From Aureococcus anophagefferens (lineage: Eukaryota > Sar > Pelagophyceae > Pelagomonadales > Pelagomonadaceae), in assembly GCF_000186865.1 (NCBI RefSeq), contig NW_008705566.1, positions 1,543,699-1,607,698 of the forward strand: a stretch of 64,000 nt of DNA. Reading direction: 5' to 3'. The number at the start of each line of letters is the position of its first letter. The first letter of the stretch is position 1. The position numbers and the translations under genes were made by a program. Below, one piece after another: positions 1 to 64,000 of this stretch. The notes under the pieces are model-generated. The model searched no databases. It saw nothing but the letters and a program-made list of their open reading frames with translations, and was not told the DNA's origin.

Positions 1-760
1 CGCCGCGGACCCGCCGCCGGCGGGCCACGAGGTGGGAGGCCGGCTTGCATGCGCTTGGCGTGCACCGAGGACTCGAAGACGTAGCGGAGCGGGTCCCGGC
101 GCGCCGGCCGCCGGCCGCGCCGCGCAAGAGCGAGTCGCTCTTCGCCGTGGTCGAGGTGCCCGACGCGGACCACGCCGCCGGCGGGCCGCGAGGTCGGAGG
201 CCGGGCTTGCATGCGCTTGACGTGCACCGAGGACTCGAAGACGTAGCGGAGCGGGTCCCGGCGCGCCGGCCGCCGGCCGCGCCGCGCAAGAGCGAGTCGC
301 TCTTCGCCGTCGTCGAGGTGCCCGACGCGGACCACGCCGCCGGCGGGCCGCGAGGTCGGAGGCCGGGCTTCCATGCGCTTGGCGTGCACCGAGGACTCGA
401 AGACGTAGCGGAGCGGGTCCCGGCGCGCCGGCCGCCGGCCGCGCCGCGCAAGAGCGAGTCGCTCTTCGCCGTGGTCGAGGTGCCCGACGCGGACCACGCC
501 GCCGGCGGGCCGCGAGGTCGGAGGCCGGGCTTGCATGCGCTTGACGTGCACCGAGGACTCGAAGACGTAGCGGAGCGGGTCCCGGCGCGCCGGCCGCCGG
601 CCGCGCCGCGCAAGAGCGAGTCGCTCTTCGCCGTCGTCGAGGTGCCCGACGCGGATCACGCCGCCGGCGGGCCGCGAGGTCGGAGGCCGGGCTTCCATGC
701 GCTTGGCGTGCACCGAGGACTCGAAGACGTAGCGGAGCGGGTCCCGGTCGCGCCTCGGCG
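1..760. repeat. 162-bp tandem repeat, about five copies, with a 324-bp higher-order period
   Basis: The unit recurs with the same landmark (atgcgctt) at 49, 211, 373, 535 and 697, an exact 162-bp period. Variant bases alternate: copies at 211 and 535 read ttgacg after the landmark, and copies at 373 and 697 read ttggcg and are preceded by cc instead of gc. The array is therefore built of 324-bp dimers. 162 is a multiple of three, so each unit encodes 54 residues. Copies are almost identical, which suggests recent expansion or homogenisation. The leftmost copy lacks one base near 42-45. The array continues to, and probably beyond, the left edge. Confidence 0.95.
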
Positions 761-846
761 CTTGGATACCCGAGGTCAACGACTCGACGTCATCAACGTC
801 GCGCTCAGGGACCACGCCGCCGCCGGGCCACGAGGTGGGAGGCCGT
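45..846 (-). CDS. Possible repeat protein with 54-residue repeats (partial)
   Basis: The minus strand is open through the array with a repeat containing LRYVFESSVH, KRM, ARPPTSRPAGGV and VRVGHLD. At its right end is a diverged, non-repeat version (VPERDVDDVESLTSGIQAP) that reads like natural protein. The plus strand is also open (45-881), but its third codon positions are somewhat poorer in G/C, so I favour minus. The missing base near 42-45 shifts the frame in the leftmost copy. The 5' end is lost in G-homopolymer sequence. I recognise no family. It may be a repeat gene fragment or a chance open frame imposed by a 162-bp unit. Confidence 0.3.
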
Positions 847-880
847 GTGTTGGTGGGGGAGCGGGGGAGGGGGGCGGGTG

Positions 881-1264
881 AGGGGGGGGGGGGGGTCACA
901 CGGGGCGGGCGTGGAAGATCGAAACGACGAACTCGATCCAGTTTTCGTTTCCACGTTTTCGCTCGTCGTTTTCGAACGTTTTTTACCAAGTACATGGCTC
1001 GCGCGGCGAGGGGAAGGGGGGGGGGGGGGGGGGGGAGCCAATCGGGGGATATTTGGACGCGGGAGGAGACGATTGCGTCTGCTTTGAAATTTTCGAGCCC
1101 CTCCGCGTCGAGATATACGTGCAACGTCGCGCCCTGGATGCCCTAGTGAACTAGCCTAGGCGTCTCCGAGCCTGGGGCTGTCGACGCCCAGGGACGCGGG
1201 CCGCGGGAGGTTGTGGCTCTGGATCCGTCGGCCCGGGAGCCCGCGATCGCGCGGGCGTAGTACG
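881..1264. other. Gene-free stretch with long G homopolymers
   Basis: Two long G runs lie near 877-891 and 1016-1034, with other G-rich simple sequence between. Short frames here are products of the homopolymers. The runs are also places where assembly length is unreliable. Any 5' end of the repeat gene to the left would have to cross them. No other feature is visible. Confidence 0.6.
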
Positions 1265-1513
1265 CTAGGTTACGGGGCGCCGCGGCGCCGGCCTGGGCGT
1301 GACGCGGAACAGGGGCGGTCGCCGCCGCGTCCCATTGAGGATTTCGCGGAGCTGCTCGTCGACGTTCGCGTCGATGAGCGCCTCGTAGCCGAGCGCGTCC
1401 TCGCAGCCGGGTCCCGCGGGCGTGCAGTGGAGCACCTCGTTGCGCGGGAGGCCGAGCGTGACGGCGACGCGGCCGGCCTTGCGGTTCGACGAGCACTTGG
1501 CCGCGCACCGCAC
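1265..1513 (-). CDS. Hypothetical small protein or terminal exon
   Basis: An 82-codon frame with good G/C third positions reads like real protein: CAAKCSSNRK near the start, LGLPRNEVLHC, then DALGYEALIDANVDEQL. A stop lies just upstream in frame with no convincing ATG. An AG that could be a splice acceptor (ggcag) lies at the same point. A hydrophobic, ATG-started stretch in another minus frame just upstream (AAMLAVVMASC) could be a signal peptide on an earlier exon. If so it would overlap the start of the divergent hydrolase at 1561. No family recognised. Confidence 0.35.
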   Translation of the reverse strand: MRCAAKCSSNRKAGRVAVTLGLPRNEVLHCTPAGPGCEDALGYEALIDANVDEQLREILNGTRRRPPLFRVTPRPAPRRPVT

Positions 1514-1560
1514 GAGCGGCGGCGGACTGCCTCAGGCAACTCGCCATCACGACTGCGAGC

Positions 1561-2745
1561 ATGGCCGCAAAGAAGTCCGCAAAAGCTGCAAAAACGCCGC
1601 CGGCAGCAGCCACGAAAGATCAAGCAAAGAAACCGGAAAAAAAGCCGGCGCGCTGCGGCGCCATCGCAGCCGCGCTCCTCGCCGCGCTCGTGGGCTTCGC
1701 GCTCGCCGACGCCGGCGTGACGACCAGACCCATCGTCGCGTCGCAGCGCGACCGCCGCTTCCTGAGCGAACGCATCAACGCGACGCTCGAGCACGCGACG
1801 GTGCGGGAAGCGGTCTTCGAGTCGCAGGGCGTTCGCTGCCACGCGTGGGTCTTCGCGCCGACGTCCCGGGGGCCCGGCCCGGTGCCAGTCGTCGTCATGG
1901 GCCACGGCTTCGCGGGCCAGAAGGACCAGGGCCTCGCGCGCTACGCCGACGCGTTCGCCGCGGCGGGTTTGGCGTCGTTCGCGATCGACTACCGGACCTT
2001 CGGGGGCAGCGGCGGCGAGCCGCGGCACGTCGTCGACCCGCCGGCGCACGCCCAGGACTTCGTCGCCGCCGCGCTCCACGTCTTGGGTGGCGCGGACCCC
2101 GCGCTGCGGGCCGCGGGCGTCACGAAGCGGTCGAAGCTCGGCATCTGGGGCTCGTCGATGGGCGGCGGCCACGCGATCGTCGCCGCGGCGGCGCTCGGCG
2201 ACCTCGTCGGCGCCGTCGTGTCGCAGATGCCCATGCTCGACGGGTTCGCCAACTCGAAGTTCAACATCGCCACGAAGGGCGTCGCGCCGTCGCTGCGCCT
2301 CGGCCTCGCCGCGCTCCACGACATGGCGCGCGCGTCTTTCGGTTTCGCGCCCGCGCGCGTGCCCGCGTACGCGCCCCTGGGCGCCCTCGGCGTCATGAAC
2401 CTCCCGGACGACGAGCTCGCGTCGTGGATCTCGAAGCACCCGGCGGACCGGCGCTATCTCGGGGACTGGCGGAACGAGGTCTGCGCGCGGACGCTCCTCG
2501 CCGTCAAGGACTACCGGCCGCTGCTGCTCGTGCCCGGCGTGTCCGCGCCGATCCTGTTCATCCGCCCGGGCAACGACATCGTGCTCCCCAACGACGTCGT
2601 CCTCGAGGCGGCGGCGCTCGCGCGGCACCCGAATTCGACGCTGTACCAGATGGCGCCCGACGTCGGCCACTTCCACCTCTACCGCGAGGCGTTCCCCGAG
2701 GCGTCGCGGGTCCAGGCGGCCTTCCTCGTAGGCGCGCTCTCCTAA
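1561..2745 (+). CDS. Alpha/beta hydrolase, membrane-anchored
   Basis: The 394-residue product has a Lys/Ala-rich N-terminus, one hydrophobic segment (about 33-52), then an alpha/beta-hydrolase fold. Visible motifs are the oxyanion-type MGHGF, the nucleophile elbow GSSMGG with Ser199 as likely nucleophile, an acidic residue in PGNDIV and His in DVGHFH, completing a Ser-Asp-His triad. The layout resembles dienelactone-hydrolase or BAAT-type esterases and peptidases. The substrate cannot be told. The N-terminus suggests a signal anchor, with the catalytic domain in the secretory lumen or outside. The ATG at 1561 is the first in frame. The MCTS1 homologue is convergent, with stops 28 bp apart. 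Confidence 0.85.
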   Translation: MAAKKSAKAAKTPPAAATKDQAKKPEKKPARCGAIAAALLAALVGFALADAGVTTRPIVASQRDRRFLSERINATLEHATVREAVFESQGVRCHAWVFAPTSRGPGPVPVVVMGHGFAGQKDQGLARYADAFAAAGLASFAIDYRTFGGSGGEPRHVVDPPAHAQDFVAAALHVLGGADPALRAAGVTKRSKLGIWGSSMGGGHAIVAAAALGDLVGAVVSQMPMLDGFANSKFNIATKGVAPSLRLGLAALHDMARASFGFAPARVPAYAPLGALGVMNLPDDELASWISKHPADRRYLGDWRNEVCARTLLAVKDYRPLLLVPGVSAPILFIRPGNDIVLPNDVVLEAAALARHPNSTLYQMAPDVGHFHLYREAFPEASRVQAAFLVGALS

Positions 2746-2772
2746 ATTTTACTACAGTGTGAACGCGCCCCC

Positions 2773-3333
2773 TTAGTCGAGCTGGCCGTTCTTGAGCTGC
2801 CAGAGGCCGTCGTTGAGGAAGTGGAGGTTGTCGACGCAGATGCCCTTGTTCTTCTCGAGGATGTCGCCCTTGGTCATCTTCACCTGGCCGATGGCCATCG
2901 CGTGCTTCTTGCCGAACGCGCCGACGACGACGGGCGCGTCGACGGGCAGGTCCGCGGGCATGTCGCCGTCGTCGTGCGTGAAGCCCGGGCACATGACGTT
3001 CGAGCCGCCGAGGACGAAGCGGATGGCGCCGGCGTCCGTGCGCCAGACGTGGTCCTCGAAGACGGACGCGCGCCGGTGCACGAGCCGGAGCGTCGGGAAC
3101 CACGGACCGTCGCGCTGCTGGAAGAAGATGGGCTCGTTTTTGACGACGAGGAGCTGGATGTGGTTCGTGCACTTGGCCAGCACGAGCGACTCCTTCTTCG
3201 GGAGCAGCTCGTCGATGACGTCCTCGATCTTCGGGTACTGGTCGCAGATGGCCGTCCGGATGGCGCGCCCGACGCTCGACTTCACCTGGCTCTGCGAGCT
3301 CACGCACTCCTCCTGGGTGAAGCGCTTGAACAT
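2773..3333 (-). CDS. MCTS1: MCTS1/Tma20 homologue, PUA-domain translation factor
   Basis: The 186-residue product matches the MCT-1 family in length and order: N-terminal MFKRF, PKKESLVLAKC, the stretch FFQQRDGPWFPTLRLVH, then a PUA domain from about 92 (GAIRFVLGGSNVMCPG) ending LHFLNDGLWQLKN. Family members pair with DENR or Tma22 and act on 40S ribosomes in re-initiation and recycling of tRNA and mRNA after termination, in the cytosol. It appears to be a complete single exon. The ATG at 3333 corresponds to the conserved family start. Confidence 0.95.
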   Translation of the reverse strand: MFKRFTQEECVSSQSQVKSSVGRAIRTAICDQYPKIEDVIDELLPKKESLVLAKCTNHIQLLVVKNEPIFFQQRDGPWFPTLRLVHRRASVFEDHVWRTDAGAIRFVLGGSNVMCPGFTHDDGDMPADLPVDAPVVVGAFGKKHAMAIGQVKMTKGDILEKNKGICVDNLHFLNDGLWQLKNGQLD

Positions 3334-3515
3334 AGTGGTGCGCGCGACGGCGTCGGAGACCGGCTGGGCGAGGCGCGTCGCGGCGGGAGGTCGCGCGCAG
3401 GAGCCGGCCGGAGAGCGAGGCTTGGCTGCAAGTGGTCGTTGAAGCGGTGTTGCCGTCGGCGTCGCGATCGACCTGCCGCAGCCACCACTAACACCACAAG
3501 CTCCAAATAACGTTC

Positions 3516-4898
3516 CTAGATGTTATCGGCGAGGTTCTCGTCGCAGGCGAGCTGGTTTTCGAGGAGCGCGGCGTAGGCGTCGAGGGTCAGGGGCTCCTCG
3601 TCGTCGTCGTCGTCGCGCGCGGTCGCCGGGTCGAGGAGCGGCTCGAGCATGGACGCCGCGAGGCGCGCGACGAGCTCGAGGTGGTCGAGGACCTTGAGCT
3701 CGCCCGCCCGGACGACGCGCGCGAAGGCCGCGCGCGCGTCCTGCGCCTCCGGCCGCGGGCCGTAGCGGCCGCGCGCCGCGACGACGGCCTCGAGGAACGC
3801 CTCCAGCGCGCGCGCCTCGTTCGCCGCGGACCGCGGCGTCCGCGCGAGCGTCGCGGCGTCGGCGCCGGCGTCGCGCCGGCGCCAGCGCGCCAGGTCCGCG
3901 GCGTCGGCGCTCGCCACGCGGAAGAGCGAGAGCGCCGTCGCGGCCGCCGCGCCGTCGCCGACGCCGAGGCCGCAGCGGACGACGCGGCGCCGCTTCGACC
4001 GGTGCGCGTCTCGCCGCTCCAGGCCCGCGACGAGGCCTCGCCGGTCCCGGGGGAAGGGCACGCGGAGCCGCACCTCGGCCGACGCGGACGTCTCGCCGCA
4101 GAAGCCGTAGGAGAGGAGCGCGTGCGCGGGCGCGCGTCCCGAAAAGTACTCGATCGTCGCCTCGGCGCCCCGCGTCGCGCGTCCCGTCGTCGACACGGAA
4201 AAGGCGCCGCCGGCGACGGCCCAGGCGCAGGGCGCCGCGGGCGCGTCGGTCGCCGGCGCCGCGTGGTTGAGCATGTCTACCAACGGCACCAGGAGCACGA
4301 CGCTCTCGGGCTCGTCGACGGCGAGCGCGCCGTAGGCCGCGCCGAAGGCCGACGCCGGCGCCCGAAACGTCCGCGACAGGACGCAGGCGACGGCCCAGGC
4401 GAAGGTCTTTGGAGAGACGCGGGCCGCCCAGCCGCCGTCGCAGCGCGCGAGGTCCGCGTACCAGCGCGCGGCGGAGCGGCGCTGCGCGTCGACGTGGCCG
4501 AGGCACGGCGACCCGCGCAGCGCGGTCCGCAGCGCGCCGTTGTCCCAGAAGAGGGGCAGGTGGCCGAGCGCGTCGCGGCTCGGCAGCGACGCGAGGAACG
4601 GCGCGAAGGCCGACGCGCCCTTGGCGCGCTCCTCGCAGAGCCAGACCGCCGCGAGCGCCACGGGGCTCGCCGTCGCGCCGGACGCGGCGCAGGCCGCGAG
4701 CCACGCGCGCCCGGCGGGCGTCGCGGCGCCGCGGACGCTGCCGCCGCAGGACGCCAGCGGCACGGAGAGGAGCGTCGTGTGCGCGGCGACGTCGCGTGCG
4801 AGGACGAGCCCGCGCTCGCCGTCGCCGAGCGACGCGATCGTGACGCCGTCGACGACGCCGCCGCGGCGCTGCACCCAGCGCTCGAGAGCGTGTTCCAT
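3516..4898 (-). CDS. SET-domain protein lysine methyltransferase (SETD3/LSMT-like)
   Basis: The first convincing ATG (4898) gives 460 residues; the open frame upstream lacks coding character. Family signs are GERGLVLARDV near the start, a split SET domain with LVPLVDMLNHA at about 210 and YFSGRAPAHALLSYGF just after. The C-terminal half is compatible with a Rubisco-LSMT substrate-binding domain. Such enzymes transfer methyl groups from SAM to lysine or histidine of non-histone proteins. The substrate is unknown, and no clear transit peptide is seen. The C-terminus has an acidic DDDDDEE run. It is divergent to the WW gene across a 233-bp promoter that holds a duplication. Confidence 0.85.
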   Translation of the reverse strand: MEHALERWVQRRGGVVDGVTIASLGDGERGLVLARDVAAHTTLLSVPLASCGGSVRGAATPAGRAWLAACAASGATASPVALAAVWLCEERAKGASAFAPFLASLPSRDALGHLPLFWDNGALRTALRGSPCLGHVDAQRRSAARWYADLARCDGGWAARVSPKTFAWAVACVLSRTFRAPASAFGAAYGALAVDEPESVVLLVPLVDMLNHAAPATDAPAAPCAWAVAGGAFSVSTTGRATRGAEATIEYFSGRAPAHALLSYGFCGETSASAEVRLRVPFPRDRRGLVAGLERRDAHRSKRRRVVRCGLGVGDGAAAATALSLFRVASADAADLARWRRRDAGADAATLARTPRSAANEARALEAFLEAVVAARGRYGPRPEAQDARAAFARVVRAGELKVLDHLELVARLAASMLEPLLDPATARDDDDDEEPLTLDAYAALLENQLACDENLADNI

Positions 4899-5017
4899 CG
4901 CTGGCAGCGTGTGCTGCACAGCGCGGCGGGGGACGCCTCGCGCCCCAACTCGACGCTGCTTTGCAAAGTTGTGAACATCAATATGACGAGCTTGAAGTGG
5001 TGCAATTGCAAATAGCA

Positions 5018-5132
5018 AACGATGGGCGCGACGCGCGCGGGCAGCCCGCAGGAATAACAAACAAGCGACAACATAGCCAACGATGGGCGCGACGCGCGCG
5101 GGCCGCCCGCAGGAATAACAAACACGCGACAA
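5018..5132. repeat. Direct duplication of 54 bp in a divergent promoter
   Basis: Copies at 5018-5071 and 5079-5132 differ at two positions by eye and share aacgatgggcgcgacgcg and aggaataacaaaca. The second copy abuts the ATG of the WW gene at 5132. The first copy has the same sequence but no ATG at that point. The region lies between the divergent SET (minus) and WW (plus) starts, so it is probably promoter or 5' UTR. Confidence 0.85.
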
Positions 5133-6343
5133 TGACCTGGCACAAGGAGTACGACGAAACGTACCAGACGCACTACTACTACAACGACGAGACCGGCGAG
5201 AGCCGCTGGGACGCGCCGGCGGACGACGACGCCGACGCCGAGGGCCTCGTCGCGCCGGCCGACGACGACGCCGCGACGCGCGTGCGCCGCCGCGGCTCCT
5301 GCGACGACGACGACGCGAGCGACGGCGACGCGTCCGATGCGTCCGACGACGGCGACGAGCTCCTCGCGGAGAGCCGCGCGTCCGCGGCGGGCGACCGCGT
5401 CTACGCGGAGACGGAGGCGACGATGAAAGCGTCGCGCGCCGGCGCCCGCACAACGCGTCTCCTGTCGACCGACGGCCGCAGGTACACGTGCATCTTCTAC
5501 TTCCACGCCTGCCTCTGCGAGGGCCCCTTCGCCGCGCTCGAGGCCGCGGGCCGCGCGGTCTGCTACGCCGCCGCCGCGCGTCCACCCGCGTCTTCCTGTT
5601 TTTTTTCCCGGGAAAAAAAAACCGCCGCCGTACTAGGGCGTCCTGCTGCTCCCGTTCGCCTGCCGGCGCGCGCGGCGGAGGCAGGCCGGGCGCTACCTCC
5701 GCGAGGCCGCGCTCTTCGCGGCCGCGGCGGCGTCGGCCGCGGTGCCCGGCTGCGTCGCGCGCTTCGCGTACGGTGGCTTCGACGCGGACGCGGACGCCTG
5801 GGACCTGCGGCCGCTGCCGACGTGCCTCGGCTACGTCGACGCCAGGGCAGCAAAAGAGAGCGAAATTCCAAACTTCAAAGCTTCATATCTCGGCCGTTTT
5901 CCACTCGTTTTGGCTGATTTTTGGACGAGCGATCATCTCTCGGAGCGGTCTCGAAGCATGGATGCTTTTTTCGGAACGCGCGCGCGCGAAACACTCACGT
6001 TACAGCGATGTTGAATCACTCTTTTGCTGCCCAGGTCGACGCGCGGCGCCTCTTCGTCGTGACCTGCGGCCAGGGCTCGGGCGCGAAGAACGCCGTGTTC
6101 TCGCGGCGCGACCGCTCGGACGACAGCTGCCCGGGGACCGTCGCGCACCCGCCCTACTGGGTCCTCGGCGCGGCGCGCGACGGGTGCTGGGCCTGCCTCC
6201 GCGGCGCGGCGGCCGCGGGCGCGACCGCGGCGCGGGCCGCGGCGGACGCGCTCGTCGAGTTCGCGGCGCGGCCGGCGAACCCGCCGCGCGCGTTCCCCGC
6301 GCGCTTCGCGGAGGAGCCGCCGGGGGACGTGGAGCTCGTGTAA
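5132..6343 (+). CDS. WW-domain membrane protein, three exons, one intron an introner
   Basis: Proposed exons are 5132-5575, 5637-5834 and 6035-6343, giving 316 residues. The N-terminus is a WW domain (Trp3, YYYN, Trp and Pro in SRWDAP), which binds proline-rich ligands. An acidic linker follows, then two or three hydrophobic Cys-containing segments (CIFYFHACLC, VLLLPFAC, LFAAAAASAAVPGC) and a Cys-containing tail. Intron 1 (61 bp) is inferred as GC-AG because the frame changes at a stop and gtactag acceptor at 5636; its donor is the less certain part. Intron 2 is exactly introner copy 1 plus one target-site copy, GT-AG. All exon joins keep frame. The function is unknown. Confidence 0.7.
5843..6034 (+). 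mobile_element. Introner copy 1 (hAT-like MITE acting as an intron)
   Basis: The 192-bp element has terminal inverted repeats CAGGGCAGCAAAAGAG (5843-5858) and CTCTTTTGCTGCCCAG (6019-6034), 15 of 16 positions complementary. Perfect 8-bp target-site duplications GTCGACGC flank it at 5835-5842 and 6035-6042. Splicing from the GT at 5835 to the AG at 6034 removes the element and one duplicate, restoring Gly-Tyr-Val-Asp-Ala. The body is visibly less GC-rich than the host exon. It aligns without gaps to the element at 34930, with about 24 mismatches by hand count. It has no coding capacity, so it would be non-autonomous. Confidence 0.93.
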
Positions 6344-6493
6344 TACGCGTCCGACGCGTACGAGTCCCGGCGGCGCCGGCGCTGCGCGAGCCAGGTGGAA
6401 GCTCGATGCACCGGCTCGGAGCTCGCTTTCTTGAAGCTCGCGCGCCTCGCCGCCTTGCCTTGCCGTCGCCGCGCTGACGACGTTGCGCCCACC

Positions 6494-7516
6494 ATGCCCC
6501 GCCAGCTGCGCGCCGCGGCGCTGCTCTGCGCCCTCGCGACGACCTCGTCGAAGAGCGTGAGCAACCAGCGGCGGGGCCACGACGCCTTCTGGATCATGGA
6601 CCCGAGCGACCAGCTGTGCCTGACGACCTACGGCACTTTGGGCCCCTGCGACGGCGACGCCATGTGGGTCTACGTGCCGCGGAGCGGCAAGGACAAGTGG
6701 AGCCTCGCGAGCGTGCTGGCGCCCGTGGCCAAGACCATGTGCCTCATGCGGCACAAGTACGCGCTCAAGGGCGGGTCGTGCGGGTCCGGGTCCGCGCAGA
6801 AGTGGGAGGTCGTGCGCGACAGCTCCCAGTTCGCCATCACCGAGGACCGCCAGAAGCACTGCGTCGTGCGCGACAGCGCCCTCTGGAGCCACCGGGCCCA
6901 GCTCCAGCGGGCCATGCGCGAGGGCAAGAGCCTGTCGCGCGGCCACGACGCGGACGTGCTCGGCCGCCGCGTGCCCAAGCACGTCGCCCACAACACCGTG
7001 TCCATCCAGAAGTGCTCGAAAGGCCACACGTCCTTCGAGCTCCACACGTCCAACGTCCACGAGCACGGCTTCATGCTCGCGTCGGCCGACACGCAGTGCT
7101 TCGACGGCGCGCGGTTCCGGCCGTGCTCCGACGCGGACGCGCACCTGCGCTGGGGCTTCGGCATCACCTTCGACTGGCTCACGGGCGCGCCCAAGACCCA
7201 GCTCTACAAGTTCTACAACTCGACGGCCTGCCTCACGGACGACCGCCGCGGCGGCGCGACGCTCGGCCCCTGCGACAACGCGAACGCGCGCGGCTGGGGG
7301 CTCCGCGCGGGGCGCCTCAGCCGCAACGGCGACGGCGTCAAGACGGGCGTCTGCCTCCAGCGCACCCTCGACGGCGGCGCCTCCATCGCCAAGTGCAAGG
7401 AGAACATGTTCGAGCACCTCACGCTCACGCTCGACTCCGACGGCTCCGACATCCTCCAGGCGGCGCTGGACAAGGTCGCCGACATGGACAAGGCCGCGGC
7501 GGCCAAGGCGCTCTAG
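6494..7516 (+). CDS. Secreted Cys-rich protein with ricin-B-like repeats
   Basis: The ATG at 6494 sits in a good context (accATGcc) and is followed by a signal peptide (LRAAALLCALATTSS), giving 340 residues. Several segments resemble QxW/beta-trefoil lectin repeats: CLTTYGTLGPCDGDAMWVY, CLTDDRRGGATLGPCD and CLQRTLDGGASIAKC, each with a paired cysteine. The protein is likely secreted or lumenal and may bind carbohydrate, but the repeats are diverged. The C-terminus is a short Ala/Lys-rich helix without an obvious anchor. No catalytic domain is seen. Confidence 0.75.
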   Translation: MPRQLRAAALLCALATTSSKSVSNQRRGHDAFWIMDPSDQLCLTTYGTLGPCDGDAMWVYVPRSGKDKWSLASVLAPVAKTMCLMRHKYALKGGSCGSGSAQKWEVVRDSSQFAITEDRQKHCVVRDSALWSHRAQLQRAMREGKSLSRGHDADVLGRRVPKHVAHNTVSIQKCSKGHTSFELHTSNVHEHGFMLASADTQCFDGARFRPCSDADAHLRWGFGITFDWLTGAPKTQLYKFYNSTACLTDDRRGGATLGPCDNANARGWGLRAGRLSRNGDGVKTGVCLQRTLDGGASIAKCKENMFEHLTLTLDSDGSDILQAALDKVADMDKAAAAKAL

Positions 7517-7959
7517 GGCGAAGCGCCATCCCTAAGACCACGAAGCACGTCGTCGTTTCCGGGCCGCGGCGCGCGCTCCCGCGCCGCGGCGACGCGGTTT
7601 TTTGGGGGGGAAGCGGTACGATCTGTGTTTTTCGGCGCGACGTGGGGGCTGAAGAAGGGTGGAACGGACGTTCTGGGTGGCGCCTTGGAGTCAAGTTGGA
7701 CGGGCAGGCGGGCTTCAACAAACTGATCTCTAAGTTGCTGTTCTCGCGAAAGCGGATCCTCGAAGAAGCACAGTCTGCTACTCGTGCTCGTTGCCCGCGG
7801 CCGGCGTCCCGCGCGCGCACGAGAGCTGGATGCAAACAGCAGTTCGCGGGGACGCCGCGCGCACGAGAGTTGGATGCAAACAGCAGCCGCGTAGGTATGC
7901 TCTCCTGCTGCGCCGCCCCAGGACAAGTTCTCGAAACGAAAAAAGACGAAGAAAGCAAG
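7517..7959 (+). promoter_or_regulatory. Intergenic stretch: hairpin, then duplicated upstream element
   Basis: Just past the upstream stop lies a perfect 10-bp inverted repeat (7564-7573 with 7580-7589, loop of six) followed by a T run, perhaps a 3'-end structure. Nearer the next gene, a 31-bp sequence containing tggatgcaaacagcag occurs at 7812-7842 and 7856-7886 with one mismatch. Both copies contain ATG upstream of the true start, so they could act as upstream ORFs if transcribed. No gene is seen. Confidence 0.5.
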
Positions 7960-9309
7960 ATGGCCGACGACGCGACGCTCGGCTTCGACACGCTCTGCCT
8001 CCACGGCGCCTACAAGCCCGACACGTCGGTGACCTACGGCCTGGGCCAGGGCGCGCCCCGCGGCGTGCCGCTGCACCGCACGACGCCCTACCAGTTCGTC
8101 GACACGCAGCACGCCGCGGATTTGTTCGCGCTCGCGAAGCTCGGCAACATCTACACGCGCCTCATGAACCCGACGACGCACGTGCTCGAGAGCCGCTACG
8201 CCATGCTCGAGGGCGGCCACCCGCTCAGCGGCCTCTGCGTCGCGTCGGGCACGAACGCCGTCTTCTACTCGCTCATCAACCTCGCGCGCCAGGGCGACAA
8301 CATCGTCAGCAGCCGCGCGCTCTACGGCGGCACGTACACGCAGTTCGAGGAGATCCTGCCCCAGTTCGGCATCGAGGTCCGCTTCGTCGACGCCGAGGAC
8401 CCGGAGAACTTCGCCAAGGCTACGGACGCCAAGACGCGCGCGTGGTTCTGCGAGTCGTGCTCGAACCCGGCGCTCGAGATCTGCGACCTCGAGGCCATCA
8501 CGACGCTCGCGCACGCCCAGAACGGCACGGGCCTGCCCGTGGTCGTCGACACGACGTTCTCGACGCCCTACCTCTGCAAGCCCTTCGAGTTCGGCGTCGA
8601 CGTCATCGTGTCGTCGCTCACGAAGTGGGTCGGCGGCCACGGCACGGCCATCGGCGGCATCATCGTCGACTCGGGCCGCTTCAAGTGGGGCGCGGGCAAC
8701 CACCCGCTCTTCGACGAGCCCGACATGTCCTACGGCGGCGACGCGGGCCTGCGCTGGGGCCACGACCTGCCCGAGGGCCTCGCGCCGCTCGCGTACAAGC
8801 TCCGCGCGCTGACGGTGCCGCTCCGGAACCTCGGCGGCTGCATCTCGCCGGACAACTCGTGGATGGTGCTCCAGGGCATCGAGACGCTCTCCCTGCGCAT
8901 GGAGCGCCACTGCGAGAACGCCATGACGGTGGCCAAGCACCTCAAGATGAACCCGAAGATCGCCTGGGTCCGCTACCCCGGGCTCGTCGACGACCCGCAG
9001 TACCAGAAGGCGAAGAAGTACCTCAAGGGCAAGGGCGGCTCCATGGTCGTCTTCGGCATCAAGGCCCCCGACGGCAAGGTCGCGGGCTCCAAGTTCATCG
9101 ACTCGCTGGACCTCATCTCGCACGTCGCGAACGTCGGCGACGCGCGGACCTTGGCGATCCACCCGGCGACGACGACGCACAGCCAGATGAACGCCGCGGC
9201 CCAGCTCGGCGCGGGCGTCAAGCCCGAGATGGTCCGCCTCTCCGTCGGCCTCGAGACGGCCAAGGACATCATCGCCGACATCGACCAGGCGCTCGCCAAG
9301 GCCGTCTAA
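7960..9309 (+). CDS. O-acetylhomoserine sulfhydrylase-type PLP enzyme
   Basis: The ATG at 7960 (context caagATGgcc) gives 449 residues; an in-frame ATG near 7896 would add 22. It belongs to the Cys/Met-metabolism PLP family: RTTPYQFVDT, TRLMNPTTHVLESR, SGTNAVFYSLINLA, VDTTFSTPYLC, and the PLP lysine Lys222 in SSLTKWVGGHGT. The long insert around NHPLFDEPDMSYGG and the overall length fit O-acetylhomoserine (thiol)-lyase (Met17/MetY) better than cystathionine gamma-synthase. It would make homocysteine from O-acetylhomoserine and sulfide, or a related reaction. No transit peptide is evident, so it is probably cytosolic. Confidence 0.9.
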   Translation: MADDATLGFDTLCLHGAYKPDTSVTYGLGQGAPRGVPLHRTTPYQFVDTQHAADLFALAKLGNIYTRLMNPTTHVLESRYAMLEGGHPLSGLCVASGTNAVFYSLINLARQGDNIVSSRALYGGTYTQFEEILPQFGIEVRFVDAEDPENFAKATDAKTRAWFCESCSNPALEICDLEAITTLAHAQNGTGLPVVVDTTFSTPYLCKPFEFGVDVIVSSLTKWVGGHGTAIGGIIVDSGRFKWGAGNHPLFDEPDMSYGGDAGLRWGHDLPEGLAPLAYKLRALTVPLRNLGGCISPDNSWMVLQGIETLSLRMERHCENAMTVAKHLKMNPKIAWVRYPGLVDDPQYQKAKKYLKGKGGSMVVFGIKAPDGKVAGSKFIDSLDLISHVANVGDARTLAIHPATTTHSQMNAAAQLGAGVKPEMVRLSVGLETAKDIIADIDQALAKAV

Positions 9310-9749
9310 ACGCCGCGCGCCGCCGCCGAGGACCAAGCCCGGCCGCCGCCCCAGCTCCGCGACGAGCGCCCGGCCGACGAGGACAAGCCTCCGCCCGCGC
9401 GCCCACCGCCCCCGCGCGGTGAGTCGCCGCGCGACCGCCGACCTAAGAGGCGCTCCCGCGGATCGAGCTGTGCACACGTGTTTCAAGTTGTGGTGCGGCG
9501 CGGGGCTATACTTGGTTCCGCCAGGGCTGTGGGTTTGGGTGGCCCCACGGGGCGTCCGGCGCGACGGCGGAATGGCGGTGGAGGCGGCGGCGAGGCTGCG
9601 CACGGCGGCGACGAGGCCTGCGACCGCGGCGCCGGCCGCGGCGCCGGCGCGCGCGGCCGCCGCCGCGGCGCCGCGGCGGGGATCCGGAGCGACGTCGTAG
9701 GCGCTCGCTGTCGAAACTGTTTTTGAGGGGATTTGGACGCCCAGACACG
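9310..9749. other. Intergenic stretch, no gene supported
   Basis: This 440-bp region between two co-directional genes has only Ala/Arg-rich chance frames. The part at about 9590-9690 is almost pure GC simple sequence (gcggcg, gccgcg). The last 60 bp are less GC-rich, with gaaactgtttttgagg, and probably hold the promoter of the gene starting at 9750. Confidence 0.5.
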
Positions 9750-11060
9750 ATGCGCCGCGCTTTTCTGTTGGCAACGGCGTGGGCCGCGGTCGGCGCCGCC
9801 GAGGAGGCCAAGTGTCCCGTCTGCGAGGACTGCTCCTGGACGTGCGCGAAGGCGGCGGCGGCGGAGAAGGCGAAGAATAGCGACCTCGAGACCAAAGCTA
9901 CCACCGCGACCAAGGAGGCGTCGCGGTGGCGCATGCAGGTCGAGGGCCTCGAGGACGCCCTGTCGAAGGCGCGCGTGGAGCTCGAGGAATTCAGGCTCAA
10001 CATCGCCACGAAGCCGCGGCCGCGCCGCGCCGCGCCCGGCTTCGCGGTCGGCGACGGCGCGGTCGTCGTCAACGCGACGGAGCTCGGCGCCCTCGCGTCG
10101 TCCTTCGTCGCCGACGCCCTGGGCGCCGCGACGGCCGCCGTCGCCGGCGCGGCGGCCGCCGGCGGCGCGTCCTTCGAGGGCCCCGCGGGCGCCGCCGTCG
10201 CCGACGCCAAGACCGCCGCCGCCGCGCGCTTCTCCGCCGCGGCGGCCGAGGCCGCGAAGACCTACGAGGCCGCCTGGGCCGCCGTCCACGAGACGGGCCA
10301 CGTCACGCCGGCCCAGCGCGCCGCCGCCGAGGCCAAGATCCTCGCGGCGCGCGACGCCGCGGCGTCGGCCGCGTCGGCCGCGTACGAGACCTACGTCGTC
10401 GGCGAGCTCCCCAAGCTCTGGGCCGCCCACGCGGCGCCCGTCGTCGCCCAGGCCCGCGAGACCCTCGCCGCGCGGCGCGCCCTCGCGGCCGCGGAGCTCG
10501 AGGAGCTCCGCGGCGTCGCGGCGAAGGCGCTCGCCGAGAAGCGCGCGGCGGTCGACGCCGCGACGCCGTCGCGGGCGCGGGCCCTCGAGCTCCTCAAGTT
10601 GACGCGCTACGCCATCGCCAAGCAGTTCGACGCGACGGGTGCAAAAATTGCCGCGCTCGCGGGCGCGGCCGACGCGGCGCCCGCCGAGGAGCCGAGCGAC
10701 GGCGCGCTGCGGTTGGCCACCGCGGGCATGGCCTGCTGGTTCGCCGCGAGCTTCGCCCTCGTCTTCCTCAGCGCGTTGGCCCTCGCCCGGGCGCTGCTCG
10801 CCCTCGCGCTCAAGGTCGCGGCGACGCTCCTCGGCCGCGCGCTCAAGACGCCCGTCGCGCTCGTCCGCCTCGCGGTCCGCGTCGCCTTCGGTCTGCTCAA
10901 GCTCGCCGTCAAGCTCGTCCTCTTCGGCGTGTTCCTCCCGCTGCGCCTCCTCTTCCTCCCGATCACGCTCCCGCTCTGGCTCCTCTCCTCGAAGAAGAAG
11001 AAGCCCACGAGCCCGGCGCCGGGCAAGGCCCGCGCCAAGCCCAAGAAGAACCAGCGCTGA
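9750..11060 (+). CDS. Secretory-pathway coiled-coil protein with C-terminal membrane segments
   Basis: The 436-residue product starts with a signal peptide (MRRAFLLATAWAAVGAA) and a short Cys cluster, CPVCEDCSWTC. A long Ala/Glu/Lys-rich helical region follows, probably coiled coil. From about 328 there are several hydrophobic stretches (MACWFAASFALVFLSAL, then repeated amphipathic Leu/Val-Lys segments such as LKLAVKLVLFGVFLPLRLL). The end is Lys-rich (SSKKKKP and KPKKNQR). The order suggests a lumenal coiled coil anchored by the C-terminus, with a basic cytosolic tail. I do not recognise the family. Confidence 0.75.
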   Translation: MRRAFLLATAWAAVGAAEEAKCPVCEDCSWTCAKAAAAEKAKNSDLETKATTATKEASRWRMQVEGLEDALSKARVELEEFRLNIATKPRPRRAAPGFAVGDGAVVVNATELGALASSFVADALGAATAAVAGAAAAGGASFEGPAGAAVADAKTAAAARFSAAAAEAAKTYEAAWAAVHETGHVTPAQRAAAEAKILAARDAAASAASAAYETYVVGELPKLWAAHAAPVVAQARETLAARRALAAAELEELRGVAAKALAEKRAAVDAATPSRARALELLKLTRYAIAKQFDATGAKIAALAGAADAAPAEEPSDGALRLATAGMACWFAASFALVFLSALALARALLALALKVAATLLGRALKTPVALVRLAVRVAFGLLKLAVKLVLFGVFLPLRLLFLPITLPLWLLSSKKKKPTSPAPGKARAKPKKNQR

Positions 11061-11163
11061 GGCCCCTGTTCCCCGCCTGTATACACTAACATTGCGCCCG
11101 TTGTTTTCGGGAAAGCAAGCCGACAATCCCCTTCAATTAAAATCACGCTGCCCAGGGGAAAGC

Positions 11164-12651
11164 ATGGTCTGCGATCTCGCGCGGAACGGAATGCTCGTCG
11201 CGCTCGTCGCCGCGGCGGCGGCCCAGGACGGCTGGTCCATGTTCCGCGGGTCGACGTTCCGCGACGGGAACACGCGCGAGGTCGGCCCGTCGGGCAACGG
11301 GACGCTCTGGCGCTTCCTGCTCCGCGACCGGTCCTTCGCGCCGCCGTCGGTGCACCCCGACGGCTCCATCGTCTACGTCGGCGGCAAGCAGGGCCTCTAC
11401 GGCGTGTCGCGCGACGGCGGCTTCGTCTTCCGCGTCCCCGTGAACAAGGGCGTCATCAACTCGTCGCCCGCGGTCTGCGCGGAGCGCCGAATCGTCGTCT
11501 TCGGCGGCGGCGACGGCGTCGTCTACGGCGTCGACGCCCGGAGCGGGGCCGTGCGCTGGCGCGTCGCCACGGGCAAGCCCCAGAAGGGGTCGCGCGGCGC
11601 GCCCTACGTCTACTCGTCGCCCGTGCTCGACGGCGACGTCGCGTACGTCGGCGCGTCCGACGGCCTGCTCTACGCGCTCGACGTGGACCCCGCCGTCGCC
11701 GACGGGGCGCGCGTCCGCTGGACCTTCGACGCCGTCGAGCCCCTCTGGAGCAGCCCGGCGCTGAGCGCGGACCGGGCCCTCGTCTACGTCGGGGGCTGCG
11801 ACAACGCGCTCCACGCGGTCCACGCGGACAACGGCACCGCGGCCTGGGCCTACGAGACGGGCGGCTTCCCCGACGACGCCGACGACCCGGACGTCGACTC
11901 GTCGCCCGCCGTGAGCCGAAGCGACGGCACGGTCTACGTCGGCTCCTTCGACAACCGGCTCCACGCGCTCGACGGTCAAACGGGCCTCGTGAAGTGGACC
12001 TACGCGACGTCCGACGACGTCATCTCGTCGCCGGCCGTCGCCGCGGACGGGTCCCTGGTCTACGTGACGAGCCTCGACGGCTTCGTCCACGCCGTCGACG
12101 CGCCGTCGGGCCGCGCGGTCTGGAAGGTCGACCTCGGCGCGCCGGTCTACTCGGAGCCCGTGCTCGACGGCGCGGGCGCGCTCCTCGTCGGCGCGGACGA
12201 CGGCCGGCTCCACGCGCTCGACGCGGCGTCGGGGGCGCCGCGCTGGGCGCACACCATCGGCGACGCCGTCCGCGGCGAGCCGGCGATCTTCGGGGGGCGC
12301 GCCTACGTCGCGACGCTCAACGACGACGCGTTCCTCCACTGCGTCGGCGCTGCGGAGCCGCGCGCGCCGACGGCCGCGCCCGCGCCCGCGCCGACGCCCG
12401 CGGCGAGCGGCGCGTCGCCGCTGAGCGACAAGGCCTGGAAGGTCCTCGCCGTGTCCTCGGTCGTCGGCTTCGGCCTGCTGGTGCTGGCGGGGTCGCTCGC
12501 GATCGCCGTGCCCAAGTGCCTCCGCGCGCGCGAGCGCCGCGACGGCCGCGCGCTCCTCGCGCAGCACCTCGTCGACGACGACCAGTTCGCCGACGTCAAC
12601 TTCATCGAGCTCCGCGGCCGCGAGGGCGCCGGGCCGCTGACGAGCATCTAA
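11164..12651 (+). CDS. Single-pass membrane protein with PQQ-type beta-propeller ectodomain
   Basis: The 495-residue product has an N-terminal hydrophobic leader, then about seven or eight repeats of the PQQ-like propeller kind: SSPAVCAERRIVVFGGGDG, YSSPVLDGDVAYVGASDGL, YALD, WSSPALSADRALVYVGG, HALDGQTGLVKWTY. A Pro/Ala-rich spacer, one transmembrane helix (about 424-448) and a short acidic tail follow. Bacterial relatives include BamB-like and dehydrogenase propellers. Here no dehydrogenase residues are apparent, so a binding or sensing ectodomain is more likely than an enzyme. Orientation (propeller outside) is inferred from the leader and TM positions. Confidence 0.8.
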   Translation: MVCDLARNGMLVALVAAAAAQDGWSMFRGSTFRDGNTREVGPSGNGTLWRFLLRDRSFAPPSVHPDGSIVYVGGKQGLYGVSRDGGFVFRVPVNKGVINSSPAVCAERRIVVFGGGDGVVYGVDARSGAVRWRVATGKPQKGSRGAPYVYSSPVLDGDVAYVGASDGLLYALDVDPAVADGARVRWTFDAVEPLWSSPALSADRALVYVGGCDNALHAVHADNGTAAWAYETGGFPDDADDPDVDSSPAVSRSDGTVYVGSFDNRLHALDGQTGLVKWTYATSDDVISSPAVAADGSLVYVTSLDGFVHAVDAPSGRAVWKVDLGAPVYSEPVLDGAGALLVGADDGRLHALDAASGAPRWAHTIGDAVRGEPAIFGGRAYVATLNDDAFLHCVGAAEPRAPTAAPAPAPTPAASGASPLSDKAWKVLAVSSVVGFGLLVLAGSLAIAVPKCLRARERRDGRALLAQHLVDDDQFADVNFIELRGREGAGPLTSI

Positions 12652-12781
12652 GGGGGTGCTTTTTGTGGCTGCTCCTTCGCGTCAACTTGACCTTCAAGGA
12701 AACCAAGTGGCTGGAAAAAGAGCTCGACGTGCGAGAGCTCGAGCGTCGACGGCAGCACCAGGCCGCAGCAGCAACGCAACC

Positions 12782-14419
12782 ATGGCGACGAAGGACAACG
12801 GCGCCTGCGGCGTCGTGCGCACGCTCGTCGCCGGCGGCGTCGACGTCATGTTCGCCAACCCGGGCACGACGGAGATGTTAATCGTCGACGCCCTCGACAG
12901 CGTGGAGGGCCTGCGGGCCATCCTCTGCCTCCACGAGACGGTGTGCACGGGCGCCGCCGACGGCTACGGGCGCATGGCCGGCAAGGCGGCGTGCACGCTG
13001 CTCCACCTCGGCGTGGGCCTCGCGAACGGCTCCGCGAACCTGCACAACGCGCGGCGCGCGGGCGCGCCCGTCGTCAACCTCGTGGGCGACATGGCGTCGT
13101 GGCACGTCGCCAAGGACCCGCTCCTCGCGTCGGACATCGAGGGCCTGGCGTCCTTCACGGGCTGCTTCTACCGCGCGTCGGGCGCGGACCCCGACGGCCT
13201 GTCGGACGACGTCGCGGACGCGCTCGTCGCCGTGCGCGACTACCGCGCGGGCGAGAGCCGCGTCGCGACGGTGGCCCTCGCCCACGACGCGACGCGGGAC
13301 CCCCTCTCGAAGCCCTGGGCGCCGCCGGAGCTCCTGGCGACGCTCGAGCAGCCGGGCGGCGACGCGAAGACGCTCTTCGAGCGGTCCATCGAGCTCCACA
13401 ACGAGCGCTACGGCGGCAACGACGCCATCCCCGCGCACGTCAAGGCCTGCGGCGCGGCGCTGAAGACGTCGAACGCCGCCCTCTTCGTCGGCGGCGCGGG
13501 CCTCTGCGACGAGGAGGCGCTGCGCGCGTGCTCGGCGATCGCCGCCGCGACGGGCTGCGCGCTCGTCGTCGAGAACGCCTTCGCGCGCGTCGACCGCGGC
13601 GGGCACCGGCCGCGCTTCGTGCGCGTGCCCTACTTCCCCAAGGACGCGCGCACCTACCTCGCCAAGTTCGAGACCGTCGTCTTCGTGGGCGCGCGGAAGC
13701 CCGTGGCCATGTTCGGCTACGACGACGGCGTGAGCGACCTCGTGGGCCTCGACGGCCAGACGGTGCTGGAGATCGACGCCATGGACGTGCCCGGGGCGCT
13801 CCGGTACCTGGCGGGGACGCTCGGCGGCGCGCCGCCGCCGCCGCCGCCGGCCGCGGCCGCGCCGAAGCGGCCCAAGGGCAAGCTCAGCGCCTACAAGCTC
13901 TGCCAGGCCCTGGCCTGCACGCAGCCCGCGGACGCGATCGTCGTCGACGAGTCGCTCACGTCCGGGGGCTCCTACTGGGACCTGAGCCTCGGCTGCGCGC
14001 CGTTCTCGCACCTCACGCTCACGGGCGGCTCCATCGGCATCGGCCCGCCGCTGAGCGTCGGCTGCGCCGTCGCCTGCCCCGGCCGCCGCGTCGTCGACTT
14101 CCAGGCCGACGGCTCGGGGCTCTACTCGACGCCCGCGTTCTGGACGATGGCGGCGGAGAACCTCGACGTGACCGTGCTCGTCTGCAAGAACGACGTGTAC
14201 CAGATCCTCAAGGTCGAGCAGCAGAAGCAGAACCTGCCGACGGCGAAGCCCAACGCGAAGAAGCTCACGAACCTCTCGGGGCCGTCCGTGGACTGGGTCG
14301 CGCTCGCGAAGGGCTACGGGCTCGACGCGACGTCCGTGTCCACGGCGGAGGACCTCCTCGCCGCGCTCGAGCACTCCTTCGCGACGCCGGGGCCCTACCT
14401 CATCGAGGCGTGCTTCTAG
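12782..14419 (+). CDS. Thiamine-diphosphate-dependent enzyme, acetolactate-synthase-like
   Basis: The 545-residue product has the three-domain layout of the acetolactate synthase/benzoylformate decarboxylase superfamily. The N-terminal PYR domain has GVDVMFANPGTTE and the ThDP-activating glutamate Glu52 in LHETVCTGAADGYGRM. A central domain starts near 220. The C-terminal PP domain has GGSIGIGPPLSVGCA and a diphosphate/Mg motif, ADGSG followed by CKND about 25 residues on. A Pro-run linker lies before the PP domain. No transit peptide is visible, unlike typical plastid AHAS, so a catabolic decarboxylase or lyase is as likely as branched-chain biosynthesis. The ATG at 12782 has good context (accATGgcg). 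Confidence 0.85.
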   Translation: MATKDNGACGVVRTLVAGGVDVMFANPGTTEMLIVDALDSVEGLRAILCLHETVCTGAADGYGRMAGKAACTLLHLGVGLANGSANLHNARRAGAPVVNLVGDMASWHVAKDPLLASDIEGLASFTGCFYRASGADPDGLSDDVADALVAVRDYRAGESRVATVALAHDATRDPLSKPWAPPELLATLEQPGGDAKTLFERSIELHNERYGGNDAIPAHVKACGAALKTSNAALFVGGAGLCDEEALRACSAIAAATGCALVVENAFARVDRGGHRPRFVRVPYFPKDARTYLAKFETVVFVGARKPVAMFGYDDGVSDLVGLDGQTVLEIDAMDVPGALRYLAGTLGGAPPPPPPAAAAPKRPKGKLSAYKLCQALACTQPADAIVVDESLTSGGSYWDLSLGCAPFSHLTLTGGSIGIGPPLSVGCAVACPGRRVVDFQADGSGLYSTPAFWTMAAENLDVTVLVCKNDVYQILKVEQQKQNLPTAKPNAKKLTNLSGPSVDWVALAKGYGLDATSVSTAEDLLAALEHSFATPGPYLIEACF

Positions 14420-14761
14420 AGGCAGGGTGGTGGTAATTATCGAGGCGGGTCTACGAGGCGGGATGGGTGCCGTTCCCTCCGAGTCACTTCGAGTCCCGCC
14501 GCGGCGGCGCCGTGGAGACCGCGCCGGCGTGACGGCCCGCGCAATGATGTGCCCAGAGAGACCCGCGGCAGTAATACCGCTCTTGATTTGAAAACCCATC
14601 GAAAACGGAACAGAAGCGGCAGAGCTCTCATGTGGAGCTCGGCGCGCTCCCCGAATGAACTCGATGTTCAAGTTAAACAGCTTGTGCTGATGCACATTTT
14701 CAAGCCAAGCTCCATCGCCCGCACCGACGTCCGTGGCAGCACTTCGCGCCGCATCAACAGC
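14420..14761 (+). promoter_or_regulatory. Intergenic stretch upstream of the VIT-type gene
   Basis: 342 bp with no gene. The frame of the following gene is open back to about 14549, but the sequence lacks the third-position bias and any conserved start. It is less GC-rich than the genes (for example ttcaagttaaacagcttg) and probably includes promoter and 5' UTR. Confidence 0.45.
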
Positions 14762-15598
14762 ATGAGCGCGCCGTCGGAGCGCACGCACGTGGACCGCAAG
14801 GCCGCGACGGCGGCCTACAGCGCGTTGGACGTGGAGCTGAGCAGCAAGGCGCACGCGGAGCGCGCGTCGGGGACCCACGACGAGCAGCACAGCGCCGTCG
14901 GCGGGCGCCTCAAGACCATCGTCTTCGGCGGTCTGGACGGCATCCTGACGTGCTTCGCCATCGTGAGCTCCTGCGCCGGGTCCGACATGAGCCCGCGCGT
15001 CGTGCTGCTCCTCGGCGCGTGCAACATCCTCGCGGACGCGCTCGCCATGGGCGTCGGCGAGTACCTGTCCACGAAGTCGAGCGACGAGTTCGCGAGCTAC
15101 GAGCGGACGCGCGAGGACTGGGAGATGCGCCACAACCCCGAGGGCGAGATTTTGGAGATGGTCGACATCTACGTCGGGCGGGGCATGTCGCGCGAGGACG
15201 CGACGACGGTGATCACGACGATGGCCAAGTACCACGACTTCTTCGTCAACGTCATGATGGTCGAGGAGCTCGGGCTCACGGTGCCCGAGCCCGAGGCCCA
15301 CTGCGACGCCATGAAGGACGGCTTTCTCATGTTCCTCGCCTTCTGCGTCTTCGGCGCTTTCCCGCTCCTCGGCTACGCGCTCCTCCCGCAGTTCCGGCCC
15401 GACGCGGCGCCCCACGAGCTCTTCCTCGCCGCCTGCGCCGTCACGGGCGTCACGCTCTTCGGCCTCGGCGCCGTCAAGGCGAAGTTCGTCAACGGCAACC
15501 CCTACAAACTCGGCGCGGAGACGCTCGCGCTCGGCGCGCTCTGCGCGTCGTCGGCCTACTCCGCCGGCGCGCTCCTCCAGCAGTTCCTCCCCTCCTAG
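14762..15598 (+). CDS. VIT/CCC1-family iron or manganese transporter
   Basis: The 278-residue product starts at 14762. Family motifs are GGRLKTIVFGGLDGILTCFAIVSSC (TM1), NILADALAMGVGEYLSTKS (TM2), a cytosolic acidic helical hairpin with EMRHNPEGEILEMVDIY and then HDFFVNVMMVEELGL, and three C-terminal hydrophobic segments. In the family, glutamates of this domain bind the metal for export from the cytosol into the vacuole. The substrate, Fe2+ or Mn2+, cannot be told here. Confidence 0.9.
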   Translation: MSAPSERTHVDRKAATAAYSALDVELSSKAHAERASGTHDEQHSAVGGRLKTIVFGGLDGILTCFAIVSSCAGSDMSPRVVLLLGACNILADALAMGVGEYLSTKSSDEFASYERTREDWEMRHNPEGEILEMVDIYVGRGMSREDATTVITTMAKYHDFFVNVMMVEELGLTVPEPEAHCDAMKDGFLMFLAFCVFGAFPLLGYALLPQFRPDAAPHELFLAACAVTGVTLFGLGAVKAKFVNGNPYKLGAETLALGALCASSAYSAGALLQQFLPS

Positions 15599-15616
15599 GG
15601 CCGCGCGTAAGGCGAG

Positions 15617-15859
15617 TCATCCGCATTTTAGGCGGTGGACGACGAAGACCGCGCCCTCGTGCTTCGGATCCTCGGCGACCTCGACGAGGATGTCGTCACG
15701 ACCATGGGCGGAGATCCACGCGTGCGTCCCCGCGACGCACAGCGACGCGCAGATGGCGATGCGTGCGAGCATTGGATCGATCGCGGCGTACGCCTCAGCG
15801 TGGCTAGCGGTCGCGATCGCTAATCGTTTCGCCACAGCGGATCGATCGAGAAGGCGCAT
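15617..15859 (-). CDS. Hypothetical 80-residue protein with one hydrophobic segment
   Basis: A small ATG-started frame lies between two larger genes. From the inner Met at about residue 30 it has a helix-like hydrophobic stretch (LARIAICASLCVAGTHAW), then a polar tail with GRDDILVEVAED and VFVVHRLKCG. The second half has the local G/C third-position bias, and the first half does not, so a 51-residue protein from the inner ATG is equally possible. It overlaps no other gene and is convergent to the VIT gene. No family recognised. Confidence 0.4.
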   Translation of the reverse strand: MRLLDRSAVAKRLAIATASHAEAYAAIDPMLARIAICASLCVAGTHAWISAHGRDDILVEVAEDPKHEGAVFVVHRLKCG

Positions 15860-15925
15860 CGAGGATCGATCCCTCTCGGCGCCGTGCGCTGCCGCGCAGG
15901 CCGGAGAGCCGCGCGGCCGGAGAGC

Positions 15926-18900
15926 ATGGTCTGGACGTGCTCCCTTTGCACGCTAGAGAACGGCAATGACCAATGGCTCGCCTGCGATGCCTGCGGGACG
16001 CCAAAGACGAAACCAGACGAGGTCATCGATCTGCGCGACGAAGAGCAGCCGCCGCCGCCCGTCGACGCGCCGCCGCCGCCGCCGCCCATCGACACACCAT
16101 CATCACCGCCGCCCAGCGACGACGCGGAGCAGCACACGGACGTGCGCGCGGCGGAGCTCGACGACGTGCTCGCGCTGGGCCGCGGCGCCGCGCCGTGGTC
16201 CGGCGTCGCGCTCGGCGCGGGCGCGGACGGGCGGCCCGTGCTCGGCGCCGGAGTCGCGGCGCTCTGCGGCCGCGCGGCCGCGCTGCGGCCGAGCGCGCGG
16301 CGGCTCCTCGGCCGCGCGCTGCTCCGCAAGGATCCGTGGCAGCGCGTCGACTGCGGCCGCGAGCGCTGCTGCGGCAAGTGCGCCGCGTCGCAGCTGACCT
16401 ACGTCGGCGGCGACGCCGCGCGCGCCGTCGCGGAGCTCGCGGCGGCGGGGTTCTGCGTCCTGGCGCCGCCCGACGACGCCTGCGCCGCCGCGCGCGCGCT
16501 CGACGCGTCGCGACGGCGCGCGCTCGTGCTCGACCTCGCGACGTCCGGCGCGGTCTCCGTCGACGCCCTCAAGGACTGGTGGAAGCGGCTCAAGTGCTCC
16601 GGCAAGCCCCCGGGCAAGACCAAGGACGAGCTCGCCGCGGACTTGGCGAACAAGGTCGCGCCCCGGGGCAAGAGCATCGCGTCGTTCTTCGGCGGCGCGG
16701 CCCGAGCGCCCGCGTGCTGGGGGCCGCTCGGCGAGGTGCTCGGCGCGCTCGCGAAGTTCGACGCGGACGCCGTGCGGTCCCTGCGGCGCTGCCGCCGGCT
16801 CTACGCGACGGTCGTCCAGGGCCCGCGCTGCGCGCAGAGCGTGGCGGCGCCCGAGAACGACTTCTTCTCGTCCGCGCTCGACGTGCGCTTCGGCAAGGTC
16901 CGCGTCGGCGCCTACGCGTGCGGCGGCGACGCGCGGCCCTTCGCCGACGGCGACGCCTGCGCGGCCTACGAGGCGGCCGTCGAGCTGCGCGCGTGGCAGG
17001 ACCTCGAGCTCACGGCGGAGACGCTCCGCGAGGTCGGGCCGCACCTGGCTAGGCGCCGCGAGCGAAGGCTCGCGCACCCGGGCACGGCGGCGTCGGAGCG
17101 CGTGGCCACGGAGGCGGACCGCCGCAAGGAGCGGCGCCAGTACGACGACATCGCGAAGCAGAACGCCGAGAGCCTGCGCGACGGCCGCGCGCTCGGCGCG
17201 CTGCCGGAGGACGAGCTCCGGGCGCAGCTCGCGGCCGCGTTCCCGGCGCTCGACGTCGACGCGGCGATCTTCGCGCGGCCCGCCGCGGCGACGGCGGCGC
17301 TCCGCGGCGCCGACGAGTCCGACGGGAGCGACGGGTCCGACGGCGGCGGCTCCGACGACGACGGCGGCTACGACAGCGACGACTCGCCCGCGCAGCGGCG
17401 CCACGCGTTCCGCGGCGTGCTCGCGCGGCGCGGCGCGGCGGCGCCGGCGACGGCGCGCTGCGGCCTCGTGGCGCTCGCGTGCCTCGACGCGCTCCTGGGC
17501 CCGGAGCCGCGCGCGCGGCCGCCGGCGGCCTGGGCGCCCTTCGCGGGCGCGTCCGCGGCCGCGGTGCTCGTCGGCGTCGCGCTGCGGGGCCTGAGCGCGG
17601 ACCAGTCCGTGGGCGGCACGCTCGAGATGGCCTCGCTCCGCGGCCCGGCGCGCTGGGACGTCGTCGACGGCCTGAGGTTCGCGGTCGCCGCCGACGGCGC
17701 GCTCGGCGCCGACTCCCGGGGCGCCCGGGCCGCGGCGCTGCGCCTCGGCGTGCTGCTGGGCGGCCGGAAGGCCAAGGGCGGCGGCCGGCACCTCCGGTGC
17801 CCGCGCGCGCGGCTCGCGGTCGTCCGCGCGGCGCTCGCGCGCGAGGACCGCGAGAGCGACCACGGAATCGAGCTCGGCCGCGCGGCGCGGGACCTCTGGC
17901 GGCGGCGCGGCGCGCTGGGCCTCGACGACGGCGCCTTCGCGGGCCTGGGCCTCGGCGGCCCGCCGCCGGCGTACCCGACGGACGACGTGCCCGGCGGCAA
18001 CCCCGTCGCGCGCGTCGTCGGCGAGAAGTCCAAGTGCGTGTCCATCCGCGACGACCAGGCCGACGCGTCGACGCTCTACGTCAACGTCGAGCGGCACTGC
18101 CTCGAGCACTACGCGCTCGAGGGCTGGTGGGGCGCGCACGACGAGGGGCGGCGGCTCCTGCCGCTCTTCCCCCTCGTGCTGCGGCCCGCGCTCTTCGCTC
18201 CGGCGCCGGACGCCTTCGTCCACCCCTTCCAGGTCGCGCCCCGCGACCTCGGGCGGCCGCGGTTCTACGAGGCGCGCGAGGCGCTCGTGGAGGCGCGCCT
18301 CGCGGCGCTCGCGATCTTGGACGGGCCCGGCCTCGCGGCCGCGCTCGCGGCCGAGCGCCGCGCGCTCTTCGGCGTCGACCACCCCTTCCGCGGCGACCAC
18401 GTGCCCCTCAGATACCTCCAGGCCCTCGCGCTGGGCATGGGCGCGGCGGCCGTCGCGGCGCTCGGCCGCGTCGCGGCGCTGCGGTGGCGCGGCTCGGGCC
18501 TCCCGGACCTCACGCTGCTGCGCGCGGACGTCCTCGGCGACGACCTCGCCACCTGGACGCCCCTGGCGCCGGAGGACGTCGAGGACCGGCTCGTCGCGCC
18601 CCGGGCCTTCGCGAAGAGCTTCGCGGCCGCGGTCCGCGCGGCGCGAAGGCCGAGGCGCCGCGGCGGCGGCGGCGGCGACGACGACGGCGAGGAGGCGCTC
18701 CGGCGCGACGAGCCCGAGGCGGAGGACGCCGACGACGACGCGCGGGCCGCGGCGGCGGCGGCGCGGCGGGCCTGGCTCGAGGAGGGCCTCGACAACGTCT
18801 TCGACGCGCGCGCGCCCGCGGCCGGCGCGCTCCGCTTCGCCGCGGCGCTCGTCGAGGTCAAGTCGCAGAACGACCGCCTCGCGGCGCACCAGGAGCTCTG

Positions 18901-19009
18901 GATGCGCGACCTCCTCGCGGCGGGCGTCGACGCGCGCAAGGCCCGGCTCACCTACTCCGCGGAGTACAAGGCCGAGGCCAAGCGCCGGAAGAAGGAGCAG
19001 GCGGACTAA
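15926..19009 (+). CDS. FAN1: FAN1-type structure-specific nuclease with N-terminal RanBP2 zinc finger
   Basis: The 1027-residue product opens with a RanBP2-type zinc finger (WTCSLCTLENGNDQWLACD, then CG). A Pro-rich linker follows, then FAN1-like central segments (LLGRALLRKDPWQRV, a SAP-like stretch at about 200-250). The C-terminal VRR-NUC PD-(D/E)xK nuclease has Asp861 in GLPDL and Glu977-x-Lys979 in VEVKSQNDRLAAHQELW. FAN1 cleaves branched DNA and takes part in interstrand-crosslink repair in the nucleus. Two oddities stand out: animal FAN1 carries a UBZ finger instead, and a Gly/Asp/Glu-rich insert of about 100 residues separates the Asp and the ExK. The stop is 4 bp from the convergent SET gene. 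Confidence 0.88.
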   Translation: MVWTCSLCTLENGNDQWLACDACGTPKTKPDEVIDLRDEEQPPPPVDAPPPPPPIDTPSSPPPSDDAEQHTDVRAAELDDVLALGRGAAPWSGVALGAGADGRPVLGAGVAALCGRAAALRPSARRLLGRALLRKDPWQRVDCGRERCCGKCAASQLTYVGGDAARAVAELAAAGFCVLAPPDDACAAARALDASRRRALVLDLATSGAVSVDALKDWWKRLKCSGKPPGKTKDELAADLANKVAPRGKSIASFFGGAARAPACWGPLGEVLGALAKFDADAVRSLRRCRRLYATVVQGPRCAQSVAAPENDFFSSALDVRFGKVRVGAYACGGDARPFADGDACAAYEAAVELRAWQDLELTAETLREVGPHLARRRERRLAHPGTAASERVATEADRRKERRQYDDIAKQNAESLRDGRALGALPEDELRAQLAAAFPALDVDAAIFARPAAATAALRGADESDGSDGSDGGGSDDDGGYDSDDSPAQRRHAFRGVLARRGAAAPATARCGLVALACLDALLGPEPRARPPAAWAPFAGASAAAVLVGVALRGLSADQSVGGTLEMASLRGPARWDVVDGLRFAVAADGALGADSRGARAAALRLGVLLGGRKAKGGGRHLRCPRARLAVVRAALAREDRESDHGIELGRAARDLWRRRGALGLDDGAFAGLGLGGPPPAYPTDDVPGGNPVARVVGEKSKCVSIRDDQADASTLYVNVERHCLEHYALEGWWGAHDEGRRLLPLFPLVLRPALFAPAPDAFVHPFQVAPRDLGRPRFYEAREALVEARLAALAILDGPGLAAALAAERRALFGVDHPFRGDHVPLRYLQALALGMGAAAVAALGRVAALRWRGSGLPDLTLLRADVLGDDLATWTPLAPEDVEDRLVAPRAFAKSFAAAVRAARRPRRRGGGGGDDDGEEALRRDEPEAEDADDDARAAAAAARRAWLEEGLDNVFDARAPAAGALRFAAALVEVKSQNDRLAAHQELWMRDLLAAGVDARKARLTYSAEYKAEAKRRKKEQAD

Positions 19010-19013
19010 CACT

Positions 19014-19580
19014 TTACCGCGGCGGCTCGGCCGCGTCCCAGTAGCTCGCCCCGTAGGAGTATTGGAGCTCCTCGCCGGCGGCGATGTCGCGCACGGCGAA
19101 GAAGGCGAGGCGCGGTTCCGCCAGTTCGCGGTCCACCCGCGTGTCGACGTTCGCCGCCAGCGTGCCGTTCTTCGCGTCGTTCATGAAGCGGCACCAGTTG
19201 GACCGGTGGAAGTCCTCGGCGTCGACGAACGTCGACCCGAGGTCGAAGAGATAATCGCCCGTCATGGGCACGCGGCGGCGCACGCGGTCGCGGAACCACG
19301 CGACGTCGCGCGCCGTCGCGTCCGCGCCGTCCCAGTAGCGGCTCGCGACCTCGCGCCGCGTGCACGTCTCGCCCTCGTAGAACGCGATGTGCGCGCGCGC
19401 CGCGATCGGCGCCGTCGCGTAGGCGCCGGCGCCCTTGCCGGCCGTCGCGGCGATGCGCACGCCGGCGGCGCGGGCGCTCCGCATCGCGCGGCAGTGCGCG
19501 TAGGGCAGTTTGACGCTTTGGGCGATTGCAAATAGCAATTGTGCAACGCGACGCATCCGTCTGCTGTGTGCGGCTGGCAT
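19014..19580 (-). CDS. Small SET-domain protein
   Basis: The 188-residue product is essentially one SET domain: AATAGKGAGAYATAPIAARAHIAFYEGE at the start, FHRSNWCRFMNDAKNGTLAANV in the middle (the family NHS/RF-N region, here RFMND) and FFAVRDIAAGEELQYSYGASYW at the end with the Tyr pair that lines the active site. It lacks pre- and post-SET cysteines. Members are SAM-dependent lysine methyltransferases, and the substrate is unknown. An internal Met near 19484 is an alternative start that would drop a hydrophobic leader (VAQLLFAIAQS). Confidence 0.8.
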   Translation of the reverse strand: MPAAHSRRMRRVAQLLFAIAQSVKLPYAHCRAMRSARAAGVRIAATAGKGAGAYATAPIAARAHIAFYEGETCTRREVASRYWDGADATARDVAWFRDRVRRRVPMTGDYLFDLGSTFVDAEDFHRSNWCRFMNDAKNGTLAANVDTRVDRELAEPRLAFFAVRDIAAGEELQYSYGASYWDAAEPPR

Positions 19581-19756
19581 TGTGCGACGGCGTCCGTTGC
19601 GGCAACAGCAGGCTCCTCTTGAGATCTCGAGAGCAGCTCGTCAAGACCGCGGCAACACTTGGTCAAACAAGCGTGTTTACCCTGGGCTAAAAAACGGACC
19701 GCCCAGCCCCAGACGTCCCGCAGCGCATCCCGCCGTCGTTTCGCAGCGCCGCCGCG

Positions 19757-20833
19757 ATGCAGGTCGAGATGCCGAGCGCCGGCGGCGCGCCGTACAGCTA
19801 CTCGCGCATGGTCGAGGTCATCAACGCGTCGTCGGCGGAGAGCGGCGTGTCCGTCGAGGTGAAGAAGCAGTGCGCCGACGGCACCTACATGCCCGCCGAC
19901 GACGCGGACCTCAAGACGGCGGACTTCGACATGAAGCTGAGCCAGTGCATCAACGCCGTCAGGGACCTGCCGCGGGCGCGGAAGCTGGCGTTCTCCAAGG
20001 AGATGCGCGACGCGGGCAACGTCGCGTACGCGAACGGCGACCACGGCGAGGCCGTGCAGCTCTACGCGCAGGCCATGGCGGGCCTCGACCAGTCCGGCGA
20101 CGAGGGCATGAAGGACGAGGCGCGGCGCACCATCGCCCTGCCGATTCTGACGAACATGGCCGCGAGCTTCCTCGAGATCCGGCGGCCGCGGCAGGCGCTC
20201 GACCTCTGCGACCAGGCGCTCGGCATCGACGGCGGCTGCGTCAAGGCCCACCTGCGCAAAGGCAAGGCGCTGCTGGATCTGGACCGCTACGCCGAGAGCC
20301 GCGCGTCCTTCGACGCGGCGCTGGGCGCGGCGAGGACGCCCGCGGAGACGCGCGACGCGGAGGTCTACCGGCGGAAAGTCGGCGAGGTCGGCAAACGCGT
20401 CAAGGAGGAGACGAAGGCCTACAAGTCGCGGCTCCAGGGCAGCTTCGCCGACAAGGCGGGCGCGGGCCTCTACGGCGACAAGCCCCGGCGCCGCCGCCGC
20501 ACGGACGGCCAGGTCGACAAGGTCCTCGCGGAGTGCTTCGACGACGCGACGGGCGCCGCGCCCGCGTCGACGAAACCGGCGACGCGCCGGCCCGCGAAGC
20601 TCGACGCGGAGCAGAAGCGGCTCCTCAACGACGCGCTCATCCTGCTCTGGATGTTCCTCTGCTTCGTCGTCGTCGGCGCGTACGTCGCCTACGGCGAGGC
20701 GCTCGCGCGCCACGTCACGGAGACGTACCTCCACGACGACGACGTGTACGCGGACCCCTTCGCCGAGGCGGGCGAGGACACGACGGACTACAGCGCCTAC
20801 CTCAAGCGCGCGCGCAACGTCGGCTCCGAATAA
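19757..20833 (+). CDS. TPR protein with C-terminal membrane anchor
   Basis: The 358-residue product has a tetratricopeptide region (about 75-185: FSKEMRDAGNVAYANGDHGEAVQLYAQAM, NMAASFLEIRRPRQALDLCDQAL, AHLRKGKALLDLDRYAESRASFDAAL). The pattern is like clamp-type TPRs of Hsp90/Hsp70 co-chaperones. A basic patch (KPRRRRR) and one TM helix near the C-terminus (LILLWMFLCFVVVGAYVAY) follow, with a short acidic tail. It is probably a tail-anchored docking factor on ER, mitochondrion or plastid. No peptidyl-prolyl isomerase domain is present. Confidence 0.8.
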   Translation: MQVEMPSAGGAPYSYSRMVEVINASSAESGVSVEVKKQCADGTYMPADDADLKTADFDMKLSQCINAVRDLPRARKLAFSKEMRDAGNVAYANGDHGEAVQLYAQAMAGLDQSGDEGMKDEARRTIALPILTNMAASFLEIRRPRQALDLCDQALGIDGGCVKAHLRKGKALLDLDRYAESRASFDAALGAARTPAETRDAEVYRRKVGEVGKRVKEETKAYKSRLQGSFADKAGAGLYGDKPRRRRRTDGQVDKVLAECFDDATGAAPASTKPATRRPAKLDAEQKRLLNDALILLWMFLCFVVVGAYVAYGEALARHVTETYLHDDDVYADPFAEAGEDTTDYSAYLKRARNVGSE

Positions 20834-21060
20834 ATTTTTTAGAGCGCCCGCGCGGCCGGACCTGCGTGTCGGGTCGCGTTCCAGAGCGGGGGGGCGGAGG
20901 GCAGGCGCCCGGCCCCGCTCAACTATATGGCGACCGGCGGTGGCTCTGGCCCCAAACCAAATGACCCGGAAGAGCACGCGCCCCGAGGGGCGGCTCCCGC
21001 GGGAGATACCGGGGGCGAAGGACGCAAAGAAAACACGAAAGAAGACGCCGGCGTCCGCGC

Positions 21061-21612
21061 CTAGGCCCGGGGCCCGGAGCCCGCGATGTTCGCGCCGTGC
21101 GGGTGGTCCTTGCCCGCGTAGATCTTGAGCCGCGTCGCGAACGTTTGGCGCAGCTTGTTCTTCGGGAGCATGCCGAGCACGGCGCGCCGCAGGACCTCGC
21201 CGGGCTTGCGCCGCTGCATCTCCTTCGCCGTGCGCTCCTTGAGGCCGCCGGGGTAGCCCGTGTGGTGCCGGTAGAGCTTCTGCGCCCACTTCTTGCCCGT
21301 GAAGACGAGCTTGTCGGCGTTGACGACGACGACGAAGTCGCCGTGCTCGTGGCGGTGCGCCTCGAACTGGGGCTTGTGCTTGCCGCGCAGCACGGGCGCG
21401 ATGCGCGCCGCGAGCCGCCCGACGCTCACGCCCTCGGCGCAGTCGACGAGGTGCCACTGCGCCGGCTCGATGGGCCGCGGCGGAGCCGAGGCCACGTGCG
21501 TCGCGAGCCGTCGTCGCGGGGCGGCCTCCGGTCGTCGCACGGGCGCGACGTGGGCCCAGGCGCGCGGCGCCGCGGCGCAGAGGCTCGAGCGCGCGCGCGC
21601 GAGTGCCAGCAT
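21061..21612 (-). CDS. Mitochondrial (or organellar) ribosomal protein uL13
   Basis: The 183-residue product begins with an Arg/Ala-rich presequence (MLALARARSSLCAAAPRAW) and then a complete uL13 core: WHLVDCAEGVSVGRLAARIAPVLRGKHKP, DFVVVVNADKLVFTGKKW, YRHHTGYPGGLKERTA, EVLRRAVLGMLPKN, KIYAGKDHPH. The family assembles early in the large ribosomal subunit. The basic presequence without an AFAP motif favours mitochondria over plastid. The ATG at 21612 gives the presequence, and the longer upstream open frame has no coding character. Confidence 0.9.
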   Translation of the reverse strand: MLALARARSSLCAAAPRAWAHVAPVRRPEAAPRRRLATHVASAPPRPIEPAQWHLVDCAEGVSVGRLAARIAPVLRGKHKPQFEAHRHEHGDFVVVVNADKLVFTGKKWAQKLYRHHTGYPGGLKERTAKEMQRRKPGEVLRRAVLGMLPKNKLRQTFATRLKIYAGKDHPHGANIAGSGPRA

Positions 21613-23417
21613 CGTCGCGGGCCACCCTGCGAGGCGCGGTGCGAGCCGCTCGCCGAGGCCGTCACTGCAGCTTCGGCTGGGTGGGGAGCAACATCTAAGA
21701 CCTCGGCCGGCCGTCTCAGAGCCGAGGCGCTCTCGGCGCCGGCGCGTCGCGTTCTCGCGCGCAGAGGCGTCTCCGGCGGCGCTGCTGCGCACGGCCCTCG
21801 TGCATATGTGTGGCTACGCAGCGAAATAGCTCGCGACGTCCGGAACGTCGGCGGCGTCCCGTTCGTTGGTGTTTTCGGTCGGCGGCGCGCAGGGCCCCGA
21901 AAGGTGGTCGAGGACCGCTGCGGCGCTGCCACCAAAAGCGCCGAGCTCAGGGATCGCGCCGAGGCACCCCACGAACCCGGCGAACCGCCAAAGCCACTCA
22001 ATTTTTTCGATCTCGCCCGCGAATGCGACGCCGAGGGTCTGCGCCGAAACGCCGACACGCGCTCGAACGCTGAAAAAACGTCGACTGACCCTCGAGACGC
22101 GCGGTCACGTGTTCGGCGCGACGATGGGACTCCCATGGGCCGCGCTCGTTGCCTCTACGGCACCCACGCTGCCCGAAGTTGCGCAAAATACGTGATCAAA
22201 GGGCTATTTGGTGCAAATCGACCCCTTTGCACCGATTTCTGGACCCGTGCGACCGCTTTCGACGGCGGAACTTTGCTCGCGCTTATTGCCGCAACATATC
22301 CGGAGCGTGTCGGAAGAAGAACGGCTGGAATCCATGCCATAGAGGCTGTGAGAGCTCCAAAAAGGCGGCTCTGAGGCTCTCTAGTGCTGCGAGAGCACCA
22401 AATCGGCTGATTCGGCCTCATCCGGCCGCCAGTCGTTCTCAGCGATACTGGCGCCCCCCGGGGCCGCCGGTACGTCTAATTGTAGCCTATACCCGAACGC
22501 TGCGCGTGGTGGCTCGCGCGCGCGTCGGGTGATGGCGAGTCGCTCGTAGGAGTCCGTCGAAGACGGGTCCAGCTGCAAGACGCGGGAGGCGTGAATGCGA
22601 CCGCTGTCGGGCCCGAGAGAGCAAACCAAGTGCATGGACGCCGCTCCCATATGCGCTCGACGGACGCCGCCACCGAAAGCCACGCGATTTCGTCGAACGC
22701 ACTCCAGCGCACCGCGCCGAGCACTTCCGCGTTTACGGCCGACGAGCCGCTCGCGACCAAAACATCGTGCGCCGAGCAATTCGACGCGCGCAAAGGCCCT
22801 GGACCGCCGCGCGCATATACTACGCGGGCCCCCGCAGCTCGTGGTCGAACGGGAACGCGATCGCGGGCCGCAAGAACCGATGCGATCACCGATCGACGCT
22901 TTGGAGCCGAAAAGTCGACCGCGCGCGTCGCGTTCACCGGCTCCACGAGCGCCCAAAAGCTGTCAGAGGACGTCTAAGGTTGTCCGCCGGTGGCGACAAC
23001 AGCGGCCGCCCCGTAGACCACGAATGCGCGGCGCACGACGCCGTCCAAGGCGGGTTTTGCTCTCTGAGAGCCCAAGTCTTGTTTGCCGGGGCGAAGCTGC
23101 AGTGCCGTCCTTGCGGCAAACCTCGACCCCGGGTGCTTGCGAGCGACTCAAACTTGGAGCATAGACGCGAGGCCTGCGCTATCGACTAGCCCCGCCCGAG
23201 CCGCGGTCGAGGGCCTGGTTCGGCTCTCCGCGTCCGACGAACTTCTTGAGAGCGTGTTTCGAAACCTCGGGTCGCCGCGGCGGCCCGCCGGACGGCCGCT
23301 GCGCGCACAGCCCAATTCATACTGACTCACGCCAAACAAAGCGCGGGGAGAGTCGGCGCGCGGCCGAAGACGCGAACGCCGCGCGGACCAGCATCTTTTC
23401 CTCAACAGGCGAGGCTC
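21613..23417. other. 1.8-kb gene-poor region of different composition
   Basis: This is the longest stretch without a supported gene. Frames up to about 190 codons exist on both strands (for example minus 22381-22956 and 22476-22946) but overlap each other and lack the strong G/C third-position bias. Visible structures are a perfect 8-bp inverted repeat ggtgcaaa...tttgcacc at 22210-22233 and several Arg/Ser-type chance frames. I found no tRNA or rRNA by eye. The region may hold a long 5' UTR, a decayed gene or a non-coding RNA. Confidence 0.4.
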
Positions 23418-24058
23418 ATGAGCGCCCTCCCGCGCCGCATCGTCAAGGAGACGCAGCGGCTGACCCAGGAGCCCGGCGCGGCGGCGGCGTCCCTCCGCGC
23501 GCGCGCGCGGCCGGCCGCCCACCCCCGCGCCCGCGCAGTGCCCGGCATCTCGGCGACGCCCTACGAGGACAACCTGCGCTACTTCAACGTGCTGATCAGC
23601 GGCCCGACGGAGTCGCCGTACGACGGCGCGGTTCCGGCGCCGCCGCCTCCGCGCGCGCCGCGCGCCGACCCCGACGTCCGCAGGCGGCATCTTCAAGCTC
23701 GAGCTTTTCTTGCCGGAGGACTACCCCATGGCGCCCCCGAAGGTGCGGTTCCTGACGAAGATCTTCCATCCGAACGTCGACAAATTGGGACGCATCTGCC
23801 TCGACATCCTCAAGGACAAGTGGTCCCCGGCGCTCCAGATCCGCACGGTCCTCCTCTCCATCCAGGCGCTCCTCTCCGCGCCGAACCCGGACGACCCCCT
23901 CGACAACAACGTCGCGGAGCTCTGGAAGAAAAACGAACCGGAGGCGCTCAAGAAAGGTCCGCGCCCGCGTCTCTTTCGATCGATGCTGTTCTTTCGCTCG
24001 ACTCCGCGCGCCCCTCGCAGCCGCCCTGTGGACAGAGACGTACGCGAAGGGCGGGTGA
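23418..24058 (+). CDS. UBC13: Ubc13 ubiquitin-conjugating enzyme, four exons
   Basis: Exons 23418-23475, 23539-23625, 23684-23956 and 24021-24058 join to a 151-residue protein that follows animal UBE2N throughout (human has 152). It starts [15 protein letters not shown], has the HPN motif ([16 protein letters not shown]) with the catalytic cysteine at residue 87, and ends in [11 protein letters not shown]. Ubc13 works with a Uev partner to build Lys63-linked ubiquitin chains in DNA-damage tolerance and signalling. Introns are 63, 58 and 64 bp. The first two must be GC-AG (CCCG|GCGCGG and GACG|GCGCGG) to restore the conserved protein; the third is GT-AG. Confidence 0.93.
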
Positions 24059-24360
24059 CGGGCGGTCCGCTCCTCCGCCCCGCGCCGGATCGCCCGCGCG
24101 CGGGTGCTCTCGGCGCTCCCCGCTCTCCCGCTAGTTCATATACAAGTCCTCATTCCCGTCATCGCGAGGCTTGGGGAGGGCGGGAGGGCCGAGTCTTGTC
24201 GGGCGCTGTCGCGGCGCGCGAAGGCTGCGCGCGCGCGCGGCGTCCGTTGCAACGATCCGATCCGGGCCGATTTCAAGGATCTCGAGCGCATGGGAGTGCA
24301 CTCCGGAGAGCATTGCAAAACCACGCCGCATCGCCGTCCGACCTCGCACACAACAGCACC
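24059..24360 (+). promoter_or_regulatory. Intergenic region between UBC13 and PurK
   Basis: 302 bp with no gene. The PurK frame is open upstream but lacks conserved sequence. The last 80 bp are less GC-rich (gagcattgcaaaaccacgcc) and lead to caccATG at 24361, so promoter and 5' UTR probably lie here. Confidence 0.45.
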
Positions 24361-25509
24361 ATGTCGCAGTTCGGCCCGTCGACGCGCATCGGCGTGCTCG
24401 GCGGCGGCCAGCTCGGGCGCATGATGATCCAGGAGGCCGTGGACCTGGACGCGCGCGTCGAGGTCATGGACCCGAGCGCGGAGGCGCCGTGCCGCTACCT
24501 GACGCACCGCTTCGTCCAGGGCGACCTCTGCGACGCGGCGGCCGTCGAGGCCTTCGGGGCGGGCCTCGACTGCCTGACCATCGAGATCGAGAACGTGTCG
24601 ACCGAGGGCATGGAGGCGCTCGAGCGGCGCGGCGTGCGCGTCGTGCCCAAGCCGGCGCACGTGCGCCTCATCCAGGACAAGGGCCTGCAGAAGCAGTTCT
24701 TCGCGGACAAGGGCATCGCGTCCGCGCCCTTCGTCCTGCAGGACGCGGACGGCGACCGGGGCGCGCTCGGGTACCCGATCGTCCAGAAGCTGCGGCGCGG
24801 CGGCTACGACGGCAAGGGCGTCGTCGTGCTCAAGGACGCTTCGGACGAATCCTACTTCAAGGGCGCGCCCTGCGTCCTCGAGCAGAAGGTCGCCATCGCC
24901 AAGGAGCTGAGCGTCATCGTCTGCCGCCGGTCGAGGGACGACGTCAAGGCGTACGAGCCCACGGAGTGCGTCTTCGACCCGCGGGGCAACGTCGTCCAGC
25001 TCATCGTCTCGCCGGCGGACGTCTCCGACGACGTCAAGGCCCGGTCCCGCGCGCTCGCGACGCGCGTCGTCGACGAGCTCGACTTCGTGGGCATCCTCGC
25101 GGTCGAGCTCTTCCTCGACGAGGCGGGCGAGATCCTCGTCAACGAGGTCGCGCCGCGGGCCCACAACAGCGGCCACCACACCATCGAGGCCAACGCGACG
25201 TCCCAGTTCGCCCAGCTCCTCCGCGTGACGCTCGACCTGCCCCTCGGCTCCGTCGCGCCCGTCCGCGACGCCGCGGCGATGGTCAACGTCCTCGGCGAGG
25301 CCGACGCGCCCAAGGGCGCGCCCCACTACTCGGGCCTCCGCGACGCCCTCGACACGCCGGGCGTCTACCCCCACCTCTACGGCAAGTCGTCCGTGACCCC
25401 GTTCCGCAAGATGGGCCACGTCACCGTCGTCGGCGACGACCGCGCCGCCGTCGTCGCGACGGCCAAGCACGTCCTCGAGTCCGTCGGCGTCACGTGCCTC
25501 AAGAAATAG
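24361..25509 (+). CDS. purK: PurK, N5-carboxyaminoimidazole ribonucleotide synthetase
   Basis: The 382-residue ATP-grasp enzyme of purine synthesis uses AIR, bicarbonate and ATP to make N5-CAIR. Motifs are [14 protein letters not shown] at the N-terminus, CLTIEIENV, the ATP-grasp segment [51 protein letters not shown] with metal-binding Glu and Asn residues, and the C-terminal [19 protein letters not shown]. Fungal and plant enzymes are PurK-PurE fusions; here the frame stops right after the PurK domain. A separate PurE would be needed elsewhere. No organellar presequence is seen. The stop is 19 bp from the convergent Tudor-like gene. Confidence 0.93.
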
Positions 25510-25528
25510 GAAGCCCGCGTAAGCTTAC

Positions 25529-28093
25529 TCACGGCGACTCGATGAGGTCGCTGCTCACGCGCTCCTCGAACTCGCCGCTGTCGTACTCGACGTCGTACGT
25601 CTCGTCGCCGTGGACCTTGGCGATCTTGCCCGGGTAGAACTTGCCCCGCCCCTTGTACCGCGCGACGACGGCCTCGCCGAGATTGAAGAACGGCTCCGGC
25701 TCCGGCTCGGGCTCGGGCTCGGGCTCGGGCTCCGGCTCCGCCTCGGGCTCGGGCTCCGCTTCGGGCTCCGGCTCGGGCGCGGGCTCGGGCTCCAGCTCGG
25801 GAGCCGCGACCGGCTCGGGCGCCGTCGCTTCAGGCTCGGGCGCCGGTTTCACCGGCGGCGCGAGCTTGAATTTCCTCGGCACCTTCACATGCTTTTGGAA
25901 GTCGATCTCGATGTATATTTGGATGTGGTCCTCGGGCACCGCGGGCTCCTTGTCGCCGTCGTCGTAGTCGACGGCGTAGGTGCCGTCGCCGTTGCGCGCG
26001 GAGACGACGCCCGGGAACGACTTTTCCTTGCCCTTGTAGCGCGCGAGGACGCGCTCGCCGACGGCGAACTTGAACGCGGGCAGTTCGCCGTCGGCGGGCG
26101 CGTCCGGCGCGGCGGCGGCGACGGGCCGTCGGATCAGGTTCCCCGGCACGGCGACCTCCGCGTCGCCGTCCTCGTACGAGACGTCGTAGGCGCCGTCGCC
26201 GTGGTCCTTCGCGACGCGCCCCGCGTACCACCGCTTCTTGCCCTTGTAGAGCGCCTGGACCGCGTCGCCGACGGAGAAGACGCCGGGCCGGGCCGCGGCG
26301 CCCCGGAGCCGGTCGAGGGGGATCTTCGACTCGCGCTCGCCCCCGGCAAAGTCGACGTCGTAGGTGCCCTCGCCGTTGTTCCGCGCGACGACGCCGGGCC
26401 ACCACTCCTTGCCGTCCTGGTAGCGCGCCTCGCAGGCGTCGCCCGTCGCGAAGGGGGCCCGGAGCTTCGCCGGCGACGGCGGCGACTGCGGCGGGTCGGC
26501 CTTGGGCGGGTCGGCCTTGGGCGGGTCGGCCTTCTTCGGCGTGATCGCGAAGCCGGGGTCGACGCGGATCATGTCGGCTCGCACGCCGATCTCCGTCTCG
26601 CCGTCGCAGTACCAGATGTCGTAGGACCCGTCGCCCTGGACGCCGTCGATCTTGCCCGGGTAGTACTTCTCGCGGCCCTTGTAGCGCGCCTCGACGGGCT
26701 CGTTGCGGTCGAAGCGCGGCCGCACCGAGTCCCGCGCCACGCCCGCCTCGCCCTCGCCGAAGAGGTAGGCGACGTCGAAGACGTCGCCGGACTCGTCGAC
26801 CTTTTTCACGACGCCGGGCTCGAAGGCGTCGCCGCCCGCGCGGCGCGCCTCGACCTTGGAGCCCTCGACGACCGTCGCGCGGATGCGCCGCACGAGCGCC
26901 CGGGGGATCTTCGCCTCGTCCGTGCCGCCGATGCCCAGGCCCGGGAAGTGGACGTCGCACAGACCGTCGTCGTCGACGGCGTCGACGAGGCCCAGGACGT
27001 ACTCGGGCTTGCCCGCGTGGCGCGCCTCGACGCAGTCGCCGGCCGCGACGGCGCAGGCGCCGCCGGGCAGCAGCGTCATCCAGGCCGCGGGGACGCTCCG
27101 TTCGACGTCGCCGTCGCGGTAGCGCACGTCGAACGTGCCGTCGTCGTTCGACCCGAGGATCTCCGCGGCGAAGGCCTTCGAGGGGTTGCCCCGGAACCGC
27201 ACGTCGAAGACGCCGCCGACGGACGCCCGCGCTGCGTCGAGCTTCGCGGCGAGGTCGCGGTTCGCGTCGCTGAGCTTGAGGTTCGCCGCCGCGCCGTCGC
27301 GGAGGCCCGCGCCGAACCGCGTCGCGTCCGCCGACGACTTCGCGCACTCGCTCGCGGCCGCCGCGAGGCTCCGGTCGAGCTCGGCGTCGTGGAACTCGAG
27401 CTCGGCGCGCAGGCCGCGCTCCTCCTTGAGCAGGTCCTTGAGCTCGTTCTTCCGCGCGACGGCCCTGGCGGCCTTGGCCGCGTTCGACGCGCACGACGCG
27501 TCCATCCACGCGACGCGCGCGCGCTCCTCGGCGAGCTGGCGCTGCAGGTCGCGCTTGTCGTCGTCGAGCTTCGTGATGATGCACTCGTAGAAGAAGCTCG
27601 CGTCGCTCCGGCGCTTCGGCGGCTTCACCTCGAGGGGCCCGCGGCGGCCCGTGACGACGGGGCGGCCCCGCGTCGCGGCGAGCGCCGCGCGCGCGTCGGC
27701 CTCGACCTGGCGCACGCGCGCGGCCCGCAGCGACGCCTCCAGGGCGAGCGACGCGTCGACGACGCCGCCGCAGCGCGTCGTCAGCTCCGGCGTCGCCGCG
27801 TCGGCCGTCTCGACGAGCGCCGTGAGATGCTTCACGCCGCCCGCCGCGAGGACGTACTGCGCCTCGACGGGCGGCAGCACCTCGTCGCCCCAGTCCAAAC
27901 CCGCGGCGCCGAGCTGTTCCACGCGCTGCGCCAGCAGCATCATGGCCACGCTCTTCGTCATCGTGCCGGACGTCGCCGCGAACTGGCCGTCCCAGCGCGC
28001 GTCCCAGGTACCCGCGGGCACGAGCTTCCTGGCCTCCGCCAACGTGAGCTCGCACTCGAGGTGCTCGTCCGCGAGGGACGCGGCGGCGCCCAT
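25529..28093 (-). CDS. Protein with eight Tudor/Agenet-like repeats
   Basis: The first ATG (28093) gives 854 residues. An N-terminal unique region and a coiled coil ([38 protein letters not shown]) precede eight repeats of about 50-60 residues. The pattern is G-(D/E)-x-V-x-A-R-Y-K-G, then Y-P-G-x-(I/V), G-D-G-x-Y-D-V-x-Y-x-D-G-(D/E). The repeats fit Tudor-like beta-barrels that read methyl-lysine or methyl-arginine, or bind DNA. Aromatic positions are kept in the last five repeats and weaker in the first three. A Pro-Glu repeat linker (about 25695-25830) sits before the last repeat. It is probably nuclear; partners are unknown. Confidence 0.82.
25690..25830. repeat. Coding simple repeat, Pro-Glu linker
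   Basis: A 6-bp unit (ggctcc or ggctcg) with variants encodes an alternating Pro-Glu stretch on the minus strand, interrupted by Ala. It links the seventh and eighth Tudor-like repeats and would form a stiff, negatively charged spacer. Confidence 0.85.
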
Positions 28094-28220
28094 TGCGGGC
28101 TGCCCGGAACTGACGACGAGGATGTCGGCGCTCACCCAGGCGTTGCAGACGTCGATGCGGGCTGCCCGGAACCGACGACGAGGATGTCGGCGCTCTCCCG
28201 ACAGGCGTTGCAGACGTCGA
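28094..28220. repeat. Tandem duplication of about 62-65 bp upstream of the Tudor-like gene
   Basis: Copies at 28094-28155 and 28156-28220 both begin tgcgggctgcccggaac and end gttgcagacgtcga, and differ by one substitution and a small indel around ctcacccagg versus ctctcccgacagg. The array abuts the ATG on the minus strand. It lies in the 232-bp divergent promoter shared with the small TM-protein gene. Confidence 0.85.
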
Positions 28221-28325
28221 TGCCGCTCGTTTTACAGGACTTCAAGAGCGTTTTTTGAAGCTCTCGCCACAAATTCCTCGACCCGCAGCGCAACTCGATA
28301 TCCAACTTCTACGCTCAACACAATC

Positions 28326-29141
28326 ATGCCTCTCTCCGTCGAAGACCAGTATGTACTCTCGGCGTCCCCACGACACCGCCGCTGAGTGAAAAATTGCGAG
28401 AAAATCGACCGGAAGGGGGAGAAATCGCGTGTGTATCCACCGTCGCGGGCGCGAGAGCCATCGCGCGTGTTCTCAGAGCGCATGTGTGGCGATCGCGAGG
28501 GACTATCGCGTGTGTGGCCCGATCGCCAAGAAACGCCCCGACCGGCGCCGACCGCGCGAACCGCGGCGCGATCGTCGCTCGACCGCCTCGACCGATCGCG
28601 AAGAACCGCGACCCGCACGCGCGACCGCCCCGATGCTATCGTCGCTCGACCACCTCGACCGATCGCGAAGAACCACCCCGATGCGCGCCGGACGCTCGAC
28701 CGCCTCCCCCGTCGCTCCAGGTACCGCTACGCGATCCGCGTCATCGGCTTCGCCAACCTCACCTTCTACATCTTCATCTACGGCGACCGCTACTACTTCG
28801 ACAGCAAGGCCGGCTACGCGTGGAGCCCCGACCATTACGATGAGAAGGGTAACACGACGCTCGAGTTCGAGATGATGCTCATCTCGACCTACTTCGTCCT
28901 CGGCCTCTGCATGATCGGCGCGTCCTTCGACGACAACCTCGACAAGTGCGCGTGGCTCGTCAACTTCTGCATCTTCGGCGCGTTCGGCGCGCACGGCGTC
29001 GCGATGATCTTCGGCGCGCTCAACGACTGGGAGCGCGAGTGGGGCCACGTCATGCCCTACGGCGACGTGCCCCTGCTCATGGTCTTCTCCACCGTGCTCT
29101 ACATCCTCAAGGGCAAGTACGAGGGCCTCAAGGCCAACTAG
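28326..29141 (+). CDS. Small four-TM protein, two exons
   Basis: Exon 1 (28326-28348) encodes MPLSVEDQ, and exon 2 (28721-29141) starts within the Gln codon and continues YRYAIRVIGFANLTFYIFIYGD. The donor is GTATGT and the acceptor ctccag; joined, 147 residues. About four hydrophobic helices are seen (NLTFYIFIYG, MLISTYFVLGLCMIGA, WLVNFCIFGAFGAHGVAMIFGA, LLMVFSTVLYIL) with a conserved-looking NDWEREWGHVMPYGDVP loop. It is a membrane protein of unknown function. The exon-1 frame alone would stop after 19 residues, and the frame upstream of exon 2 has no start, so the join is needed. Confidence 0.75.
28572..28705. repeat. Minisatellite inside an intron, 67-bp unit
   Basis: Within the 372-bp intron of the four-TM gene, two copies of about 67 bp start at 28572 and 28639 (tcgtcgctcgaccnc, then tcgaccgatcgcgaagaac). 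Weaker, older copies seem to lie upstream (gatcgccaagaaacgcccc). The array explains why this intron is longer than the 53-64-bp introns of other genes here. Confidence 0.75.
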
Positions 29142-29268
29142 AGCAAGACACTGCCAGGACATCTCTAGAGCGCGCGCACCCCGAAGCCGCGCCGCGTCGC
29201 CTCCCGCCCCCCCGCCCCACCACGTGTACACACGAGGAGCCGAACCGCACACACACTAAAACAGCCGC

Positions 29269-30128
29269 CTAGAGCTCGCCGTAGCGCCTCCGCTTCGCGC
29301 CGCCGGACTCGCCGGACTCGCCGGCCTCGAGGCGCGCGAGCGCCTCCGCCTCGCGCGTCGCCCGGTCCTTCTTCGACTTCTTCTTGCGGCCGAACCTGTG
29401 GGACGGGGGCGGTGCGCGCGGCGGAATGCGCGCGGGCCGGCGCGGAGAGCAAACTCGTCGTACCCGTCCTCCTCGACCTGGGGCTTCGCGTAGTCGCGGT
29501 CACTTTGCCGCTCGTTGTAGCCGCCCGCGCGGCCCTCGCGGTCGCCGCCCGCGCCGTCGGGCTTGGAGACGCCGCACTTGTTGCACATGAGCCGCTTCTT
29601 CCAGTTCAGGTTCCCGCAGGCCGCGCAGTTCCAGTCGCCGGGCTCCGGCCGCCGGCCCTTGCCGCCCTGGCCCCGGTCGCGGTGGTCGCCGCCGCCCTTG
29701 CCGCCCGCGGACATGGGCTTGCACTCGCCGCAGCGGTTGCACTCGTCGCGCCGCGCGAAGTTCACGTTCGAGCAGTTCGGGCACGGCCAGTCGCCGTCGC
29801 GCCCGGGGCCGCCGCGGCCGCCGCCGCGGCCGCCGCCGTAGCCGCCGCGGCCGCCGCCGCGGTCGCGGTCCGAGTAGCCGCGCGGGCTGCGGTCGCGGTC
29901 GCGGTCGCGGTCGCGGTAGTCGCCGCCGCCGCCGCGGCCGTAGTCCCGCGGCGAGAACGCGCCCTTGCCCTTGCCCTTGCCCTTGCCCGGCGGCGGCGGC
30001 GGCGGGCCGCCCTCGAGCGGCTCGATGAGCACCGAGTTGCGGGACAGGTTCGGCGTCTCGCGCATGCGCTCAATCCAGCTCGACGAGGGGTCGCGGAGCG
30101 TCTTCCGCTCCCGGGAGTCGTCGCCCAT
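29269..30128 (-). CDS. RanBP2-zinc-finger, Arg/Gly-rich RNA-binding protein, two exons
   Basis: Exons 29455-30128 and 29269-29395 (minus) give 266 residues. Order: an N-terminal segment with [20 protein letters not shown], a Pro run and Gly-Lys repeat, an RD/RG-rich region, then two RanBP2-type fingers ([25 protein letters not shown] and [21 protein letters not shown]). These resemble the ssRNA-binding fingers of ZRANB2-type splicing factors. The C-terminus is basic ([19 protein letters not shown], then RRRYGEL). The 59-bp intron is GTTTGC...ACAG; without it the C-terminus becomes an Arg-rich non-conserved tail. Probably nuclear. Confidence 0.82.
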
Positions 30129-30399
30129 TTTTGGCCGAAGCGGTCGGCGCCGGCGGCGCCGCTGGCTGCCACTTGGACCTCAGGCTGATCGACGTCGCCG
30201 GCGTCGGCTCAAGTCGTGGCGCCGGCGCCGCGGCGCCCAGGAAGGCCTCCAGGACGCCTCCCAGGCCGCGCCGCGCTGCCCGAGGCCTCGCCCGCGACGG
30301 CGTCCGTCGCACCGCCAACGCCCCTTCCACGCCCAAGAGGCGTGGCAAATTCATCGGCGTGTTTTTTGTGTTAAACCAGGCGTCATGGTCGCGGCGCGC

Positions 30400-30940
30400 T
30401 CAGTGGACGACCTCGAAGAGCCCCGCGGCGCCCATGCCGCCGCCGATGCACATCGTGACCTGCGTGCGGCGCGGCGTCGGCGCGGCGCGCGGAAATTGAA
30501 CACAAAGAAGGAAGGGAAGGCAGGGAAGCCCTCGGAAACGTCCTAGACGATCTCCTCCACACGGGGGTTCAAAAATGGGTCAAAATTTGAGTTCTGGTCT
30601 TTGGGAAGTTCTTCGTCATCGGGCCGGGTCAAGAGAGGAACGGACGCGGGCGGACGCGCCACTACGTGCTTGGCCTTGCGGCGCTGGCCCTCGAGGAGCA
30701 CGTGGCCGACCATGCGCGAGCCCGTCATGCCGAAGGGGTGGCCGATGGCGATGGAGCCGCCGTTGACGTTGCACTTCGCCGGGTCGACGCCGAGCACGCG
30801 CATGGCGTGGAGCGGCACGACGGCGAAGGCCTCGTTGATCTCCCAGAGGTCGATGTCGTCCACGGTCAGCCCCGCCTTGGCCAGCAGCTTCGGCACGGCG
30901 ACGACGGGCCCGACGCCCATCTCCTCGGGCGCGCAGCCGC

Positions 30941-30971
<31 letters not shown>

Positions 30972-31799
30972 CGCCGTGCCGCGCTTCGCCGCGAGGTCGC
31001 CGTCCATGACGACGCAGGACGACGCGCCGTCGCTCAGCTGGCTCGCGTTGCCGGCCGTGATCGTCGCCGACGCGTCGTCGTCGCCGCGGACGGGCGCGAG
31101 CTTCTCGACGCTGGCGAGCGTCGTGCCCGGCCGGTTGCACTCGTCCTTGGTCACGGTGTAGGCGACCTCCGAGACCTCGCCCGTCTCCTTATCCTTGACG
31201 GACATGACCGTGTCCATGGGCACGATCTCGTCGTCGTAGAAGCCCGCGGCCTGCGCGGCGGCCGTGCGCGCCTGGCATTCCACGGCGTAGGCGTCCTGGT
31301 CCTCCCGGGAGACGCCGTACTTGGCCGCGACGATGTCCGCCGTCTCGATCATGGGCATCCACAGCGCCGGGTAACTCCCCATGAGCTTCTTTTCGACGAC
31401 CGTCGTCTTCGCGACGACGGGCTGGACCATGGAGATGGACTCGACGCCGCAGCCGATCGCGACGTCGGCGGCGCCGGAGCCCACGTGCATCGCCGCGGAC
31501 GCCACGGCCTGGAGGCCCGAGGAGCAGAAGCGGTTGATCGTCGCGCCCGACGTCGTCGCCGGGCAGCCGGCCCAGAGCGCCGCGTTGCGCGCGATGTTCA
31601 TGCCCGTCGCGCCCTCGCCGAAGCCGCAGCCGGCGATGACGTCGTCGACCTCGCTCGGGTGCACGCCCGCGCGCTCGATGGCGTGCTGGATCGTGTGGCC
31701 CAGCATGGCCGCGCCGTGGGTCTTGTTGAAGCCGCCGCGGAAACTCTTGGCCAGGCCCGTGCGGGCCGTCGACGCGATGACCACCGTCTTCGAGGCCAT
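30400..31799 (-). CDS. Thiolase (acetyl-CoA C-acetyltransferase or 3-ketoacyl-CoA thiolase), two exons
   Basis: Exon 1 is 30666-31799 and exon 2 is 30400-30459 (minus), joined by a 206-bp GT-AG intron (CAC|GTAGTG...CGCAG|GTC). The 397-residue product has nucleophile Cys92 in INRFCSSGLQA, the NEAFA motif, His in GSIAIGHPFGMTGSRM and the second catalytic cysteine Cys382 in VTMCIGGGMGAAGLFE, which lies in exon 2. An unspliced reading would lose that cysteine. The enzyme condenses or cleaves acyl-CoAs in beta-oxidation or the start of isoprenoid synthesis. No clear targeting peptide (MASKTVVIAS...) is seen. Divergent to bL28m across 179 bp. Confidence 0.93.
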
Positions 31800-31978
31800 C
31801 TTGTCGGTCGCACGGAGGCGGCGGTGGGCGAGCGAGTGGTCGTCGCGCTCCGAGGTGCAAGGCGTTTCTCGCCTCAAGCTCAGCGAGCGGCTCGCCACCC
31901 ACGCCGCCACCGACGCGTCGCGCGCGCGGCCGACGACAGCTTATAAACCCGCCACGGGACCGGAGAGCGATCGCATCG
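31800..31978. promoter_or_regulatory. Bidirectional promoter, thiolase and bL28m
   Basis: 179 bp separate two divergent ATGs. Near the bL28m side lies ttataaac at about 31939, a TATA-like sequence some 40 bp from that ATG. No other motif is clear. Confidence 0.45.
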
Positions 31979-32401
31979 ATGCTCCGCGCCGGCTCGTCGC
32001 GCCTCCTGGCCTTTCGCCCCGCGCCGGCCTTCGCCGCACGAGCAGCACCGCTCTCGCCGCCGCTCGGCGCCTGCGCCGCGCGCGAGTTCGCGTCGGGGCG
32101 GAGCAAGCGGGGCATCTACGCGGGCAAGGACGTGCGCTCCGGGAACAACGTGTCGTTCTCGCACCGGAAGACGCGGCGGACGTTCAAGCCGAACGCGCAG
32201 CGGAAGCGGCTCTGGAGCGCGTCGCTCGGCTGCTGGCTGCGCTTCAACGTGACGACGCACGCCCTGCGCTGCATCGACAAGGCCGGCGGCATCGACGAGT
32301 ACTTGTTGGGGACGCCGGACGCGAAGCTCGACTCCATCTCCGGGCAGAACGCGAAGCGGCTCGTCGAGGCCGCGCGCGCGTCCGAGGGGGGGCAGTCGTA
32401 A
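31979..32401 (+). CDS. Mitochondrial (or organellar) ribosomal protein bL28
   Basis: The 140-residue product has a basic Ala/Arg/Ser presequence of about 38 residues, then the bL28 core: SKRGIYAGKDVRSGNNVSFSHRKTRR, TFKPNAQRKRLWSASLG, RFNVTTHALRCIDKAGGIDEYLL. The conserved G-N-x-x-S-H-x-x-x-x-T signature is intact. It is a large-subunit protein. The presequence lacks a signal-peptide-like core, so mitochondria are more likely than plastid. Confidence 0.9.
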   Translation: MLRAGSSRLLAFRPAPAFAARAAPLSPPLGACAAREFASGRSKRGIYAGKDVRSGNNVSFSHRKTRRTFKPNAQRKRLWSASLGCWLRFNVTTHALRCIDKAGGIDEYLLGTPDAKLDSISGQNAKRLVEAARASEGGQS

Positions 32402-32471
32402 GCGAGGCCGGGTTTAGCAGCTACGGCGAAGGGGAGAGGGGGAGCTTGGGGCCGATCGGGGCGGGGCCGCT

Positions 32472-33902
32472 TCACTCGCCCATCCACTTGGGCGCGCGCC
32501 ACGTCTTGCCCGCGTAGACGGCGTCGTCGCCGAGCTCGGACTCGATGCGGAGGAGCTGGTTGTACTTGGCGAGGCGCTCGCTGCGGCAGGGCGCGCCCGT
32601 CTTGATCTGGCCCGTGCAGAGGCCCACGGCGATGTCGGCGATGTACGTGTCCTCCGTCTCGCCGGACCGGTGGCTCGTCATGATGCCCCAGCCCGCCTGC
32701 TTGGACATCTTGACGGCGTCGATGGACTCGGAGACGGAGCCGATCTGGTTGACCTTGAGGAGGAGCGCGTTGCAGGCGTCCTCCTCGATGGCGCGCTTGA
32801 TGCGCGACGGGTTCGTGACGGTGATGTCGTCGCCGACGGACTGGACCGTCGCGCGGACCTTGGGCGAGAAGTTGGTCCAGGCGGCCCAGTCGTCCTGGTC
32901 GAAGGCGTCCTCGATGGTGACGATGGGGTACTCGGCGCAGAGGTCCGCGTAGAAGTCCGCGAGCTCGGCCGCGGTCATCTTGAGCTTCGGGTCGTCGCGC
33001 TCGTCCGCGGGGTAGAAGGTGCCGAGGTCGTAGCAGTCCTCGCCGTCGACCTTGAACTCGGACGCGGCGACGTCCATGCCGATCTCGCACATGCCCTCGT
33101 AGCCCGCGGCCGTGATCGCCTCCATGACGAGCTCGACGCCTTCCCGCGCGTCGCAGGGCGGCGCGAAGCCGCCCTCGTCGCCGATGAGCGTCGCGTCGCC
33201 GCCGAACTTGTCCTTGATGATCTTCTTGAGCGCGTGGTAGCACTCCGTGCCCACGCGGAGGCCCTCGGAGAAGGAGCTCGCGCCCGTGGGGATGATGAAG
33301 TACTCCTGGAACGCGAGCTTGTTGCCCGCGTGGGAGCCGCCGTTGATGACGTTGAAGGCCGGCACGGGCAGCACGTTGGCCTCGCTGTTGCCCGCGAGGT
33401 CCGCGATGTGCTTGTAGAGCGGCACGCCCTTGGCCGCCGCGCCCGCCTTGGCCGCCGCGAGCGACACGCCGAGGATCGCGTTCGCGCCGAGGTTCGCCTT
33501 GTTCGGCGTGCCGTCGAGGTCGATGCAGAGGTTGTCGATGGCGCGCTGGTCCGCCGCGTCCATGCCGCAGACCGCCGGGCCCAGGACCTCGTTCACGTTC
33601 TTGACCGCCTGGAGGCACCCCTTGCCGAGGTAGCGGCCCTTGTCGCCGTCGCGCAGCTCGCAGGCCTCGTGCACGCCCGTCGACGCGCCGGAGGGCACGG
33701 ACGCGCGGAACATGCCCAGCGACGTGAACATCTCCACCTCGACCGTCGGGTTGCCCCGCGAGTCGAGGATCTCGCAGGCCTTGACGGCCGTGATCGTGCC
33801 CGCGCCCTCGGCGGCCATCGCCACCTGGCGCGGCGTCTGCGACAGCTTGGACGCCGGGGCGAAGGCCGTGGCGCCGGCGAGCAAGAGGAGGGAGGCCTTC
33901 AT
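32472..33902 (-). CDS. ENO: Enolase with secondary-plastid-type presequence
   Basis: The 476-residue enzyme converts 2-phosphoglycerate to phosphoenolpyruvate. Catalytic features are present: [19 protein letters not shown] loop, [47 protein letters not shown] and the SHRSGETED loop. It begins [19 protein letters not shown]: a hydrophobic signal peptide followed by an AFAP motif, the usual cleavage-site signature of bipartite presequences in diatoms and other algae with red-derived plastids. That places it in the plastid and implies a plastid route from 3-phosphoglycerate to PEP. The ATG at 33902 gives this presequence directly. Confidence 0.93.
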
Positions 33903-34048
33903 GGTGTGAAAGAGTGCTTGATGTCTCGACAACAGATGCGACGGCGAGGCTCGAAGAAGCGCGGCTTCACTTCAATTCGCAAAGGCACCATCGGCAAATT
34001 GGACTCGTGTTGCCGTCCACTACTTCGTCCAGTCCACAAAAACACACA

Positions 34049-35871
34049 TTAGCGGCCCACGCCCTCCGCGAACTCGTCGCGGTCGATGGTGCCGGAGTTG
34101 TCGAGGTCGATGGCGGCCATGACGTTGTCCAGGAAGATGGGCGACGGCGGCGCGCCGTTGCGCCGCTCGAGCGCGACGGCGACCTCGTCCCGCGTGAGCT
34201 GGCCGTCGCCGTCCAGGTCCAGCTCGTCGAAGCTGCCGAGGCGCCGCCAGAGGCCGTGCGCGTGGAGATACAGGACGCAGTTGAGCATGGGCAGGAAGTC
34301 GTCCTCGGACCCGAGGCCGCCCTTTGCCGCGAAGTCGACGAGGGGCCGCACGTCGAAGATGCCCTTGAAGAGGTTCCGCGGCAGCGCGACGGCGTAGGTT
34401 CTGCGCCGGTCGAGGGGCGCGCCGCCGACGGCCGCCAGCGCGCCGGCGCCGTCGACGTCGCAGGCGTCGCAGAGCTGGAGGAAGCCCCGCTCGTTCGCGC
34501 CCGGCGACCGCGAGTGCGCGACGGCGTCCGCGAGCACGGCCCCCGGCAGGTCGACGACGACCATTTTGGTAGGAAACGGCAGCTCGCGGCGCAGGTCGAG
34601 GAACGAGAGCGCGTCGCCGCCGTAGTCGCGGTCGCCCTTGACGCTGCCCCCGTTGACCGCCGCGGCGTCGCAGCCGAACCAGGCCCGCGTCGCCGTGCAG
34701 AGCGCGGTCCCGACGGACGTCTGCTCGAAGCGCGTCCGCCGCGACGACAGCGGCCCCGCGCCGCGGACGACCTTCTCCGCGTCGAGCGCCGCGAGCATGT
34801 CCGTCTGGTCGGCGCACGCGGCCGCGACGGCCGGGTCCTCGGCGTGGGAGGCCACGTCCTCGAAGGCCACGGCCGCGGTCCCCGCGACGACGTCGAGGTC
34901 GCAGACCGCGGCCGTCGTCGCGTCCGCGCCTGGGCAGGACAAGAGAGCGAAATTCCCAACTTCAAAGGCTCCTAGCTCGGCCGGTTTCCACTCGTTTCGG
35001 CTAATTTTTGGACGAGCGATCATCTCTCGGAGCGCTCTCGACGCGTGGATGCTTTTTCCGGAACGCGCGTGCGCGGAACACTCATGTTGAAGCGACGTTG
35101 AATCACCCTTGTGCTGCCCTGGTCCGCGCCGGCTTTGACGACGGGGCACCGGTCCGTGCCCGCGAGGATGACCTCGTGCTCGTGGCCGCCGAGGATCAGG
35201 TCCACGCAGCCGCTCCGCGCGAGCGCGTCGTCGGCGGCGAGGGACTGGTGCGTGAGCGCGACGACGCGCTCGCAGCCGTTTGCCCGGAGCTCGCGCGCGA
35301 GCGTTTCCGCGGTCGCGAGGCTGTCCGCGATCTCGAGGCCCCGGAACGTGTCGCCGCGGAAGACGCCCGGCTCCGACGTCAGGAGGCCCAGGAGGCCCAC
35401 GCGGCCGCCGAGGACCGTCGCCGTCGCCGCGAGGCCGGGCACGGCCCCCGGCACGTTGCCGTTGAGCACCGCGCCCTCGAACTCGCCGCAGCGCCGCGCA
35501 AGCGCGGCGAGGCCGACGTCGGCCTCGTGGTTGCCGAGGCACGCGAAGTCGACGCCGACGAGGTTGAGCACGCGGACCATGCCCCGGCCGCGGTCGAGGC
35601 CGCTGAGCACGGACGGCGACACGAAGTCGCCCGCGAGCGTCGCGATGGTATGCGGCCGCGTCGCGCGGACGCGGTCCAGGAGCGTCTTCAGCCGCGGCAG
35701 GTGGTCGAGCTCGTAGACGTCGTTGACGGCGACGATGGTCAGCGTCGACGCATCGGCGTCGGTCGCGGCGCGCCGTCGCAGCGGTGCGCGATGGAGTCTC
35801 TGGTGCTGGAGTCTTGGGTGCTGTCGCGTTGCGTGATGTCGCGTTGTGATGTGCCGCGTTGCGTGTCGCAT
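34049..35871 (-). CDS. Metallophosphoesterase/5'-nucleotidase fused to EF-hands, split by an introner
   Basis: Exons 35130-35871 and 34049-34929 (minus) give 540 residues. The N-terminal calcineurin-like phosphoesterase domain has AVNDVYEL, LAGDFVSPS, CLGNHEADVG, ALTHQS and LILGGHEHEV. A 5'-nucleotidase C-terminal-like domain follows (PGAVLADAVAHSRSPG, LPRNLFKGIFDVRPLVDF), then a pair of EF-hands (DLDGDGQLTRDE, DLDNSGTIDRDE). The first metal motif reads NDVY, where relatives usually have D-x-H, so one metal ligand may be missing. The 200-bp intron is introner copy 2 plus one target-site copy. It is spliced GC-AG and restores Lys-Ala-Gly-Ala-Asp-Ala. The start is uncertain; the first 35 residues are His/Arg-rich. 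Confidence 0.8.
34930..35121 (+). mobile_element. Introner copy 2, antisense to its host gene
   Basis: The 192-bp element has ends CTGGGCAGGACAAGAG (34930-34945) and CCCTTGTGCTGCCCTG (35106-35121), 13 of 16 positions complementary. Perfect 8-bp target-site duplications GTCCGCGC flank it at 34922-34929 and 35122-35129. The body is in the same window orientation as copy 1 but the host gene is on the minus strand, so it is read in reverse. On the minus strand, splicing uses GC of the duplicate (GCGCGGAC) as donor and CCCAG at the element end as acceptor. It has no coding capacity. Confidence 0.93.
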
Positions 35872-36110
35872 CTTTCTGCGTTGCCAACGACCACTACGAT
35901 GCCGGACCAAGGCGCTTATGGCCCCATTCTAAGCACCGAAGTTCGAGCCCATCGGTTTAGGATGCATCGATCCGGCAATTTCACTTCAACATCCTCGCCG
36001 GCGCCATCAAGCCTCCATCACCGCCGCCCAGCTGCCTTGAACGTGACGCGTGTGCCGCGCGGGTCTTAGTGTGTGTGCGCGCGCGCCGGCGGTGGTCGGT
36101 CCGCCGGTGC

Positions 36111-37919
36111 CTACATCTGGAAGGACGTGAGGCCGACGTCCTTGGCGGCGGAGAGCTGGGCGATGGCCATGCAGCGCACGGTGGAGAGCTCGATGAGCTC
36201 GTCCTTGTCGCGGCAGTGGGCCATGGCCTCGCCGAGCATGTCGACGACGTCCTGCGCTTGGTCGAAGGACGCGGCGAGCTGGAGCTTGAGCTCCGAGAGG
36301 CGCATGAGCGCGACCATGCAGGTCGGGTCGACCTTGAGGGCCGCCTCGAAGAGCTTCTGGGCGTTGTGGGCCTCGAACTGGTTCATCTGGATCAGCGTGA
36401 GGCCCTTGTTGTAGAGCGGCACGGGGTTGGACGCGTCGAGCGCGATGGCCTTGTCGAACTGCGCGACGGCGCCCGGCAGGTCCTGCTTCGCGAGGAGGAT
36501 CTCGCCCTTGACCTGGAAGACCTCGGACATGGTCGGCGCGAGGCGCTCCGCCGCCGCGATCTGCGCCTCGATGGCCTCCGGCGGCGCGCCGCGGTGGATC
36601 AAGACCGTCGCCAGCCGGAGCCGCGCGAGGACGTGGCCCGGCGCGGCCTCGATGCAGGCCTCGAGGTCGGCCTGGGCCGCCTCGAGGTCGCGGCGGATGA
36701 CGCGGAGCTGGGCCCGGTGCATGAAGACGTCCGACGCGTGCCGCCGGTCCGGGTCGTCCGCGAGCGCGGCCTCGAGCTGCGCGTCCGCGGCCGCCATGTC
36801 GCCCGCGTCGACGAAGACGCCCGCGGCCTTGACGCGCGTCTCGACCTTGCCGGCGACGGTGGACTCCTTGGCCAGGGCCGCCTCGTAGGCCGCGGACGCG
36901 CCCGCGAGGTCGTGCGCGAGGTGCTTGTAGAGGCCGACGCTCCGGTGGAGCTCCGCGACCAGCGCGTCGCCGAACGCCTCGGGCGTCGGCGACCGCTCGT
37001 AGGCGACGCCCGCGAGCTCCACGTCCTTGCGCGCCGCCTCGTAGCGCTTCTCGTAGGTCGCCTTGCGCGCGCGGCGGAGGAGCACGCCCGCGGTCTTCGC
37101 GCCGTCGCCGCGCGAGGCCTCGAGCTCGGCCTTGAAGCCCGCGGCGTCGACCTCGCGCGCGGCCTCGGCGACGCGCGCCTCGTAGTCCACGTAGGTCATG
37201 AGGAGCTGCGTGATCGTGTTCGCCGACGGCATGCCGAACGACGACGCGGACGCGGACCGCTTCTCGAGCGCGTCCTCGGCCGCGCGCTTGCCCACCGCGC
37301 GCATGACGGCCTCGACGTTCTCCACGGGCGTCGGCTGCTCGGCCTGGCGCCCGGCCTGGAGCGCCTTCTTGAACGCCTCGCGCTGGATCAGCAGGTCCGC
37401 GCAGATCTCCACGAGCGCCTCGACGGGGCGGCCGAGCTTCTCGTAGATGCGCGCGCGCCGCCGCCGGACCTTGGCGTGCATGGCGTTGGACTCCAGGACG
37501 ACGGCGCAGTCGCTCAACGACGCCTCGAGGTCGTCGCAGCGCTCGCGGCAGGCGCTCCGGTTGTTGTAGAGCGCGACGCGCTGCGACGCCAAACTCGCGT
37601 GCGCCTCGGCGAGCGCGATCGCCGTGCTGAACCACGCCGCCGCGTCGCCGTAGCGCGGCGGCGACGCCTTGAAGAGCTCGAAGGCCTTCTGCTTCGCCGC
37701 GTTGAACTCGGCCTTGACCTCGTCCGCGCAGACCTTGGCCTCGTCGCCGCCGGCCGCGGCCTCGGGCGCGTCGACGACCATCGGCTCGGGCTCCTTCTCG
37801 TCGAGCTCGCCGCTCTCCGGCGGCGGCTTCTTCAGCGCCCAGAACACGAGCGCGCCGAGGCCCAGGGCCGCCGCCGCGCCCAGGGCCAGCGTCTTCTGGT
37901 CCTTGCTCATGCCGGGCAT
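36111..37919 (-). CDS. TOM70: TOM70-like mitochondrial import receptor
   Basis: The 602-residue product starts MPGMSKDQKTLALGAAA with one TM anchor (about 10-30) and a Lys-Lys after it, the usual layout of an outer-membrane signal-anchored receptor. The rest is a TPR array: an N-terminal clamp-type group (KAFELFKAS...YNNRSACRERCDDLEASLSDCAVVLE, RRRARIYEKLGRPVEALVEI) and C-terminal repeats (HRAQLRVIRRDLEAAQADLEACI, EILLAKQDLPGAVAQFDKAIALD, YNKGLTLIQMNQFEAHNAQKLFEAALK). TOM70 takes carrier preproteins from Hsp70/Hsp90 at the mitochondrial surface. The order and length fit the family; other TPR receptors are possible but less likely. Confidence 0.87.
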   Translation of the reverse strand: MPGMSKDQKTLALGAAAALGLGALVFWALKKPPPESGELDEKEPEPMVVDAPEAAAGGDEAKVCADEVKAEFNAAKQKAFELFKASPPRYGDAAAWFSTAIALAEAHASLASQRVALYNNRSACRERCDDLEASLSDCAVVLESNAMHAKVRRRRARIYEKLGRPVEALVEICADLLIQREAFKKALQAGRQAEQPTPVENVEAVMRAVGKRAAEDALEKRSASASSFGMPSANTITQLLMTYVDYEARVAEAAREVDAAGFKAELEASRGDGAKTAGVLLRRARKATYEKRYEAARKDVELAGVAYERSPTPEAFGDALVAELHRSVGLYKHLAHDLAGASAAYEAALAKESTVAGKVETRVKAAGVFVDAGDMAAADAQLEAALADDPDRRHASDVFMHRAQLRVIRRDLEAAQADLEACIEAAPGHVLARLRLATVLIHRGAPPEAIEAQIAAAERLAPTMSEVFQVKGEILLAKQDLPGAVAQFDKAIALDASNPVPLYNKGLTLIQMNQFEAHNAQKLFEAALKVDPTCMVALMRLSELKLQLAASFDQAQDVVDMLGEAMAHCRDKDELIELSTVRCMAIAQLSAAKDVGLTSFQM

Positions 37920-38344
37920 GGTTTCAAAGCGCCAGCTGGCGGTGTCGCTAAACCGGTACGCGCGAAGCGCCCGGCGGCGTGGCTCTTCGGCGCACTGCCT
38001 GCGGCGACGACGCGCTGCTACGGCGCACCGAGCCGACGCGGTCGTGCCGCGGCGCCGCGCCGCTGGACGCGCGCGAGCTCTTGGGCGAGGACGGCTGGCC
38101 AGCTCGACCCCGGGACGCGCGGCCTCCTCGGCGCCGGCCCGGCTCGCCGCGCCGCTGTGGCAAGACCCGAGCAGAGGCTGGTGCGGCCGATAGCCGCGCG
38201 AAGTGAAGCGCTGCGCGCGCACACCCGAGCGCGGGCGCCGCACGCGGCGCGCCGCCCGTGTGGCAGCCAAAGACCCGCACGCTGTGCCGGCCGATAGACC
38301 GCGCAGAAGCGCCTGTTGCGAACCCTACGAGCGCAAAACCCGCC
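37920..38344. promoter_or_regulatory. Divergent promoter, TOM70-like and JmjC genes
   Basis: 425 bp without a gene. An imperfect direct repeat of about 48 bp lies at roughly 38156-38203 and 38258-38310, sharing tgtggca, agaccc, ggccgata and ccgcgc. No TATA-like sequence is clear. Confidence 0.45.
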
Positions 38345-39793
38345 ATGTCGCGGACGACCTGCGTCACGCTCCGACCGACGCTGGAAGAGTTCCGCGACTT
38401 CGACGGCTTGCTGGAGCGCGCGGAGCGCGAATCGAACGGCCGCGGCATCGTGAAGATCACGCCGCCCGACGGCTGGTTCGAGGGCGCGGCGGCCGTCGCC
38501 GCGGAGCTGATGGGCGCGCCGCGGCCCGAGGACGCGACGGCGGCGGAGGCGGCGGCGGCGGACCGCGCGGCGCAGCGCCTCGCGCGGACGGACGTGCGGC
38601 CGATGCGCCAGTGCGTCTCCAACCCGACGGGCGCCAAGGGCGCGTTCGACGTCGCGCTCATCCCGCAGCACAAGACGAGCGTCGCCGGCTTCCGCGCCTG
38701 GGCCCGGCGCCGCGAGGCCGACGACGCGCGGCGCGCGGAGGAGCAGCGCGCGCGCTTCGAGCGCCGCGGCGTGCGCGCGCGGGGCCGCGGCGACGACGAC
38801 GCGGCCGTGCCCGACGACTTCCCCGACGCCGCGGACGTCGCGCGGCGCGCCGCGGACTTCTGGCGCACGATCGGCCCCAACGAGGGGCAGCCGGCCCCGG
38901 AGTACGGCGCGGACGTCGACGCGTCGATCTTCGCGGGCGAGGACGAAAGCGCGGGCAGCGGCTGGAACCTGCACGGCATGCCCTCCTGCCGCCTGCGGCC
39001 CTTCCTCGCGCGCGTCGGCGCGTCCATGCCCGGCGTGAACCGGGGCATGCTCTACTTCGGGGCGCCGCGCGCGTTCTTCGCTTGGCACGTCGAAGACGCG
39101 AACCTCTACAGCATCAACTACCTCCACTGCGGCGCGCCCAAGTCCTGGTACGCGCTGTCGCCGGAGCGGTCCCGGGCCTTCGAGCGCTTGGCTGGTGACC
39201 ACTTCCCCGAGGCCCAGAGCCAGTGCCGCGACTTCCTCCGGCACAAGAACACGTTCCTCACACCGCACCTCGTGGCGGCCGCCCCCGGGCTCCTCCAGTA
39301 CGAGGGCGACATGGTCGAGTGCGTCCAGCGCGCCGGCGACATGGTCATCACCTTCCCCGACGCCTACCACTGCGGCTTCAACCACGGCTTCAACGCGGCC
39401 GAGTCGACGAACTTCGCGACGGACCGCTGGGCCGCCGTCGGCCGCCGCGCGACGTTCTGCAAATGCCAGCCGGACACGGTGCGCATCGACGTCGCGCGCT
39501 TCGAGGACTGGCAGCGCCGCGGCGACGAGGCCCTCGTCGTCGTCGAAGAGCCGGAGGAGGGCGGCGGCGAGACGCCGCCGCGGTCGCCGAAGCGGCCGCG
39601 CGTCGAGGGCACGCCGCGGCGCGCGGCGGCGACTTCGACGCGGCGCCCCCGCTGCAAGAAGTGCGCGGGCTGCCGCGCGCTCGACTGCGGCGCCTGCAAG
39701 TACTGCCTCGACAAGCCGAAGAACGGCGGGCAGAACAAGCTGAAGAAGCCGTGCGTGGGCCGCGTCTGCACCGCGATCGCGGCGGGGGCCTAA
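38345..39793 (+). CDS. JmjN/JmjC histone demethylase-like protein with CXXC zinc finger
   Basis: The 482-residue product has an N-terminal JmjN (LRPTLEEFRDFDGLLERAE, GIVKITPP). A JmjC domain of KDM4 type follows: WNLHGMPS, Fe ligands His248-x-Glu250 in WHVEDANLYSINYLH, GAPKSWY for 2-oxoglutarate, and His347 in FNHGFNAAESTNFAT. The C-terminus is a CXXC zinc finger (about 435-475: CKKCAGCRALDCGACKYC, then CVGRVC), which in animals binds unmethylated CpG. KDM4 enzymes remove H3K9/K36 methyl groups. Here catalysis would be coupled to CpG reading. All visible metal ligands are kept. The stop is 17 bp from the convergent P4-ATPase gene. Confidence 0.9.
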   Translation: MSRTTCVTLRPTLEEFRDFDGLLERAERESNGRGIVKITPPDGWFEGAAAVAAELMGAPRPEDATAAEAAAADRAAQRLARTDVRPMRQCVSNPTGAKGAFDVALIPQHKTSVAGFRAWARRREADDARRAEEQRARFERRGVRARGRGDDDAAVPDDFPDAADVARRAADFWRTIGPNEGQPAPEYGADVDASIFAGEDESAGSGWNLHGMPSCRLRPFLARVGASMPGVNRGMLYFGAPRAFFAWHVEDANLYSINYLHCGAPKSWYALSPERSRAFERLAGDHFPEAQSQCRDFLRHKNTFLTPHLVAAAPGLLQYEGDMVECVQRAGDMVITFPDAYHCGFNHGFNAAESTNFATDRWAAVGRRATFCKCQPDTVRIDVARFEDWQRRGDEALVVVEEPEEGGGETPPRSPKRPRVEGTPRRAAATSTRRPRCKKCAGCRALDCGACKYCLDKPKNGGQNKLKKPCVGRVCTAIAAGA

Positions 39794-39810
39794 GAGGCGT
39801 GTGTGTTAGT

Positions 39811-42800
39811 TTACGCGCGGCTTAAGGCTGCGGGCGCGGCATCTGCCGGCTCAGAACGTCGCCTCGCAGTGACGGTCGCATGCTCGCCGTCGACGAGGCC
39901 GTGGTCGAGCTCCTTGCCGATGTCGTTGATGGAGGGGAAGAAGTCGAGGTGGACGCCGAGGACGAGGAGCTGGAGCGCGGAGACGACGGTGGGCACGAGG
40001 ACGCAGCTCACGAGCCAGAACACGGGGAGCGCGTAGGCGTGGTAGGCGACGCCGTAGTAATCGTAGTCGTAGAAGCCGTACCAGGCGACGTAGGCCTGGG
40101 CCATGAAGATGATGAAGGTGAAGAGCATGAGGTGCTGGAGGACGACGAAGCCGAGCTGGACCTTGTTCCAGCTGTCGACGAGGAGGCACGCGCGGGCCAT
40201 CATGGCCATGACCATGCCGACGAAGACGGCGGTGCCGAGGACCCAGACGTCCATGGCCTTGCCGTGGTCCTGCCAGACGGACATGGGCCGCCAGTAGACC
40301 TCGCGCGGGAGGTAGTAGATGGCGACCGACGCGGCGACGGCCTCGAGCGTGCCGTAGGCCATGTTCGTCACGTTGAGGTCCATGCGGTGGAGGCCCGCGG
40401 CGTAGAGCCGCGGGTACTTGTCCACGGTCGCGTCGGCGACGTCGTGGTCGAAGAGGCCAATGGCGAGGGGGATGAGGCCGAGGAAGAAGTTGAAGCCGCT
40501 GTAGACCCAGCTCTCGTAGAACGACGTGCCGCTCCACGCGCAGTCGGCCTGGAAGCAGAAGAGGACGAAGGTGAGGACCATGTTCTTGAAGAAGCTGTAG
40601 ATGATGACCTTGGACATGCGGCGGTAGTTCTTGCGGCCGTGGTGGAAGAGGAGCGGCTTCAGGAACCGGAACTGCGCGATCGCGAAATCCGCGTTGTTCA
40701 CGGCCTGGCGGCCCTCCTTGCCGCTGATGCCGACGCCGATGTTCGCCTCCTGGATCATGCCGACGTCGTTGGCGCCGTCGCCGATGGCGAGCGTGATGGG
40801 CGCCGGGTTCGTCTTGCGGCGCACGAGGCCGACGAGGATCCGCTTCTGCGCGGGCGACACGCGGCACGCGACGACGGCGCGGCAGCGGCTCGCGAGGCGC
40901 AGGAAGCGGTTCTCGAGGTCGTCGTCGCCGAGGATGGCCTCGAGGGCCGTCGCGCCCTCGATGATGAGGGCCGGGTGGTCGCCCTGGGACGCCGCCTCGG
41001 TCGCGGTCGCGTCGCCGCCCTCGACGTCCATGAGCGGGACCTTGTCCGCGGGCGCCTTCGCGGCCGACGCGACGGGCGCGGCGACGACGGCCTCGAGGGC
41101 CTCGAGCTGCGCGGCGACGCCGTAGTCGCCGAGCGGGCCCGCGTCCGCGCCCTCGACGGGGAGCTTGACGAGGTACATGTCGGGCGTGAGGAGGCGCGCG
41201 CTGTAGCCGATGTTGATGGCCGTCTCCATCTTGTCCCCCGTCAGGACCCAGAGCTTGATCTCCGCCTTGGCGAGCTCGGCGATCGTCGACGGCACGCCGT
41301 CCTGGAGCTTGTCCTCGATGGCCGTCGCGCCGACGATCGCCAGGTCCTTCTCGATGAGCGCCGCCGCGGCGACGAGCTTCTCCTTGCGCGCGCTGCCCAG
41401 GGCCGTCTCCGCCGCGTGCCACGCCTCGGCCCAGGCCTCGTACTCGCGGTCGCTCACGTCCCGCTGCGCGAGGACGAGCGTCCGCAGGCCGTCGCACGCG
41501 AACTTCTCGAGGTCCGCGTTCAGGGCCTCGCGCCCGCCGGGAACCTTGGCGTAGCCCGCCGCGGCGTCCGCGAGGCCGAAGACGATGTTGTCGGCGCCCT
41601 TGGTCATGACGCGGACCTTGCCGTTCGGGAGCCGCACGATCGCCGACATGCGCTTGCGCGTGCTGTCGAAGGGGATGGTCGCGAGGACCGTGTAGGACAG
41701 GGACGCGCCCTCGGTCCCGCTCGTCGACGCGAGCGCGACGTCGACGACGTCGACGGTGCGCGACGCGAACGCGAGGCCGAGGTCGCAGGCGCCCTCGACG
41801 AGCGCCTCCTCGTCGGGCGACTCCGCCTGGTAGCCCGTCGTCCCGTCCTCGCGGACCTCGGGGACGACGGTGTGGCAGACGGCCATGATGGCCGCGAAGT
41901 CGCGCTCGACGCCGTCGCCCGCGATGACGAGCTGCTTGAGCGCCTCGATGCGCGTCTCGCCGCCGTAGACGCCACCGCCGACGGCGCAGCCCTTGAACGT
42001 CATGATGTTCTGCGTGAGCGTGCCCGTCTTGTCGCTGAAGACGTGCGCGATCATGCCGAGGTCCGCGTTCATGTTCGACGTCCGCGCGAGCGCGGGCGTG
42101 TCCGACGCCTCGTCGTACATCTCGAGGTCGCGGTCGACGTAAAACGCCTGGCATAAGTTGATCATCTCGATGGTCACGTAGAGGGAGAGGGGGATGAAGT
42201 TGTTGTAGATGATGAAGAACGTGAACCACATGAACCCGTCGCTGTGGCCGTCGCTGTTGCCGCAGTTCTCGTCGAAGAGCGCGGGCACGCCGTCCTGCTT
42301 GTAGCTGTAGCACATGTACCAGAGGTCCTTCTTGTTGCTCTCGTTCCAGAGGCAGTAGGCGACGACGGAGATCGTCGTGATGCAGACCATCGCGCCGAGG
42401 AGGAAGAGCACCATGTTGTTCACGACGCGCTCGAGCTCCGCCAGCTTCGACGGCACGTCCCGCGAGTTGCGCACGAGGCGCGTGTCCTTGCCCGTGTAGG
42501 CGACGACGCCGACGGCGAGCTTCGTGTTCCGGAGCGTGCTCCCGCGGAGGAGGAACTGCGACGCGTCGAGCGCGATCTCGCCGCCGGCGTGCTTCAGCGT
42601 GCCCTCGAAGCTGTGGACCTTGGCGCAGGGCGCCTCGAACTCGAGCGTCATGCCGACGCCCTTGGACTCGTCCGGGTGCGGGAACAGCGGCGCGTTCGCC
42701 GAGTCCGTCGCGGGCCGCTTGATCTTCAGGTTCGTCTCGCCGTCGATGTTCGACGTCTCCACGTAGCACTGCGCGCCCTCGCTGCTCCAGAGCAGCACCA

Positions 42801-43320
42801 GGTCCGCGGGGATCTCCTCGCGGTCCTTGACGAGGACGATCTGGCCCGGCGCGATGGCCTTCCACGCGACGGTCTCGACGGTCCCCGGCGGCGTCTCGGG
42901 CGAGTTCGACAGGATCCGCGCCTCCGAGTTGTTCACGTGCTCGTCGCTCTTATGCCGCTTCAGGTCCTCGATGCCCTCCTTGGTCATCGTGATCGCCAGA
43001 ATCAGGGACAGCGGGGTGATCGTGCTCCACGGCAACAGCGGCGAGTAGAAGAGGTCGGTGTACGTCCCGATGATCATCAGGAGGCCGATGAGCAGGAAGT
43101 ACTGGTTCGCGGTCCGCCGGAACTGCTCGAAGAGCGACTTCGGGATGAGCGTCAGCGCGTTGTACTTGTGCGTCATGATCGAGTTGTCGCAGTAAGTGTC
43201 TTTGTTGAGCTCGCCGCCGATGCTCACCTCGAGCACGCGCCATTCTTCCTGGGGGTCCACGTCGAAGGTGAGGAGGTCGTCGACGAATTTGGTAATGTGT
43301 TTATAAATGGCGACGGCCAT
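39811..43320 (-). CDS. P4-type ATPase, phospholipid flippase
   Basis: The 1169-residue product has a complete P4-ATPase set: TM1-2 region with RTANQYFLLIGLL and PLSLILAITMTKEGIEDLKRH, YVETSNIDGETNLKIKRP (DGET), phosphorylated Asp430 in HVFSDKTGTLTQNIMTF, KGADNIVF, LTGDKMETAINIGYS, and GDGANDVGMIQEANIGVGISG. Ten TM segments are plausible, with the C-terminal group GTSFYESWVYSGFNFFLGLIPLAIGLFD typical of the family. It moves aminophospholipids from the outer or lumenal leaflet to the cytosolic leaflet, usually with a CDC50 subunit. It appears to be a single exon of full length. The ATG at 43320 is the first after the promoter. Confidence 0.95.
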   Translation of the reverse strand: MAVAIYKHITKFVDDLLTFDVDPQEEWRVLEVSIGGELNKDTYCDNSIMTHKYNALTLIPKSLFEQFRRTANQYFLLIGLLMIIGTYTDLFYSPLLPWSTITPLSLILAITMTKEGIEDLKRHKSDEHVNNSEARILSNSPETPPGTVETVAWKAIAPGQIVLVKDREEIPADLVLLWSSEGAQCYVETSNIDGETNLKIKRPATDSANAPLFPHPDESKGVGMTLEFEAPCAKVHSFEGTLKHAGGEIALDASQFLLRGSTLRNTKLAVGVVAYTGKDTRLVRNSRDVPSKLAELERVVNNMVLFLLGAMVCITTISVVAYCLWNESNKKDLWYMCYSYKQDGVPALFDENCGNSDGHSDGFMWFTFFIIYNNFIPLSLYVTIEMINLCQAFYVDRDLEMYDEASDTPALARTSNMNADLGMIAHVFSDKTGTLTQNIMTFKGCAVGGGVYGGETRIEALKQLVIAGDGVERDFAAIMAVCHTVVPEVREDGTTGYQAESPDEEALVEGACDLGLAFASRTVDVVDVALASTSGTEGASLSYTVLATIPFDSTRKRMSAIVRLPNGKVRVMTKGADNIVFGLADAAAGYAKVPGGREALNADLEKFACDGLRTLVLAQRDVSDREYEAWAEAWHAAETALGSARKEKLVAAAALIEKDLAIVGATAIEDKLQDGVPSTIAELAKAEIKLWVLTGDKMETAINIGYSARLLTPDMYLVKLPVEGADAGPLGDYGVAAQLEALEAVVAAPVASAAKAPADKVPLMDVEGGDATATEAASQGDHPALIIEGATALEAILGDDDLENRFLRLASRCRAVVACRVSPAQKRILVGLVRRKTNPAPITLAIGDGANDVGMIQEANIGVGISGKEGRQAVNNADFAIAQFRFLKPLLFHHGRKNYRRMSKVIIYSFFKNMVLTFVLFCFQADCAWSGTSFYESWVYSGFNFFLGLIPLAIGLFDHDVADATVDKYPRLYAAGLHRMDLNVTNMAYGTLEAVAASVAIYYLPREVYWRPMSVWQDHGKAMDVWVLGTAVFVGMVMAMMARACLLVDSWNKVQLGFVVLQHLMLFTFIIFMAQAYVAWYGFYDYDYYGVAYHAYALPVFWLVSCVLVPTVVSALQLLVLGVHLDFFPSINDIGKELDHGLVDGEHATVTARRRSEPADAAPAALSRA

Positions 43321-43504
43321 GGCGGACGGGCGCTCGTAGGTGACGGGCGCTCGTAGGCTTTTACAACAGTGTGCCGACGGCGAGTGTGTGGATGGTGCTT
43401 TTGAGTCGCCGTGAAGTCGCCAAAGTCCACAAAATGCCAAAGCATGGGATGGCCGAATAGTGTTATCACCTGACGCCCGACGCATCAAGGGCCTGAGCAC
43501 ACAC
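43321..43504. promoter_or_regulatory. Divergent promoter, P4-ATPase and CLN3 genes
   Basis: 184 bp between divergent ATGs. A 16-18-bp direct repeat gacgggcgctcgtagg occurs twice in tandem near 43325-43358, next to the P4-ATPase start. The middle is less GC-rich (ccaaagtccacaaaatgcc). Confidence 0.45.
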
Positions 43505-44815
43505 ATGGAGGCGTCAACGCAGCTCGCCGGCTACGCCGAAGTCGGGCGCAGCGGCACTGATGCGTGGCAACGCCAGCAAGGCGTCGCCTTCGCCCTTCTT
43601 GGCCTGCTGAACAACTTTTGCTATGTCGTCATGCTCACGGCGGCGCTGCACCTCGTCGAGAGCGCGGCGGGCCTCGTGCTCCTCGCGAACGTGGCGCCGT
43701 CGTTGCTACTCAAGGCGGTTGCGCCCTGGACGTTGCACCGCGTCGGCTACGGCCCGCGCGTCGTCGGCTGCGCGGCTCTGAGCGCCGCCGCGTTCTACGG
43801 CGCGGCGGCCTGGCCCGGGCGCTGGCGCCTCGCGGCCGTCGCGTGCGCGTCCCTCGCGGCCGGCGGCGGCGAGGCGACGTTCCTCGCGCTCGCGCACTTT
43901 TACGACGCGCGCGCGCTGCACTGGTGGAGCGCGGGCACCGGCGCCGCGGGGCCCGCGGGCGCGGCGTACTACGTGCTGCTCACGCGCGCGGCGGGCTGGA
44001 CGCCGCGCGCGGCGCTCCTCGCGGGCGGCGTCTGGCCCCTCGCGTCGCTCGCCGCCTACTTTGGCCTCCTCGGGCCGCCGCCGCCGGAGCCGGGGGGTTT
44101 GCTCGAGCTCGAGCTCGCGCCCGCGGCCAACCCGCTCCGCGGCGCCGACGGGTCCGAAGTCCCCGTGCTCCACTGCGACCCGGGCGCCGCGGAGGACGCG
44201 GACGCGGACGCAGGCACAGACGCGGACGCGAACGCGGAGTTACACGTGGACGGGCCTTCGAAGCCGGACGCCGCCAGCGCGCCGTCGCCGGCCGCGCGGT
44301 TCCGGCAGCTCCGGCCCTACGTCGGCCCCCTCTTCGTCGTCTATCTCGCCGAATACACCATGTCCACCGGCGCGACGTCCACGATCGACGCGCGCGGCGT
44401 GTCGCGGAAGCGGTTCTACGAGCTCGCGTCGCTCGTCTACCAGCTCGGCGTCCTCGTCTCGCGGAGCAGCGGCGGCTGCGTCCGGCTCCGGTGGCTCTGG
44501 ACCATGGCCGCGCTCCAGTGCGCGAACCTCGCCGCGATGGCCGCCGCGTCTTTCTTCGACGCGCCCGCGCGCGGCGTGCCCTGGCAGGCGCTCCAGGCCC
44601 TCGTCTTTTGGGAGGGGCTCCTCGGCGGCGCCGTCTATGTCAACGCCTTCGGCCGCATCCACGCCGAGGTCCCGCGCGAGGACCGCGAGCTCAGCCTCCT
44701 CGTCGCGAGCTGCGCGGACAGCGCCGGCATCAACTGCGCCGCGTGGCTGAGCCTCTGGCTCCAGTGCGCCCTCGACCGGCGCCACGGCCGCGCGACGGGG
44801 AGCGCCTGGTGCTAA
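43505..44815 (+). CDS. CLN3: CLN3/Btn1 (battenin) family membrane protein
   Basis: The 436-residue product is multi-spanning, with family signatures FALLGLLNNFCYVVMLTAALHLVE in TM1, NVAPSLLLKAVAPW, SLAAGGGEATFLALAHFY, then after an acidic Asp/Ala-rich cytosolic loop YQLGVLVSRSSG and LVFWEGLLGGAVYVNAFGRI. CLN3 proteins sit in lysosome or vacuole membranes; the human one is lost in Batten disease and has been linked to glycerophosphodiester export and pH control. Eleven TM segments are expected and about that number is visible. Complete, single exon. Confidence 0.92.
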   Translation: MEASTQLAGYAEVGRSGTDAWQRQQGVAFALLGLLNNFCYVVMLTAALHLVESAAGLVLLANVAPSLLLKAVAPWTLHRVGYGPRVVGCAALSAAAFYGAAAWPGRWRLAAVACASLAAGGGEATFLALAHFYDARALHWWSAGTGAAGPAGAAYYVLLTRAAGWTPRAALLAGGVWPLASLAAYFGLLGPPPPEPGGLLELELAPAANPLRGADGSEVPVLHCDPGAAEDADADAGTDADANAELHVDGPSKPDAASAPSPAARFRQLRPYVGPLFVVYLAEYTMSTGATSTIDARGVSRKRFYELASLVYQLGVLVSRSSGGCVRLRWLWTMAALQCANLAAMAAASFFDAPARGVPWQALQALVFWEGLLGGAVYVNAFGRIHAEVPREDRELSLLVASCADSAGINCAAWLSLWLQCALDRRHGRATGSAWC

Positions 44816-44987
44816 CACTGGGACTCCATAATGTCCCAGGCGTAGGCCAGGCAGAGGCGTAGGCAGGCTCTACTAGTAGTGGCGGCGTGGCTTCGCCAAT
44901 GCGCCGCAAAATTTAGCCACTGGCCAGCGGCGGCCAAGCGCTTTGAAATTCGCCATCCAGCAGCGGCGACGCGACGTGGGTTGAGGC

Positions 44988-45884
44988 ATGTCGGACCTCG
45001 AATCGGATGATGACGGCGACGGCTTCGGCTGGGCTCAAGACGACCCCGTCGAGCGAAACTACAAAGAGGTGGTGGGGAACATGGATTTCCTGATACGGCA
45101 TCACGACTTCGACGCAGTGCGGGCTTGGCTCGAGACCTCGCCGCTCGACGCTTTGACCTACCCTGCCCATGCTTTCCTTTTCTGTTTTCTGTGCTGGCCG
45201 GTGAAGCCGGGAGCTCGCGGGCCGCGGAAAGAGATGCTTCGACTATTGCTCTCTCACGGAGCCGAACCGAACTCCGAGGCGCACTATTCCCGGCCACTCC
45301 ATCATTGTAAGACTCCGGAGGAGGCCGCCCTACTGCTTGACGCAGGAGCATTGATCAACGCGAAGTTAACGAGGGCACTTCCGGGTCAGGGCGATACGCC
45401 GCTCGCTGCAGTTGCAAAGTCCGCCAAGTGTGAACCCGGCATTGATCTTGTACGTTTCTTGGTAAGCCGTGGCGCGGACGTTGACTATTCCGACCCGTGG
45501 GGGGAGACACCTGAAGATTTGGCTGCAACAGGGTTACGTGAAACGAAAGCACAAGTACAACACTATGGAAATCTACCGGCTTTTGGATTTCTCAAAGAGC
45601 ACGTTGATTTTTACGAGGGTATTCTTCAGTTCTTCGCCGACTTACGCAGCGCAGGTGGATGGAAGCCGTACGCGCGCGCGCCCCGCATCGAGCTCGTGCG
45701 CTTGCGCGCGCTCTGCGCGCGAGGCCGCGCGAGACCTCCGTCCGCCCGGCGCGAGCCCGCACTCGCGCGCCTCTTCGAGACGGGTGCGAATCCACGAAGG
45801 TCTCGCGCGATTCCGAACGAAGTCTTCTGGCATGTGCTCTCATTCTGGCGCACGAGCCGCGAGACCTTCGGCGAGCCGTGGTAG
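44988..45884 (+). CDS. Ankyrin-repeat protein with distinctive C-terminal domain
   Basis: The 298-residue product has an acidic N-terminus, three to four ankyrin repeats (RKEMLRLLLSHGAEPNSE, PEEAALLLDAGALINAK, GDTPLAAVAKSA, LVRFLVSRGADVDYSD), then a C-terminal region with GWKPYARAPRIELVRLRALCARGRA, LARLFETGA and PNEVFWHVLSFWRTSR. From memory, similar ankyrin plus FW-x-VLSFWR tails occur as large families in pelagophyte and brown-algal genomes; I cannot verify this here. Codon use is clearly less GC-biased than in neighbours, suggesting relaxed constraint or recent arrival. Function unknown. Confidence 0.78.
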   Translation: MSDLESDDDGDGFGWAQDDPVERNYKEVVGNMDFLIRHHDFDAVRAWLETSPLDALTYPAHAFLFCFLCWPVKPGARGPRKEMLRLLLSHGAEPNSEAHYSRPLHHCKTPEEAALLLDAGALINAKLTRALPGQGDTPLAAVAKSAKCEPGIDLVRFLVSRGADVDYSDPWGETPEDLAATGLRETKAQVQHYGNLPAFGFLKEHVDFYEGILQFFADLRSAGGWKPYARAPRIELVRLRALCARGRARPPSARREPALARLFETGANPRRSRAIPNEVFWHVLSFWRTSRETFGEPW

Positions 45885-45971
45885 GGCCGAGCTAAGCCAC
45901 ATGTTAGTACATTGTTACATTGTTAGTACTACGCAGTAGAACTGTTCGGACCATATCCATGGCCCACCCGA

Positions 45972-47072
45972 TCAAGTTACCCCGTCCTCCGCCGCCGGAG
46001 GCTTCTTCCGCCGCCGGCGCCTCCGGTACCTCCGATGGCCGACGGCGACGGGCCCCTCGTCGACCTCGCCGAACTCGCAGTCCGCCGCGCCGCGCGCCGC
46101 GGACCCGTTCTTCCCGAAGGCCGCGCAGAGCGTCGCGTGGAGGTCGAGCTTGAGGCGCGCCACGGAGTCGGCGCAGGGCAGGGCGCCCGGCGCCGCGGCG
46201 GCGGCCGCCGCCGCGCGATCGGCCGCGTAGCGGTCAATCGCCGCGTTGTAGAGCACGAGGTCGTTGGGCACGAGGCGCGCGAGGAGCTGGACCTTGGGCC
46301 GGTCGAGGTCGTCGATGGAGTAGGCCGGCAGGCCGTGGCGCTCGCGCGTGAGCAGGGGCCCCGGCACGCGCGCGCCGCAGGCGCAGTGGGGCGCGTCGAC
46401 GCCGTTCGTCGTCGCGCGCCGGAAGAGGCAGAGCGACTCCTGGTACGCGTCCGCCAGCCCGACGAAGAAGGCGCCGCGTAGCGTTGTCAGCGCGTCGGAC
46501 ACGTTCAGGGCATCCGCCGGCGCCGCCCAGGCGCCGAAGGCCGTCGAGAGGTAGCGCGTCTGCACGTCCACGGGGTTGTAGCAGCCGAACGCGAACGGGC
46601 TCTTGAGCCCGAGGAACTGGCGCGCCCAGGTCTCGAAGCCGCCCCAGGTCTCGTTGGCGGCGTCGCCGCGCGGGAAGACGCGGTTCCGGCGCACGCTGTA
46701 CTTGCACATCATGAACTGGGAGTACGCGAGGCGCATCGGGTGCCGGAGCATGAGCACCAGCCGCGCGGCCGGCTTCGCGAGCAGACCCGCGGTGTAGGCG
46801 TGGTGCACCGACTTCTCGTGCGAGCCCTTGACGCGCGACCCGGCGGCGACGTGCCGCGGCGAATCCTTGAGGAACGACGCGCCGGCGGCCTTGGGGATGT
46901 GCACGAAGACGTAGAGCTCGTTGCGCGGCGCGCCGGCGCTCGCCAGCGTCCCCTGCCAGTAGCGCCGGTCGCTGCGGCTCAGGCGCCGCTCCGCGTGCTG
47001 CGCCGCGAGCTCGGGGCCGGGCAGCGCGCAGGTGCGCAAAACGAGCAGCGCTGCGTGCAGCCGGGCCACCAT
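45972..47072 (-). CDS. Carbohydrate-sulfotransferase-like protein
   Basis: The 366-residue product has a signal peptide or anchor (MVARLHAALLVLRTCAL). The 5'-phosphosulfate loop for PAPS is ELYVFVHIPKAAGASFLKD (about 52-70), and the 3'-phosphate region is RLVLMLRHPMRLAYSQFM. This is the pattern of Golgi sulfotransferases of the Sulfotransfer_2 or heparan type. Expected action is transfer of sulfate from PAPS to a glycan in the Golgi lumen, consistent with sulfated algal polysaccharides; the acceptor is unknown. The Ala-run near 290 and the Arg-rich tail look low-complexity. Convergent to the ankyrin gene, with stops 87 bp apart. Confidence 0.85.
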   Translation of the reverse strand: MVARLHAALLVLRTCALPGPELAAQHAERRLSRSDRRYWQGTLASAGAPRNELYVFVHIPKAAGASFLKDSPRHVAAGSRVKGSHEKSVHHAYTAGLLAKPAARLVLMLRHPMRLAYSQFMMCKYSVRRNRVFPRGDAANETWGGFETWARQFLGLKSPFAFGCYNPVDVQTRYLSTAFGAWAAPADALNVSDALTTLRGAFFVGLADAYQESLCLFRRATTNGVDAPHCACGARVPGPLLTRERHGLPAYSIDDLDRPKVQLLARLVPNDLVLYNAAIDRYAADRAAAAAAAAPGALPCADSVARLKLDLHATLCAAFGKNGSAARGAADCEFGEVDEGPVAVGHRRYRRRRRRKKPPAAEDGVT

Positions 47073-47114
47073 CGTGGCTGCCCGGCGCGAGGCGCAGCAA
47101 CTCCAGCTTCAATG

Positions 47115-48200
47115 TTATTGGGGCGCGACGTGGAGGAGCGGGTGGAAGGTCGAGTCCTCGGTGCGCACGGCCTGCTTCTCGACGCGGCAGAGGCCGCGCT
47201 GGCTGTTCTTGACGGCCGTCGTGAGGCGGTCGAGCCGCGCGCGCTGCGCGTCGGAGAAGACGTCCCGCTTCTCGGCCGCGGCGAGCACCGCGGCCTCGAC
47301 GGGCGTCTTGGCCCACTTCTTCGCCTCGTAGTGGGGCCAGGCGCTCCGCAGGCAGTGGATGATGGCGTCGCGGCGCTCGACGGCCGCGTCGGAGTCGTCG
47401 CGCTGGAGCGCCGCGACGGCCTGCGACACGCGTTTCATCGCGCCGCAGAAGTCGTACGTGTCGTCCGTCTCCCGCAGCGTCCGCGCGCAGGCGCACGATA
47501 AACGCCACGTCGCGACCTGGACGCGGTCCGCGACCTCGAAGGCGCCGCGCGGCGCGCAGCCCAGCGCCTCGACGAGCTCGCCCATGGGGCCCGCGAGGCC
47601 GTCGGGCACGGCGGCGTTCGCGGCGAACGCGCGCAGCGCGCCCATGAAGAGGGGCGCGGTCGTCTCCGTGACGCCGCCGTCGGTCTTCGCGAGGGTCGCG
47701 AGCATGCCGAGGGCCTTGGGGCCCTTGCGCGCCAGGGCCTCCGTCGTCGCGAGGGACGCGAGCACGTCGCAGACGCGTTTGACGGTCGCGGCGGCGTCGA
47801 CCTTCTGCTCCGTCGGCGCGAAGGACACGGCCATCTTCTTCTTCTTCTTCTTCTTCGGGGGCGGCGCGTTCACGTCGCGGTAGTAGCCCAGGCCCTTGGC
47901 GCCCCGCGTGAAGACGAAGCCGGGCCGCGACCCGGCGTACGCGCCCGCGGGCTCGAAGTCCGCGTCGGCCGCGGCCGCCGGTTCTTCTTCTCTCGGCCGC
48001 TTCGCCGCGCCGCCCGCGGACGTGGCGACGATCTCGTCGTCGTCGTCGAACTCGAGCAGGAGGCCGGCGCAGGCCTCCGGTGGCGCCGGCGCGGCCGTCT
48101 CCGGCGGCGGCGCATCGGGTTTCGGCGCGTCGGTCGCCGGCGGCGCCGCGCTCGTTTTCGTCTGCACGATGTCGTCGTCGTCGTCGAACTCGAACTCCAT
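47115..48200 (-). CDS. Unknown acidic, probably nuclear protein
   Basis: The 361-residue product starts at the ATG at 48200. The N-terminus holds two short acidic copies of a similar motif (EFEFDDDDDIVQT and LLEFDDDDEIVAT), then RPGFVFTRGAKGLGYYRD, a compact motif that looks conserved, a Lys run, and a helical C-terminal region without recognised domain (VKRVCDVLASLATTEALARKGPKALGML, HCLRSAWPHYEAKKW). The duplicated EFDDDD(D/E)IV motif may be a short linear binding site. I do not recognise the family. Divergent to the JmjC gene across 165 bp. Confidence 0.65.
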   Translation of the reverse strand: MEFEFDDDDDIVQTKTSAAPPATDAPKPDAPPPETAAPAPPEACAGLLLEFDDDDEIVATSAGGAAKRPREEEPAAAADADFEPAGAYAGSRPGFVFTRGAKGLGYYRDVNAPPPKKKKKKKMAVSFAPTEQKVDAAATVKRVCDVLASLATTEALARKGPKALGMLATLAKTDGGVTETTAPLFMGALRAFAANAAVPDGLAGPMGELVEALGCAPRGAFEVADRVQVATWRLSCACARTLRETDDTYDFCGAMKRVSQAVAALQRDDSDAAVERRDAIIHCLRSAWPHYEAKKWAKTPVEAAVLAAAEKRDVFSDAQRARLDRLTTAVKNSQRGLCRVEKQAVRTEDSTFHPLLHVAPQ

Positions 48201-48365
48201 CGCTGCCGCTTGGTGGGTCGACGAGGCTGGCGGCGCGCGCAGCGCGAGGCGACGAGGCCGGCCGCCAATGCCTGTCCTGCGGCAACACAGGGCAGCTTTG
48301 GCCCCGCTACACAAGTTGAAGCTCGAAGCATGGTCTCCATCTGAGACAACCACGACGCAGCCCCT

Positions 48366-49729
48366 ATGGCGCTCTTCGCCTCGAGAGCGCAATTTTTCCT
48401 GCCGGAGAAGGCGGCGTGCCGCCGCGACTGGAAGACGCTGGTGCCTCCGACGCCAACACCCGAAACACCGCCGGCCGAGGAGGCGCTGCCGCCCCTCGAG
48501 GACGTGAGCAGCAGCAGCAGCAGCGACGACGACTCGTCGACGGACGACGAACCCAGGCCCGCGGCGGCGCCGCCGCGCACGCGGCCCATCCGGCGGGCCG
48601 CGCCCGCGTGGCTGCCCCGGGAGACGAGCCCGTGCGCGCGGTCCTGGCGGCCCGGCGACCGCGCGGCGCCGTCGAACGCGTGGCGCCCTTCGGACCGCGA
48701 CGCGGCGTCCGTGCGCCGCTGGCTCACGGCGGGCGGCGCGCCGACGACGGGCGGCGACGCCGGCGGCTGGGGCGATCCGCTCCCGGCCGCGGTCAAGGCC
48801 GTCTTCGCCGCGCTCGGCCCGCGCCGCGTCGCCCGATCGGACGCGCCCGACTTCGACGCGCCGGCCGTTTTTCGGCCCTACGCGGACGCGACCTGGCGCG
48901 CGACGGCGGCCGCGTGGACGAGGGACGCGCTCCTCGCGCGCTGCGGCGACTTGTTGGTAGACTACGTCGCGTCGCCGCACACGGGCGCGCTCGAGACCGT
49001 GGCCCTGCGGGGATTCGTCGACACCTTCATGCCCGCCAGCGACTGGCCGGACGTCGCGGACGAGGCGACGGCGCGCGCCTTCGCGGCCAAGGCGAAGCCG
49101 CGGCCCTTCTTCGTCCAGGCCGTCGACGGCGGCTGCGCCGCGGTCTGGCAATCCGCGCCCGTGCCGGCGCGGCTCGCCGGGGATCTGCCCTTCGTGCCGC
49201 GCGCGACGACGCAGCGCGTCGCGACGGTCGCCGGCGCCGGCGCCCGCGTCCCGGGCGCCGTCGTCGACGAGCGCTACCCGGGCACGCCGCAGCTCGTCCT
49301 CGGCCCGGCGCTGAGCGGCTCGCACCTCCACGTGCACGGCGCGGCGTGGAACGTGCTCGTCCACGGCGCGACGCGGCGTCCTGCCCTTTGACCGGGAAAA
49401 CGACGGAACACTTGGTAGGCGAGAAGCGCTGGTTCTTCCTGAGCCCGGAGCACGCGGCGCGCGCGCCCGCGTACCTCGGCGCGCGGGCGATCCACTACGG
49501 CACGCCGGCGCTGACCTGGCTCCGGGGCGACTACGCAAGGCTCGTCGCCGACGGCTCGCCCGTCGCCGTGCTCGAGGTCGTCCAGCGGCCCGGCGACGTC
49601 GTCTGGGTCCCCGACGGCTGGGCCCACGCGACGCTCAACCTCGCGCCGTCCGTCGGCTTCGCCGTCGAGGTCGGCTACCGCTACCCCGACTTCGCGGGCC
49701 GGCCCGCCGGCGCTAGGGGCGCTACGTGA
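48366..49729 (+). CDS. JmjC/cupin oxygenase-like protein, two exons
   Basis: Exons 48366-49365 and 49419-49729 give 436 residues. The 53-bp intron is GC-AG (CACG|GCGCGA...TAG|GC) and joins NVLVHG to EKRWFFLSPEHA, a continuous JmjC strand. An N-terminal Ser/Asp-rich region precedes the domain. In LVLGPALSGSHLHVHGAAWNVLV the motif reads His-Val-His where JMJD6-like enzymes have His-x-Asp. The last ligand may be His in PDGWAHATLNL. Members are Fe(II)/2-oxoglutarate hydroxylases or demethylases of proteins or RNA. Without the intron the first exon stops after 341 codons. Confidence 0.82.
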
Positions 49730-49823
49730 CAGGTGCTTACTGTCCCGGTTGCTTGGTGGGAGTGCCATCCGGCGCGGGCGGCGCTCGCGCGTCGGATGCC
49801 GCGCGCGTCGGAGGGTCGCGCGC

Positions 49824-50198
49824 TCAGCCCTTGCGGCGGCCGAGCGGGCGCTTCGACATGCGCACGGGCTGGCGCTTGGAGGCCGTCGCGCGCTTGCCCG
49901 ACTGGCGCGCGCGGCGGCGGCGCGGCTCCGGGCAGACCGGGCCGAGCTCCTTGTGGAATGCCGTCGGCGACGGGTGCGCCATCAGGAAGGCCACGAGGCG
50001 GGCCTCCGTCTCCTCGGCGGCGCGGTCCGCGGCGACGTCGGCGCAGAGGTACAGGAGCGTCAGGATCTGCGAATCCTGCATGGCGGTGACCTCCAAGTCC
50101 GTGCCGCAGGCCGTGCACACCTCCCGCAGCTGCGGCTTCGCGGACATCGTCTTGTCGAGGGCGCGCGCGACGGCAGCGGAGGGGCGTCGAAGGCGCAT
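49824..50198 (-). CDS. Hypothetical basic protein with CxxC
   Basis: The 124-residue frame begins MRLRRPSAAVARALDK and contains LREVCTACGTDLEV, then a helical stretch SQILTLLYLCADVAADRAAEETEARLVAFLM, and ends in a strongly basic tail (RRRRARQSGKRATASKRQP). The CxxC has no second pair, so a full zinc knuckle is not formed within one chain. Third-position bias fits the genome. It could be a small ribosome-associated or nuclear protein. No family recognised. Confidence 0.55.
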   Translation of the reverse strand: MRLRRPSAAVARALDKTMSAKPQLREVCTACGTDLEVTAMQDSQILTLLYLCADVAADRAAEETEARLVAFLMAHPSPTAFHKELGPVCPEPRRRRARQSGKRATASKRQPVRMSKRPLGRRKG

Positions 50199-50516
50199 GT
50201 TGGGAATCTCGCTGATGCCTGCGCGGGCGTTCGGCGGGTCGAGCGAATGCGCGCGAGCGCGCGGCGCGTCCGAACATGCTGACGCCTATCCGCCCTCGTT
50301 GCGCCGCAAGCGCTCAAATCTCATCGCGTACGCAACCGCCGCGTGTTCACGCGCACTCGAGGAGCCCTGTGCAACACCCCTTGGCGGACGCAGCTACTTG
50401 CGGTGGTCGTGGCAGCGCGAGTCTCGAGTGAAGCTCTCAGAACCTTGTGATCCGGAGACTCGGAGCGTCAACAACTCGGCAAGCACTACCTCAACATCGA
50501 GCCGCAGCTCGTCGAA
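50199..50516. other. Intergenic stretch, nothing recognised
   Basis: 318 bp upstream of the small basic protein and downstream of the GH1 gene. It is less GC-rich than the genes, with only short chance frames. It probably holds the promoter of the small gene and the GH1 3' UTR. Confidence 0.45.
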
Positions 50517-52259
50517 TTAAAACACCTCCACGTAGGGCAGGGGCGAGAGCGTCGGGAGCGTCGCGAGCTCGACGGTGTTCCGCCGCCGCGGCTTCCGCGG
50601 GCGCGTCGCGAGGTACGCGGCCGCGAGGACCGCGGCGAGGGCCGCGGCGCCGACGGCCGCGCGCGCGGCGTCCGGCTCCGCGGGCGCGGGCGCCGCCGGG
50701 TCCGGCACGACGACGAGCGCCGCCGCGGTCCGCGCCGCGTGGGCCGCGAGCACGCGCGCGAACCAGCGCGCGGACCGCTTCGGCGTCCGGTCGAGCGTGC
50801 CGTAGTCGACGTAGACCAGCCCGAAGCGCTTCGAGTAGCCGTCGGCCCACTCGTAGTTGTCGAGGAGCGACCAGGCGTAGTAGGCGACGACGTCGACGCC
50901 CGCGGCCGACGCCTCGGCGGCCGCGTCGAGGTGGTCCCGCAGGTACGCCAGCCGGAAGCCGTCGTCGACGGCGTCCGCGGCGTCCAAAGCGTCCGGCTGC
51001 GCGCAGCCGTTCTCCGTGACCAGCAAGGAATGGCCCGGGTAGCGCGCGTCGAGCCAGATCAGCACGTCCCGGAGGCCCGCGGGCGCGACGTAGAGCCAGG
51101 GCGAGCCCGCGCGCGCGCCGATCGACGCGCCGGCGGCGTCGACGGTCGACACGTGGAAGCGGCCGTCGAGGTGGGGGATGCCCTCGGCGCTCGCCGTCGG
51201 CGCGTGAACCACGTCGGGCGCCGCGACGTAGCGGCTCGTGTAGTAGTTGACCCCGAGGTAGTCGACGCTGCCTTTGAGCGCCTCCTTCTCCTCGGCGGTG
51301 AACGCCGGCAGGTCCGCGCCCGCGCGTTTCTTCAGCGAGTCGGGGTAGTCGCCGTAGATGACGGGGTCGTAGAACCAGCCCCACTGCGCCTCCATGAAGG
51401 CCTCCGCGGCCTCGGCGTCGCCCGCGTGGCCCCGGCCCCGCAGCGGCCAGGCCATCCAGCCGCAGTTGACCATGCCGATCTCGTACGTCGAATCGAAGCG
51501 CGCGCGGAATTTGGCCACGGCCGCGGCGTGGGCGAGCAGCACGTGGTGGCCCGCGACGAGGGGCTCGCGCATCGAGTCGCCCGCGGCGCACCGGTCCCTG
51601 TCGCCGCAGCGGCCCGGCGCGTGCACGCCGTCGCCGTAGCCCTCGCCTATAAACGTGAGCGCCTCGTTGAACGTCGTCCAGGACGTCGCGTAGTCCCCAA
51701 AGGCCGCGAAGCAGAGGTCCGCGTAGTTCGCGAAGTCGGCGACGATTTCGCGGTCGAGCCAGCCGCCGTAGGAGTCGTCGAGCGCCTGCGGCAGGTCCCA
51801 GTGGTAGAGCGTGACGAGCGGCTCGATGCCGTATTTCTGCAGCTCCTCGAAGACGGCGACGTAGAAGGCGACGCCCGCGGGGTTGAGCGCCGCGCCGCCG
51901 CCATCGGGGAGGAGCCGCGGCCACGCGAGCGACATGCGGTAGCGCGTCACGCCGAGCGACGCCATGAGCGCGACGTCGTCGCGGAACTTGTGGTAGAAGT
52001 CGTCGGCGACGGCGCCCGTGTCGCCGCCGAAGGTCTTCCCGGGCATCGCCGAAAAGGTGTCCCAGATCGACGGGCCGCGGCCGCCCTCGTCCGTCGCGCC
52101 TTCGATCTGGTAGGCCGCCGTCGCGACGCCGAACGCGAAGCTCTCCGGGAAGGTCTCCAGGAGCGCCGGCAGCGCGTCGTCGTTCGACGTGGCACACGCG
52201 ACGAGCAGGAGCGACGCGACGCGTGGGAGCAAAGCCATCTCCTTTCGGCGCAGGCCCAT
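50517..52259 (-). CDS. Glycoside hydrolase family 1 beta-glucosidase, secreted and membrane-anchored
   Basis: The 580-residue product has a signal peptide (MALLPRVASLLLVACATS, from a second ATG at 52238), a full GH1 barrel and a C-terminal TM helix (AALAAVLAAAYLAT) with an Arg-rich cytosolic tail. Catalytic residues are the acid/base Glu199 in TTFNEALTF and the nucleophile Glu416 in LLVTENGC, numbered from 52259. Other GH1 marks are FAFGVATAAYQIEGA, GGRGPSIWDTF, YHWDLPQAL and YYAWSLLDNYEWADGY. It hydrolyses beta-glucosides or related sugars, probably at the cell surface or in a vacuole. Starting at the second ATG would shorten it by seven residues. Confidence 0.93.
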   Translation of the reverse strand: MGLRRKEMALLPRVASLLLVACATSNDDALPALLETFPESFAFGVATAAYQIEGATDEGGRGPSIWDTFSAMPGKTFGGDTGAVADDFYHKFRDDVALMASLGVTRYRMSLAWPRLLPDGGGAALNPAGVAFYVAVFEELQKYGIEPLVTLYHWDLPQALDDSYGGWLDREIVADFANYADLCFAAFGDYATSWTTFNEALTFIGEGYGDGVHAPGRCGDRDRCAAGDSMREPLVAGHHVLLAHAAAVAKFRARFDSTYEIGMVNCGWMAWPLRGRGHAGDAEAAEAFMEAQWGWFYDPVIYGDYPDSLKKRAGADLPAFTAEEKEALKGSVDYLGVNYYTSRYVAAPDVVHAPTASAEGIPHLDGRFHVSTVDAAGASIGARAGSPWLYVAPAGLRDVLIWLDARYPGHSLLVTENGCAQPDALDAADAVDDGFRLAYLRDHLDAAAEASAAGVDVVAYYAWSLLDNYEWADGYSKRFGLVYVDYGTLDRTPKRSARWFARVLAAHAARTAAALVVVPDPAAPAPAEPDAARAAVGAAALAAVLAAAYLATRPRKPRRRNTVELATLPTLSPLPYVEVF

Positions 52260-52404
52260 CGCGCTTCGAGAGCTGCAACGCTGACGTTAGCGATCAAAGG
52301 AGCAGCCGTGCTACCCAGATGGTGCCGCCATCTCTGGTGGCCATCGTCGAGCTCGTCGTCGAAAGTCGACTTGCGCGCGTCGGCGGGCAGCCCCCCGCGG
52401 CGCC
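52260..52404. promoter_or_regulatory. Divergent promoter, GH1 and MYND/TPR genes
   Basis: 145 bp separate the two ATGs. The centre is less GC-rich (gacgttagcgatcaaagg). No defined motif. Confidence 0.4.
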
Positions 52405-53742
52405 ATGGGCGACATGCGGCGGACGCCCTACAAGCCGCCCATCCCCGTCGCCTCCAAGTACACGGGCAAGGAGGCCATCGAGGCGTCGTCCTACGGCTTC
52501 TGCGCCCACTGCGGCCGCGGCGACGCCAAGGCCAAGTGCGGCAACTGCAGCCAGGTGGCGTACTGCGGCAAGGAGTGCCAGCGCGCCGCGTGGAAGGAGC
52601 ACAAGCTCAGCGGCTACTGCGTGCCCCATTGTAATATCTGCGCGGGGCCGACGCGGAACCCGTGCAAGACGCTGCCGTGCAAGCACAAGATCTGCGGCCT
52701 CTGCTACGACGAGTGCAAGCGGCTGGGCTGCGGGGGCTACTGCGCCAAGTGCGACAAGTTCCACCTGCCGAGCCACCCGGACGACGAGGGCGACCGGGCC
52801 ATGCGCTGCGGCGCTTTGAAGGACTTTTTGGTCGCGGAGCGCATGGACCGGACGATCCGCGAGCGGTCGCGGACCATGGGCATGACCAAGGACGAGAGCC
52901 AGCGCTTCGCGGCCTGGCTGCGGAGCGGCACGAACCGCTGCGACGTCGCGTTGGAGCGGGACCCCGCGGACCAGCACGTGCACTGCGTGCTCGGCATGAT
53001 CAAGCGGTCGCAGGGCGACGCCGTCAACGCCGCGGCGTCCTTCGGCGACTGCCTCGAGATCGAGCCGAGCCACCCGGCGGCGAACTTCTACATGGGCCTC
53101 ATCGCCATGAAGAACGGGGACCACTGCGCGGCGACGCGGCGCTTCCAGCACGCGATCAAGAGCGACAAGTCGCACGTCGGCGCGCACCGGTGCCTCACGC
53201 AGCTACTCAAAGACGGCGAGCGGTCCTACAGCCCGGCGGGCGCCGCGTCGGCGGAGCGGGCGACGAACGACAACCCCCACGACGCCGGCTGCCTCAACAC
53301 CTACGGCTTATCGTTGCTCCGCAAGGGCAACCTGGTCGCGGCGGAGGAGGCGTTCCGCGCGGCGACGAAGGAGGACGCGACGCACGCCAAGGCCTACTAC
53401 AACCTCGGCTGCGCGCTGAAGGACCAGGGCCGCTTCGACGAGGCCGAGGGCGCCTGGCGCCAGGCGCTCAAGGCGAACCCGCAGCTCGGCGACTGCTGGG
53501 CGAACATCGCGTGCTGCTACGTCCAGAAGAAGGACTACGGCCGCGCGAAGGAGTGCGTCAACAAGGAGCTCGCCTTGAACATGCACCACGTCCGCGCGCG
53601 GAACCTCGCGGAGATGATCGGCGCCAAGGCCACGGACCACGAGGAGGAGCTCGCCGCGCTGCCGCCCGAGGCGCCCGCGCCGTCGAGCGCCGCGGCCCTC
53701 AAGGCCAAGGCCCTCGCGGCCCTCGAGGACGACAGCGACTAG
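52405..53742 (+). CDS. MYND-finger and TPR protein
   Basis: The 445-residue product has a MYND zinc finger (about 33-72: [37 protein letters not shown]). A second Cys/His cluster follows ([33 protein letters not shown]), RING-like in spacing. Then come TPRs ([84 protein letters not shown]). MYND fingers bind proline-rich peptides, and the RING-like cluster might give E3 ligase activity, which is inference. The stop is followed by a G7/C8 hairpin at 53743-53762. Confidence 0.85.
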
Positions 53743-53825
53743 GGGGGGAGGTCGCCCCCCCCGGTGGGAAAAGAAACCGCCGCATAAGCGCGCGACACAG
53801 GTGGTTCTTCTCTCCTTCCGGGAGC

Positions 53826-55826
53826 TCAGGACGCGATCGGCGCGCCGCAGAGCGGGATCATGCGCGTGTTCGAGAGGCGGCGGACGCGCTGGGGCACGTG
53901 CTGGAGCGCGAAGCCGACCTTCTGCCGGATGCGCTTGCCCGCGTGGCGCATGCGGCGGCGCCGCGCGCCCGGCGACGCGGGCGCCGCGGCCGCGCCGTCG
54001 CCGCGCGCGCCGCCGTCGACCCAGTGCCGCGCGAGCACGTTCGTCGGGTCGCGGAGCAACGCGTCGACGGCCCGCGCCCAGCCGTCGGGCGGCGCGTCGC
54101 CGCCGAGGTCCGGCGGCCGCATGCGCCGCGGCACGCCCGCCTCGAGGCCCGGGCTCGTGGGACCCCGGCTCACGGACAGCTTGTCGCGCGTGTCCGCGCC
54201 GAGCGCCGCCTGCATGAACCAGACCAGGGGCATGACGATGAGGGGCGCGTTGACGACGAAGACGCGCGGGATGCGCACGGGGAAGGCCTCGGCGACGCAG
54301 GACACGCCCCGGACGACGTCGTCGAGGCCGCCGCCGTGCGCGATCGTCCCCACGCCGACGCGCTTCAGGTCGACGACGAGCACGACGCCCAGGCGCTGCG
54401 ACTCGGGGTCCTCCGCCAGCACCGCCTCCAACAGGAAGCACGTCACCTTCTGGAGGTCCTCGACGGACACGCGCTTCGGGTCCCTCTCGTCGAGCGCCGC
54501 GACGCGATACACCAGCACGCGCCGCCCGGCGTCGTCCTTGCCCGGCAACACCTCGTTCCAGCCGAGCCGCAGGGCCGCCGCGTGGGCCGCCCCGTCGCGG
54601 AAGCGCGCGGGCCAGCCGTAGCGCCTCCGGAACCGCGGCAGCGCGACGGCCGTCTGTCTGCCGCCGCGCGCGGAGAACGCGCGGCGGCACTGGCGGAGCC
54701 ACTCGTCGTCGGGCGGCTCGAGGCCCTCGGGCGCGAGCGCGGCGGCGGCGTGCGCGCGGAGCGCGGCGACCTCCGCCGCCTCGTCGCGGCCCGTCGCGTC
54801 GTCGTCGTCCGGCGGCGGCGTGCCCTGCAAGTTGCCGAGCGACTGGCGCAGGTAGCCGAGCGCGTCGAGGTCGAGGCCGAAGCGCGTCCGCTTCGCCGGC
54901 GGCGGCGCGTCGTCGTCGATGGCGAGCTCGACCTCGTGGTCGTCGTCGCCCGGCGGCCGCCAGAGGCGCCGCTCGTAGGCCGCGACCGCGCGCCAGTGGC
55001 CCCGCGGCGCCGCGGCCGCGAGGAGCAGCAGCGGCGCGACCTGCGCCGCGAGCCGCGCGCGCAGCGGCAGGCCCGGGTAGGCCCAGACGTGGTGCGCGTC
55101 GTGGGCGAAGAACGCCGCGGGCACGGCGACGAACTCCGCCGTCAGCGCGGACGCGGCGACGCGGTGCTGGTCCGGCGACCAGAGCGGCTGGTTCTGCATA
55201 TAACACCGGAGCGCGGCGCGCGCCTCGCCGAGCTCGAGGAGCAGCACGCCGACGAAGACGGGCGCGGCCTCGACGGCGACCTCGTAGAGGTAGTCGCGCG
55301 CCGGGTGGCGCAGGAGCAGGCGCGACACCTCCGCGAGCGCCGCAAAGACGCCCGCGACGACCGCGGCGTGCGCGAGGAGCAGGAACGCCGCGGACCGCCC
55401 CTTGACCTGCTTCGCGAAGAGCGCGTGGGCCGCCGTCGTCGTGATCTTCCCGTCGGCCACGAGCAAAAACCAGGCGACGCGCGGCGGGAAGATGCGCGTC
55501 GGCCCCGCGCCGAGCGCGTGCGCGCGGAGCTGGAGCGCCCACGCCAGACCCAGCCAGCCCGCGTAGAGCGCCGCGAAGGCGCGCCCGCGGGCGCCGTGGC
55601 CCTCCCTCCGGTTCGCCCACTGGCCCGCGAGGAGCAGGACCAGGGGCGCCATGCCCAGCACGTGGCCGTAGAGGAGCAGGCGCCGCGACACGTCGGGGCC
55701 GATGGCGTCGCGGCCCAGGGGCGACACGAAGCCCGTGGGCACGGCGTGCGCCACGTCGTCGCTCGGGCGGTAGCGCGTCGCGTAGTCCGCCGACGCCACC
55801 GCGGCGACGCAGGCGACGCGCAGCAT
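53826..55826 (-). CDS. Membrane protein with C-terminal CRAL-TRIO (Sec14-like) domain
   Basis: The ATG at 55826 gives 666 residues. The first 270 or so contain about six or seven hydrophobic segments ([92 protein letters not shown]). A cytosolic linker follows, then a CRAL-TRIO lipid-binding domain at about 400-570 ([62 protein letters not shown]). The tail is strongly basic. Sec14-like domains usually carry phosphoinositides or other lipids. Fusion to a polytopic membrane region is unusual; the TM family is not recognised. Confidence 0.8.
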
Positions 55827-55934
55827 GGGCGCCACGCTGACAACCTCACTCCATCACGACGAGAGTGCGGGGCAGCCCGTTCAGCCAGCGGTTCAACCAC
55901 GGTTGTTGACGCTTTCGCAATTCAGCGAAGCACG
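55827..55934. promoter_or_regulatory. Very short divergent promoter, CRAL-TRIO and mitochondrial EF-G genes
   Basis: Only 108 bp lie between the two start codons, so the promoters must overlap. The sequence is less GC-rich than both genes (ctgacaacctcactccatc). Confidence 0.45.
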
Positions 55935-58136
55935 ATGCTCATCGCGCTTAGGCGGCGCGCCGCCGGCGCGCTGTGCGCGCGCCAGCTGTCCGCCGCCGCC
56001 GCGGAACTGACGCGCAACATCGGCATCAGCGCCCACATCGACAGCGGCAAGACGACGCTCACGGAGCGCATCCTCTACTACACGGGCCGCATCGGGGCCA
56101 TCCACGACGTGCGGGGCAAGGACGGCGTCGGCGCGAAGATGGACTCCATGGACCTCGAGCGCGAGAAGGGCATCACGATCCAGTCCGCGGCGACGCACTG
56201 CACCTGGGGCGCGAACCACGTGAACATCATCGACACGCCTGGCCACGTCGACTTCACGATCGAGGTCGAGCGCGCGCTCCGCGTGCTCGACGGCGGCGTT
56301 TTGGTGCTCTGCGGCGTGTCGGGCGTGCAGTCCCAGTCGCTGACCGTGGACCGCCAGATGAAGCGCTACGACGTGCCGCGCGTCGCCTTCGTGAACAAGC
56401 TCGACCGCGCGGGCGCGGATCCGGACCGCGTCGTCGCGCAGGTCCGCGAGCAGATGGCGCTCAATGCGTGCGCTGTCCAGCTGCCCGTGGGCCTCGAGGC
56501 GGCCCACGAGGGGGTCATCGACCTCGTGCGCATGAAGCGCCTCACGTTCGCCGGGGACCGCGGGGAGGACGTCGTCGAGGACGACGTGCCGGCCGCGTCC
56601 GCGGACCTCGCGGAGGAGCGGCGCGCGGCGCTCGTCGAGGCCGTGGCGGACGTCGACGATGATGTGGCCGAAGCCTACCTGGAGGGCTTGGAGGTGGACG
56701 GCGACGCGCTGGCCGCGGGCATCCGCCGCGCGACGATGGCGCGCGACTTCGTGCCCGTGTTCATGGGCTCGGCCTTCAAGAACAAGGGCGTCCAGCCGCT
56801 GCTCGACGGCGTCGTCGCGTACCTGCCGTCGCCGCCGGAGCGCGAGGGCGTCGTGGCGCTCGATCTGGAGGACGACGAGACGCCCGTGCCCATCGCGTGC
56901 GACGCGGACGCGCCGCTGCTCTGCCTCGCGTTCAAGCTCGAGGAGTCGCGCTTCGGCCAGCTCACCTACGTGCGCATCTACCAGGGCACGCTGCGCAAGG
57001 GCGCGACCATCGTCAACGCTCGGACGCGCGCCAAGACGAAGGTGCCGCGCCTCGTGCGCATGCACAGCGACGACATGGAGGACATCGACGCGGCGTCCGC
57101 CGGCGACGTCGTCGCCATGTTCGGCGTCGACTGCGCGTCCATGGACAGCTTCGCCGGCGAGCCGAAGAAGGGCGCCAAGGAGGCGCCGCGGAAATTGGCC
57201 ATGGCGTCCATGTACGTGCCGCGGCCCGTCATCTCCATCGCGGTCGCGCCGAAGAAGGGCGCGGCGCCGAACGTCATCGACGCGTTCGGCAACGCGCTGC
57301 AGCGCTTCGCCCGCGAGGACCCGACGCTGCGCGTCCACGTGGACGCCGAGTCGAAGCAGACCATCCTGTCGGGCATGGGCGAGCTCCACCTCGACGTCTA
57401 CGTCGAGCGCATGAAGCGCGAGTACAAGGTCGACGTCGACGCGGGCATGCCGTCCGTGAACTACCGCGAGGCCATCTCGAAGCGCGCGGACTTTGAATAT
57501 CTCCACAAGAAGCAGACGGGCGGCTCGGGCCAGTACGCCAAGGTCGTGGGCTACGTCGAGCCGCTCGAGGACGACTTCGACGGCGACGAGCCCTTCGAGT
57601 TCGTCAACGAGTGCGTCGGGACGAACGTGCCCAGCGAGTACATCCCGTCCGTGGAGAAGGGCGCGCGCGACGCCATCGCCAAGGGCAATTTGATCGGCTT
57701 CCCCGTGGAGGGCATGCGCGTCGTGCTCCAGGACGGCGCCGCGCACGCCGTCGACTCGAGCGACATGGCGTTCCGCGCCGCGGGCCAGGCCGCGGTCCGT
57801 GGCGCCATCGACCGCGCCAAGGCGTCCGTGCTCGAGCCCCTCATGGCCCTGGAGGTCACGGTGCCCGCCGAGTTCCAGGGCGACATCATGGGCGCCATCA
57901 ACCAGCGCCGCGGCATCATCACGCACAGCGAGATCAGCGCCGACGGCTCCCACGCGGTCATCAACGCCGAGGTGCCCCTCGCGAACCTGTTCGGCTACTC
58001 GACGGACGTGCGCTCCGCGACCCAGGGCAAGGGCGAGTTCACGATGGAGTACGTCCGCCACGCGAACGTCCTCCCGGACATCCAGGCCGAGCTCGTCAAG
58101 GAGCACCAGGAGAAGCGGGCCGCGGGGACCGCGTAA
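55935..58136 (+). CDS. GFM1: Mitochondrial elongation factor G (mtEFG1)
   Basis: The 733-residue translational GTPase has a short basic presequence ([19 protein letters not shown]) and all G motifs: AHIDSGKTT (P-loop, 33-41), [28 protein letters not shown], then [17 protein letters not shown]. Domains II to V follow, with [26 protein letters not shown] and the C-terminal [31 protein letters not shown]. It translocates the mitochondrial ribosome; the sequence is closer to mtEFG1 than to the recycling factor mtEFG2. The stop lies 2 bp from the stop of the convergent F-box gene. A 27-bp segment at 57929-57955 recurs in that gene. Confidence 0.94.
57929..57955 (+). repeat. 27-bp exact repeat, copy in mitochondrial EF-G
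   Basis: This stretch, beginning cgagatcagcgccgacgg and ending cccacgc, encodes [10 protein letters not shown] in a conserved part of EF-G domain V. It is identical over 27 bp to 58945-58971, in the same window orientation. The EF-G copy is the probable source because the family conserves it. Confidence 0.9.
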
Positions 58137-58138
58137 CG

Positions 58139-59533
58139 TTAGCCGGGCCCGCCCTCGCACGCGTCCCGCAGGTTCGCCATGGCGCAGGCGCGCGTGTACA
58201 GCATCCAGCGCCACCGCTGCTCGTCCGGGTGGCTCCAGTGGGGCTCGGGCCGCGGCGGCGCCGCGGCGCCGCCGCGCTCGGGGAGCGGCTCGTCGTCGTC
58301 GCGCGTGACCCGCTCCTGGACGACGTAGCAGACCTCCGCGCCACTCGGCACGCCCGCGACCAAAAAGCCCGACGCCTCGACGGAGACGATGCCGAAGTCG
58401 CGCTCGAGGTCCCGCGTCGACGCGTCGCGCGGCGCCGGCGCGAGGCGCGGGTGGGGCCCCGCGAGATCGGCCCAACAGTGCTCCGGCTCGCCGGCGAGCA
58501 CGGGCCCGTGCTCGAGGATCACGTAGGCCGCGCGCGGCGCGTTGAAGCCGCGGCCCGCGCCCGCGTCCGCGCGCTCGACGAGCCGCGCGAGCCGCACGTG
58601 CGCGCCGCCGTAATCGAGACGCACGACGTCCGCGCGGCGGTGCAGCGTCGTCGCCTTGCCGCCCGCCGCGCGCAGCGGCTCGCGGCTCGCGGACGAGAGG
58701 CCGCACTCCCAGCGGTCCCGGCGCGCGCCGAGGTCGCGGAGCGCCGCGCGGACCTTGGGCAGCGCCGCTTTCACGCTCACGGTCAGGCGCACGCGCCGCA
58801 GCCGCGAGTCGCGCCGCGGCAGCGGCGTGCTCACGGTCTCGATGGCGACGCCGCGCGGCGCCGCGAGCTCCTCGAAGTCGTCGTCCGCGAGGTGCTGGAT
58901 CGACTCCGTGAGCCGCGCGACCGAGACCTCGTCCCAGGTCTCTTCGAGATCAGCGCCGACGGCTCCCACGCCCTGGCCGAGGTCGTCGCTCCGGTCCGCG
59001 GGGAACGGCGCGAGGCGCGACGGCGTCGGCGCCGCCGCCGCGCAGGCCCGGAGCTTGCGCCGCGCGCGCTCGGCCGCGATCCCGTGCTTCGCGCAAAACG
59101 GCCGCGCGGCGTAGAGGAACGAGTCGAGGTCGACGACCATGGCCCGGGCGAAGGGCAGCCAGCGGCGCCAGCGCGCGAGGAACCGGCGCCGCAGGCGCGC
59201 GGTCCGCGCGTCCTCGCCGTCCTCGGCCTCGCTGTCGCTCGACGCCTCGGCGCCGTTCGACTCCCGGAGCGCGGACGCGCCGGGGGACCGCGCGAGCGCG
59301 CTGAAGGCGCTCATCGTCTCCGGCATGTCGCCGTCGCTCGTCTCCTCGTCGGGGTCGTGCCGCAGCTGCCAGCCGTGGCGCTGCAGCAGGGCGCCCCAGA
59401 CCTCCTTGCGCCGGCCGAGCAGGCGCCACGCGTCGCAGGCGCACAGGAAGTTGCCCACGTCGCGCGTGTCCGCGTAGCGCAGCACGCACCGCAGCAGGAC
59501 GTCGCCATCTAAGTAGGCCCAGTCCGCGGGCAT
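58139..59533 (-). CDS. F-box-like protein with START-like domain
   Basis: The 464-residue product begins with an F-box-like helix set (WAYLDGDVLLRCVLRYADTRDVGNFLCACDAWRLL, VWGALLQRHGW). A Ser/Asp/Glu-rich linker follows, then a central to C-terminal region whose pattern suits a START/Bet v 1 lipid-binding fold (VRLTVSVKAALPKVRAALRDLGARRDRWECGL, VRLDYGGAHVRLARLVERAD, FGIVSVEASGFLVAGV, RWRWMLYTRACAM). If the F-box is real it would join an SCF ubiquitin ligase and recognise a lipid-dependent target; this is inference. The segment [10 protein letters not shown] is encoded by the 27-bp sequence shared with the EF-G gene. Confidence 0.65.
   Translation of the reverse strand: MPADWAYLDGDVLLRCVLRYADTRDVGNFLCACDAWRLLGRRKEVWGALLQRHGWQLRHDPDEETSDGDMPETMSAFSALARSPGASALRESNGAEASSDSEAEDGEDARTARLRRRFLARWRRWLPFARAMVVDLDSFLYAARPFCAKHGIAAERARRKLRACAAAAPTPSRLAPFPADRSDDLGQGVGAVGADLEETWDEVSVARLTESIQHLADDDFEELAAPRGVAIETVSTPLPRRDSRLRRVRLTVSVKAALPKVRAALRDLGARRDRWECGLSSASREPLRAAGGKATTLHRRADVVRLDYGGAHVRLARLVERADAGAGRGFNAPRAAYVILEHGPVLAGEPEHCWADLAGPHPRLAPAPRDASTRDLERDFGIVSVEASGFLVAGVPSGAEVCYVVQERVTRDDDEPLPERGGAAAPPRPEPHWSHPDEQRWRWMLYTRACAMANLRDACEGGPG
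58945..58971 (+). repeat. 27-bp exact repeat, copy inside the F-box/START-like gene
   Basis: Identical to 57929-57955 but lying antisense to the coding strand of its host gene, where it encodes [10 protein letters not shown] in a linker. The flanks are unrelated on both sides, so this is a short templated insertion, not a remnant of gene duplication. Confidence 0.9.
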
Positions 59534-59736
59534 GGCCCGATGCGTCGCGGTTTTTGCTGTCTGTGCGTGCGCGCGCTGCCGGACGCTGCCTCACTTGGCC
59601 GAAGACGCGAGCCCTCGATGCGCCCGACGCGACACTGCCTCAAGTCGCAGAAGAATGAGCTTCTATACCGCAGCTCCCGAAGCGAGTTCACGAGCTGTTC
59701 AAGTTGACGCAAAGATGCTGAAAACAAAGAAATAAG

Positions 59737-60828
59737 TTACCCGCACACGTAGAACGGGGCGGACTCGGGCAGGAGGAGCCGCCGCGGCGGCGTCAGGGCG
59801 ATCTTCTCCTCGTCGCGCTTCGGCGACGCGGCGAGGACGATGGGGTGCTCGTCCGCGAGGAAGCCCGAGACGTCCTTCGCGTCCTTTGCGACCGCGGACA
59901 CCGCGATGGACGTGAGCGCGGCCGACATGGCCTTGGGCGAGACGCCGACGCCGTGGCCGTGGATGAAGGTCACGCGCGGCGACGGCGGCGGCGCGCGGAA
60001 GCCGCGGAAGGGCGACGCGGTCTTGGCTTCGCCCGGGTCCGCCTTCGCCTCGTCCCACGCGCGCTCGTCGCCGTCGTCGCCGAAGGAGCCGTCGTCGTCG
60101 CTGTCGTCGCAGTCGCCGGCGTAGGCGTCGCGCGCCGCCAGGAGCAGGGATCCGTCGCAGGGCAACCCCTCGGCGACGCGCCGCGCGTGCTCGTCGGCGA
60201 CGAAGCGGCGCTTCGCGTCCGCGCCGTGCCAGCACGCGGCGCGCTCCTCGAGCGTCGGCTTGGCGCACCGCTCGACGCGCACGTAGGGGTCGAAGCTCAC
60301 GCGCATGGCCTCGCTGCGGCGCCGCGGCAGCGACGGCGTCAGCGAGATGCAGCGCTGGAACTTCCGCGCGTCGGGCGTGAGCGCGCCCGGCGGCGCCGGC
60401 GCCGCCGACGCGGCGCGCGGCGCGCTCTTGCCGAGAGCGAACGTCGCGGAGCGGTTGACCCACCTCGGCACGGCGCCGTCGCGGCCCAGGAGGCGCGCCG
60501 CGAGGTCCGCGGCGAAGTGGTTGCTGTTGCGCGCCGCCGCGTCGAAGCTGCCCGGCGCGTAGGTCGGCTCCATGGCCCGCAGGATCGCGCGCAGGTCCGC
60601 GGGCGTGCCGCGGAAGCGGCCGAGGCCCACGGCCGTGTTGAGCGTCGCGCTCGGCATGCAGAGCGGCTGCATCTTCGCGATGCCATTGGACGTGAACGTG
60701 TACTCGTGGTTGCAGACCTGGACGCCGCTGGAGTGCTGGCCGAAGCCGAGGTAGCTCAGGAGCATCTGCGACGGGCCCACCCGGCCCGGGTCGTAGACGT
60801 TGAGGCGCACGACGTGCATCTCAACCAT
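59737..60828 (-). CDS. PPPDE/DeSI-family protein with the catalytic Cys replaced by Ser
   Basis: The 363-residue product has an N-terminal PPPDE domain (about 5-125): VRLNVYDPGR, GFGQHSSGVQVCNHEYTF with the catalytic-type His32, GRFRGTPADLRAIL, and NSNHFAADLAARLLGRDGAVPRWVNR. In active DeSI/PPPDE isopeptidases the last motif is N-C-N-H-F; here the codon at 60523-60525 is AGC, Ser102. The C-terminal 200 residues are low in recognisable domains, with an acidic patch (CDDSDDDGSFGDDGDE). The protein is therefore probably catalytically dead and may bind SUMO- or ubiquitin-modified partners. Divergent to the TLC gene across 86 bp. Confidence 0.82.
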   Translation of the reverse strand: MVEMHVVRLNVYDPGRVGPSQMLLSYLGFGQHSSGVQVCNHEYTFTSNGIAKMQPLCMPSATLNTAVGLGRFRGTPADLRAILRAMEPTYAPGSFDAAARNSNHFAADLAARLLGRDGAVPRWVNRSATFALGKSAPRAASAAPAPPGALTPDARKFQRCISLTPSLPRRRSEAMRVSFDPYVRVERCAKPTLEERAACWHGADAKRRFVADEHARRVAEGLPCDGSLLLAARDAYAGDCDDSDDDGSFGDDGDERAWDEAKADPGEAKTASPFRGFRAPPPSPRVTFIHGHGVGVSPKAMSAALTSIAVSAVAKDAKDVSGFLADEHPIVLAASPKRDEEKIALTPPRRLLLPESAPFYVCG

Positions 60829-60914
60829 GGTGGGTTCCGTCTGATCTGGCGTTTTCGAAGGAGAAGAGACAGCTCACCCTCGTCACCAGCGAAGGCTGCC
60901 CGGTTACCTTCATC
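60829..60914. promoter_or_regulatory. Shortest divergent promoter, PPPDE and TLC genes
   Basis: 86 bp between two start codons, with gttttcgaaggagaaga in the centre. If the TLC protein starts at the downstream ATG (60966), the spacing becomes 137 bp. Confidence 0.4.
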
Positions 60915-61868
60915 ATGCGGGCCAACGGTTACTCCTACCGCCACAGCGGCCCACAGCGCGAGATCATGGATGTGGCCCAGCTCAAGCGCTTCGCGACGCC
61001 GCCGAAGGACCTGAGCTCGCCCTACGGCCAGCTCTACGGCGCCGTCGTGTCCTGGTGCGCCTGGGAGGCGCTCTACGTCGCGCTCTACGTGCCGCTCGTC
61101 GCGCGGCTCGTGCTCCCGCGCAAGGGCGCCGCCGCGGACCCCGCCGCCGCGCCGGCGCGGCTCTGGCGCATCAAGCTCGTCAACGCGCTCCACGGCGCCC
61201 TCGTCGGGCCCGTGGGTATCTACGCGCTCTACCTCAGCGACGAGTTCACGAAGGACGCGACGACGGCGGCTTTGACCTTCGACGGCGCGTGGCTCCGGAA
61301 CAACCTGCTCACGCTCGAGGATTTGGACCACGCGCCGGCGCTGTGCTGCCTGACCGTGGGCTTCCTCGCCTGGGACCTCATGCACAGCCCGGAGTGGGAC
61401 GAGCGCGACTGGCTTTTAGCGCTCTCGCGGCTCGTCGCGATTCTGGCGTGGCCCGTCGCGATCACGCAGCGCGTCGCGCACTGGTTCATCCTCGTCTTCA
61501 TCTCCTTCGAGGTGTCGAGCCCGCTGCTCCAGGCCACCTGGCTCACGCGCACGGCCTACGGCACGCACTCGTCGGCCTACTTCGCCGCGTCCGCGTCGTG
61601 CAGCCTCAAGTTCCTGCTCTTTCGGACGACGTCCATCCCCTTCCTCGCCTTCGCCTACCTCCAGGCCAAGCCCTGGGCCTGCGACGAGCAGCCCTGCGCC
61701 ATCTCCCACCCGCACCTCCGCGCGCTCACGGCATTTTGCCTCGCGCTGCCGAGCCTGCTCAACGTCCTCGGCACGCTCCGCATCTTCGCGGGCGCGGCGA
61801 AGCTCTTCGAGGAGAAGGAGGTCGACGTCATCCCCGCGGACAAGCTCAAGAACCGCAAGGACGACTGA
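60915..61868 (+). CDS. TLC-domain membrane protein
   Basis: The 317-residue product has six to seven TM segments in the TRAM/LAG1/CLN8 pattern: YGAVVSWCAWEALYVALYVPLVARL, RIKLVNALHGALVGPVGIYALYL, PALCCLTVGFLAWDLMHSPEW, LLALSRLVAILAWPV, VFISFEVSSPLLQATW, FLAFAYLQAK. The double-His Lag motif of ceramide synthases is not seen, so this is nearer TMEM56/FAM57-type members, which act in lipid homeostasis. The C-terminus is charged (KLKNRKDD), compatible with ER retention by a lysine motif. An ATG at 60966 is an alternative start. Confidence 0.8.
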   Translation: MRANGYSYRHSGPQREIMDVAQLKRFATPPKDLSSPYGQLYGAVVSWCAWEALYVALYVPLVARLVLPRKGAAADPAAAPARLWRIKLVNALHGALVGPVGIYALYLSDEFTKDATTAALTFDGAWLRNNLLTLEDLDHAPALCCLTVGFLAWDLMHSPEWDERDWLLALSRLVAILAWPVAITQRVAHWFILVFISFEVSSPLLQATWLTRTAYGTHSSAYFAASASCSLKFLLFRTTSIPFLAFAYLQAKPWACDEQPCAISHPHLRALTAFCLALPSLLNVLGTLRIFAGAAKLFEEKEVDVIPADKLKNRKDD

Positions 61869-61880
61869 GCGGGCCGCGCG

Positions 61881-64000
61881 CTAACTCCCGGGGGCGCCGA
61901 CGTGGACGCGGCCGGGCGCCGCGTCGAGGCGCGCGACGAAGCGCCGCGGCGGCGGCGGCGGCGGCGGCTCGTCGACCGCGGCGGCCTCGGACGGGCGCGC
62001 GGGCGGCGCCTCGCGGGCGTCGCGCCGCGGCAGCGTCGCCGGCGGCGCCTCGGGCTCCTCCAAAGCGAAGCGCCGCGGCGTCGACGGCGGCGGCTCGACG
62101 TCGCCGTCGGCGCGCGGCGCCGGCGTCGGCGGCGGCGCGTCGACGTCGCCGCGGCGCGGCGCCGGCTCCTCCGGCTCCTCGAGCGCGAAGCGGAGCGGGC
62201 GCGCGACGTGCCGCCGCGGCGGCGACCGCAGCTCGAGGGCCCCTTCGTAGTGCGCCTCGAGGTCGTGCTTCGACGGGCTCGACGCGAGGTAGACGGCGCG
62301 GTCGAGCGATTCGCGGCCGCTGAGGTAGTCCGCGCGCGCGTCGAGCCGCGTCCCCGCGAACGCCTCCTCGTAGTCGTCGCCCCGCGCCTCCTTGTGCTCC
62401 GCCTCGAAGGCCGGGGCGAGGCGCACGGCGAGGCCGCTCCGGAGCTCCGCGCGGCACGCGCCGGGCGCCGGGGCCCGGCCGAAGGGCTCCTTTTGCCGGT
62501 CGAGGAACGCGCCAAAGGCCGTGCGCCGCTTCGCCGGCGCGCGGCGCGCGCGGGCCGCCGCGCAGACCACGGCGCCGAAGAGCGCGACGGCGCCGGCGGC
62601 GACGGCGGCGCCGAGCGCGCCGAGGCCCGCCGCGTCCGCGGTCTCCGACCGCGCGCGGCGCTCGGGCGCCGACGGCGCGGCCGTCGGCGCCGTCGGCGCG
62701 GCCGCCGGCGCCGCCGACGGCGCGGNNNNNNNNNNNNNNNNNNNNNNNNNNNNNNNNNNNNNNNNNNNNNNNNNNNNNNNNNNNNNNNNNNNNNNNNNNN
62801 NNNNNNNNNNNNNNNNNNNNNNNNNNNNNNNNNCCGCGGCCTCGACGCCGGCGACGGCCGCGACGGCCGCCGCGAAGACGGGCGCCGCGGCCGCGGCGGA
62901 GTCGACGTCGACGCCGGAGAACGTCGCGCGGACGCGGACCTCGGCGGACCCCGCGGCCATCGGCGCGGCGCTCGCGGGCCGCGCCGACGGCGTCGCCGAC
63001 GGCCGGAGCGCCGGCGACGACGACGGGCCTCGCGTCGGCCGCGACGACGACGGCGCGGTCGACGGCGCGGACGACGGCCCGCGCGTCGGCGGCCGCGACG
63101 GTCCGCGCGTCGGCGGCCGCGAGGGCTCCGCGGCGGCGATGGCAGAGGGCGGCGCCGTCGGCGGCGGAGCGGGTGCCGTCGGCGGCGGAGCGATCGCGGT
63201 CGGCGTCGGAGAGATCGGGGTCGGCGTCGGCGGTACCGCGAGCGCCGTCGGCGCCGGCGCGCTCGACGCCGCGGCCGTCGGCGCCGGCGCGAGTGCCGTC
63301 GGTCCCGGCGTCGCGCGCGCGGCCGTCGGCGCCGGCGGCGCCGCGCTCGGCGCGGCGCTCGGCGCGGCGCTCGGCGCGGCGCTCGGCGCGGCGCTCGGCG
63401 CGGCGCTCGGCGCGGCGCTCGGCGCGTAGGTCGACGGCGCGTAGGTCGACGGCGCGTAGGTCGACGGCGCGTAGGTCGAGGCCCCGGCGATCGCCGCGGC
63501 CAGAAGCTCCGCGACGAGCGCCGAGCCCGCCTCCGACGGGTGGAGGCCGTCGTCGTCGTAGTAGCTCGCGCAGTCGCGCCCGCCGTCGCAGCCCGTCGCG
63601 TCGAGCCAGGCCCCGCGCAGGTCGACGAGCCGCACGCGGTCGTCGCCGCGCCGCGCGACGAAGTCCGCGACGGCGTCCGGGATCGCGCCGTTGACGAGGC
63701 CGCGGTCGATGTCGCAGCACGTGCCCACCGAGTGGACGACGGTGACGACGAAGACCAGCGCCAGCGACTTCGCGTCGTCGAAGAGGTCGTCGACGAGGTC
63801 GTCGTAGGCGTCCATGAACTCGTCCGCGTCCCAGGGGAACTTGGAGTCGTTGACGCCGAGCATGATCGTCGCCAGCTCGGGATCGAAGTCCGCCGCGTCG
63901 TCGTAGCGGTGCGTTTTTCCGTAGGCGCGGTCGTCGACGTCGCGCACCGTGGCGCCGGAGCCCCCGAAGTTGCGCACGTCGGCGCCGAGCAGCTCGCCGA
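61881..64000 (-). CDS. SGNH/GDSL hydrolase with repetitive stalk, TM and cytosolic tail (partial)
   Basis: The 5' end lies beyond the right edge; the frame is open to 64000. From there: block II (GADVRNFGGSGATV), block III (ATIMLGVNDSKFPWD) and block V (YDDDGLHPSEAG) of SGNH hydrolases, with Asp and His of the triad present; the block I serine must be outside the window. A stalk follows of four STYAP repeats, about seven PSAA repeats and other Pro/Ser/Ala repeats, then a region FSGVDVDSAAAAAPVF. A 108-bp gap of N comes next, then one TM helix (LGALGAAVAAGAVALFGAVVC) and a tail. It is probably a cell-surface esterase or lipase. The gap means length and frame in the stalk are uncertain. Confidence 0.8.
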   Translation of the reverse strand, partial: GELLGADVRNFGGSGATVRDVDDRAYGKTHRYDDAADFDPELATIMLGVNDSKFPWDADEFMDAYDDLVDDLFDDAKSLALVFVVTVVHSVGTCCDIDRGLVNGAIPDAVADFVARRGDDRVRLVDLRGAWLDATGCDGGRDCASYYDDDGLHPSEAGSALVAELLAAAIAGASTYAPSTYAPSTYAPSTYAPSAAPSAAPSAAPSAAPSAAPSAAPSAAPPAPTAARATPGPTALAPAPTAAASSAPAPTALAVPPTPTPISPTPTAIAPPPTAPAPPPTAPPSAIAAAEPSRPPTRGPSRPPTRGPSSAPSTAPSSSRPTRGPSSSPALRPSATPSARPASAAPMAAGSAEVRVRATFSGVDVDSAAAAAPVFAAAVAAVAGVEAAXXXXXXXXXXXXXXXXXXXXXXXXXXXXXXXXXXXXXAPSAAPAAAPTAPTAAPSAPERRARSETADAAGLGALGAAVAAGAVALFGAVVCAAARARRAPAKRRTAFGAFLDRQKEPFGRAPAPGACRAELRSGLAVRLAPAFEAEHKEARGDDYEEAFAGTRLDARADYLSGRESLDRAVYLASSPSKHDLEAHYEGALELRSPPRRHVARPLRFALEEPEEPAPRRGDVDAPPPTPAPRADGDVEPPPSTPRRFALEEPEAPPATLPRRDAREAPPARPSEAAAVDEPPPPPPPRRFVARLDAAPGRVHVGAPGS
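62726..62833. other. Assembly gap (run of N)
   Basis: 108 undetermined bases lie inside the stalk-coding region of the SGNH gene. The length is a multiple of three, so the frame reads through, but that may be by chance or by gap sizing. Flanks are GCC/GCG-rich repeats, a likely cause of the failure. Confidence 0.99.
63340..63480. repeat. Coding minisatellites of 12 and 15 bp
   Basis: A 12-bp unit (ggcgcggcgctc) repeats about six or seven times to about 63425, followed by four copies of a 15-bp unit (ggcgcgtaggtcgac). On the minus strand they encode PSAA and STYAP repeats of the SGNH protein stalk. Copies are almost identical, so copy number is likely to vary between strains. Confidence 0.92.

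Follow-up and report, generated by a model that had tools for sequence, protein, structure and literature searches.

DNA-transposon introners of Aureococcus anophagefferens have reportedly been described by Huff, Zilberman and Roy in Nature in 2016; they are said to be flanked by an 8-bp target-site duplication (TSD), to carry one splice site and to co-opt the other. MITEs of the hAT superfamily likewise have an 8-bp TSD, CAGGG ends and a TSD preference for nTnnnnAn. According to an excerpt of PMC7789003, the IEs of A. anophagefferens always show direct repeats and constant-length terminal inverted repeats (TIRs), together with canonical splicing motifs, and a passage of PMC9481584, citing Huff 2016, puts their characteristic length at about 210 bp. 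In the sections of PMC9860276 considered here, introners in Aureococcus are described with TSD-co-opted 5' splice sites, an enrichment in genes and a share of GC 5' splice sites of 0 to 50% per family. The same sections describe family 4 of an Aureococcus sp., which brings along both of its splice sites and lengthens the transcript by 12 bp, as well as introners of Symbiodinium, which have TIRs, carry the 3' splice site and obtain the 5' splice site from a TSD of 4 bp.

Here, we describe an introner in a 64,000-nt stretch of A. anophagefferens DNA, referred to as the window in the following, which has a GC content of 71.8%. As the DNA stems from Aureococcus itself, the locus seems to be the published case and not just something analogous. 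It is an instance of a phenomenon that is already known, although the likeness to the published families is one of description. Copy 1, the insertion from which this study started, has TIRs, an 8-bp TSD and the split into one carried and one co-opted splice site in common with the introners reported for this species. Its predicted intron of 200 nt, like that of about 211 nt in a sister family, is close to the length of about 210 bp given in the passage of PMC9481584. By contrast with the canonical motifs mentioned in the excerpt of PMC7789003, 50 of 91 proposed 5' splice sites of the present family begin with GC, a share (55%) slightly above the range given in the cited sections of PMC9860276. 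With family 4, as portrayed there, the present family shares the genus and the 8-bp TSD, but it would co-opt its 5' splice site and add nothing to the transcript. The Symbiodinium introners, as outlined in the same text, resemble it in their TIRs and in the origin of both splice sites, but differ in the length of the TSD (4 bp versus 8 bp).

The element and its host gene

Table 1. Features of the introner copies and their surroundings. Positions refer to the window, except where a fetched genomic locus is named.
Feature	Position	Strand	Basis or remark
Host gene exon 1	5132..5575	+	Weak WW-domain match, 22.4 bits, under the Pfam cut-off of 26.9
Host gene, short ordinary GC-AG intron (proposed)	5576..5636	+	Frame-keeping choice by hand; borders uncertain
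Host gene exon 2	5637..5834	+	Frame model and P0100 alignment
Predicted 200-nt GT-AG intron, phase 0	5835..6034	+	Frame restoration, gapless homologue P0100, coding-frame score (L001)
TSD of copy 1, first duplicate, GTCGACGC	5835..5842	+	Contains the GT proposed as 5' splice site
Introner element, copy 1	5843..6034	+	192 bp, interior orientation A, tips CAGGG...CCCAG
5' TIR of copy 1, CAGGGCAGCAAAAGAG	5843..5858	+	15/16 match to the other end
3' TIR of copy 1, CTCTTTTGCTGCCCAG	6019..6034	+	Pyrimidine-rich; read as a 3' splice site with CAG at its end
Host gene exon 3 with stop codon	6035..6343	+	Frame model and P0100 alignment
TSD of copy 1, second duplicate, GTCGACGC	6035..6042	+	Exonic
TSD of copy 2, exonic side, GCGCGGAC	34922..34929	-	L031
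Introner element, copy 2	34930..35121	-	Same tips in gene sense, interior reversed (orientation B); L031
TSD of copy 2, 5' side in gene sense, GCGCGGAC	35122..35129	-	Proposed GC 5' splice site
Sister introner copies	L065:2011-2213; L086:2523-2724; L016:2804-3007		Ends CTGTGTG...CACACAG

The borders that the first-pass annotation gave for copy 1 are exact to the base (Table 1), and the 16-bp inverted ends with 15 matching positions and the perfect 8-bp duplication that it described are both borne out. The 5' end, CAGGGCAGCAAAAGAG, and the reverse complement of the 3' end, CTGGGCAGCAAAAGAG, match at 15 of 16 positions and differ only at position 2 (CAGGG versus CTGGG), and the duplication is perfect over all 8 bp. 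Removal of the predicted intron creates the phase 0 junction ...CTCGGCTAC|GTCGACGCG... and restores the reading frame at 5834|6035; the exact restoration that had been claimed for the GT of the first duplicate and the AG of the element thus holds at copy 1, as it does at the sampled genome copies. The spliced host model, from which the proposed short intron is removed as well, comprises 316 aa, and retention of the element leads to a stop inside it and a product of 273 aa. From its letters, copy 1 appears to be jumping DNA that, together with eight gene-derived bases, forms a cleanly removable predicted intron.

In a search of 5.8 billion proteins, the only homologue of the spliced host model was P0100, an uninterrupted predicted metagenome protein (38% identity, 80% coverage), which aligns without a gap over the copy 1 junction (DLRPLPTCLGYVDARRLFVVTCGQG / DLRPLPTVCGWVDPRRFCVLSLGQG). 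For the second copy, which lies in a host gene on the minus strand, the predicted spliced product VVKAGADATTAAVCDLDV is present exactly and without interruption in the metagenome protein P0001 (97% identity, VVKAGADATTAAV), a protein with 5'-nucleotidase and metallophosphatase domains for which no viral relatives were found. P0100 and P0001 are known as proteins alone and may stem either from a site without the insertion or from a transcript after splicing, each of which fits the introner model.

The other intron of the copy 1 host gene is probably an ordinary one of 61 nt with a GC 5' splice site and a T8-CCCGGG-A9 near-palindrome inside; an alternative 5' border (5580-5636) broke the frame, and 5576-5636 was used. 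GC 5' splice sites may be common in the A. anophagefferens genome. Immediately upstream of the proposed host start codon, the window contains a 61-bp tandem duplication (5012-5132, 95% alike). Elsewhere, it harbors a tandem repeat with a period of 162 bp (42-827, four overlapping 300-nt matches), an array of a 12-bp unit (GCGCTCGGCGCG) within a GC-rich stretch (63307-63438) and an enolase gene on the minus strand (32475-33902). Apart from evident gene-model differences, the enolase departs from P0104 of A. anophagefferens by two substitutions, and it agrees with a metagenome protein at 472/476 residues. This single gene points to A. anophagefferens, though a nearby strain or a sibling species would fit as well.

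The family in the genome and its predicted splice sites

The genome search for further copies, which had been proposed as a check, covered 49.05 Mb in 86 contigs and returned 1077 full-length CAGGG...CCCAG copies (546 + 531), compared with none for the reversed control pattern. Together with the second copy in the window, these matches show that copy 1 is not a product of chance; they constitute many near-identical predicted introns, whose similarity extends out to both splice boundaries. Three genome searches contributed 30 fetched loci each, ninety in total. The parsed set comprises 91 copies, that is 93 rows (in which one further parse, L014:2409, had been skipped) minus a mis-parsed second reading of L040 and minus L091, which was kept out because it had been fetched for being the exception described below. 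While 29 of these copies came from a pattern demanding the AG, 62 were found by similarity or as neighbours, with the tips not required.

The same check had asked for 8-bp duplications: among the parsed copies, 77 have a perfect one, 12 have one or two mismatches and 2 have more, and the duplicated sequence differs from copy to copy. Two copies with intact ends (L016:1501-1692 and L064:1501-1692) have no matching 8-bp TSD (5 and 4 mismatches); their flanks have possibly recombined. TIRs are present in the parsed copies, as judged from positions 1-16 of both ends. Within copies, the two ends agree at position 9 in 80/91 and at position 11 in 78/91, but at position 15 in only 29/91, and at position 2 they are mismatched in 91/91 (A in 84, G in 6 and C in 1, versus T). 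The element ends in AG in all 91 copies, including 62/62 of those for which the search did not demand the tips. At the start of the TSD, the proposed 5' splice site is GC in 50, GT in 39 and GA in 2; since GC accounts for 78% of GC plus GT in exon flanks, GT is still favoured relative to the background.

The coding context of the insertions was scored with a codon model trained on 2401 window codons. L041 and L044, which lack a parsable core, as well as L022 and L048, which have N in their flanks, were dropped, which left 86 of the 90 for scoring. These represent 85 distinct places, as one place is counted twice, as L037 and as L083. Joined at the predicted splice, the flanks are sense coding in 86/86 scored loci. 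In the 80 loci with confident frames on both sides, both sides are sense in every case and the frame is kept in 79, the only exception being L003. Four extra copies, found with BLAST in the flanks of fetched loci (two in L023, one in L051 and one in L040), are also sense coding, with matching frames. Copies in L035, L048 and L069, the boundaries of which are approximate, have sense sequence on both sides, weakly so on one side of L035; in the L048 and L069 copies, the frames differ between the sides.

Two comparisons argue for splicing of these predicted introns. First, G follows the element in 1076 of the 1077 copies (by subtraction), against a background of 36%; this base is exonic and reflects the target. 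The only copy without a following G is L091:1501-1692, which has the TSD CGCGCGAC and weakly coding flanks. By arithmetic from this one exception, the unspliced share of intact copies is at most about 1%, provided that unspliced copies had background targets. Second, the proposed splice-site end is frozen, whereas the mirror end of the same inverted repeat varies. With CAGGG held at the 5' end, position -2 of the 3' end is A in 1077 matches, T in 0 and C or G in 0 (with gap ranges of 142-172 for the A count and 140-168 for the T count). With the 3' AG held, 217 matches have C or G as the mirror base, position 2 of the 5' end, and another 7 places, with a length of 191-192 bp, have T, which gives about 224 altogether; six further T places with a 197-bp span were excluded as chance overlaps. 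Likewise, the 62 copies found without a tip requirement keep the AG in 62 cases and differ at 5' position 2 in 7. As the copies share descent, these observations are not independent events, but the sampled 5' variants occupy several separate places in the tree order. The comparison is a clean internal control: both ends are found in the same copies, one of them is apparently used in splicing, and only that one is frozen.

T might also be avoided at 5' position 2 because the AG would be concealed in a perfect stem; it is rare yet present at the 7 places mentioned, with C and G counted jointly across the genome.

A sister family, encountered in L016, L065 and L086, comprises elements of 202-204 bp with symmetric CTGTG...CACAG tips, such that AG is found at both ends. 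Its 8-bp TSDs are perfect in two of the three copies, and its interior is related to that of the main family and lies either way relative to the gene in the three fetched loci. The corresponding genome pattern has 339 forward and 341 reverse matches; as most of the listed places match both strands, we estimate about 360 copies.

Mechanism and mode of spread

The first-pass reading of copy 1 as an introner with transposon-like ends is supported both at copy 1 and in the sampled genome copies. The element is very probably a non-autonomous DNA transposon, a MITE-like introner of Aureococcus, that is spliced out together with one copy of its TSD. A transposase supplied in trans would insert it via an 8-bp staggered cut. 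The duplicated target would then serve as the 5' splice site, with the GT, or often GC, at its beginning becoming the intron start, and the outward-reading inverted repeat (CTCTTTTGCTGCCCAG) would provide the AG together with a pyrimidine-rich tract. The spliceosome would excise the element with one duplication copy and leave the mRNA unchanged, and selection would act as a filter, such that the insertions that persist are those in sense orientation with a target beginning with G.

The assignment to the hAT superfamily, made in the first pass, is not supported. The length of the TSD and one CAGGG tip agree with hAT MITEs, but the other end reads CTGGG, and the 77 perfect TSDs do not follow nTnnnnAn, with T at position 2 in 29 and A at position 7 in 13, although position 2 is also shaped by splicing. 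Searches with the hAT transposase models PF05699 and PF04937 and with the KDZ/Zisupton transposase model PF18758 gave no match, and their controls were silent too. With a fit in the size of the TSD and in a single tip, a misfit in the base composition of the TSD and uninformative transposase searches, hAT is a guess. A symmetric CAGGG...CCCTG form, considered as the ancestor, has 0 matches in the genome, so that an origin by one T-to-A change in a standing hAT-like MITE would lack a surviving intact ancestor. Viral carriers were rejected as well: a 16-base end pattern occurs in 36 viral contigs, yet no BLAST alignment of the two elements to these contigs is better than E=0.03, and we took the matches to be chance; an interior 21-mer had 0 matches in viral sequences.

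The filter could also act earlier. Insertion itself may be confined to coding sequence, for example by chromatin or a target preference, besides any later selection; this would be compatible with the transposon mechanism and concerns the filter only, and we consider it possible, though somewhat unlikely. None of the 86 scored loci lies outside sense coding sequence, yet 25-36% of the window scores as non-coding, depending on the threshold, in a crude codon-model estimate that includes introns and UTRs; this near-absence is surprising if insertion ignores genes. Likewise, a non-G target occurs in just 1 of the 1077 intact copies, and the TSDs lean weakly to C at position 8 (41/77, background 0.38, p=0.009, uncorrected across the eight positions). 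However, the genome-wide counts need intact ends, such that decayed non-genic copies could be missed, and selection in a compact genome may remove intergenic copies, too.

By comparison, it is very unlikely that RNA and not DNA was the form in which the family spread, with the excised intron reverse-splicing into new sites as has been suggested for introners of fungi. Sense insertion in coding sequence at every scored locus and the nearly invariant following G would be expected from this route as well. But an excised intron would bring the first TSD copy along, and the first 8 bases would then be common to all copies; instead, they differ, and match the 3' flank of their own copy perfectly in 77 of 91 cases. 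RNA-based spread is disfavoured by this match of each copy to its own flank and not to other copies. The inverted ends, which largely match within copies, speak against it, too: TSDs and TIRs, both absent in the fungal type, are both present here. That copy 1 is an ordinary gene-disrupting MITE, unspliced or restoring the frame by coincidence, is improbable in the extreme, given the frame kept across the predicted splice at nearly all confidently framed loci, the invariant 3' AG opposite a variable mirror base and the gapless homologue P0100 at the junction.

Interior inversion and implications

Behind the same tips, the interiors of the main family occur in both orientations. In a set of 30 copies in map order on one contig (L061-L090, one of them shared with another set), 16 have orientation A and 14 have orientation B. 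On a midpoint-rooted tree of the 93 rows, we counted 6 orientation changes, compared with a mean of about 30 and a minimum of 22 after shuffling. An orientation that is random at each insertion is not supported by this difference, which indicates that the orientation is inherited, with few flips. Furthermore, since position 2 is mismatched in every parsed copy while positions 9 and 11 largely match, it may act as a direction switch, with CAG being live and CTG silent. The near-absence of intact copies outside sense coding sequence despite these inversions would suggest that transposition is aimed at coding sequence. Combined, these points outline a direction-coded introner, both ends of which would read outward as 3' splice sites, with position 2 (A or T) picking the live end, an interior inverted several times behind fixed tips, and transposition aimed at coding sequence instead of being purged elsewhere. 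We regard this combination as speculative and rather unlikely.

Because the mechanism has been published, the copy 1 locus alone adds one example to it. The mirror-end test, the inversion of the interior and the bound on unspliced copies may be additions to the published work. Introners belong to the small number of routes to a new intron that can be read directly, and because intact copies are so scarce beyond sense coding sequence, it is directly testable whether this family is targeted to coding sequence or purged elsewhere.
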